From: Planctomycetota bacterium
GTDB taxonomy: Bacteria; Planctomycetota; Planctomycetia; Gemmatales; Gemmataceae
Length of the DNA stretch: 35,256 bases
Direction of reading: 5' to 3'
NCBI GenBank assembly: GCA_021807595.1
Contig: JAKBCS010000045.1
Span: forward strand, 1-35,256
Position numbers and translations under genes: made by a program. The stretch's first letter is position 1. Each line of letters opens with the position of its first letter. Of the stretch, positions 1 to 35,256 are shown piece after piece. The notes beneath the pieces were generated by a model. The model saw nothing but the letters and a program-made list of their open reading frames with translations. It did not search any database and was not told the origin of the DNA.

Positions 1-902
1 CGCACCAACACGTTCGACGGCGTCTTGAGTTCCTCGAACGGCTCGACGGCGATAAACGGATCGTCGCGCGCCGTCAGGATCAACGCCGGTTGGACGATGT
101 TTGGAATGAGCGGTGCGGACGAGGCGCGGCGGTAATAATCCATCGCGTCGAGGAAGCCGGAGCGCGGGGCGGTGTACCAGTCGTCGAAAGCTCGCAGCGT
201 CAAGCGGCCGGACGGAAAGCGCAAGGGCGGCAGATCGGGAAAGAGGCGTTGGCGTTGCCGAGCGTCGAAGAGGAGATCGCGACAAAAGTTATCTTCATAG
301 ATGCGATTGCGCGGCTGGGCCAATAAGTCGCAGCAGCGCGGCAGGTCGATGGGAGGCGACACGGCGACGAGGCGCTTCAAGCCGGGAGGAGGGCGGTGGG
401 CGGATTCGCCGGCCATGCGCAACACCAATGCGCCGCCCAACGACAACCCCACCGCCAACAACGGCGACGGCGGACTCCAGGTGTGTATCTCTTCCAAGGC
501 GGCACGGATGTCGCTGGAGCGTCCCGCATGATACACGTTGCGCGCCAGCCTCAGTCCCGTTCCCGCGCCGCGTAGATCCATGCGGACCACACGCACGCGC
601 CGCGTCAACAGCAGAGCGGCCAGACGGCGAATGTGCGCCGAAGCGTGCGAGCCGCTCAGGCCGTGAACCAGCAAGGCCAACGGATCGCCGACCTTCCAGC
701 CCAACGGCGTATTGTTGTGCAATACTAAGGCGTCGCCATCGGGCAGACGAACGAGATGGCGTCGGTCGGGAACGGGACAATCTAAACCGGGAACCAGAAC
801 GCCGAGGAGCGTTTGAACGTGAGCATTTCGTAAAAGGGGTAGCGGGCGAAAGTCGAAATCCGCAAGTTGTCTTTGCAGTTCCGAAGTTGTCGGGCGTATC
901 AT
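1..902 (-). CDS. YheT-type alpha/beta-fold hydrolase (C-terminus beyond window)
   Basis: Reading the minus strand from an ATG at 902 gives an open frame of 300 codons that runs off the window's left edge. It has the marks of the YheT/COG0429 hydrolases: an early RNAHVQT motif (about residues 25-31), an oxyanion-type VHGLSGS stretch (79-85), the nucleophile elbow GLSLGG with Ser154, and an ARDDPF segment near 283 that should carry the acid residue. The catalytic His would lie outside the window. Members are esterase-like enzymes of poorly known substrate. The decarboxylase gene lies upstream on the same strand with a gap of about 107 bases, so the two may be co-transcribed. The large plus-strand frame over this stretch is an antisense shadow. 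Confidence 0.85.
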   Translation of the reverse strand, partial: MIRPTTSELQRQLADFDFRPLPLLRNAHVQTLLGVLVPGLDCPVPDRRHLVRLPDGDALVLHNNTPLGWKVGDPLALLVHGLSGSHASAHIRRLAALLLTRRVRVVRMDLRGAGTGLRLARNVYHAGRSSDIRAALEEIHTWSPPSPLLAVGLSLGGALVLRMAGESAHRPPPGLKRLVAVSPPIDLPRCCDLLAQPRNRIYEDNFCRDLLFDARQRQRLFPDLPPLRFPSGRLTLRAFDDWYTAPRSGFLDAMDYYRRASSAPLIPNIVQPALILTARDDPFIAVEPFEELKTPSNVLV

Positions 903-1009
903 CGTGGGTTACTCCGAGTGACCGAATCCTCCACAGCGCGGCGATACCGCTTCCTCCTATCTTAGAATCTCCTCGATTCCGCGTCAGCCCGCAACGACGG
1001 CAGAGAGCA

Positions 1010-2428
1010 TTATTCTCTTCGCTCCGCTTCCCGTCTCATCTGTTGCCACAATGCCGCGACGTGTTCGCGCTCCGTCGCCTCCGCGCCGATGGAGACGCGG
1101 ACCAGCCAACGGCCATCCAACAGCGCCGGGGTGAGATAAGCCGCCCCGGATCGGTTGAGGCGTTCGACCCAGGCCAGCGTGTGCCGATCCAGCATTTCGC
1201 CTTGCTGTCCCGGTGGTTCGTGGCGGACGCAGACTGTTTGCAGCGGAACCGGAGCCACGACGCGCCAGTTCGGCGCGGCGGCCACTTGCTCGGCCAACCA
1301 CTGAGCGTTGCCGAGATCGCGGCGCAGACGGGCCTGTAGGTTCTTCACCCCCTCGGCGCGGAGCAGACACCACAGTTTGAGCGCGCGGAAACGCCGTCCC
1401 AGAGGGATGCCCCAATCGCGCAGATTCTTGACGCTTCCGTCCACCGCCGATTGCAGATAACTCGGATTGGTGGACATCACACGAATAAGATGTTGCGGAT
1501 CGCGGATGTAGTAGAGCGAGCAATCGAAGGCCACGCCGGGCCATTTGTGGGCGTTGAAAACCAACGAGTCGGCCCCTTCGATGCCGTGCCACAAGCTGCG
1601 ATATTCGGGCAGCATCATGGCCGCTCCCGCCATTGCCGCATCGACGTGCAGCCAAAGACCCCGTTGGCGCGCGATAGCGGCAAGCGGTTCAAGCGGATCG
1701 AAAGCGGTGCAAGTGGTGGTTCCGCTGGTGGCCACGATGGCGCACGGTCGCCCGCCGGCGCGGACATCGCGATTGATGGCCGCCTCCAGCTCCGCCGGAC
1801 GCAAAGCATAGGCGCGATCGTGAGCAATGGCGCGCACGTTGGCGCGACCGAATCCGGCGAGGAGGGCCGCTTTCTCGACCGAGCTATGGCTTTGATCGGA
1901 AGTGTAGACGAGGAGCGGGCGCTCCTCAGCTTGCAGACCGCCGCCGTTCAGACTGTAGCCCGTCGTTCGTTCGCGGGCGCACAACAGGGCGACCAGCGTA
2001 CTCGTCGAGGCCGTGTCCGCAATCACGCCGCTCCATTCCCGCGACAGACCGACGAGTTGGCGCATCCAATCGACGACAACTTCCTCCAGCTCGGTCAGCG
2101 CCGGACTGGCTTGCCACGATAGCCCAAGCACGCCCAGGCCGGTGCTGAGGTAATCGCCCAGCACACTGGCCAAGGCGGCATTGGCGGGAAAATAGCCGAA
2201 AAAGCTCGGATGCTGCCAGTGCGTCAACCCCGGCAGTAACACGCGCTCCAGATCGTGGAAGACGGCGGCGAAGTCCTCGCCCTCTTGCGGTGGAGCGGTC
2301 GGCAGCGCCGCCTTGATGTCGCCGGGCGCGGTCTGAGCGATCGCGGATCGTTCGGCCAGGCTTTCACGATAGTCGGCGATCCAATCGATGAGTCGATGTC
2401 CGTGGCGTCGAAAATCATCGGGAGTCAT
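1010..2428 (-). CDS. Group II PLP-dependent decarboxylase (aromatic-L-amino-acid decarboxylase-like)
   Basis: This 472-residue protein belongs to the DDC/AADC/glutamate decarboxylase fold, which removes the carboxyl group of an amino acid using pyridoxal phosphate. The N-terminus (MTPDDFRRHGHRLIDWIADY) is the usual start of this subgroup. The cofactor-stacking His is in SDQSH (about residue 181), the Asp that holds the pyridine nitrogen is in HVDAAMAG (about 263), and the Schiff-base Lys is in NAHKW (about 295). Length matches the family. A further in-frame ATG at 2467 would add 13 residues, but family conservation begins at the second Met, so that one is chosen. The substrate cannot be told from sequence; tryptophan, phenylalanine, tyrosine or DOPA are all possible. 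Confidence 0.88.
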   Translation of the reverse strand: MTPDDFRRHGHRLIDWIADYRESLAERSAIAQTAPGDIKAALPTAPPQEGEDFAAVFHDLERVLLPGLTHWQHPSFFGYFPANAALASVLGDYLSTGLGVLGLSWQASPALTELEEVVVDWMRQLVGLSREWSGVIADTASTSTLVALLCARERTTGYSLNGGGLQAEERPLLVYTSDQSHSSVEKAALLAGFGRANVRAIAHDRAYALRPAELEAAINRDVRAGGRPCAIVATSGTTTCTAFDPLEPLAAIARQRGLWLHVDAAMAGAAMMLPEYRSLWHGIEGADSLVFNAHKWPGVAFDCSLYYIRDPQHLIRVMSTNPSYLQSAVDGSVKNLRDWGIPLGRRFRALKLWCLLRAEGVKNLQARLRRDLGNAQWLAEQVAAAPNWRVVAPVPLQTVCVRHEPPGQQGEMLDRHTLAWVERLNRSGAAYLTPALLDGRWLVRVSIGAEATEREHVAALWQQMRREAERRE

Positions 2429-2537
2429 AGCGATTCTATCAACGGAGGTATTATGTCTGTAGTGCATTCAAGGTAGGGCGCTGCCAGGGTCGTCGGCGAG
2501 CGGGCCGATTCGAATAGCGTCTCTACTGGAGGAAATC

Positions 2538-2765
2538 ATGGACTCGATTCCACCTCACTACAGTAAAGAAGAATTCGCTCGCCGCGGCGAGGAGATTTTC
2601 GAGCGCGACTTCCGCTCTCCGGTCAAAAAGACACTCGCACGCCATGAAGCACAGCGGGGGCCAACCCGGCCATCCCCGTCAGCAACGGCTGCTCGTTCCT
2701 TCCGAACAGGTTCCACAACCCATGCCATGCAAACCCACGGTCTGCCGTATCGGTGCCCCTCGTGA
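2538..2765 (+). pseudogene. Truncated hypothetical gene fused to an IS66-like transposase remnant
   Basis: The start is good: GGAGG sits 7 bases before the ATG. The first 27 or so residues (MDSIPPHYSKEEFARRGEEI and on) look like the N-terminus of a small planctomycete/cyanobacterial hypothetical family, which normally continues for another 60 or so residues. That continuation is absent. From about 2620, reading shifts by one frame and the sequence resembles the N-terminal region of IS66 transposases, with GGQPGHP, then LLVPSEQV, then CKPTVCR, where the second zinc-binding Cys pair is damaged. The likely history is insertion of an IS66 element followed by decay. The family match is from memory and moderate. 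Confidence 0.5.
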
Positions 2766-2770
2766 GCGCT
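2620..2770 (+). mobile_element. IS66-family transposase N-terminal remnant
   Basis: In the frame of the ATG at 2644 the translation reads GGQPGHP, a short spacer, LLVPSEQV, then CKPTVCR followed by IGAP. This matches the order of motifs at the start of IS66 TnpC proteins (GGQPGH, LLPPEQV, then a CxxCG zinc knuckle). One codon of the knuckle seems to be missing. No catalytic DDE region follows, and no terminal inverted repeats were recognised, so this is a dead relic. Confidence 0.5.
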
Positions 2771-2837
2771 TTCGACCGTGCATCGAACCGATCCGAGCGC
2801 CGTCGCTAACGCTTCCGGCTCTGAACCATCGCAGGTT

Positions 2838-3491
2838 TTACGCGCCGTCCGCCACGCCGCGGCGCGGACACAATGCGGCCAACGAACACGTCTCGCACTG
2901 CGGCTTGCGCGCTTGGCATACCTGCCGACCGTGGAAAATCATGCGATGGGCGAACATCGTCCAATCTTTGCGGGGGATCAGGTCCATCAGATCGCGTTCG
3001 ATCTTCACCGGGTCATCGTGTTCGCTCAGCCCCATGCGACGACTGAGCCGACCCACATGCGTATCGACCGGAATGCCGGGCACGTCGAAGGCGTTGCCCA
3101 GAATGACGTTGGCCGTCTTGCGACCCACGCCGGGCAACGGCACCAGTTCTTCCATCGTGCGCGGCACCTCGCCGCCGTGCTGCTCCACCAGCTTTCGGCA
3201 GCAGGCCAGGATATTCTTCGCCTTGTTGCGAAAGAAACCAGTCGATTGGATCAGCTTCTCTAACTCGCTCGGTTTCGCCGCGGCGAAGGCGTGGGCATCG
3301 GGATAGCGAGCGAACAGCGCCGGGGTCACGCGGTTGACGCGCTCATCGGTGCATTGCGCCGACAAGATGGTGGCCACGAGCAGTTGCAGCGGCGTGTCGT
3401 AGTCGAGCGCGCAGTGGGCATCGGGATACAGTTTCGCCAGTTTTCGGGCGATGCTTCCGGCGCGCGCGCGCAGGGGGTTGGATGACTTCAT
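2838..3491 (-). CDS. nth: Endonuclease III (DNA glycosylase/AP lyase)
   Basis: This 217-residue protein is a complete Nth. It removes oxidised pyrimidines from DNA and cuts the resulting abasic site in base excision repair. The helix-hairpin-helix LPGVGRKTANVI (about 119-130) holds the catalytic Lys125, and VDTHV (about 142-146) holds the catalytic Asp143. The 4Fe-4S cluster ligands follow the family spacing C-x6-C-x2-C-x5-C at Cys192, 199, 202 and 208. The frame stays open upstream to 4202, but that stretch is antisense to the neighbouring TPR gene and unlike Nth, so the ATG at 3491 is taken as the start. Confidence 0.97.
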   Translation of the reverse strand: MKSSNPLRARAGSIARKLAKLYPDAHCALDYDTPLQLLVATILSAQCTDERVNRVTPALFARYPDAHAFAAAKPSELEKLIQSTGFFRNKAKNILACCRKLVEQHGGEVPRTMEELVPLPGVGRKTANVILGNAFDVPGIPVDTHVGRLSRRMGLSEHDDPVKIERDLMDLIPRKDWTMFAHRMIFHGRQVCQARKPQCETCSLAALCPRRGVADGA

Positions 3492-3552
3492 CGAGGCATG
3501 GTAGCAAATGGCGGCCCCCGGCGACAGAGGCAAACCCATCGCCACCTCGCTC

Positions 3553-3599
3553 GCCTCTCCCCTGTACTCGCGGGGAAAGGTGCTTTTCGGATCGCCTCT
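3553..3599. repeat. Dispersed palindromic repeat, CTCTCCCC family, copy 1
   Basis: The stretch reads CCTCTCCCCTGTACTC, then GCGGGGAAAGG, then TGCTTTTCGGATCGCCTCT. It is a weak stem-loop in the gap between nth and the TPR gene. The last part nearly repeats the flank of the copy at 32132-32184 (CTTCTCGGATCGCCTCT). Related hairpins lie at 14477-14510 and 17224-17262. Confidence 0.6.
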
Positions 3600-5682
3600 A
3601 ACGCGGGCGATTCGACGCGCCGCTTCGGGGCGATGGTAGAACGGCCAGCGAAACGAGGCAGCCGGGAAGGGCGGTATCGCCGGGCGCGGAGAGGACCAGA
3701 GCGATTCGGCGGCACGCAAGCGACTTATAGGAGCGGACCTGCTCGCGGAGTTCGGCAAGGAGATCGGTTTGTCCGTTCGTCTCGGCAACAGCCGATGCGC
3801 GCCGGGCGGCGGCGAGAGCGGCAAACGGACGGAGGTTGACCGCCAGTGCCCTGGCCAACGTTTGAATCCTATCCGCGCGCGGCGGATCGCTGGCATTGCA
3901 AGCCTGCTCGGCCAAAAAGAGGGCAAACGGCGGATAGTTCTTGCGCCGCACCTTCCCACCGCAATACAACTCCGCCGACTCGCGGATTTTATCGAGAAAC
4001 TCGGGATCGAGCCGTCGTCCTTCTCGATAGGCTTCCTCCGCGCCGCTTCGATCCCCCAAACGATCCAAGACCGCCCCCAAGTTGTAGATGTTGAACGCCT
4101 TTTCCGATTCTTCTTGGCATGCCGCCTCGAACTCTTGGCGCGCCTCTTCGTTGCGCCCCAGGCAGACGAACGCTCGCCCCAATCGACTGCGGACACCGGC
4201 ATTATTCGGAGCGATGGCCTCCGCTTTTCGATAGTAGGCCAACGCCTCCTCGATCTTTCCTCTATCGAGCCGAAAGTCCCCCAACATCGTCAATGCGAAC
4301 AGCGATTCGGGATACATGCGCAGGCCGATCGCAAACTGCTTTTCGGCTTCGTCGAGCATGTCGGCGTTGTAGAAAAAGAGTCCATAGTAGCATCGTCCGA
4401 TCGAGCTGTCGGCCACGTCCACCACGCGATACCATAGGATTTCGTCTTCGCGCCAGAACGTGGTTTGCCGGAACGTCAGCGCCAGACAGGCGAGCAGCAA
4501 CGCGCTCGCCGCCAGCCCAGTCGCGAGGCGCAGCCCAAGGGCGACCTCCGGCAGCGCCGGGATGCTCCAGGCGAGCGCCATGAAAATACCGATGAGCGGA
4601 ATGTAGGTGTAGCGGTCGGCCATGCTCTGCAAGCCGACTTGCACCAAACCGATAACGGGGACAAGCGTTCCCAGATACCACAACCAACCGACCAACAGAG
4701 CCGGACGTTTGCGGAAACCGAGAAAGACGACGAGACTCAAAAGCAACAAGACCGCGGCGGAAACGAGGACGGGCTTCACGGGCAAAAGGCGGCCTTGATG
4801 TTGATAGAATACCGCCAGGTCCATCGGCCAAACCGTCTTGCGCAGGTAAGTCGCATAGGACACCACAGCGTTGCCGACGCGGAACCCTACGGAGAGATGT
4901 TCGCCCGGCCGCATCGCCCGTTTCTGCGCCAACACGGTGACAGTCGCGGAAGCCAGTGACAACAGCAGCAGCGGCAGCTTTTCCAGAACGAGCCGCCACC
5001 ATTCGGCGGGAGCGAAGCGAGGCACCGGCGAACCGGCGGCGTGAACTGCCGGGTCCACCACACTCGGCGACCAAGGGCAGCGGCGCAGCGGCCAATAATC
5101 CATCAACAACAAAACGAAAGGCCACGTCACCAACATCGGCTTACAGAGCAACCCCACGACGAACGCGGCCACGACCGTCAAATATCTCTCCAACGAGGGT
5201 CGCGCCGCATACAGCGCGTACAAACCCAAGGTGAGTATGGCGAAGAAGGTGCTGAGTACGTCTTTGCGCTCGGAAACCCAGGCGGCCGATTCGACGTGCA
5301 GTGGATGCAGACCGAACAGGGCGGCCACCAAGGCGGGCCTCCAGTCTTCGCCCGTCATTCGCCGCAACACCAGAAACAAGCCGACCGTGCTGGCGATGTG
5401 CCAGATCACATTGACGATATGATGCTGCCGCGCGCGCAGACCAAACAATTGGCAATCGAGTTGGTGCGACATCCATGTGAGCGGATGCCAATTGGCCGCG
5501 TAAAAACTCGTCCACGCCCAGACGATATTGGCGCGCGTCAACCCCGTGGAAACGTGGGGATTATTGGAGACGTAGGTGGGATCGTCGAAATTGACGAAAT
5601 CGCATTGGATTACGGGAAGATACGCCAGCATGACGGCGAGGACAAGACCGAGACAGATTCGCAGCGGGAGGCGATTTTCCAT
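3598..5682 (-). CDS. TMTC-like polytopic membrane protein with C-terminal TPR repeats
   Basis: The 694-residue product starts with a transmembrane helix (about 8-25), followed by NFDDPTYV with two acidic residues at 33-34, as in the first extracytoplasmic loop of GT-C glycosyltransferases. A conserved HPLHVESAAWVSERKDVL block (about 126-143) is typical of bacterial relatives of the eukaryotic O-mannosyltransferases TMTC1-4. About ten further hydrophobic segments follow, up to around residue 430. The last third holds TPR-like repeats (for example YPESLFALTMLGDF and APNNAGVRSRLGRAF). The family architecture suggests transfer of a sugar from a lipid carrier to exported protein, but this is not shown for bacterial members. 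The start at 5682 is the only sensible ATG, and a possible promoter precedes it. Confidence 0.82.
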   Translation of the reverse strand: MENRLPLRICLGLVLAVMLAYLPVIQCDFVNFDDPTYVSNNPHVSTGLTRANIVWAWTSFYAANWHPLTWMSHQLDCQLFGLRARQHHIVNVIWHIASTVGLFLVLRRMTGEDWRPALVAALFGLHPLHVESAAWVSERKDVLSTFFAILTLGLYALYAARPSLERYLTVVAAFVVGLLCKPMLVTWPFVLLLMDYWPLRRCPWSPSVVDPAVHAAGSPVPRFAPAEWWRLVLEKLPLLLLSLASATVTVLAQKRAMRPGEHLSVGFRVGNAVVSYATYLRKTVWPMDLAVFYQHQGRLLPVKPVLVSAAVLLLLSLVVFLGFRKRPALLVGWLWYLGTLVPVIGLVQVGLQSMADRYTYIPLIGIFMALAWSIPALPEVALGLRLATGLAASALLLACLALTFRQTTFWREDEILWYRVVDVADSSIGRCYYGLFFYNADMLDEAEKQFAIGLRMYPESLFALTMLGDFRLDRGKIEEALAYYRKAEAIAPNNAGVRSRLGRAFVCLGRNEEARQEFEAACQEESEKAFNIYNLGAVLDRLGDRSGAEEAYREGRRLDPEFLDKIRESAELYCGGKVRRKNYPPFALFLAEQACNASDPPRADRIQTLARALAVNLRPFAALAAARRASAVAETNGQTDLLAELREQVRSYKSLACRRIALVLSAPGDTALPGCLVSLAVLPSPRSGASNRPR

Positions 5683-5735
5683 GTGCGGCGGCTCTCCACG
5701 TCGGGCGGCGAGGGGGGGCGAACTACGTTGTATCT

Positions 5736-5765
5736 TCTATATTGCGCGCATTTATTCGGCAACAA
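5736..5765 (-). promoter_or_regulatory. Possible sigma-70 promoter of the TMTC-like gene
   Basis: On the minus strand TTGTTG and TATAGA are separated by 18 bases, and the -10 box lies about 55 bases before the ATG at 5682. Both boxes match the consensus only partly. Confidence 0.3.
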
Positions 5766-5857
5766 GACGATGTATCGGTGAATCTCGCCGCGATTCGTCT
5801 CACCTTACAAAAGCCCCGATGCCCGTTTGCGGACATGCACCCGCGTTGGAGTACCGC

Positions 5858-5887
5858 TTGACAGGGCCGGGAGGAGCAAGTTAGGAT
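5858..5887 (+). promoter_or_regulatory. Sigma-70-like promoter before the small gene at 5924
   Basis: A perfect -35 box TTGACA is followed after 18 bases by TAGGAT, which matches four of six -10 positions. The expected start site is near 5894, about 30 bases before the ATG at 5924. It could also serve the membrane-protein gene at 6141. Confidence 0.5.
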
Positions 5888-5923
5888 CACTTGAAGAATA
5901 ATAAGAGACAAAGGAACAGCGTC

Positions 5924-6106
5924 ATGCGACCGGAAGACATGCTGTTTTGGTTGCAAGCCCAACCGTTCCAACCCTTTCGCGTTACCCTTAACAGCGGACG
6001 AACATTCGAGGTTCGACATCCCGAGATGGTGCGCCGGATGCGGACGAGCCTCCTCCATTTCACGCCGATGGACGCGGCGACGCGATTTTCCCACGAAAAC
6101 AATTAA
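5924..6106 (+). CDS. Small conserved hypothetical protein, possibly C-terminally truncated
   Basis: The 60-residue product begins MRPEDMLFWLQAQPFQPFRV and continues with NSGRTFEVRHPEMVRR. This is the recognisable N-terminal half of a small family often found in planctomycetes and related bacteria, with the pattern QPFRv-lxSGxxfeIRHPEMv. Family members usually run to 85-100 residues and end in a segment with an IERI-like motif, which is not seen here, so the gene may be shortened. The ATG at 5924 is preferred over 5891 because the family starts there and AAGGAA lies 8 bases upstream. A strong -35 box is found in the promoter region. Function is unknown. Confidence 0.55.
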   Translation: MRPEDMLFWLQAQPFQPFRVTLNSGRTFEVRHPEMVRRMRTSLLHFTPMDAATRFSHENN

Positions 6107-6140
6107 AAGCGGCGCTCCGCAAGGGACAAGACTTCCTGCC

Positions 6141-7838
6141 ATGAACTCTCCCGATCCGTCGCTTCCCATTGACTCGCCCCGTTCCGAGGGACCGCCTTCT
6201 CCGACGCCTTATTTCGTGCGCGGCAGCACGGTTTTCGCCGCCGCTCTGCTCTCCACGACCTTTTTGCTGTTGAGCTATTGGCCTCTGTGGCACAGCGACA
6301 TTTGGGGGCATCTGAAGTACGGCGAATGGATCGTTCGGCACCATCGCCTGCCGGAGAAAGAGCTTTTTCTATCTCCCGAAGATCAGCAACCGTACATCGG
6401 CTTTTACTGGTTGATGCAGGCGAGCAGTTATGCCCTGTTCTCTCTCGGCGAACGCCTGGCCGGCGGGGATGAACTGCATCGTTCGGCCGGCGGAGCGGAG
6501 CTGCTGGCCGCGCAGTACGCCGCCCTAAGCCTGCTCAGCTGCTACCTTCAGCTGTTGGCCTATCGTCGCACCAGCGGTTCGACGCCGCTAGCGTGCATGG
6601 GGCTGATTCTCGCCGTCGCGACCGTCAGTCGCGTCCAACGTCCGCAAGTCGCCGGCGAGGTTTGCTTTGCTGCCGTGTTGTGGGCACTCAGTGGGCCGAT
6701 GCTGTCGCGGCGCGCGCTGCTCTTGATCCCGTTGTGTCTGGCTTTGTGGGCAAACTTGCACGGTTCCTATGCGGCTGGCTTGGTGCTGATCGGGCTGTTT
6801 TTCGTGGGCCGTCTTATCGATGTGGGGCGCGCGGCGGGTTCGTGGCGCTGGAAGACCCTCACCGGCGACGTTCAAGTACGCCGATTGTTTTTGGCCGGTC
6901 TCCTCTCTACCCTCGCCGTCGCTTTGTTGAATCCGCATGGCCCGCGCTTGTTCGTGGATACATTGCTCTTTTCCCAGCTTCCCAATGTTCCCGCGATGGA
7001 CGAATGGAACCCCTTGGATTTTCGCTGGGGTTACGGCGATCATTGGCTGTATATCGGGACGATTATTCTGGTAATTGTCGCTCAAATCGTCAGTCCGCGC
7101 CTCTTGTCGCCGACCGCTCTACTTTTGTGCGTCAGCTTTGGGGCGATGCCGTTGAAGTCGCAGCGCATGTTGATCTGGTGGTACATGCTGGTTCCGTGGA
7201 TCGTTCTGCCCGCGTGGGCCGAGTTCGGTCGGAGCCTGAAATGGTCCTGGCTGCACTATCGAAGCGAGGCGACGGGCGGCAAGACGCTGATGGCCGTCAG
7301 TTTCGTCGTACTCGCCGTGTGGTTGTCGCCGCCGTCGCGCTGGCTACGCTCCGGTCAACCTCGGCCGCTGGATCGCATCTTGGGCTTGGGAACACCCTGG
7401 CAACTGGCCGACCAACTGACGAGGTCGAATGCCAAGACTTACTATCCGGAACTCGCCAACGCCCTCAACGACTATCCCGATCGCCGATACCACGGAGCCA
7501 TCTTCACCACGCTTACACAGGGCGATTATCTCCTGTGGTCTTTGCCCGCCGATGTCCCCGTGTTGATGTACTCGCACGTTCACCTCTTTTCCGAAAAATA
7601 CTTTCGCAATTGTATTCAAGTCTTGACCGCGGAGCCGGGCTGGCGCGGCGCGCTCGATCGCGAAGGTGTCAATATGGTGGTCGTCGAGGTCGAGGATCAT
7701 CCGCAACTGACCCAGGCTCTCAAGGCCGACCCCGAATGGAAGATCGTCGTCGATGAAACGGGCCTGAGTAGCAAACCCGATTCGCGCACGCGCCTCCTGG
7801 TAGCTGTGCGGAAGGTGCCGCTGGCGGCGAATAACTGA
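6141..7838 (+). CDS. Polytopic inner-membrane protein, possible GT-C-type glycosyltransferase
   Basis: The 565-residue product has a proline-rich cytoplasmic start, a first transmembrane helix (about 30-48), and then HSDIWGHLKYGEWIV, an acidic/HL motif seen at the first outer loop of GT-C-like proteins of unknown specificity. Further hydrophobic segments continue to about residue 400. The last 165 residues are soluble and contain YHGAIFTTLTQGDYLLW, resembling the extracytoplasmic tail of such proteins. No known substrate can be named. It is divergent from the TMTC-like gene and follows the small gene at 5924 after 34 bases, so a shared promoter at 5858 is likely. Alternatives are a polysaccharide or lipid carrier protein without transferase activity. 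Confidence 0.75.
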   Translation: MNSPDPSLPIDSPRSEGPPSPTPYFVRGSTVFAAALLSTTFLLLSYWPLWHSDIWGHLKYGEWIVRHHRLPEKELFLSPEDQQPYIGFYWLMQASSYALFSLGERLAGGDELHRSAGGAELLAAQYAALSLLSCYLQLLAYRRTSGSTPLACMGLILAVATVSRVQRPQVAGEVCFAAVLWALSGPMLSRRALLLIPLCLALWANLHGSYAAGLVLIGLFFVGRLIDVGRAAGSWRWKTLTGDVQVRRLFLAGLLSTLAVALLNPHGPRLFVDTLLFSQLPNVPAMDEWNPLDFRWGYGDHWLYIGTIILVIVAQIVSPRLLSPTALLLCVSFGAMPLKSQRMLIWWYMLVPWIVLPAWAEFGRSLKWSWLHYRSEATGGKTLMAVSFVVLAVWLSPPSRWLRSGQPRPLDRILGLGTPWQLADQLTRSNAKTYYPELANALNDYPDRRYHGAIFTTLTQGDYLLWSLPADVPVLMYSHVHLFSEKYFRNCIQVLTAEPGWRGALDREGVNMVVVEVEDHPQLTQALKADPEWKIVVDETGLSSKPDSRTRLLVAVRKVPLAANN

Positions 7839-7988
7839 AGCCTTTCAATCGCTACTGTCGATACTACCTGCACAACCCGATCCGCACTTACCGCAGACAG
7901 CGCCGTCCTCGCGGAGGGCGAAGAGAGCGTGCCGTCCGAATACTCTCTTTGGGTGGCTTTCCCGAATACGACAGGAAAGAGAACGGTC

Positions 7989-10289
7989 ATGTGGAAAATG
8001 GCAGCCAGAGGTCCAAACGCCTCTCGACAGTCTGATCGAAGACCATTCCGGAAATCTCCGGAGAGGCGCGGGAAGTTGGCGACGTGCTGCGCCTTGGCGG
8101 CGTGGCTGAGTGCCGGACTTCTCGACGCCGCCGAGCCAAATTGGAATCCGTTGGTATTGACCCAGGCCGCCCAGCCTGCGCCGCTGGTGCAACCTGCGCC
8201 GCTGCCGGGAGCGGCTCCTCAACCGTTGCCGCAACCCCAGCCGATTGCCACCCTGCCTCCGTCGCGAACCGTCGAAGGGTTCCGTCCCGGACAGACGCGG
8301 CTGGAACGGCTCGGCAACGAACCCGGTCCGTTTGGTAGTACGCCCATCCCTACCGACCAAGACCTGGCCGATCAAAAGAAGTACGTCCAGGAAATCGTCG
8401 ATCCGCGCAACGTCCTCGATCTGGTTCTCGATCGCACGCGCATCATTCGGACCAATGAACCGCCCAAGCGCGTGCAGATCGGCGACGAGACGGTCGCCAG
8501 CTTCAGCACCGTCAGCCCCACCGAGGTCGCGCTGTTGGGCAAGCAGGTCAATACGACTGTCCTCAATTTGTGGTTTGCCGATCCGAAAAATCCTCAAAAG
8601 GATAAGATCCTCAGCTACCTCGTTCGCGTCATCCCCGATCCGGAAGTCAAGGAGCGTCTGGAGCGCACCTACCGCGCGCTGCAAGAAGAGATCAACAAGA
8701 CGTTTCCTGACAGTCTGATTTGCCTGTCGCTGGTCGGCGATAAGCTGGTGTTGACCGGACAGCCCAAGGACTCCGCCGAGGCGACGATGATCTTGCGCAT
8801 CGTCCAGGCCAATGCGCCCGGCGGCGGCGGCGGTGGCGCGGGTCCGGCCCAAGCGGCGGGCACGCCCAACGGCATCCCCGTCGGTACGATTCAACAGACC
8901 GGATTTAATCCAGGCGATCCCAATGCACCCACCGGACTACCCGGTCTGAACAGCTTCCTCATCGCCGGTGGTCCCAACGTCATCAACCTCATGCGCGTCC
9001 CCGGCGAACAGCAAGTGATGCTCAAGGTGATGGTGGCCGAGGTTAATCGTTCGGCGGCCCGGTCGATCGGCGTCAATTTCAATATCACCAACAACAACGG
9101 CATCACGCTGTTCGGCCAGAACACCGGCAACCTGTTCGCCGGAGGTCTCGGCGCGTTCGGCGGCTTCGGCGGCATCGGAGCCGCAGGCAACGGTTCCGGC
9201 AACGTCGGCATCGGCGGGTTCATCAACACCGGCTTCGGCAACATCGTCAACAACCTCAGCATCAACCTCGACCACGCCAACATCCCCATTGCCATCAGCG
9301 CTCTGCGGAATCTCAATTATGCCCGCTCCCTCGCCGAGCCGAACCTGGTCACCCTCAACGGACAGACCGCGTTCTTCTTCGCCGGCGGCGAATTTCCCGT
9401 GCCGGTCATCAGCGGCTTTACGGCCGCGGGTCTGCAAGGGGTCAACTTTATCCCCTTCGGCGTGATGCTCAGCTTCACGCCCTACGTCACCGACAAGGAT
9501 CGCATCCGCCTCAGTATGTTCGCCACCGTCAGCACGCGCAACGAGAGCCTGGGTAGCTCCGGCTTCGGTGGTGGCGGCGGCGGCGGTTTGGGCGGCGGCG
9601 GTTTGGGCGGCTTCGGTGGTGGCGGCGGCGGTTTGGGCGGCGGCGGTTTGGGTGGTGGCGGCGGCGGTTTGGGCGGCGGCGGCGGCGGCGGCGGGTTCGT
9701 GCCCGGACTCAATGCCCGCACCTTCTCCACGACCGTCGAACTGCGCGAAGGACAAACGCTGGCCGTCGCGGGACTCATTCAACACAGCCTGGGAGGCGAC
9801 TCCACTCGCGTGCCGTTCTTCGGCGACTTGCCCTTGATCGGCTCCTTGTTCGGCTTCAACGGCAATTCGCATTCCGAACAGGAGTTGGTCGTACTGGTCA
9901 CGCCGGAACTGGTGCATCCGCTCGAACCCAAGGAATGCCCGCCGCTGCCGGGTTCCGACATCTTCGAGCCGGGAGACCTGGAGTTCTACTTGCTCAATCG
10001 CATGGAGAGCCGGCGCATGGTCGATTATCGCTCGTCGGTGCGAACGGACATGGCCCGCATGGCGGCTTATCGTCACTGTGAGGATCAATACATTCTTGGT
10101 CCGCACGGCCAGACCGACGGGCCATCCTCGAACCCCGCCGTTCCGCTCAATCCGAACTCGGACGGGACCAACTCGCCCTACGCTCCGCCCGCCCAACCGA
10201 TGCAACCGCCTCCGGATCGCTTCCGGCGACCGACGCTCGGCCCCCCAGGCGGTCCATATCTGACACCGACTTCCGCGCCGAACCCGTAA
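7989..10289 (+). CDS. Secretin of the type II/III secretion or Tad-pilus (CpaC/RcpA) class
   Basis: The 766-residue product is an outer-membrane secretin. After a basic start and a hydrophobic signal segment (about 28-47) comes a Pro/Gln-rich linker. A pilus-formation N-terminal domain follows (about 140-215, with FSTVSPTEVALLGKQVN), then a BON-like domain (about 218-275), then the secretin domain (about 335-650) with LKVMVAEVNRSAARSIGVNF, LAEPNLVTLNGQTAFFFAGG and VPFFGDLPLIGSLF. A Gly-rich insertion (about 525-568) splits the secretin domain. The ATG at 7989 is chosen over a GTG at 7929 because AGGAAAGAG lies before it and the signal region fits. The next two genes probably work with it. Large minus-strand frames here are antisense artefacts. 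Confidence 0.9.
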   Translation: MWKMAARGPNASRQSDRRPFRKSPERRGKLATCCALAAWLSAGLLDAAEPNWNPLVLTQAAQPAPLVQPAPLPGAAPQPLPQPQPIATLPPSRTVEGFRPGQTRLERLGNEPGPFGSTPIPTDQDLADQKKYVQEIVDPRNVLDLVLDRTRIIRTNEPPKRVQIGDETVASFSTVSPTEVALLGKQVNTTVLNLWFADPKNPQKDKILSYLVRVIPDPEVKERLERTYRALQEEINKTFPDSLICLSLVGDKLVLTGQPKDSAEATMILRIVQANAPGGGGGGAGPAQAAGTPNGIPVGTIQQTGFNPGDPNAPTGLPGLNSFLIAGGPNVINLMRVPGEQQVMLKVMVAEVNRSAARSIGVNFNITNNNGITLFGQNTGNLFAGGLGAFGGFGGIGAAGNGSGNVGIGGFINTGFGNIVNNLSINLDHANIPIAISALRNLNYARSLAEPNLVTLNGQTAFFFAGGEFPVPVISGFTAAGLQGVNFIPFGVMLSFTPYVTDKDRIRLSMFATVSTRNESLGSSGFGGGGGGGLGGGGLGGFGGGGGGLGGGGLGGGGGGLGGGGGGGGFVPGLNARTFSTTVELREGQTLAVAGLIQHSLGGDSTRVPFFGDLPLIGSLFGFNGNSHSEQELVVLVTPELVHPLEPKECPPLPGSDIFEPGDLEFYLLNRMESRRMVDYRSSVRTDMARMAAYRHCEDQYILGPHGQTDGPSSNPAVPLNPNSDGTNSPYAPPAQPMQPPPDRFRRPTLGPPGGPYLTPTSAPNP
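9561..9694 (+). repeat. Gly-coding tandem repeat inside the secretin gene
   Basis: Units close to GGCGGCGGCGGTTTGGGC (18 bases, coding GGGGLG) follow one another with small variations and end in a run of GGC triplets. The repeat adds about 44 residues to the secretin domain. All units are multiples of three, so gain or loss of copies keeps the frame. Confidence 0.85.
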
Positions 10290-10296
10290 GGCGAAC

Positions 10297-10314
10297 CGGC
10301 AGCGTAAGCTGCCG
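10297..10314. repeat. Short hairpin with GTAA loop
   Basis: CGGCAGC, GTAA, GCTGCCG forms a perfect 7-bp stem with a loop of the GNRA class in RNA. It is 8 bases past the secretin stop codon and forms a tandem pair with the hairpin at 10328. Confidence 0.7.
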
Positions 10315-10327
10315 AGTGATACACCCG

Positions 10328-10353
10328 AACCCGGCAGCGAAAGCTGCCGGGTT
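10328..10353. repeat. Perfect 11-bp hairpin with GAAA tetraloop
   Basis: AACCCGGCAGC, GAAA, GCTGCCGGGTT is a perfect 11-bp stem capped by a GNRA tetraloop. Its core, CGGCAGCGNAAGCTGCCG, is shared with the hairpin 14 bases before. It could dampen or protect the transcript between the secretin gene and the next gene. It lacks a following T-run, so it is not a classic terminator. Confidence 0.75.
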
Positions 10354-10383
10354 GCAAGACCCCTGACCCAAACGAGGATTGTT

Positions 10384-11082
10384 ATGACCCTTTCCCGAAA
10401 GCGAGCGAGCCGCTGGCTGGCGTGGACGGCGGGAGTGCTGGCGACGTGTGCCAGTCCCTGCTGGGCCGACAGCTGCGGCTGTAACACCACCGCCGCCGCC
10501 GGCGGCGCTCCCGTCAAAAAGAGTACCGGCCGCAATTGGTTCAAACGCATCGATAACTGCGCGACCATCCCCAAAGGGGCGATCCCGCAGCCGTATGGCT
10601 GGTTCGTCCACGGCTGGCAAAACGCCCAGTGCGCCAAGGCCGAAGCCGACGACTTCGTCGTCTATAAACACGAATGGTTCAAAGGCGGCAGCGAACTGGG
10701 ACCGTATGGCATCTATCACATGCAGCAGATGCTCAAACGCTTGCCCAGCGTGCCGTTCCCGGTCTTGTTGCAAGTCGAATCGCAAGACCCGCAGCGCAAC
10801 GAGATGCGCCGCGCCGTGGTCGTCAATCTCCTGGCCCAGTCCGGGATTGCCGACTCCGAAACGCGCGTTGTCCTCGGCTATCCGGAGGCCGAGGGGTTGT
10901 ATGGCGACGAAGCCCCGCGCATCTATCGACAGATGATCACGCGGCAGAATCCGTTCAATATGTTCGGCGGCGGCTTTGGCGGCGGCGGCGGCGGGTTTGG
11001 CGGACTCAACTCGGTGCCCGGAGGCGGAACCTACGGTGGCTTCGGCGGCCCACCCGTCGCCGTGCCTCAAAACTTGCCCTAA
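10384..11082 (+). CDS. Exported Gly-rich protein, planctomycete hypothetical, secretin neighbour
   Basis: The 232-residue product has a signal peptide (basic start, hydrophobic core, cut near CWA-DS at about 28-29), then a short Cys-containing stretch (DSCGCN). The middle part carries IPKGAIPQPYGWFVHGW and a region (PFPVLLQVESQDPQRNEMRR onward, then LGYPEAEGLYGDEAPRIY). The last 35 or so residues are rich in Gly, like the insertion in the secretin. The pattern in the middle, a conserved strand followed by RRxAVVxxLxxxGIxDxExRV, resembles a compact alpha/beta module with OmpA-like flavour, but this is weak. It lies 94 bases downstream of the secretin and upstream of the TPR lipoprotein, which suggests a role in the same envelope machine. 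Function unknown. Confidence 0.8.
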   Translation: MTLSRKRASRWLAWTAGVLATCASPCWADSCGCNTTAAAGGAPVKKSTGRNWFKRIDNCATIPKGAIPQPYGWFVHGWQNAQCAKAEADDFVVYKHEWFKGGSELGPYGIYHMQQMLKRLPSVPFPVLLQVESQDPQRNEMRRAVVVNLLAQSGIADSETRVVLGYPEAEGLYGDEAPRIYRQMITRQNPFNMFGGGFGGGGGGFGGLNSVPGGGTYGGFGGPPVAVPQNLP

Positions 11083-11102
11083 CGCCGTGTGCGGCACGGA
11101 CC

Positions 11103-11140
11103 CCGCTTGCCTGCCTCTCCTCCAAGAGGGCGGCAAGCGG
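11103..11140. repeat. Intergenic hairpin before the TPR lipoprotein gene
   Basis: CCGCTTGCC and GGCAAGCGG form a perfect 9-bp outer stem, with a partly paired inner part (GCCTCT against AGAGGGC). It lies between the stop at 11082 and the start at 11176. It could be a terminator-like or RNA-stabilising structure. Confidence 0.5.
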
Positions 11141-11175
11141 CGGTCGTGATGTGTGACTTTCTTAAGGAGACGAAT

Positions 11176-12081
11176 ATGCGTCGCGTTTGTCCTTGGCACA
11201 TGCTGACCGGTCTCGTGATATTCGGCGCGGCCGTCGGCTGCCGCACGCCGGGGATACCTTCGCTGGCAGCCACCAAGCCCGTGGACCCCATTGGTCAAGT
11301 GGCTCCGCCGGTCGATGGCTCGGTCGAGGCCAAGGACAAAGATCTCTCGCCCGATGAAACCTCGCGCGTGTGCGTCAGTGCTGCCGAAGAACTGGCCAAG
11401 AGCGGCGACGAAGTTCACGCCATCCTCCTCTACGAGAAAGCGCGAAAAACCAATCCGAAATGCGCGGTAAGCCGCAAGCTGGCGGTTCTCTACGACCGTC
11501 AGGGCGATTTCCAAAAGGCGCAAGAAGAGTATCTCAAAGCTCTGAAAAAGACGCCGAAAGACGCCGATCTCCTCAACGATTTCGGCTACGGCTACTACAG
11601 CCGAGGCCGATGGGCCGAGGCCGAGAAATATCTCCGCCAGGCGTTGACGATCAAGCCCGGACACCAACACGCCGTCATGAACCTCGCCATGTGCGTCGGC
11701 GAACAGGGCCGCTACGACGAGGCGTTGGACTTGTTCGGCAAAGTCGTGACCCCGGCGCAGGCGCGCTGCAATCTCGCCTTCATCTTGACCACGCAACACA
11801 AGTGGCAAGAAGCCAAGCGCGTCTATCAGGAAGCGCTGCACATCGACCCGGACATCCCCTTGGCCCGCGCCGCCTTGGCCAAGCTGGAGAAAGCCGAACG
11901 TCGAGGGACGCCGCCGGTGCAAACGGCGCAGACGCCGCCGATGCTGCCGCTATTCCCCGCAACGGACAAACCCGAAGGCATCGCCGCCGTTGGCTATGTG
12001 CAGTTCGACGATGGGAACGACGCTCCGACACCCGCGCCACAGGCCTCCCATCCTCTGCCGCCGCCGCCCGCACTCCCCTAA
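11176..12081 (+). CDS. TPR-repeat lipoprotein (TadD-like)
   Basis: The 301-residue product begins with a short basic start and a hydrophobic stretch ending in AAVGC, a plausible lipobox with Cys22. From about residue 68 to 240 it holds four to five TPR units, for example DLLNDFGYGYYSRGRWAEAE and HAVMNLAMCVGEQGRYDEAL. The Pro-rich tail is probably disordered. The ATG at 11176 has AAGGAG 6 bases upstream; an upstream ATG at 11089 has no such site and would hide the lipobox. TPR lipoproteins such as TadD and PilF/PilW help assemble secretins in other systems. Its place downstream of the secretin gene supports the same job here, by inference. Confidence 0.85.
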   Translation: MRRVCPWHMLTGLVIFGAAVGCRTPGIPSLAATKPVDPIGQVAPPVDGSVEAKDKDLSPDETSRVCVSAAEELAKSGDEVHAILLYEKARKTNPKCAVSRKLAVLYDRQGDFQKAQEEYLKALKKTPKDADLLNDFGYGYYSRGRWAEAEKYLRQALTIKPGHQHAVMNLAMCVGEQGRYDEALDLFGKVVTPAQARCNLAFILTTQHKWQEAKRVYQEALHIDPDIPLARAALAKLEKAERRGTPPVQTAQTPPMLPLFPATDKPEGIAAVGYVQFDDGNDAPTPAPQASHPLPPPPALP

Positions 12082-12109
12082 TTCGGCCCATCGTTCGCTC
12101 GAATCGCCG

Positions 12110-12156
12110 CGACCCGAAGCAGACCGCGAGTCAACCTCGCGCTCGGCCTCGGGTCG
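12110..12156. terminator. Candidate terminator hairpin after the secretin cassette
   Basis: A 21-bp stem with three mismatches (12110-12130 against 12136-12156) and a TCAAC loop starts 28 bases after the TPR gene's stop. The downstream T-run is poor, so the terminator role is tentative. The rest of 12157-12319 shows no gene or clear promoter. Confidence 0.45.
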
Positions 12157-12319
12157 TCGCCTATTTCAGGCGCTTGGCTCGACATTTGGGCCTCGGTTCA
12201 TATCTGTTTCACCACAGCCCGCGTTGACGAATCGGGTTAACCACGGATCGTGGAAACGTAAGCTCTCGATTGTCTCAATCGCTTCTGCTTGCCGTATCTC
12301 TGGAATGAGGAATTCGACC

Positions 12320-14404
12320 ATGAAATTGCTACTCTTGTTCGTGCTGATTGCGACGGCTTTGCTGCTGTCGGCTGCGCCCGTCGTCCGCGGCGACGAAGGC
12401 ATGTGGTTGTTCAACAATCCGCCCCGCGATTATCTCAAAAAGAAGTACGACTTCGACGCCACGCCCGATTGGCTCGATCGCGTCCAGAAATCGTCGGTGC
12501 GCTTCAACAGCGGCGGCTCCGGATCGTTCGTGTCGCCGGACGGTTTGGTGATGACCAATCATCACGTCGGGGCCGACTGTCTGCAAAAGTTCGGCAGCAA
12601 AGAGCATAACTATCTGCGCGACGGCTTCCACGCCCGCACCCAGGCCGAGGAGCGCAAGTGCGACGACCTCGAACTGAACGTGCTGATGAGCATCGAAGAC
12701 GTGACCGCGCGCGTCAAAGGGGCGGTCAAGCCGGACATGAAACCGGAACAAGCCTTTGCCGCCCGCCGCGCCATCATGGCCGAGATCGAGAAGGAATCGA
12801 CCGACAAGACCGGCCTGCGCAGCGATGTCGTGACGCTGTATCAGGGCGGCGAATATCACCTTTACCGATTCAAAAAGTATACCGATGTTCGATTGGTGTT
12901 CGCTCCGGAGCAGCAGATCGCATTCTTCGGCGGCGATCCCGATAATTTCGAGTATCCGCGCTTCGATCTCGATGTGTGTTTCTTCCGCGTCTACGAAAAG
13001 AATAAGCCCGCCAAGATCGAACACTATCTGAAATGGAGCAAGGCCGGTGCGAAGGACGGCGAGTTGGTGTTCGTGTCCGGGCATCCGGGACGCACCAATC
13101 GGCTGGCCACACTGGCAGAATTGGACTATCTCCGCGATCTGGGCTATCCGTTTTTGTTGCAGCGCCTCAATCGCATGGAAGTGCTGCTCATGGCGTTCAG
13201 CGGTCGCAACGAAGAGAACGCCCGCCAAGCGCGAGAACTGTTGTTCGGCGTGCAGAATAGCCGTAAGGCGCGCGTCGGCGGCCTGGCGGCCTTGCTCGAT
13301 CCACGGCTGATGGCCCGCAAGAAGGAGCAAGAAAAAAAATATCGCGCCAAAGCCAAGCAAGACGATGCGCTCAAGGATGCCCGCACCGCTTGGGATCGCA
13401 TCGCCGCGGCCCAGAAGGTTCGCGCCGCCAACATCCACAAGTATACCCTGCTCGAAGGCGGGGCCGGTTTCCAGAGCGACCTGTTCGTCATCGCCCGCAC
13501 TCTGCTCCGCGCCGCCGACGAAAAGGGCAAACCGAACAGCAAACGTCTCCGCGAGTTCCGCGATTCCAACCTCGAATCGTTGGAGTTTCAACTCCTCTCC
13601 GAAGCGCCCATTTACGACAACTACGAGAAGGTGAAATTGGCCGAGGCCCTGACGTTCTTGGCCAACCAAATGGGCGGCGACGATCCATTGGTGAAGAAGA
13701 TACTCGCCGGCAAATCGCCTTCGGAACGCGCCTACGAACTCGTCGGCGGTTCCAAGGTGAAAGACGCCAAGGTGCGCAAGAAACTCTATAAGGGCGGCAG
13801 GGAAGCGCTCGAAGCCGCCAACGATCCGATGATCGAGCTGGCCCGCCTCGTCGATCCCGAATCGCGGAAAGTGCGCAAGACCATCGAAAGCGAAGTCGAA
13901 GAAGTACAGCGCCAAGCCTACGCCGAAATTGCCAAGGTCAAGTTCGCCCTGGAGGGAACCACCACCTATCCCGACGCTACCTTCACCCTGCGGCTGGCGT
14001 TCGGAAAGGTCAAGGGTTACGAAGAAGACGGCAAGCACGTCCCGTTCGAGACGACCTTCGCCGGCCTGTACGAGCGCTCGGCGGAACACCACAACCGCGA
14101 ACCGTTCGATCTGCCCAAGCGCTGGATCGCTAAAAAGGATAAACTCAATCTCAAAACGCCGTTGAACTTCATCTGCACGGCGGACATCATCGGCGGCAAC
14201 TCCGGCAGCCCGGTCATCAACCGTCAGGCCGAGGTCGTCGGTCTGATCTTCGACGGCAACATCCAATCGCTGGCTCTCGACTTTGCCTTCAGCGACGAAC
14301 AAGCCCGCGCCCTGTCCGTCCACTCGTCTGGCATCGTCGAAGCCCTCCGCAAAGTCTACGACGCCGACGAATTGGCCGACGAACTAACGGGCCGCAAACG
14401 ATGA
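12320..14404 (+). CDS. S46-family dipeptidyl-peptidase (DPP7/DPP11-like)
   Basis: The 694-residue product is close to the 700-720 residues usual for peptidase family S46, exported serine peptidases that release dipeptides from peptide N-termini. A signal peptide (about 1-24) precedes the mature start DEGMWLF. The chymotrypsin-type triad is visible: His in MTNHHVGADC (81-82), Asp in EYPRFDLDVCFFR, and Ser in IIGGNSGSPVIN. In the specificity position 18 residues after the Ser there is Gly (LIFDGN), as in DPP7, whereas DPP11 has Arg; this suggests preference for hydrophobic rather than acidic residues. The ATG at 12320 has GAGGA upstream, so the longer frame to 11990 is ignored. Confidence 0.93.
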   Translation: MKLLLLFVLIATALLLSAAPVVRGDEGMWLFNNPPRDYLKKKYDFDATPDWLDRVQKSSVRFNSGGSGSFVSPDGLVMTNHHVGADCLQKFGSKEHNYLRDGFHARTQAEERKCDDLELNVLMSIEDVTARVKGAVKPDMKPEQAFAARRAIMAEIEKESTDKTGLRSDVVTLYQGGEYHLYRFKKYTDVRLVFAPEQQIAFFGGDPDNFEYPRFDLDVCFFRVYEKNKPAKIEHYLKWSKAGAKDGELVFVSGHPGRTNRLATLAELDYLRDLGYPFLLQRLNRMEVLLMAFSGRNEENARQARELLFGVQNSRKARVGGLAALLDPRLMARKKEQEKKYRAKAKQDDALKDARTAWDRIAAAQKVRAANIHKYTLLEGGAGFQSDLFVIARTLLRAADEKGKPNSKRLREFRDSNLESLEFQLLSEAPIYDNYEKVKLAEALTFLANQMGGDDPLVKKILAGKSPSERAYELVGGSKVKDAKVRKKLYKGGREALEAANDPMIELARLVDPESRKVRKTIESEVEEVQRQAYAEIAKVKFALEGTTTYPDATFTLRLAFGKVKGYEEDGKHVPFETTFAGLYERSAEHHNREPFDLPKRWIAKKDKLNLKTPLNFICTADIIGGNSGSPVINRQAEVVGLIFDGNIQSLALDFAFSDEQARALSVHSSGIVEALRKVYDADELADELTGRKR

Positions 14405-14476
14405 CGGAAATCGGCCATCCGCAATCGGCGAGACGCGCCGAGATCGTCCTTAGCCGTACATCGCTCCTCTTGGATT

Positions 14477-14510
14477 CTCCCTTCTCCCCTGAGCAAAGGG
14501 GAGAGGGGAG
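14477..14510. repeat. Dispersed palindromic repeat, CTCTCCCC family, copy 2
   Basis: A 14-bp stem with one G-T pair (14477-14490 against 14497-14510) and a GAGCAA loop forms CTCCCTTCTCCCCT/AGGGGAGAGGGGAG. It lies about 70 bases after the S46 gene and may also act as its terminator. Confidence 0.65.
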
Positions 14511-14667
14511 TGGTGCTGTTCTCGAGCCGATACCTGCCCCACTCACAACAGCGATTGCATCGAGAGCAAGCAATGCGTTCGCTAGAGATTCTGTCTACTC
14601 GGTTAGTGTCTATTCATAATTTGTTTGTCGATAAGAAGTTAAGAAAAATCATTTCTCCGGGCAATTC

Positions 14668-14683
14668 TGGCACGCTCGTTGCT
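14668..14683 (+). promoter_or_regulatory. Sigma-54 (RpoN) promoter, -24/-12 type
   Basis: TGGCACGCTCGTTGCT matches the -24/-12 consensus TGGCACG-N4-TTGCW at every fixed position, with GG and GC placed correctly. The expected start is near 14694, giving a leader of about 350 bases before the gene at 15042. Upstream DNA is AT-rich, as often before such promoters. An activator site was not identified. Confidence 0.65.
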
Positions 14684-14834
14684 TAGATAGATAAATGTTG
14701 TTATCTTGCCGTGTCCCTGGAAACCCACTTGGGGAATACACGAGCGGATAACGATGTCTTCTTCGAGGTTGGTCAAAATACGCCGGTGGTAGAGCCGGCC
14801 CCCGCCTAGTGCGGCCTTCCTGCGAATTGCGCAC

Positions 14835-14884
14835 ATCTTGGTTAGCCGCGACGCACAGCGGAGCGCGGGACAACTAACCAAGAT
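14835..14884. repeat. Dispersed palindromic repeat, GGTTAGCC family, copy 1
   Basis: Perfect 11-bp arms ATCTTGGTTAG and CTAACCAAGAT enclose CCGCGACGCACAGCGGAGCGCGGGACAA in the leader of the gene at 15042. The inner GGTTAGCCGCGACGC..CAGCGGAGCG is repeated in reverse at 22280-22307 with three differences in 28 bases. Confidence 0.7.
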
Positions 14885-15041
14885 CGTTCTTTGGATGCAA
14901 TCCGCAAGAAAACCGCCGATTCCGCCCTCTCCCCATGCTGTCCCGATGGCTTCGGCCTGTTTGCCACACGCGCCCTCCGCGCCCCGATTGCGGAACATCG
15001 AGCGGCGCACCGCGAATAACAACGATAAAGGAGATCTTCCA

Positions 15042-15530
15042 ATGGGCTTAGCGAGCCGCTTCCTCAGTTTGTTCTCGATACTATCCGCCGTGTTGTTAAC
15101 GGTCGCCAGTCTGACGGCGGAGTGGGTGTTCGAGGCGTGCATGGTGACGGATGCGTCGGGCAGTCGCATCTCGGTGTTCGAGGCGCAGCGCAAGGGCGAA
15201 CGGCTGACGCGCGAAGTCCACGCCGCCCTCGACCGCGTTGAGACCAAGGGGAAAATTGCGGACATGGTGGTGAGCGGCGAAATGAGCTTGATCGAAGGGG
15301 CGGCGTGGTTCCGTTCGCTCTCCCGCGAATCCCACGCCTGGCACGCCCTGGTCTGTCCGCTCCCGGGACCGAAGGATGGCGAGGGGTGGTGCCGTTTGGT
15401 CGTCGATTGGATCGACACACGCCTGCGCTTCGATCGAACGGCGAGCCAGGCCGACGCGGTACGGCATTGCCTGGAGTCGGAACTGCAAGCGATTCTCGAC
15501 CGCGACGGCGGCATCGAATTGCCGGACTGA
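15042..15530 (+). CDS. Membrane-anchored conserved hypothetical protein
   Basis: The 162-residue product starts with one hydrophobic helix (about 5-30), so it is a membrane-anchored or exported protein. The remainder is mostly helical, with a GEMSLIEGAAWFRSL segment (about 88-102). That pattern, a short helix with LxEAAaxFR, recurs in a many-membered planctomycete hypothetical family, as far as I recall. The ATG at 15042 has AAAGGAG 8 bases upstream, and the frame further upstream carries the GGTTAGCC repeat rather than protein-like sequence. A sigma-54 promoter lies about 370 bases upstream. No catalytic motif is visible and function is unknown. Confidence 0.75.
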   Translation: MGLASRFLSLFSILSAVLLTVASLTAEWVFEACMVTDASGSRISVFEAQRKGERLTREVHAALDRVETKGKIADMVVSGEMSLIEGAAWFRSLSRESHAWHALVCPLPGPKDGEGWCRLVVDWIDTRLRFDRTASQADAVRHCLESELQAILDRDGGIELPD

Positions 15531-15549
15531 CATTTCGCGCCGTCGCACC

Positions 15550-15600
15550 GTCCGTAGGGTAAGCGAGGAATTTCGATCGACCCTCGCTTACGCTACGGAC
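15550..15600. terminator. Long inverted repeat between convergent genes, likely bidirectional terminator
   Basis: GTCCGTAGGGTAAGCGAGG (15550-15568) and CCTCGCTTACGCTACGGAC (15582-15600) pair over 19 bases with one mismatch. It sits between the ends of the genes at 15530 and 15612. It may be one more member of the mobile-looking palindromic repeats of this genome. Confidence 0.6.
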
Positions 15601-15611
15601 TCCGTCTTTCG

Positions 15612-17180
15612 CTAATTGTGTCGATAGTGCATGTCTTCGCAAAGGCGTTCGAGCGCTTCGCGGGCAAAATAGGCTACATCCACATCTTCGGCGTCGGCGA
15701 GGCGGTCGAGATCGGGCCAGAGCAGCGTCAGATTCTCGACGGCGACGAGTTGAATGGTGTCGTGAACGCGCTGCGGATCTTCGCTGGTCAGCGTTTGCCG
15801 AAACCATTGAAGCGCTTGTCGTTCGCCCAATCGCGCCAGCGCGGCGCGGGCGGCTTGGCGGACGTCGGGATTGGGATCGCGGCGAGCATCTTGCAGAGTC
15901 ATCAACACTTCGCCTCGGCTGAGCGGCTCCCACCAACCGAGACTGCCGACGGCGCTGAGACGGATCGACGGATCCCAATCGCGCGCCGCCAACAACAGAA
16001 ACGCCTCGGTCTGCGAGGACGGATGACCGCGCAGCGCGCGGAGGACGGCGCGATAGGGAATCTCTTGCGGAATCGACGGTCGGCGCGGCGGAGCGGCGCG
16101 ACGGCGGCTCTGCGCGCGGCGGACCATTGGCACGCGCTGCATCACCCACTCGCGCAGCAGTGGTGCGATGCGCGGATGCGCCGACCACGTCAGCGATTGC
16201 AACGCCAAGTCGGCGTGCGGATAGTGCGGCGTCGCCAACAGCGGCAGCACGGCTTCGCCCGCCTCGGCGCGAAGATCGATCAACGCCTGGAGTATGTCGC
16301 GCTGCTCTTCTAACGACCCGTCGGACAGGCGCTCGCCCAAGAGTGCTGGCGCTTCCTGCAAAAAGTCGGTCAGGGCGGGTTCGAGCGATGCCAGGCGCGA
16401 CAGTTGCCAGCTGAATGCCTCTTGTTCCGAGTTATCGGCTAGGACCGTCTCGGCATGGGGGGCGCGGCGGAGCAAACGCAAGGCTTCGACGTAGATGCGC
16501 ACCGCCAACGGATCGATGCACTCGGTGCGATTGTCCCACAGTGTTTCGATGAGTTCTCCGGCGCGGGCCTCGGCGACGACGAGGGGCGGCACGCCAAAGC
16601 GCAGCCCCTCCAGAGCGCGATGCAGCACGCGCAGAGCGGCGCGGCCGAGCGGCGCATCGAACTGGCGCAGATAGCCGGAAAAGTTGAGAAAGCAGATCGT
16701 CTCGGCGGCGAAAAACTGACCCAACGGCGGATCGCCGGCGCTCTCGGCACAGCGGAGCAAGTGCGGCAAACTCTGCGAACGATTGAGGCTGCGCAGACCG
16801 TTGGCCAGGTCGATCCAATACCACGCCTGTTCGATTTGATCGTCGGTCAAGCGCCGTTGGAGTTGGCGTTCGAGAATGCGTCCGGCGTCGTCGGTTCCCA
16901 GTTCGGCGAGGGCGCGAACCTGCACGACGTACTGCATCCCCGCCCGCAGGCTCGATTCGATGGCGGCCACTTCGCCGCGCTCCAACAACTCGCGGAAGCG
17001 CGCCTTGGTCGATTCGACCGCCGACTCGCTCAGTTGTCCGCCCTGAAACAGATCGATGTGTTGACGACTGATCGGCGACAACTCGTCGCGCAGCGTTTCC
17101 TCGCGCCGCCGCCGCAACCACAACAGGGCCGCCGCCAACAACAAAGGTATCAACAGAATCGAGATCGTCACGACCTGCAT
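15612..17180 (-). CDS. Membrane-anchored HEAT-repeat protein
   Basis: The 522-residue product has one N-terminal hydrophobic helix (about 3-21) followed by RRRREE, so the rest is probably cytoplasmic. It is built of helical hairpins; the C-terminal part has clear HEAT units such as WDPSIRLSAVGSLGWW and PNPDVRQAARAALARLGE. Such proteins are scaffolds for protein contacts. The ATG at 17180 is chosen because GGAAGGTGAT directly precedes it; the frame stays open to 17201 only. Convergent with the gene at 15042. Its partner is unknown. The end is set by a stop just before the 15550-15600 inverted repeat. Confidence 0.82.
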   Translation of the reverse strand: MQVVTISILLIPLLLAAALLWLRRRREETLRDELSPISRQHIDLFQGGQLSESAVESTKARFRELLERGEVAAIESSLRAGMQYVVQVRALAELGTDDAGRILERQLQRRLTDDQIEQAWYWIDLANGLRSLNRSQSLPHLLRCAESAGDPPLGQFFAAETICFLNFSGYLRQFDAPLGRAALRVLHRALEGLRFGVPPLVVAEARAGELIETLWDNRTECIDPLAVRIYVEALRLLRRAPHAETVLADNSEQEAFSWQLSRLASLEPALTDFLQEAPALLGERLSDGSLEEQRDILQALIDLRAEAGEAVLPLLATPHYPHADLALQSLTWSAHPRIAPLLREWVMQRVPMVRRAQSRRRAAPPRRPSIPQEIPYRAVLRALRGHPSSQTEAFLLLAARDWDPSIRLSAVGSLGWWEPLSRGEVLMTLQDARRDPNPDVRQAARAALARLGERQALQWFRQTLTSEDPQRVHDTIQLVAVENLTLLWPDLDRLADAEDVDVAYFAREALERLCEDMHYRHN

Positions 17181-17223
17181 ATCACCTTCCGCCGTCTGCA
17201 CGGCTTAGAAACTATCCGCAAAG

Positions 17224-17262
17224 CCCCCTCTTCCCCTGAGTGCAGGGTGAGAGAGGAGCTTG
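17224..17262. repeat. Dispersed palindromic repeat, CTCTCCCC family, copy 3 (degenerate)
   Basis: CCCCTCTTCCCCTGAGTGCAGGG followed by TGAGAGAGGAGCTTGGG forms an imperfect stem-loop in the gap between proA and the HEAT gene. It shares CCCTGNACTCAGGG-like core sequence with the copy at 32132. Confidence 0.5.
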
Positions 17263-17282
17263 GGAGACAATTTCAGCCGCGC

Positions 17283-18575
17283 TCATTCTCCGCGAATGTG
17301 TCCGTCGCCGTAAACGACATACTTGTAGCCGGTCAACTCCAGCAAGCCGCAGGGACCGCGGGCGTGAAACTTATCGGTGCTGATGCCCATTTCCGCACCC
17401 AAACCGAGTTCTTGGCCGTCGTGAAAGCGCGTGCTGGCGTTGACCAACACCGCCGCCGAATCGACCGCCGCCGTGAACCGCCGCGCCGCGCTCCAATCTT
17501 CGGTCACAATCGCGTCGGTGTGGCCGGAACCGTGGCGGGCGATATGGGCGACCGCTTCGTCTCGATCGGCCACAATCTTGATTGATAGCACAAGATCGAG
17601 AAATTCGGTATCAAAATCTTCGTCCGTCGCCGGAATCGCTTCGGGCACGAGGCGGCGCGTCGCCGGACAGCCGCGCAGTTCCACGCCGCGCCGGCGCAGA
17701 CTCGCGGCTACGCGCGGCAGAAACGTCGGCGCGATGGCCTCTTCGACGAGCAGACATTCCATCGCGTTGCACACGCCGGGACGCTGGCACTTGGCGTTCA
17801 GCACGATCCGCTCGGCGCGGTCGAGATCGGCAGTTTTCTCGACGAAAACGTGACAGATGCCCTTGTAGTGTTTCAGCACCGGCATCCGCGCTTCCTGGGC
17901 GACGCGGCGGATCAGGCTCTCGCCGCCGCGCGGAATAACCAGATCGATAAAGTCGTTCATTTTCAGCAGGTGGCCGACTGCCGCACGATCGGTGGAGGCG
18001 ACGAGTTGCACGGCGTCCTCCGGTAGCTCGACCCGACGAAAGGCGTGGCGAAGGATGGCGTGCAAGGCACGATTGCTGTGCAGCGCCTCGCGTCCGCCGC
18101 GCAGCAAGATGGCATTGCCGCTCTTGACGCTCAGCGCCGCCGCATCGACGGTGACGTTGGGCCGCGATTCATAAATGAACAGCAGCACGCCGAGCGGGAC
18201 ACCGACCTTGTGGACCTCCAATCCATTGGGCCGAACGCTGCTGGAGCGAATCTGACCCACGGGATCGGGCAGGGCGGCGACTTCGCGCATCCCGGCGGCG
18301 GCGTCCTGGATGCGTCGAGGCGTCAAGCGCAGGCGGTCGATCTGAGCGGCGCTCAGACCGAGTTCGACGGCTCCGGCGAGATCTTTCTCGTTGGCTTCTA
18401 AAACCTCCTCGGTGCGCGCCTCGAGTGCCTCGGCCGCGAGCAGCAGCCCCTCGTTCTTGCGCTGGCCGCCCATCGTGGCCAGCGCGCGCGCGGCCGCACG
18501 CGCGCGCCGAGCCAAATCCACGCAAGAAGCGTAGATATCTTCGGAAGAAGGGGAAACGGACGCGGCGGCGCTCAT
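17283..18575 (-). CDS. proA: Gamma-glutamyl phosphate reductase
   Basis: The 430-residue product converts gamma-glutamyl phosphate to glutamate semialdehyde with NADPH, the second step of proline synthesis. It has the aldehyde dehydrogenase fold with [15 protein letters not shown] (about 134-148) and the catalytic Cys269 in [11 protein letters not shown]. The end, [17 protein letters not shown], is a family signature. It is last in the operon that starts at recO: its start overlaps the end of the ybbR-like gene by four bases (ATGA). The glutamate kinase gene proB is not in the window. Confidence 0.96.
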
Positions 18576-19579
18576 GGTGATTCTCGAAAAGTGTCGCGTT
18601 CGGATTTTCCTAAGCCTCGCGGCGGTGTATCCAGCGGCACGAGTTGGAAGGACACGCCGCTCGGCGGCTCCTGGGCCAACTCAAACTCTTTGGGTAATTG
18701 TATCCGAATCGGCTCGTGGTATCTGCCCGCCGACATGCCGCCGCCCGTTAAATCGACGTAGGCGTAGGCTTTCGGCGCGTCTTCGCGCACGGGGCCGCGC
18801 ACGCGCAGCGCGATGCGCCCAGCGCGTTCCCCGGCGAATTTCGGGCGCAGTCCGAAATCGAACGGGCACAAGAAATGCACCGGAACCTCGGTCAATTCGT
18901 AGACTTTTCGCACCTGAGGCGGCAGTCGGACGCTGACGCGATTGGGCGTTGTCTGTACCGGCCAGCCCTCCAGCTCTTGAACCAGCGGCACGCGAATCGG
19001 CGATCCGACCCTCGGCGAGCGCGACGGCAATTCGGAAGGCTGCGTGGCAATCGCTCGCGCCCGTTCCAAGACTTCTTGCGGACCCTTGACCAGCACGGTC
19101 GCCGGTTCGATCGCCGCCGCCAATCCTTCTTCTTCTCCCACCGAATCGAAGCGCACCGGCAGACGCCTTTCCACCAGGCGATGCAGGGTCAGGGCGATGT
19201 GATTGCGGCCCTCCACGACCAGACCAGCGACGCCGGGCGGCGCGTGCAAGTCGGAGTTATCGACGACGATGGTATCGTTGTGTCGGCTTTCGTGGAGATG
19301 CTCGGCGGGCACGGAAAAAGTCAACGGGATATGTAGCTCATTGTGTTGGAGCATGCCTTGCAGTTCGCGGATGCGCAGCGGCGAGCCGGTGAACGACACC
19401 ATGACGTGGCTCGGCCCATTGATCTGAAGGCGATAGTGGTCGGCTTGATCGGGGGCGAGCGCGACTTGAACGGGAACGGGCACATTGTCGAGGACTTCTT
19501 GATCGCGGCTGCGCGCATACAACCAAACCAACAGCGCCAAACTCAGAGCCACGACCATCGAAAGCATACGATCGAACAT
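18572..19579 (-). CDS. YbbR-domain membrane protein (CdaR-like)
   Basis: The 335-residue product has one transmembrane helix (about 5-24) and then extracytoplasmic repeated YbbR-type beta domains, with pairs such as VPVPVQV and RLPVRF, and [18 protein letters not shown]. In Firmicutes the YbbR protein CdaR sits next to the c-di-AMP synthase CdaA and modulates it. Here the gene directly follows cdaA with about 70 bases between, so the same role is inferred. The ATG at 19579 has GAGGTG 5 bases upstream and gives the better start than a GTG at 19594. Its stop overlaps the start of proA. Confidence 0.85.
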
Positions 19580-19650
19580 CGGCACCTCGAACACGCATCC
19601 GTACCGGCAAAGACAACTCTCGCTAGAGCCTCGGACTGAGAAGTAAGGTT

Positions 19651-20508
19651 TTACGCCGCCGTTAGCTGTTGCAGCTTCTCGTCCTTTTTGGTCGGGTCGG
19701 GGTCGGGCGGACGACGGCTGAGTAAGTCCGCCAGCCGACGCGACAGATTCTCGCGCGGCACGGCTTCGAGCTTACCGCCCACCGCCAACGAGATGCGCCC
19801 GGTCTCTTCGCTGACCACCAACAAGACGGCGTCGGTCTCCTCGCTCATGCACAGGGCGGAGCGATGCCGCATGCCCATGTGCATGTTGATTCCTTCGGGC
19901 GGTTGACCCAACGGCAGTTGACAAGCCGCCGCCGCCACGCGTCCGCCGCACAGAATCACCGCGCCGTCGTGCAGCGGACTGCGCTTGCTGAATATCGCCC
20001 GCAACAGATTCGCCGACACCTCGCCATCGATCCCTTCACCCGTCTCGACGTACATCGCCAACCCCATCTCGCGCTCGATGACGATGAGTGCGCCGATGCA
20101 ATCGCGCGACATGGCTTCGGCGGCGTCGGCGAGCCGGTCGGCCAACGGATGGTCGGGCGTGCTGACGAAGTAGCGCAAAATGCGCGAGCGTCCCAACACC
20201 ATCAGACCGCGGCGCAACTCCGGCTGAAAGATGACCAGCAGACCGAGCAATACCGTCGTCAACAGGTAATCGAGAACGCGGCCCAGCACGGTCAAATCGA
20301 AACTGGCGATGATGACTTGAGCGACGAGGAAGAGGCCGACGGCGAGCAAGCCCAAGCCGCGCACCATGCCCGCGCCGCGCGTCTTACCGAGCAGACGCAA
20401 AATCAAATAGATCGTCACGGCGAGAATGGCGATTTCCACCACGTCGCGCGTGCCGATCGATTCATACAGCTGGGCCAGTCGATCCCGCAAGGCTTCCCCC
20501 TCCTTCAC
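19651..20508 (-). CDS. cdaA: Diadenylate cyclase CdaA (c-di-AMP synthase)
   Basis: The 285-residue product joins two ATP molecules to the second messenger c-di-AMP. Three transmembrane helices (about 24-41, 48-66 and 76-95) anchor it in the inner membrane. The DAC domain follows, with the DGA motif at 181-183 and RHR at 214-216, both needed for catalysis. The frame starts with GTG at 20508, inside the end of folP (overlap 47 bases). A TTG at 20490 has AAGGAGG 8 bases before it and may be the true start, leaving 279 residues. The overlap suggests translational coupling with folP. Confidence 0.94.
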   Translation of the reverse strand: MKEGEALRDRLAQLYESIGTRDVVEIAILAVTIYLILRLLGKTRGAGMVRGLGLLAVGLFLVAQVIIASFDLTVLGRVLDYLLTTVLLGLLVIFQPELRRGLMVLGRSRILRYFVSTPDHPLADRLADAAEAMSRDCIGALIVIEREMGLAMYVETGEGIDGEVSANLLRAIFSKRSPLHDGAVILCGGRVAAAACQLPLGQPPEGINMHMGMRHRSALCMSEETDAVLLVVSEETGRISLAVGGKLEAVPRENLSRRLADLLSRRPPDPDPTKKDEKLQQLTAA

Positions 20509-21352
20509 TCGCTTTCAATGCTTCCAACACTACGATGGCGTCGCGCGTCTCGGCGACATCGTGGACGCGGACGATTTGGGCGCTGCCGCGCATCAGGGCG
20601 TAACAGGCGGCGGCCAGCGATCCCGCTAAACGCCGTTCCAAAGGCCGATCCAGCAGCTTGCCCAGAAAGCCCTTGCGCGAGACTCCCAGACAGACGGGCC
20701 GGCCCAGGCGTCGCAGTTCCTCCAGATGGCGCAACAGTCGCAAGTTGTGTTCTCTCGTTTTCCCGAAGCCGATGCCGGGATCGAACACCAACCGCGCATC
20801 CGCTATACCGACATCGCGGCAAGTCTGCAACCTCGCCTCAAGGAATTCGACCACTTCCGCGACGACATTTTCATAGTGGGGGGCCAACTGCATCGTGGCC
20901 GGCGTCCCCCGCATGTGCATGACAATCGCGCCCGCCTCGCGGGTTCGCACCACCTCAAGCATGCCCGGATCGCCTTGGAGAGCGGTGACATCGTTGATGA
21001 TGTGCGCCCCGGCTTCGAGTGCTTGCCGGGCCACCTCGGCTTTGCTGGTATCCACGGAGAGCGGCACGGAAGTGCGTTGGGCCAGGCGGCGCACCACGGG
21101 AACGACGCGCGCCAATTCGTCTTCGAGCGCGATGGGTTGCGATCCGGGGCGCGTCGATTCGCCGCCGATGTCGAGCAGGTCCGCGCCTTGCTCGACTAAC
21201 TGGAGCGCGTGGGCTACGGCGGCGTCGGGATCGAGATAGCGTCCGCCGTCGGAAAAGCTATCCGGCGTCACGTTGACTATGCCCATGACCAAGGGAGGCG
21301 AGCCGGGCGTCAACGTGCGGTCGCGCAGCTGCCAGATCGAAGAATCGGACAA
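20462..21352 (-). CDS. folP: Dihydropteroate synthase
   Basis: The 296-residue TIM-barrel protein condenses para-aminobenzoate with hydroxymethyl-dihydropterin diphosphate in folate synthesis and is the usual sulfonamide target. Signatures are MGIVNVTPDSFSDGG (23-37), DIGGESTRPG (61-70), VSVDTSK-like PLSVDTSK, FDPGIGFGKT and GVSRKGFLG. The start is a TTG at 21352: no ATG or GTG is in frame upstream, and the preceding lptE gene ends at 21357. The gene therefore overlaps or abuts its neighbours on both sides, consistent with one polycistronic message. Confidence 0.96.
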   Translation of the reverse strand: MSDSSIWQLRDRTLTPGSPPLVMGIVNVTPDSFSDGGRYLDPDAAVAHALQLVEQGADLLDIGGESTRPGSQPIALEDELARVVPVVRRLAQRTSVPLSVDTSKAEVARQALEAGAHIINDVTALQGDPGMLEVVRTREAGAIVMHMRGTPATMQLAPHYENVVAEVVEFLEARLQTCRDVGIADARLVFDPGIGFGKTREHNLRLLRHLEELRRLGRPVCLGVSRKGFLGKLLDRPLERRLAGSLAAACYALMRGSAQIVRVHDVAETRDAIVVLEALKASEGGGSLAGSTGPAV

Positions 21353-21356
21353 GGCA

Positions 21357-22211
21357 TCACCACGGCTTTTCCATCATGTTGACGATCTGTTCGGCCATCT
21401 TGGCGCAGGCGTCCTGCTGAGCCGTCGCCAGAGATTGACCGATTTCCACGCGATAGTGGGCGATGGATCGCACCAGTACCCCGCCATGGAATCCTCCCGT
21501 CGGCAGTGGTGCCACCGGAGGTCCGCCCATCGCGCCGGATGCGTTGTTCTGACCCAGCGATGGATTGTTGGTGTCAGACGTTTGCGAAGGGTCATCGGAC
21601 AGGGTGGCTTGCGTGTTGCTCGGCGAGACGGGAGCGGCGTTGAAGGGCATTTGCAGCAGACCGCCCGGCATGGTCGCCAACAAGGGATCCTGCATGCCCG
21701 GCAGGATACCGGCCGGCGGCGGCGGTTCGATGTTGCGAGGAGAGGGCGAGGAGATCAGCCGCCCCGTGCGCATATCTTTCAGCTTGATGGCGCAGGTCAT
21801 CGTCACTTCGTATTCGCGGACTTCGTTGAGCTGGTTGTAGTTGAGGGCGATCTGTTGGAAATCCACGATGCGACCCGAAAGCTCCAGGTCGGGCTCTCGG
21901 TCGTTGACCTTGTACGGCGTGATCTGTTCGATCTGATGTACCAGCGTCTCGGTCAGCTGCATTTCCAAACCCGGAACCGGCACGACGGCCCAGAAGGTGG
22001 AGTCTTTGAAGATTTTCACCTTGATGGTTTTGTAGCGCTTGTCGAAGTTCGGCGCGGTGCTGTAGCCGAAGATGATCGGCTTGCCGCCGTTCCAACTGAA
22101 GAGTTGGCCGATTTCGCACGCGGGCACGGCCAACCCCGCGCCGGCCAACGCCAGCAGCAGCGAACGCCGAGTCCACAGTTTCGGCGGATCGGGCGGAAGA
22201 GGTTGGGTCAT
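21357..22211 (-). CDS. lptE: LPS-assembly lipoprotein LptE-like
   Basis: The 284-residue product has a basic, RR-containing start, a hydrophobic core and AVPAC, a non-canonical lipobox. The body has the features of LptE, the outer-membrane plug for the LPS translocon LptD: an early GYST-type segment, LTETLVHQIEQITPYKV, then DLELSGRIVDFQQIALNYN and YEVTMTCAIKLKDMRTGRLI. A long, low-complexity Pro/Asn/Gly-rich insertion (about 160-235) precedes a helical end (RVEIGQSLATAQQDACAKMA). ATG at 22211 gives the signal sequence. In this operon it is next to a BamD-like gene, supporting an outer-membrane assembly role. Confidence 0.78.
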   Translation of the reverse strand: MTQPLPPDPPKLWTRRSLLLALAGAGLAVPACEIGQLFSWNGGKPIIFGYSTAPNFDKRYKTIKVKIFKDSTFWAVVPVPGLEMQLTETLVHQIEQITPYKVNDREPDLELSGRIVDFQQIALNYNQLNEVREYEVTMTCAIKLKDMRTGRLISSPSPRNIEPPPPAGILPGMQDPLLATMPGGLLQMPFNAAPVSPSNTQATLSDDPSQTSDTNNPSLGQNNASGAMGGPPVAPLPTGGFHGGVLVRSIAHYRVEIGQSLATAQQDACAKMAEQIVNMMEKPW

Positions 22212-22243
22212 GGGTTTCTCCCAGGGCGTTCGGAAATACATTC

Positions 22244-22307
22244 GGTTAGCCGCCCCGCTCGGTGCGCCGCGAGTTTGCCCACGCTCCGCTGCGCGTCGTG
22301 GCTAACC
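22244..22307. repeat. Dispersed palindromic repeat, GGTTAGCC family, copy 2
   Basis: GGTTAGCC and GGCTAACC are the arms; the right half (22280-22307) reads as the reverse complement of the copy at 14840-14867 with 25 of 28 bases identical. It fills most of the gap between the BamD-like gene and lptE, inside the operon. Confidence 0.7.
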
Positions 22308-22326
22308 ACCTCCTCCGCGCATCGGG

Positions 22327-23670
22327 TTAACTGCCTCCGCCGCCGCCTACGCCGGGCAGCGGGCGCGGTTGGCCGAGGTCTTGGGCGTCCGGCGTCGGAC
22401 GGGGCGGCACAACTTGTTCGGGATTCTGTGCCGGGCGGGGCATCGGAACCGTCTCCGGTTGATTGACGACGGGGCGCGGCGGATGCAACAACTCGGTCGG
22501 TCGGCCTTCGCCCTCCGGCGGCGCTCCCATCTTCTCGCGCTGCTCTTGGGCCGACTTGGCGTAGATTTCCTTCATCCGTTGCAACGAACGCTCTGCCGCC
22601 TCTGTGCCCGGGAAGCGGCGGGTTACAATCGCGTAGTAGAAATACGCCGAACCGAGATGGGCCGTCCGCCGATAGAATTCGGCTTTCTGATAATCGCTTT
22701 CGGCCTGATGCTGGTTGATCGAGTTCAGCAGGCCCTTGAGTTCTTGCTTTCTCTCCGGCGTCAAATCCGGCATCCGCAGCGCGTTGTCCACCAGCTTGCG
22801 CGCGTCGTGGACCTTCTTGCCGTCGAACAGTTCGCTGCCGGTGTTCATCAGCTTCGCTTTAATGGCCCATTCGATAGCTTCATTGGCCAAGGGACTGTCG
22901 GGGAATTTCCTGCACAACTCGCTGAATTGGTCGTCGGCGTCTCGATAGTTCTCGTTGATCCAGGCGATGTAGCCGCACAGATACATCGCTTTGTCGGCGT
23001 ACTGTCCGCCCTTGCCTTCGTAAGTGCCGACGTCCTTGAGGCGTTCGACGGCTCGGCCTTCGCGGTCGAGGAACGGTTTGCGTTTGTCGAAGCTGACGTA
23101 GTGCGGCACCACGATCCAGCGTTTACCGTCGCGCTGTTCCTTCGTCTCGCGCATTTGAATCCAGCTATCTTGCAGCCAAAAGTCGGCGATTTCGTAGATG
23201 TGTCGGATGGCCAAATCGCGGTACGGACTGTAGGTCTGCTTGTTGAGCGACGAAGCGTAGACATCGGCGGCCTTGGGCAAATCGCCTCGCAAGCGGGCGC
23301 ATTCCGCTTCGAAGTAAAGCGCTTCCTGAACGACCGAGGCCGGGTTCTTCTCGGAGTTGCCGATGCGATGGAACCATTTCTCGGCTTTGGCGTATTCTTC
23401 GCGTCGATAGTAGTCGTGCGCGCCGGCCAACTCGGCCTCGGCGGATTTCGCGGGCGGCGGGGCTTCGAGATCGAGGTTGCCGTCGCGCAGCACGAAGCTC
23501 TGTACGGGGGAAGCGGGAAGAGGCGGCGGCTTGATGGGGTTGATTTGATCCCAGGTGCAGCCAGCGAACGAACAGCACGCACAGAGGAGGAGCGCGCGGA
23601 TACCCGCCCCGCTTCGGGTCGCGGTTAAACGATGCGCTCGTTCTCGCGTCCTATACTCGTGCTTTTTCAT
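22327..23670 (-). CDS. BamD-like (YfiO) TPR lipoprotein
   Basis: The 447-residue product has a lipoprotein signal ending in SFAGC (Cys near 38). Then come TPR-like hairpins, such as AHDYYRREEYAKAEKWFHRI, YLCGYIAWINENYRDADDQF and HLGSAYFYYAIVTRRFPGT, the last with the shape of the BamD C-terminal segment (YxxAxxxFPxT). A Pro-rich tail ending in a Gly run follows. BamD is the essential partner of BamA in outer-membrane protein insertion. At 447 residues this protein is longer than the 245-residue E. coli BamD, so it may be a more general TPR lipoprotein. ATG at 23670 overlaps the recO stop by one base (TGATG). Confidence 0.7.
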   Translation of the reverse strand: MKKHEYRTRERAHRLTATRSGAGIRALLLCACCSFAGCTWDQINPIKPPPLPASPVQSFVLRDGNLDLEAPPPAKSAEAELAGAHDYYRREEYAKAEKWFHRIGNSEKNPASVVQEALYFEAECARLRGDLPKAADVYASSLNKQTYSPYRDLAIRHIYEIADFWLQDSWIQMRETKEQRDGKRWIVVPHYVSFDKRKPFLDREGRAVERLKDVGTYEGKGGQYADKAMYLCGYIAWINENYRDADDQFSELCRKFPDSPLANEAIEWAIKAKLMNTGSELFDGKKVHDARKLVDNALRMPDLTPERKQELKGLLNSINQHQAESDYQKAEFYRRTAHLGSAYFYYAIVTRRFPGTEAAERSLQRMKEIYAKSAQEQREKMGAPPEGEGRPTELLHPPRPVVNQPETVPMPRPAQNPEQVVPPRPTPDAQDLGQPRPLPGVGGGGGS

Positions 23671-24401
23671 CAGCTTCCCAAATAAGACAGCATTCGAGGC
23701 CGCCGACCCAACAAGTGGGTGATGTACTGTCCGAGCAGTTGTCTCACGTCGGTCCGCACTTCCACGCTCCACATCCCGCGCCAATCGTCGCCGGCCGCGG
23801 CCAAATCGCGCAAGGTTCGATAAGCCGGAGGCGACAGCGGCCGCGCGTCGCGGTGTCCGCCGCGACAGTTCCGGCACAACACGCCGTTGGCCGACGCGCT
23901 GAACCCCGCCTCCGTCTCGTGCATCTCTCCGCCGCAACTGGCGCAACGATCCAGAACCGGGCTATACCCAAGCTCGCGCAGCAAAACCATCTCAAACCGC
24001 GCCACGCGAGGACCGCATTCGCCCCCCAATTCCCTCAGCGTCGTCAGCGCCTCATCGAACAACAACGGATGCGGGTCGTAGTCCTGCGTTCCATCGGCCA
24101 ATAGCTCCGCGACATAGTAGGCGGCGTACAACGCGCTCAAATCCGTGCGCAGCCGAGGGAACCGTTGGATTACTTGCGCCTCCGTCAATAGATCCAAACC
24201 GCCCGATGATTTGCGGAGGAAGACGATACCGCACAACGTCAGCAAGTCAAGAGCGTTCTCGAAGTTCGATTTCAGCCGCCGCCCTCCCTTGGCCAACACG
24301 CGCACCTTACCGAACTCGCGCGTCCAAAGCGTGGCGATCCGGCTGCTCTCGCTCCAATCGGTGGTACGCAAAACGAGCGCAGTAGCTTTCTCCGCCGACA
24401 T
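23670..24401 (-). CDS. recO: DNA repair protein RecO
   Basis: The 243-residue product is RecO, which helps load RecA onto SSB-coated single-stranded DNA in the RecFOR pathway. An N-terminal OB-fold (about 1-80, with ATALVLRTTDWSESSRI and GKVRVLAKGGRR) is followed by a helical domain and a zinc knuckle (Cys153 and 156 in CASCGG, Cys176 and 179 in CRNC). It is first in the minus-strand operon, and the next gene's start overlaps its stop. The ATG at 24401 has GAGAGA before it; a longer start at 24416 is less likely. Confidence 0.94.
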   Translation of the reverse strand: MSAEKATALVLRTTDWSESSRIATLWTREFGKVRVLAKGGRRLKSNFENALDLLTLCGIVFLRKSSGGLDLLTEAQVIQRFPRLRTDLSALYAAYYVAELLADGTQDYDPHPLLFDEALTTLRELGGECGPRVARFEMVLLRELGYSPVLDRCASCGGEMHETEAGFSASANGVLCRNCRGGHRDARPLSPPAYRTLRDLAAAGDDWRGMWSVEVRTDVRQLLGQYITHLLGRRPRMLSYLGS

Positions 24402-24470
24402 GAAGATCTCTCGCACTTTCGCTTCGGCGATCCCAGAAAAATAACTGTCCCAATTTCCACATGCGGCGGG

Positions 24471-24712
24471 TCAGTTTTTAGGAGGTATGTCCACGAACCA
24501 CTTCTCCTGGCCAGGCAGGCGATAAATCTGTGTTTCCAACTGCTTCATCTCCCCAGGCGTCAAACTCGCACCTTGCCGGTGGCTCTTGCGGATGAGTTGC
24601 ACCAAAGGAGGTTTCCCATGCCAAGTCCTCGTCCGTGCAAACCGCAACGCCGTGGAGATGTCGATCGACAACAACCTCGCCTCCGTATAACGAACCAACG
24701 CCGTCCAATTAT
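24471..24712 (-). pseudogene. IS66-like transposase C-terminal relic joined to an unrecognised protein tail
   Basis: On the minus strand NNWTALVRYTEARLLSID is close to the IS66 TnpC C-terminal block NxWxALxRYxEDGxLxID, where the following NNxxER motif is missing. The rest (GKPPLVQLIRKSHRQGASL, then TPGEMKQLETQIYRLPGQ and KWFVDIPPKN) is not IS66-like and may be the end of another gene, now joined. There is no clear start codon except inside the neighbouring hydrolase. Low-confidence relic. Confidence 0.35.
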
Positions 24713-26059
24713 TTACTGCCGATTCTTGATCCAGTCGGCCAGGTCGTTCACCAGTTCGCGCGCCACATGGCCGGCCTTGTCGTATTCGGTCGGCTTCGAC
24801 TTGCCTTCGCCTTCCATGAAAAGGTGGTTGAGTTTCGGATAGCTGCGGAGCGTCGCATTGCGGCGAGATGCCAGCGCGTTCTTCCACTCCGCGAAATCGT
24901 CCATCGTCACCTGGTAGTCGCGCTCGCCTTGCGCAACGAACAATCGCTGTTTCAGCCGCGCCGCCGTCGCCGTCTGATTGTACGCCCGCAGCGCCAGCCA
25001 GTACGCCGCCGGCACGCCCAAGGGCAGTTTCGAGGCCGGCGTGTCGGTACTCAACTTGCCATCCTTCACTCGCGCCGCCTGCTTTTTCAGCTGGTCCAAC
25101 TCCTCTCGGTCCCCGTCGGATAATTTCCCATTCAAAGAGGTAATATAAGTGATTTGCTCGACGATGAGATCTTCGAGCGGTCGAGCGTTGGCTGCCAGCA
25201 GAACGAGACCGGCGATTTCCGGATCGCGTTCGCCAATGCGCGGCGCTGCCATTGCGCCCAGGCTGTGGCCGATGGCGAAGAGGCGCTTGGGGTCGATCTG
25301 TTTGCGGGCGCGCAAGACGGCAACCGCGGCCACGGCATCCTCCACCGTTTCCTCATTGAAGGTCAACGTCGCTTTGAGGGCCGCCATGCGGGCGGCGTGT
25401 TCGCGCGTTCTTTTCTCGTAGCGGAGTACGGCGACGCCTTGCGAGGCCAACCCCCAAGCCAGATCGCGGAAGGGCTTATTGGGACCGATGGTCTCATCGC
25501 GGTCTTGGGGGCCGGAACCATGCACCAGCACGACCGCGGGAAACGGCCCCTCGCCTTTGGGCAACGTCAGCGTGCCGGGCAAGGCCCACTCGCCGCTACC
25601 GACAACGATCTTCTCTTCGCGGTACGATTCGGGCTTCGCATAGGGAGGCGGCTTGAATTCGTAACCACTCTGCGCCGGCCGGAATTGCAGCCCGGTCACG
25701 CGCTTATCGGAATCGAAGACGACGCGCACGTCCAGAGTGGTCTTCTTGAACTGGCACGTCACCAGAACGATGTCGTACTTGCCCGCCTTTCCGATGCGCG
25801 TTCCCGTGCGCTTCTGAAACGCTCCGGCCTGGTCGATCAGTTTCTCCCAGAGTTCCTTCCGTTTGTCGGAGGGCAGCACTTTTTGCATCGTCGCGTCGAA
25901 GTCCTTGCCGGCCGCATCGTATTCTCCTTTGACGAAGGCATCCACCAAGGCAATCGCTTCGGCGGTCTGTTCTGAAAGCTTCTGCTCCTCCGCGCGGGCC
26001 ACGCTATTCAAGAAGGCACAGAGCAGCAAGGGGATACAGAGAGACTTCTCGTTCGTCAT
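24713..26059 (-). CDS. Secreted alpha/beta hydrolase with N-terminal DUF3887-like domain
   Basis: The 448-residue product has a signal peptide (about 1-23, cut after ARA), a DUF3887-like domain (about 28-130, with a DAAGKDFDATMQKVLP segment), and an alpha/beta hydrolase domain (150-448). Visible hydrolase motifs are VHGSGPQDRDE (179-189), the nucleophile elbow GHSLGA with Ser266, an acid site in AQGERDYQV and a His in LNHLFMEG. Homologues are annotated as peptidases or esterases of unknown substrate. The ATG at 26059 is the sensible start; the frame continues to 26260 without a good site. Divergent from the esterase gene at 26252. Confidence 0.86.
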   Translation of the reverse strand: MTNEKSLCIPLLLCAFLNSVARAEEQKLSEQTAEAIALVDAFVKGEYDAAGKDFDATMQKVLPSDKRKELWEKLIDQAGAFQKRTGTRIGKAGKYDIVLVTCQFKKTTLDVRVVFDSDKRVTGLQFRPAQSGYEFKPPPYAKPESYREEKIVVGSGEWALPGTLTLPKGEGPFPAVVLVHGSGPQDRDETIGPNKPFRDLAWGLASQGVAVLRYEKRTREHAARMAALKATLTFNEETVEDAVAAVAVLRARKQIDPKRLFAIGHSLGAMAAPRIGERDPEIAGLVLLAANARPLEDLIVEQITYITSLNGKLSDGDREELDQLKKQAARVKDGKLSTDTPASKLPLGVPAAYWLALRAYNQTATAARLKQRLFVAQGERDYQVTMDDFAEWKNALASRRNATLRSYPKLNHLFMEGEGKSKPTEYDKAGHVARELVNDLADWIKNRQ

Positions 26060-26251
26060 CGTGTTTTCTCGGCGCGTAGTTGCGCAACATGGAGGATCGC
26101 CGCTTGGCCGAAACACCTTGCCCGGAATGCGCACCGCAGAGAACGCGGAGACGACCGGCCATCGAGCTATTCCACTTCGTTCCTGCGAATCTACAATAGC
26201 CGACGCGGTCGCGGCAGGCAACGCTCGTCGATAATCCTCTGGAGTCCCTCC

Positions 26252-27298
26252 ATGAAGCAATCTCTTCTATCGTTTGGGATCATCCTCTGTCTGGCAAGCG
26301 GAGTTCGCGCCGACGGTGCGCCGAAGCCCGTCAAAGTGTTCATCCTGGCCGGCCAGTCGAACATGGAGGGGAAGGCCAAGATGTCCTTGCTCGATTACCA
26401 GGCGGATCAACCGGCGACTCGAGAACTGTATGCCCCGTATCGCAAAGACGGTCGATGGATCAAACGGGACGACGTGTGGATCAAATTCCTCACCCGCAAA
26501 GGGCCGTTAACGGTCGGCTACGGCTCGCCCAACTGCATCGGACCCGAATTGGGCTTTGGGACGGTTGTCGGCGATCGTTACGAAGAGCAAGTGCTGCTGA
26601 TCAAAACCGCGTGGGGAGGCCGAAGTCTGTACCGCGATTTCCGTCCGCCCAGCGCGGGGCTGCCCAAGAAGGAAATCCTCGAAGCGATGCTGGAGGCCCA
26701 ACAGAAACGAAACCCGGCCACCACGATGGGCGACGTGAAGAAATCGTTCGGAGCATCCTACCGCGCGATGCTCGAAGAGGTGAACGCGACGCTGGCCAAA
26801 TTGAAGACCCACTTCCCGGACTATAAGGATCAAGGCTACGAACTGGCGGGTTTCGTCTGGTTTCAGGGGTGGAACGACATGATAAGCGGCGACTACACGG
26901 CGGAGTACGCGACGAATCAGAAGCACCTCATCGCCGACGTGCGGAAAGATCTCAAGTCGCCCAAGCTGCCGTTCGTCATCGGGCAGATGGGCGTGGACGG
27001 CAACGAACCGAGCGCCCAGCTGAATAAGTTCAAAGAGGCGCAAGCGACCGTACTCGAAGAAGCATCGCTGAAGAGCAACGTGGCGCTCGTCAAGACCGAC
27101 CGCTTCTGGGATGCCGAGGCGTATGCGGTCTACAAAAAAGGGTGGCGTCAAAATCTCGATGCGTGGAACAAGGTCGGCAGCGACTTTCCCTATCACTATC
27201 TAGGCAGCGGCAAAACGATGGTGCGGATTGGACGAGCGTTCGGCGAAGCGATGCTCGAATTGAGGGGCGAGAGCAAACGCGCCGCTTCCGGTCGATAG
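26252..27298 (+). CDS. Sialate O-acetylesterase-like carbohydrate esterase
   Basis: The 348-residue product has a signal peptide (about 1-21) and the SASA/CE6 fold of SGNH-type esterases that remove acetyl groups from sugars. VKVFILAGQSNMEG carries the nucleophile Ser36, FVWFQGWND is the second conserved block, and YHYLGS near the C-terminus fits the His-containing block. The start ATG at 26252 has GGAG just upstream. It lies near the sulfatase (32199) and the other secreted enzymes, which fits the idea of removing acetyl or sulfate groups from complex glycans, but no operon joins them. The true substrate (sialic acid, xylan or other acetylated glycan) cannot be told. Confidence 0.88.
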   Translation: MKQSLLSFGIILCLASGVRADGAPKPVKVFILAGQSNMEGKAKMSLLDYQADQPATRELYAPYRKDGRWIKRDDVWIKFLTRKGPLTVGYGSPNCIGPELGFGTVVGDRYEEQVLLIKTAWGGRSLYRDFRPPSAGLPKKEILEAMLEAQQKRNPATTMGDVKKSFGASYRAMLEEVNATLAKLKTHFPDYKDQGYELAGFVWFQGWNDMISGDYTAEYATNQKHLIADVRKDLKSPKLPFVIGQMGVDGNEPSAQLNKFKEAQATVLEEASLKSNVALVKTDRFWDAEAYAVYKKGWRQNLDAWNKVGSDFPYHYLGSGKTMVRIGRAFGEAMLELRGESKRAASGR

Positions 27299-27500
27299 CC
27301 AAGCTCCCGCAAAGGCCTCGATTCTCGTATCGATCGCCACAAAAGCGACGCAACCCATTCCGTTGGACTGGCCGCCCTGCTAGAATGTCAGCGAATCACT
27401 TCCGATCCGTCGATCGGAAACGTTGGGACTTTTCCACGATCTTGCGGAGAGTCGTCGTGCCGTCGAGATGGACGGCGCGAGCGACGACAAATAACGAGCC

Positions 27501-27947
27501 ATGAATTTTCAAATTGACGCCTCTTTGGCCGTGCCATGCCCTTCCGTCGAACCGCCCGCGTCCACCGAGGGGGTGCCGGAAACCGTGTATCTGCTTCGGC
27601 AATTGCTCGAAGTCCAACGCGAACAATTGGCTTATCAACGCGCCTCGGCCGTTGCCCACGACGTAACCGCCCGGTGGCGCGCCTTCTTGACGCGCTGGCA
27701 AGACGATTTTCCCGAACTCGGATCGGATTGCCGTAAAGCGCTGCCCCAACTCGAACGCTGCTACGGGCAGCTAATCCACGAATTGACCGAGAAATTGAAC
27801 GAAGACGAGCATGGACTCGATAACGAGTTCGCCCTGCAAGAGTTTCTCGACCGCTTCGGTATGAGATTGGCCCAACTCGGCACGGTCCTCAATCTGGTTG
27901 CTCCGTTGGCCGAGGCATCCAACGTCGCCCAAAGCGAATCGGCATAA
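27501..27947 (+). CDS. Conserved hypothetical protein with helical body
   Basis: The 148-residue product has an unstructured start and a helical body, with VYLLRQLLEVQREQLAYQRA, then HDVTARWRAFLTRWQDDFPEL and LIHELTEKLNEDEHGLDNEF. It resembles a planctomycete hypothetical family with WRAFLxRWxxDFPeL. It is not a membrane protein and shows no catalytic motif. It precedes the Der gene by about 100 bases with a hairpin in between. Function unknown. Confidence 0.75.
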   Translation: MNFQIDASLAVPCPSVEPPASTEGVPETVYLLRQLLEVQREQLAYQRASAVAHDVTARWRAFLTRWQDDFPELGSDCRKALPQLERCYGQLIHELTEKLNEDEHGLDNEFALQEFLDRFGMRLAQLGTVLNLVAPLAEASNVAQSESA

Positions 27948-27964
27948 ACGACCCTGACTATCGC

Positions 27965-27991
27965 CCCCCCGATGGACGAGAAATCGGGGGG
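27965..27991. terminator. G/C-rich hairpin between the hypothetical gene and der
   Basis: CCCCCCGAT (27965-27973) pairs perfectly with ATCGGGGGG (27983-27991) around a 9-base loop, 18 bases after the stop at 27947. No T-run follows. It could be a terminator or an attenuation structure before der. Confidence 0.5.
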
Positions 27992-28043
27992 CCGACGCTT
28001 TCCCTCGCCTTCTTTCCGCCAACGCGAATCCGAAGGAGACCTT

Positions 28044-29486
28044 GTGACCGTACCCGTGGCAGTCATCGTGGGCCGACCCAATGTGGGGAAATCGTCGCTG
28101 TTTAACTGGCTTTCCGGACGGCGCATCGCCATCGTCGATCCGACTGCCGGCGTGACGCGCGACCGCGTTTCCACGCTGCTGCCGCTCGATTCGCGCTATG
28201 TCGAATTGGTGGACACCGGCGGCATCGGCGTCGCCGACGTGGATGATCTTACCGACCAGATCGAAAGACAGATCGCGCTGGCGCTCGACAGTGCCGATGT
28301 GATTTTGTTCGTCGTCGATGGGCGGGTCGGCATCTTGGGATTGGATGAAGAGGTTGCCCGGCGGCTGCGCTCCATCGACAAACCCATCGTATGCGTAGCC
28401 AACAAATGCGACACCGAGGCGGTGGAACCCCAAGCCGCCGAGTTTCACAAGCTCGGTCTCGGCCCCGTCGTCTACGTCAGCGCGCAACAGAATCGGGGAC
28501 GCGAATATCTGTCGCGCCTGATTCTGGAGCGGTTGCCTCCGGCCGACAGGAAACAGGAGAAGCCGAAGGATGTGGCCTTGAAATTGGCCATCGTCGGTCG
28601 GCGCAACACCGGCAAAAGCACCTTCATTAACAACTTGGCCGAGAGCGAGCGGGTCATCGTCAGCGAAGTGCCCGGAACCACGCGCGACAGCATCGACGTG
28701 CGCTTCGAACGCGACGGCTTGACGTTTTTGGCCATCGACACCGCCGGTGTGCGCAAGAAGAAGAGTCTGCAAAACGACATCGAGTTTTACAGCCTCGCCC
28801 GCGCCGAGCGTTCTATTCGCCGCGCCGATGTGGTGTTGCTATTCTTCGACGCGCAGAGCAAGGTCAGCAAGGTGGATAAGCAACTGGCCGAGTATGTTTT
28901 GGAGCAACACAAACCGGCGATATTCGTAGTCAATAAATGGGATTTATTGACGCCGCTGCCGACGGGGAAAATGGGCGACTATCTCCGCAAGACGTTTCCC
29001 AGCCTCGATTATGTGCCGATGGCCTTTATCACGGCGAAATCGGGCAAGAACGTCTATGCCGTCCTGAACCTGGCGCAACATCTGCATAAACAGGCCAGCG
29101 CCCGCGTCACCACCGGCGATCTCAACCGCGTGTTGCGCGAGGCGATCGAAGCCTCGCCGCCGCCGCTGCGCCAGAATCGACGTCCCAAAGTCTATTACGC
29201 CACCCAAGTCGGAACCAATCCGCCCACCATCGTCCTGTTCACCAACGGGCCCGAACTGATCGACAACACGTATCAGCGCTACCTCATCAAGACCATCCGC
29301 GATCGCCTGCACTTCAACGATGTGCCGATCAAGCTCTATCTGCGCCGCCGGCAGCGCGCGGAGCAGCCTTCGCTGGAAGAGACCGCGCCGCCGCCGGAAT
29401 CCAAGTCGCCGAAACCGAAAGCCGGCGGCCGCAAGCACGGTCGAGCAAAGACAAATCGCGCGGCGGAGGTGTGGAAAGATATTTGA
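28044..29486 (+). CDS. der: GTPase Der (EngA), 50S ribosome assembly
   Basis: The 480-residue product has two GTPase domains in tandem and a C-terminal KH-like domain, as in Der, which assists maturation of the large ribosomal subunit. Domain one: GRPNVGKS (10-17), DTGG, NKCD. Domain two: GRRNTGKS, DTAG, NKWD. The end has a basic, Lys/Arg-rich tail (KAGGRKHGRAK). GTG at 28044, with GAAGGAGA 7 bases upstream, is chosen over ATG at 27972, whose extra 24 residues cover the intergenic hairpin and are not family-like. Confidence 0.96.
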   Translation: MTVPVAVIVGRPNVGKSSLFNWLSGRRIAIVDPTAGVTRDRVSTLLPLDSRYVELVDTGGIGVADVDDLTDQIERQIALALDSADVILFVVDGRVGILGLDEEVARRLRSIDKPIVCVANKCDTEAVEPQAAEFHKLGLGPVVYVSAQQNRGREYLSRLILERLPPADRKQEKPKDVALKLAIVGRRNTGKSTFINNLAESERVIVSEVPGTTRDSIDVRFERDGLTFLAIDTAGVRKKKSLQNDIEFYSLARAERSIRRADVVLLFFDAQSKVSKVDKQLAEYVLEQHKPAIFVVNKWDLLTPLPTGKMGDYLRKTFPSLDYVPMAFITAKSGKNVYAVLNLAQHLHKQASARVTTGDLNRVLREAIEASPPPLRQNRRPKVYYATQVGTNPPTIVLFTNGPELIDNTYQRYLIKTIRDRLHFNDVPIKLYLRRRQRAEQPSLEETAPPPESKSPKPKAGGRKHGRAKTNRAAEVWKDI

Positions 29487-29540
29487 ATGAACGCTCGTGA
29501 GAATACTTATTCATTCCCACGTTCTTGATGGTGCCACGCT

Positions 29541-30503
29541 ATGATCTGGATCGCCGTTGTCGTAACTTTGGCTCTGATCGGCGGATTCGGGTTCTGGTGG
29601 ATGCGCCGGAGGCGGCGGCAAACGCGGCTCATCGCGTTGGTCGCCTTGGTGAACGAGCCGGTCGAGTTCGATCCGGCCGTCTTGGCTCGCCTCGCGGGGA
29701 AAGCCTGGGGGGCCGATTTGGGAGACGGCGAGACGGAGGGCACGGACGGCTTCGTTGCCTGCGCCGGCGTGGTGAATACCATCGTTCATCAAGGCCGTAT
29801 GTTCCTCATCAACTGTTTCCCCAAACCCTACGTCGACAATCTGGAAGACGTCGCCGAGGACATCGCCGACCAGCGCATTCGCCAGCTTTTTGTCGAACAT
29901 CGAGCGTGGTTTTCTTGCGACGCGCTCGGAGTGGACGGCGCGACCGGCGAGCAAGAAATCCTCCTGTGGTATCGCCGTCTGGGCAAGCTGTTCGGGGAGC
30001 TGCTCGACGACAATTGTTTGTTAATCTATCTGCCGGACGCCAACGCGCTGTATCCGATTAACGAAGACACCGAGGCGGCGCTTCGCTCCGAAAATCCGCT
30101 GGCCGCTTTGCAGGCCACGATGACGGTGCCGGTCATCGAAGTGTCCGGCGACGATCCGCTGATGCAGCGCGCGGTGGAGAAGGCTCGGCAGAGCTGGCCC
30201 GATTTCGTCGCCGCCTGCGAGGCCCAAGCCGGCGAGAACTTCGCCGTCAAAGCGCCGGTGACTTATGCGGATAATACGGAGTTTATTTGGATCGCCGTTA
30301 CCAGCATTGAGGGCGAGCGCGTCTACGGCGAGCTTGCCAACGAGCCGGCGAACTTGGGTTCCTTGAAACTCGGCTCGAAAGTCTCGGTCCTCGTCGCCGA
30401 TCTCAACGATTGGTGTTATCTCGACCCTCAAGGAAACCTCAAAGGCGGCTTTACCATCGAGGCCGTCCAAAAGGCGGCCCAGCGCCCTCGAAAACAAAAA
30501 TAG
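29541..30503 (+). CDS. Membrane-anchored protein with C-terminal DUF2314
   Basis: The 320-residue product has an N-terminal helix (about 2-21) followed by RRRRRQ, so the remainder is cytoplasmic. The C-terminal 110 residues match DUF2314: PLMQRAVEKARQSWPDFVAA, then NFAVKAPVTYADNTEFIWIAV, GELANEPANLGSLKLGSKVSV and DWCYLDPQGNLKGGFT. The middle region (about 50-200) is unknown. DUF2314 proteins occur in many bacteria and their function is unclear. The start codon is ATG with only a weak ribosome site. Confidence 0.82.
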   Translation: MIWIAVVVTLALIGGFGFWWMRRRRRQTRLIALVALVNEPVEFDPAVLARLAGKAWGADLGDGETEGTDGFVACAGVVNTIVHQGRMFLINCFPKPYVDNLEDVAEDIADQRIRQLFVEHRAWFSCDALGVDGATGEQEILLWYRRLGKLFGELLDDNCLLIYLPDANALYPINEDTEAALRSENPLAALQATMTVPVIEVSGDDPLMQRAVEKARQSWPDFVAACEAQAGENFAVKAPVTYADNTEFIWIAVTSIEGERVYGELANEPANLGSLKLGSKVSVLVADLNDWCYLDPQGNLKGGFTIEAVQKAAQRPRKQK

Positions 30504-30533
30504 ATTCCCAAGGCGTTCTCTCGGAGAAATCCC

Positions 30534-31523
30534 ATGCCATTGCCAAGCCGCGCCGCTTTGTTCGTTTCGTTGCTGATTCCCACCGCGTTCGCCGCCGCCG
30601 AGGAACCGAAGAAGATTCGCGTCGAACAAACCGAAGACTTTATTCAGATCGACACCGACGCCTTGCAAGCGCGCATCCGCAAGAAGGGGTACGTCAGCGG
30701 GATCGACAAAGCATCGCTCCTCGATAAGAAGACGGGCGCGCGCGATCTCGGCTTCGGGTTGCACATCATGGATTTCTTGATGGCACCCGGATGGCGCGAC
30801 GACGGCTATCTCCGCGACGCCAAAGTACACGGTAATCTGCCCAAGCATTACGTCGAAGGGCCGCAAATCTGCACGCAAGCCAAGGAGCTGAAACCGGAGG
30901 TTCTCAGGGGCGACGATTTCGTCGCCGTCCGCCAGCGCTACACGTTCCACAAACCGGGCAAAGGGTACAAGGCCGGTTCAACGTGGGAGCAGATTCTGGT
31001 CTTTCAGCCCGGCGTCCGCTGGTTCTTCTCTTGCGAGCGCATTACCAGTGTCAATGAAGTTGACGATCTCTTTTATCGCATTGACATGCCGGGCCACATC
31101 CGCCACAACAACGGCGATAGTTTCGAGCGGATCTATCTGAGCTATCTCGACAAACCGATCCCCGCGTCGGAATTCAAAGACAATTTCGCTCCCGATGAGA
31201 AGTTTTTGTATCGCCGGGACAACGACAAGATTCCCCAGCGCATGATCCGCGCCTATCAGGTAAAGCGCGACGGCAAGTCCGGTCCCTGGCTGGCGGGCAT
31301 GACGCTCGACCCCGCCGAGGTTTCCCAGGCGTGGTGCCACCAGCGCGGCTACGTCTGCTTCATTCAGGAACTGCACGGCAAAAAGGTCGAGGCCGGCGAA
31401 ACCTTCGGCGCGGCCTACATCGTCGGCTGGTTCGACGATCTCGACGCCATGCGACGGACCTACGACCGCTACAAGGGCAAACGCACTATCGTACTTGAGA
31501 AAGACAAATTTCACTTGAAGTGA
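30534..31523 (+). CDS. Secreted protein of unknown function (planctomycete family)
   Basis: The 329-residue product has a signal peptide (about 1-21, cut near AAA-EE). The body is mostly beta-rich by eye, with QTEDFIQIDTDALQARIRKK and GYVSGIDKASLLDKKTG near the N-terminus, patterns that recall a galactose-mutarotase-like sugar-binding fold. The pairs YVEGPQICT, AVRQRYTF and RWFFSCERITSV also fit. The ATG at 30534 has CGGAGA upstream. It lies next to the DUF2314 gene and before the convergent CoxG-like gene. No catalytic residue can be assigned; the sugar-related guess is weak. Confidence 0.75.
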   Translation: MPLPSRAALFVSLLIPTAFAAAEEPKKIRVEQTEDFIQIDTDALQARIRKKGYVSGIDKASLLDKKTGARDLGFGLHIMDFLMAPGWRDDGYLRDAKVHGNLPKHYVEGPQICTQAKELKPEVLRGDDFVAVRQRYTFHKPGKGYKAGSTWEQILVFQPGVRWFFSCERITSVNEVDDLFYRIDMPGHIRHNNGDSFERIYLSYLDKPIPASEFKDNFAPDEKFLYRRDNDKIPQRMIRAYQVKRDGKSGPWLAGMTLDPAEVSQAWCHQRGYVCFIQELHGKKVEAGETFGAAYIVGWFDDLDAMRRTYDRYKGKRTIVLEKDKFHLK

Positions 31524-31602
31524 GGGGGCGGAACGATTCCATCGAGAGATCGTCGGCGAACGATGAGCGGTAGTCCAACGCTCGTCCACCTCTGGGCAAC
31601 AC

Positions 31603-32076
31603 TCAATTTCTTCCCTCGTTGGGGGGTGTGCCGTCGGCGTTCAGCTTCGCCTCGACCGCGCTCCAAGTATCGCCGATCACCTTTTCCGCCGCGCCGCGGA
31701 TCAACCCTGGGGGAACGAGCTTCAACAAGCCGCCGAGCGACTTCACCTCTGCCGCCCACCGAATCCGCGTGCCGTTTGGCCCAGGCTCGAACGCGAGTGT
31801 TGCTTCTACGTCGGCCGAACTGCCGATGCCTTTATTGGCGATAAGGTAACGCACGCCCGTAGACGCGACGGCATCGACGATGTGCAGTGTGCCCTCCAAC
31901 GTGCCGCGCACGAACGAAAAGCCCGGACGTAAAATCAGAACGGCGCGATCCGCTTCCAGTTCCTTAACGGACTCCACGTCGGGGATGCACTGCGTCACGA
32001 ATTTCGCATCGGTTAGTTTCGCCGAAAGATCGGCGGGAGATTGCGAAAAATTCTTCTCACCCTCGAATCGTATCAT
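31603..32076 (-). CDS. CoxG-like SRPBCC-domain protein
   Basis: The 157-residue product is a small START/SRPBCC fold protein of the CoxG family, with MIRFEGEKNFSQSPADLSAKL and TQCIPDVESVKELEADRAVL near the start, then GLLKLVPPGLIRGAAEKVI near the end. CoxG proteins are named after carbon-monoxide dehydrogenase clusters, but most, as here, have no CO genes near and bind hydrophobic ligands or act as carriers of unknown role. The ATG at 32076 matches the family start; an ATG at 32085 is also in frame and could add three residues. Confidence 0.85.
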   Translation of the reverse strand: MIRFEGEKNFSQSPADLSAKLTDAKFVTQCIPDVESVKELEADRAVLILRPGFSFVRGTLEGTLHIVDAVASTGVRYLIANKGIGSSADVEATLAFEPGPNGTRIRWAAEVKSLGGLLKLVPPGLIRGAAEKVIGDTWSAVEAKLNADGTPPNEGRN

Positions 32077-32131
32077 GTCGCCCATCCTTTCGCAGTTTGC
32101 CCTCTATATTCTATGAAGCAGAGCCTGTCTC

Positions 32132-32184
32132 AGAAGCTCCCCTCTCCCTGCACTCAGGGGAGAGGGGCTTCTCGGATCGCCTCT
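32132..32184. repeat. Dispersed palindromic repeat, CTCTCCCC family, copy 4
   Basis: AGAAGCTCCCCTCTCCCTG, CACT, CAGGGGAGAGGGGCTTCT is an almost perfect stem of about 17 pairs with a one-base bulge, followed by CGGATCGCCTCT as in copy 1 at 3553. It fills the gap between the divergent CoxG-like and sulfatase genes, so it may shape their promoters. Confidence 0.75.
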
Positions 32185-32198
32185 CGTGGAGATTTACG

Positions 32199-33584
32199 AT
32201 GCGTTTCCTGTTTTATTTGATGACTTCGTTCGTCCTCCTCTCGGCCGCGCCGTTGTCGGCCGCCGAACGTCCGCCGCGCAACGTGGTTTTGTTGATCGCC
32301 GACGATCTTGGCTTTCAACTCGGTTGCTACGGCGATAAGACCATTCGCACGCCGCATATCGACGCCTTGGCCAAGAACGGCGTTCGATTTACCCACGCCT
32401 TTGCCGCCGTCTCGTCGTGCAGCCCCAGCCGTGCCACGCTGTTCACCGGCCTGCAAACCCATGCCAACGGCCAGTACGGCCTTGCTCATGGCGTTCACGA
32501 TTTCTACAGCTTCACGAAGGTGCGCAGCCTGCCGGGGCTGCTTAAGACGAACGGCTACCGTACCGGCATCGTCGGCAAGATTCACGTCCTGCCCCAGTCG
32601 GTGTATCCCTTCGACGTGCAAATGGTCAAGGATATTGGCGGCAATCGCGGCGTGGCGGCCATGGGCGAGCAGGCGCGGCAATTCATCCGCGACAGCGGCG
32701 ACAAACCGTTTGCCCTGGTCGTCGGCTTCTCCGATCCCCATCGTTCCGCCAAGGGCTTCGGCAACGAAAACAAGTATCGCGGCGTCGAGGAAGTCGTCTA
32801 CGATCCGAAAAATGTGACTTTGCCCTATTTCCTCTCCGATAAGCCCGAAGTTCGCGCCGAGTGGGCGGAATACTATCAATCCATCACCAGGCTCGACCGC
32901 GGCGTCGGGTTCGTCCTCGACGCGCTCAAAGAAACCAAGCGCGCCGAGGATACGCTCGTGATCTTCCTCAGCGACAATGGCCCGCCGTTTCCGGGAGCCA
33001 AGACGACTTTGTACGATGCCGGCGTGCATCTGCCGCTGATCGTGTCGTCGCCGGCTCAGAAGCGACGCGGCGGCGTCAACCGCGCGATGGTCAGTTGGAT
33101 CGACGTCTTGCCGACGATTCTCGATTGGACGGGAACGAAGGCACCGCCAGAGGTGAAGGGCCGTTCCGTACTGCCGATTCTGGACGAGGAAACCCCCAAA
33201 GGCTGGGACACGGTGTTCGCGTCGCATCAGTTCCACGAAGTGACCATGTACTACCCCATGCGTATGATCCGCACACGAACCCATAAGTGTATCCGTAATA
33301 TCGCTTATAAACTCGACTATCCCATTGCGCAGGATCTTTACGATTCCAAGACGTGGCAGGAGATACTGCGTCGCGGCGACAAAATGGTAGGCGATCGCAG
33401 CTTGGAATCGCTTGTCCATCGACCGTTGGAAGAGTTGTACGACCTCGAACGCGATCCTCACGAGTTGAAGAATCTGGCCGCCGATCCGGCCCATCGGGAC
33501 ACCCTCGACAACCTCCGCGCGCGACTTAAAGAATGGCAGACCCAGACGCGCGATCCGTGGTTGGTAAAATATCGTCACGAATAA
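32199..33584 (+). CDS. Secreted S1-family sulfatase, heparan N-sulfatase (SGSH)-like
   Basis: The 461-residue product has a signal peptide (about 1-22) and a type I sulfatase domain. SSCSPSRATLFTGL (72-85) holds the CxPxR site where Cys74 must be converted to formylglycine. LLIADDLG (31-38) gives metal-binding Asp residues, and FLSDNGPPFPG is the second metal site. The pattern closely resembles human N-sulfoglucosamine sulfohydrolase along its length: NGQYGLAHGVHDFYSF, FHEVTMYYPMRMIR and LYDLERDPHELKNLA have obvious counterparts there. The likely reaction is removal of an N-linked sulfate from glucosamine, though a related sugar sulfate cannot be ruled out. ATG at 32199 is the start. Confidence 0.9.
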   Translation: MRFLFYLMTSFVLLSAAPLSAAERPPRNVVLLIADDLGFQLGCYGDKTIRTPHIDALAKNGVRFTHAFAAVSSCSPSRATLFTGLQTHANGQYGLAHGVHDFYSFTKVRSLPGLLKTNGYRTGIVGKIHVLPQSVYPFDVQMVKDIGGNRGVAAMGEQARQFIRDSGDKPFALVVGFSDPHRSAKGFGNENKYRGVEEVVYDPKNVTLPYFLSDKPEVRAEWAEYYQSITRLDRGVGFVLDALKETKRAEDTLVIFLSDNGPPFPGAKTTLYDAGVHLPLIVSSPAQKRRGGVNRAMVSWIDVLPTILDWTGTKAPPEVKGRSVLPILDEETPKGWDTVFASHQFHEVTMYYPMRMIRTRTHKCIRNIAYKLDYPIAQDLYDSKTWQEILRRGDKMVGDRSLESLVHRPLEELYDLERDPHELKNLAADPAHRDTLDNLRARLKEWQTQTRDPWLVKYRHE

Positions 33585-33613
33585 GAGTTACGCAACGTAA
33601 TATCTCCCTACAA

Positions 33614-33666
33614 GCCCGAAGGGCCAGCGAAGGGTTGCAGCGAACTCCTTTGCTGGCACTTCGGGC
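33614..33666. repeat. Palindromic intergenic repeat, GCCCGAAG family
   Basis: GCCCGAAGGGCCAGCGAAGG (33614-33633) pairs with CCTTTGCTGGCACTTCGGGC (33647-33666) over 20 positions with one mismatch and one G-T pair. It lies between the sulfatase and dehydrogenase genes. Sequences like AGCCCGAAGNGCCAGCGAAGG recur in planctomycete genomes in my memory. Confidence 0.65.
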
Positions 33667-33688
33667 CAGTAGCTGGGAAATCCAATCC

Positions 33689-35256
33689 ATGAAACGCACG
33701 ATTCTCGCACTGGCACTTTTATGCAATGCGCGTCTCCCGCTCGCGCATGCCGACGACAAGAACGATGCTCAAAATCCTCAATGTGCCGACGATCGCCTGC
33801 GGATCGATTTGTTTGCCGCCGCGCCGGACATCGTTCACCCCATCGGCGTGGCGTTCGACCGGCGCGGCCGATTGTTGGTCGTGGAAAGCCATACGCACTT
33901 TCGCCCGCAAGATTACCGAGGGCCGAAGCACGACCGCGTTCGCCTGCTCGAAGATACCGACGGCGATGGCAAAGCGGATCGCTTTACGACTTTTTTCGAG
34001 GGCACGACGGCCACCATGGACATCGCCGTCCATCCCGATGGGACCATCTATTTGGCGACCCGCAACGAAATTCTGCGCCTGCGCGACACCGACGGCGACG
34101 GCAAAGCCGACGAACACCACCGCATAATTTTTCTCGATACTAAGGGCAACTATCCGCACAACGGCTTGTCCGGCCTCGCTTTCGACAGCAAGGGCAATCT
34201 GTATTTCGGACTCGGCGAGAACATCGGCGCGCCGTACAAGTTGATCGGCGCGGATGGCACGACGCTAACGGGCGGCGGCGAGGGCGGCAATGTGTTCTGG
34301 TGCAGCGCCGAGGGCAAGAAGCTGAGGCGTGTGGCGACCGGCTTTTGGAATCCGTTCGGCGTCGGCATCGACATTTTTGGCCGGGTGTTCGCCGTGGACA
34401 ACGATCCCGATTCGATGCCGCCTTGCCGTCTCGTTCACGTCCTGGAAGGCGGCGATTACGGCTACCAGTTTCGCTATGGCCGATCCGGCAGACATCCTTT
34501 TCAATCGTGGGATGGGCAACTGCCGGGCACGCTGCCGATGGTGTGCGGCACCGGCGAAGCGCCCTGCGAGGTACTCAGCTACGAATCCGACGGCCTGCCG
34601 CGCGATTACCTCGGCGATCTGTTGGTGACCGCGTGGGCGGATCACCGGGTGGAGCGCTATCGACTGCGCGAGCGCGGTGCGTCGTTGGCGGCGGATCGTA
34701 AACCATTCGTGCAGGGCGGCGAGGATTTTCGTCCCACCGGCTTGGCCGTTGCACCGGACGGATCGTTGTATTTCGGCGACTGGGTGCGGCGCGATTACAA
34801 TCTGCACGGTCAAGGCAAAATCTGGCACATTCGGCCTCGGAACGGGACGAAACCGCCGCGCCCCAAGGAGCCTCGACAGGCGCTGGCAAGTCTGCATCGA
34901 CCCTTGCGCGAAGAGGCCGCTCGACGGTTGGCGGCAGACGAAACCGGACGCGCTTACCTGCGCGAGCAATTGGCAAACCAAGACGTTCGCGTCCGCGCGG
35001 CCAGCCTGACTGCCTTGATCGATGCCGAGGACCGCAAGCTCGATCTGGCGGCTTTCGCCGAGAGCGAAAAGCAATCCCCGCTGCGCGCCCTCGCCGTGCG
35101 TGCGCTGTCGCAGCACGGAGAGGATGCGTCCAAGTTTGACGATCCGAAATATCCTTATCCCGTTCGCTTGGAGGCGATTGCTTCTCTCAAAGGAAAGGCC
35201 AATGCCCCGCGGCTCTTGAAACGGTTGAGCGATCCCGATCCTTTCATACGCTCCGC
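33689..35256 (+). CDS. PVC-type dehydrogenase with HEAT-like repeats (C-terminus beyond window)
   Basis: From ATG 33689 an open frame of 522 codons continues past the window end. A signal peptide (about 1-21, cut near AHA-DD) is followed by a six-bladed beta-propeller of the PVC membrane-bound dehydrogenase/sorbosone dehydrogenase type, with repeats such as HPIGVAFDRRGRLLVVESHT and HPDGTIYLATRNEILRLRD. Two EF-hand-like calcium loops, DTDGDGKAD, lie at 89-97 and 133-141. From about 415 the sequence turns into HEAT-like helices (VRVRAASLTALIDAEDRKL). Full-length relatives often end in a cytochrome c domain with a CxxCH motif, which would be outside this window. The frame has no downstream stop here and no competing start. 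Confidence 0.85.
   Translation, partial: MKRTILALALLCNARLPLAHADDKNDAQNPQCADDRLRIDLFAAAPDIVHPIGVAFDRRGRLLVVESHTHFRPQDYRGPKHDRVRLLEDTDGDGKADRFTTFFEGTTATMDIAVHPDGTIYLATRNEILRLRDTDGDGKADEHHRIIFLDTKGNYPHNGLSGLAFDSKGNLYFGLGENIGAPYKLIGADGTTLTGGGEGGNVFWCSAEGKKLRRVATGFWNPFGVGIDIFGRVFAVDNDPDSMPPCRLVHVLEGGDYGYQFRYGRSGRHPFQSWDGQLPGTLPMVCGTGEAPCEVLSYESDGLPRDYLGDLLVTAWADHRVERYRLRERGASLAADRKPFVQGGEDFRPTGLAVAPDGSLYFGDWVRRDYNLHGQGKIWHIRPRNGTKPPRPKEPRQALASLHRPLREEAARRLAADETGRAYLREQLANQDVRVRAASLTALIDAEDRKLDLAAFAESEKQSPLRALAVRALSQHGEDASKFDDPKYPYPVRLEAIASLKGKANAPRLLKRLSDPDPFIRS

Follow-up and report, generated by a model that had tools for sequence, protein, structure and literature searches.

A predicted sigma-54 promoter and a conserved candidate enhancer precede the gene of an undescribed membrane-anchored protein family in the Gemmataceae

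The stretch of DNA analysed here, referred to as the window, is 35,256 nt long and comprises positions 1-35,256 of the forward strand of contig JAKBCS010000045.1 (assembly GCA_021807595.1) from a Planctomycetota bacterium of the Gemmataceae. The genome to which it belongs (G000) amounts to 5.67 Mb in 282 contigs, and the other three genomes of the genus are designated G001, G002 and G003. On the plus strand, the sequence TGGCACG-CTCG-TTGCT at positions 14668-14683 matched the sigma-54 pattern TGGCACG-N4-TTGCW without a mismatch. The −24 box (TGGCACG) occupies 14668-14674 and the −12 box (TTGCT) 14679-14683, with four nucleotides in between and with the GG and GC standing at the −24/−12 spacing. 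From the −12 GC at 14681-14682, the geometry of sigma-54 promoters would place the start of transcription 12 nt further on, at 14694 on the same strand, which leaves a leader of about 348 nt (14694-15041) before the ATG at 15042. A Shine-Dalgarno sequence, AAAGGAGA, is located on the plus strand at 15027-15034.

The orphan gene that follows (15042-15530, plus strand) encodes a protein of 162 aa, which is predicted to be all-helical and anchored in the membrane (or exported). The protein has an N-terminal hydrophobic stretch, and AlphaFold placed a helix at 3-32, partly at low confidence; the predictions for six family sequences were all-helical with a mean pLDDT of 78.3. Neither Pfam nor NCBIfam gave a match to the 162-aa protein, a profile of the family retrieved nothing convincing from the PDB sequences (the best hit, E 0.013, was a designed protein), and a Foldseek search of the predicted fold against PDB gave no match at E ≤ 0.001. 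The libraries consulted (Pfam, NCBIfam and PDB) hold no description of the family, and no mention of it was found in the titles and abstract openings of papers on planctomycete sigma-54, NtrC and nitrogen regulation. The protein is presumed to belong to the cell envelope. An earlier note on this DNA had described a near-perfect sigma-54 promoter followed by a leader of about 350 bases and a membrane-anchored orphan gene, and this description was borne out: the match is exact and the only one of its kind within the window, the leader measures 348 nt from the expected start to the ATG, and the protein combines its hydrophobic N-terminus with a lack of relatives in the libraries.

When up to two mismatches were allowed, five sigma-54 motif matches were found in the window against 3.53 expected from shuffled sequences, so that only the exact match is notable. 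This near-shuffle level is what would speak for a chance motif, the orphan gene being read from an ordinary promoter. In the whole G000 genome the exact pattern occurred 11 times (7+4) versus twice for the reversed pattern, and the reversed-pattern rate corresponds to about 0.01 matches per 35-kb window, which agrees with the earlier claim that a random match is improbable. Nor was any sigma-70-like site found at 14400-15620, from which an ordinary promoter might have been proposed.

A protein search gave matches in 6 of 59 genomes, with its own genome counted, and each of the other genomes of the genus had a full-length orthologue (G003, 90%; G001, 44%; G002, 38%). TGGCACG-N4-TTGC was found upstream of the gene in all four orthologues, at −374 relative to the start codon in the window, −265 in G003, −122 in G001 and −277 in G002. 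A peptidase S46 gene lies upstream of the orphan gene in G000 and G003, and the loci of G001 and G002 yielded none. The promoter thus travels with the orphan gene. Alignment of the four orthologues displayed three islands of conservation: an upstream element at 14548-14572, the −24/−12 boxes, and the Shine-Dalgarno sequence with the start codon. Invariant columns made up 22 of 32 at the upstream element (14549-14580), 27 of 84 in the spacer between element and promoter and 13 of 18 at the promoter (14666-14683). They numbered 17 of 341 across the leader, and around the Shine-Dalgarno sequence and start (15025-15044) 13 of 20. The exact match kept in four of four orthologues together with a conserved upstream element, and the excess over all controls in the family as a whole given below, make a chance motif extremely improbable. 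The assignment of 14668-14683 as a genuine sigma-54 promoter is considered secure at the level of sequence, and sigma-54 control of the orphan gene is well supported.

The first part of the leader (approximately 14707-14815) was recognisable in G003, and in G002 by alignment only; in G001 the leader is almost entirely absent. A DNA search with the leader retrieved G000 and G003 only, and Rfam gave nothing in 14400-15060 at E ≤ 1. The whole leader folded no more stably than shuffled sequences (z −0.63), and among the stretches folded, 14830-14890 alone was clearly better than shuffles (z −3.85). Here lies a palindromic repeat (14835-14884), the half-site of which, GTTAGCCGCGACGC, was present in 150 copies in G000, 4 in G001, 5 in G002 and 159 in G003, with 0 for the control. 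The palindrome is absent from the leader of G003, the nearest orthologue. An operator or regulatory hairpin was ruled out by the 150 half-sites in the genome and by this absence, and for the same reasons the palindrome is placed outside the regulatory unit. It is one copy of a dispersed repeat which has come to lie in the leader; the palindrome which the earlier note had pointed out is thus present, but it does not form part of the switch. A second copy with two mismatches is found in the window at 22281-22306.

With a seven-member profile, the family was detected at 95 places in 55 of the 95 genomes of the window's taxonomic family, covering 22 of 39 genera. Of 297 genomes of the class, 59 were matched by a 56-member profile. 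Every one of these belongs to the same taxonomic family; no match was obtained in 18 further genomes of that family among those listed or in the 220 remaining genomes of the class. Most of the members listed carried an N-terminal hydrophobic segment; several (e.g. in G009, G011, G025 and G081) were without it, given start codons that were picked automatically by a script for all 95 members. The conserved helical part reads K ... G-R-x-T-L-x-E-A ... R-N-V-I in the family consensus. The homologues L026, L027, L028, L029, L030, L031 and L043, also with script-chosen starts, showed no hydrophobic segment and contained a CRTVIGWV-like block. A second, diverged paralogue was situated less than 1 kb behind the orphan gene on the same strand in at least about 20 genomes (e.g. 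L152:4519-5600). A Pfam scan of 96 neighbours from 24 loci gave no recurrent partner gene, and the commonest family was protein kinase with 4 of 96 (107 families in all, of which the first 25 were viewed).

Sigma-54-like sites were detected ahead of a considerable part of the family. A matrix made from the sigma-54 consensus reached a score of at least 14 in the 450 nt ahead of 24 of the 95 members, against 0 for the reversed matrix, 0 on the opposite strand and 2 downstream. The pattern TGGC[AC][CT]N5TTGC[AT] was present within 620 nt of 18 of 95 members (controls 0/0/0; shuffles mean 0.14, max 2), and [CT]GGC[ACT][CT]N5TTGC[AT] at 33 of 95 (controls 0/0/1; shuffles mean 0.38, max 3). By dropping the last base and searching within 760 nt, the number increased to 41 of 95, versus 1 for the reversed pattern, 2 for the complement and 3 on the opposite strand, with a mean of 1.02 and a maximum of 6 in shuffles; these looser promoter patterns, as well as the enhancer pattern below, were written after sites had been looked at. 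The remaining 54 members had no such promoter within 760 nt upstream, and they include another type of paralogue present in the genus of the window (G000:C236, G003:C172, G001:C114 and G002:C156).

The upstream element of the window, a candidate enhancer or activator site on the plus strand at 14548-14572, has the form ACA-N6-GC-N11-GCA and was singled out by its conservation and by the same geometry before amtB, described below. Within it, TGC at 14556-14558 and GCA at 14570-14572 are separated by 11 nucleotides, and the GC is located at −111 from the −24 box. The consensus of NtrC sites is TGCACC-N5-GGTGCA, i.e. the TGC-N11-GCA spacing. This geometry is present at 14556-14572, where CAAGCA, the half-site on the right, resembles the NtrC half-site GGTGCA only poorly. 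The longer sequence TGCATCN5CAAGCAAT had a single mismatch-free match in each of the four genomes of the genus, always 93-98 nt before the orphan promoter, and there were 11 further matches when one mismatch was allowed.

A related element was recovered beyond the genus. Aligned upstream regions of 21 promoters, mostly from Gemmata-like members, revealed GCA-N5/6-GC-N11-GCA, of which G001 carries the full form and the window the GC-N11-GCA part. GC-N11-GCA was positioned at −118 to −95 in 25 of the 41 promoters, mostly at −116 to −110, and its position was sharply peaked, with 25 in the bin −121 to −98 and 0-6 in each other 24-nt bin. Promoter and element occurred jointly in 25 of the 95 members, versus 0/0/0 in three controls and a mean of 0.02 (max 1) in shuffles. 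These 25 members span eight genera, including 13 in g17, 4 in the window's genus and 3 in g32, and the counts of 41 and 25 are both weighted towards the one genus g17. The promoter was accompanied by an element elsewhere, or by none, in G010, G101, G011, G022, G009, G078, G088 and at L019 (−157). The element conserved at a fixed distance supports control of the orphan promoter by an activator. Looking for the motif ahead of homologues, as had been suggested, gave TGGCACG-N4-TTGC in the genus orthologues (4/4) and a sigma-54-like site at 41 of 95 family members, and the suggestion that a sigma-54 signal would tie the gene to an activator-controlled response gains support from the upstream element.

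The machinery for such a response is encoded in the genome, as the earlier note had asked of it. One PF04552 match (E 6.9e-59) identified rpoN, and PF00158, the sigma-54 activator domain, gave 21 matches, of which 14 had an E value of 3e-59 or lower. In 15 loci searched with a motif script, 12 ORFs for enhancer-binding proteins (EBPs) were detected that have a GAFTGA-type loop. In a scan that covered 10 of these 12, TIGR01818 (ntrC) was the best model for four: C251 (478.3 bits), C282 (473.5), C216 (425.7) and C26 (387.9). All four scores are below the cut-off of 558.6, and those of C251 and C282 were clearly the highest, making these two the best candidates for the activator. A receiver-histidine-kinase gene was identified by Pfam just upstream of the C282 EBP on the same strand; for C251, the ORF in that position gave no Pfam match. 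When a set of loci was scanned for the GAFTGA motif, one EBP was found near a family member, in G009. The gene concerned (L147:5200-9339) encodes a response regulator of the NtrC type approximately 1.2 kb from the family member, with an unidentified gene ahead of it on its strand.

At none of the genome's 10 other exact sigma-54 sites does GC-N11-GCA stand at the distance seen before the orphan gene. Behind each of these sites, the ORF on that strand that looked most plausible was picked by eye, from a genome rich in G+C and in spurious frames. Seven of the 10 matched Pfam, including Hsp20, DUF1571, a DUF1559 pseudopilin, cytochrome c, pyruvate:ferredoxin oxidoreductase and GT20 (trehalose-phosphate synthase type); a transglycosylase-associated match was weak (20.3 bits versus a cut-off of 25.3). 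Two of the 10 gave no Pfam match, and the tenth site (L019) precedes a distant paralogue of the window gene.

A pattern combining element and promoter gave 42 matches in the four genomes of the genus versus 18 when reversed. In 19 other genomes there were 106 matches versus 144 reversed, and single matches there mean little because the count is not above that of the reversed control. Weight was therefore given only to matches shared between species. The matches examined comprised 20 that were judged by eye to be conserved between genomes or to lie in AT-rich surroundings, and the 30 loci put out by the search itself, which were viewed by script. Behind the arrangement, the gene for the ammonium transporter AmtB (PF00909, E ≤ 2e-117) was found in all four genomes of the genus, followed directly in each by a P-II gene (PF00543, E ≤ 4.2e-28), and the element before amtB was located at −111, −111, −116 and −115. 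Also in four of four genomes (L216, L219, L231 and L233), the arrangement preceded a gene for a small secreted protein with the blocks FRIT...(V)LLDGRP...NESKEI..IHFR, one tested representative of which had no Pfam match. A DUF1559 pseudopilin was behind it in two of the four genomes, and a chaperonin-10 ORF lies further downstream at the L231 site. Hydrolases likewise stand behind the arrangement; these, the pseudopilins and the small secreted protein are not obviously nitrogen genes, which counts against a nitrogen reading.

The predicted promoter, the conserved position of the putative enhancer, the distribution of the family and the architecture in common with amtB can all be read from the DNA itself. 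From the common architecture it may fairly be inferred that one activator serves both the orphan family and the amtB-P-II operon in the genus. Nitrogen status would be the likeliest signal, because in these genomes the amtB-P-II operon has the same element in front of it at the same spacing, and the activator itself is likely NtrC-like. We consider it probable that 14548-14683 is an enhancer-dependent sigma-54 promoter under the control of an NtrC-like activator and that it directs synthesis of a nitrogen-responsive membrane-anchored protein. Sigma-54 RNA polymerase would sit at the −24/−12 boxes (14668-14683) as a closed complex, and an activator of the NtrC type would bind TGC-N11-GCA about 100 bp upstream of the boxes, loop over the intervening DNA and open the complex by ATP hydrolysis. 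The transcript would then begin near 14694, cross the 348-nt leader and give the 162-aa membrane-anchored helical protein, which is probably made when nitrogen is short.

The same promoter might instead be worked by another EBP of the Fis type, e.g. a ZraR-like or stress-responsive one, which would recognise TGC-N11-GCA and control amtB together with the orphan family and further envelope genes in response to stress or surface growth. Such an activator is consistent with the pseudopilins, the small secreted protein and the chaperonin-10 ORF among the targets of the arrangement, with Hsp20, GT20 and others behind the exact sites of the genome, and with NtrC-model scores that fall below the cut-off and are spread over four EBPs. 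Chaperone, UspA and secretion genes are moreover among the predicted sigma-54 targets in Planctomycetia, as given in the portion of PMC12316311 drawn on here. The presence of amtB and P-II behind the arrangement in every genome of the genus, and the 10 exact sites without the element at that distance, speak against it, and we regard this alternative as rather unlikely. The NtrC-like reading is retained below.

The proposed control may be compared with known systems. In enteric bacteria, the glnK-amtB promoters are under NtrC and sigma-54. These share with the window −24/−12 boxes and an upstream TGC-N11-GCA at about −100, and the window genus's own amtB-P-II operon has the same arrangement. 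The present case differs in that the target is an undescribed membrane protein, that the activators are candidates only, that the window has an extra GCA/ACA half-site further upstream and that the half-sites are degenerate. The phage-shock (psp) operon of Escherichia coli is controlled by PspF and sigma-54. As there, sigma-54 and an enhancer would drive a small inner-membrane protein; unlike there, the orphan protein matched no psp family in Pfam or NCBIfam, and the NtrC model outscored PspF for the two candidate activators C251 and C282. Within the planctomycetes, an earlier study of Pirellula sp. strain 1 reportedly predicted a sigma-54 regulon. A predicted regulon for Planctomycetia, the same phylum, has chaperone, UspA, secretion and signalling genes among its targets; the orphan family and its enhancer are not mentioned in the portion of that paper drawn on here (PMC12316311). 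The present observations suggest that control of the NtrC type in planctomycetes reaches envelope proteins, and the orphan family, which more than half of the genomes sampled from one planctomycete family possess, gains a testable condition, nitrogen limitation, together with a defined switch.

In the Gemmata-like members, the leader contains an element of 89 nt with two helices, detected in 15 members (example locus L145:5801-5890, minus strand). In these 15 sequences, which were selected for showing the conserved core, pairing extends to 83.6% of cells, compared with 70.6 in shuffles. Both sides have changed in 11 of 14 pairs, and covariation scored 0.466 versus 0.235 for shuffles and at most 0.126 when slid. 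When 95 genomes were searched with strict filters, a model of this RNA matched 17 times, in 16 of them, and every match stands ahead of a family gene; 15 of the matched sequences had themselves gone into building the model, and the new ones are those in G069 and G063. The match in G069 precedes its family gene, and that in G063 precedes a frameshifted family gene which was missed by the first protein search and found by the wider profile. At the latter locus (L156, G063:C1:1344309-1345709), the family gene lies in two frames behind an intact leader RNA. Rfam at gathering scores gave no match in the leader RNA loci of L145, L150 and L148, and a conserved leader RNA with no Rfam match in the three loci tested is hereby brought to light. 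The leader of the window is not claimed as the Gemmata-type RNA (R1), the model scoring 8.2 bits there and no higher than 2.1 in G002. In G003 it scored 8.6 bits, at a position upstream of the promoter and not in the leader.

This RNA could be taken to mean that the promoter mainly makes a regulatory leader, a riboregulator perhaps read by CsrA, with the protein secondary. The covarying pairs, the regular position before family genes and the presence of CsrA in 10 of 10 genomes tested would fit such a role. The nearly missing leader of G001, a window leader no stabler than shuffles, the low model score in the window and the lack of anything convincing in the G002 and G003 leaders make it quite improbable. 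CsrA itself at the leader RNA is only a guess: reading of the RNA loop through GGA stays speculative, as GGA was by eye missing from some loops and from the leader hairpin of G002. With the sigma-54/NtrC-like switch as the preferred reading, we tentatively suggest, as a possibility short of an even chance, that the family confined to the Gemmataceae might form a dedicated, hitherto undescribed arm of the nitrogen-starvation response, with a leader-RNA gate added before the tandem pair in Gemmata-like members. The csrA gene was located approximately 4-8 kb from the family gene in G064, G065, G066 and G078, and in the genome of the window a csrA gene is found beside an EBP gene (G000:C193:7672-8885).
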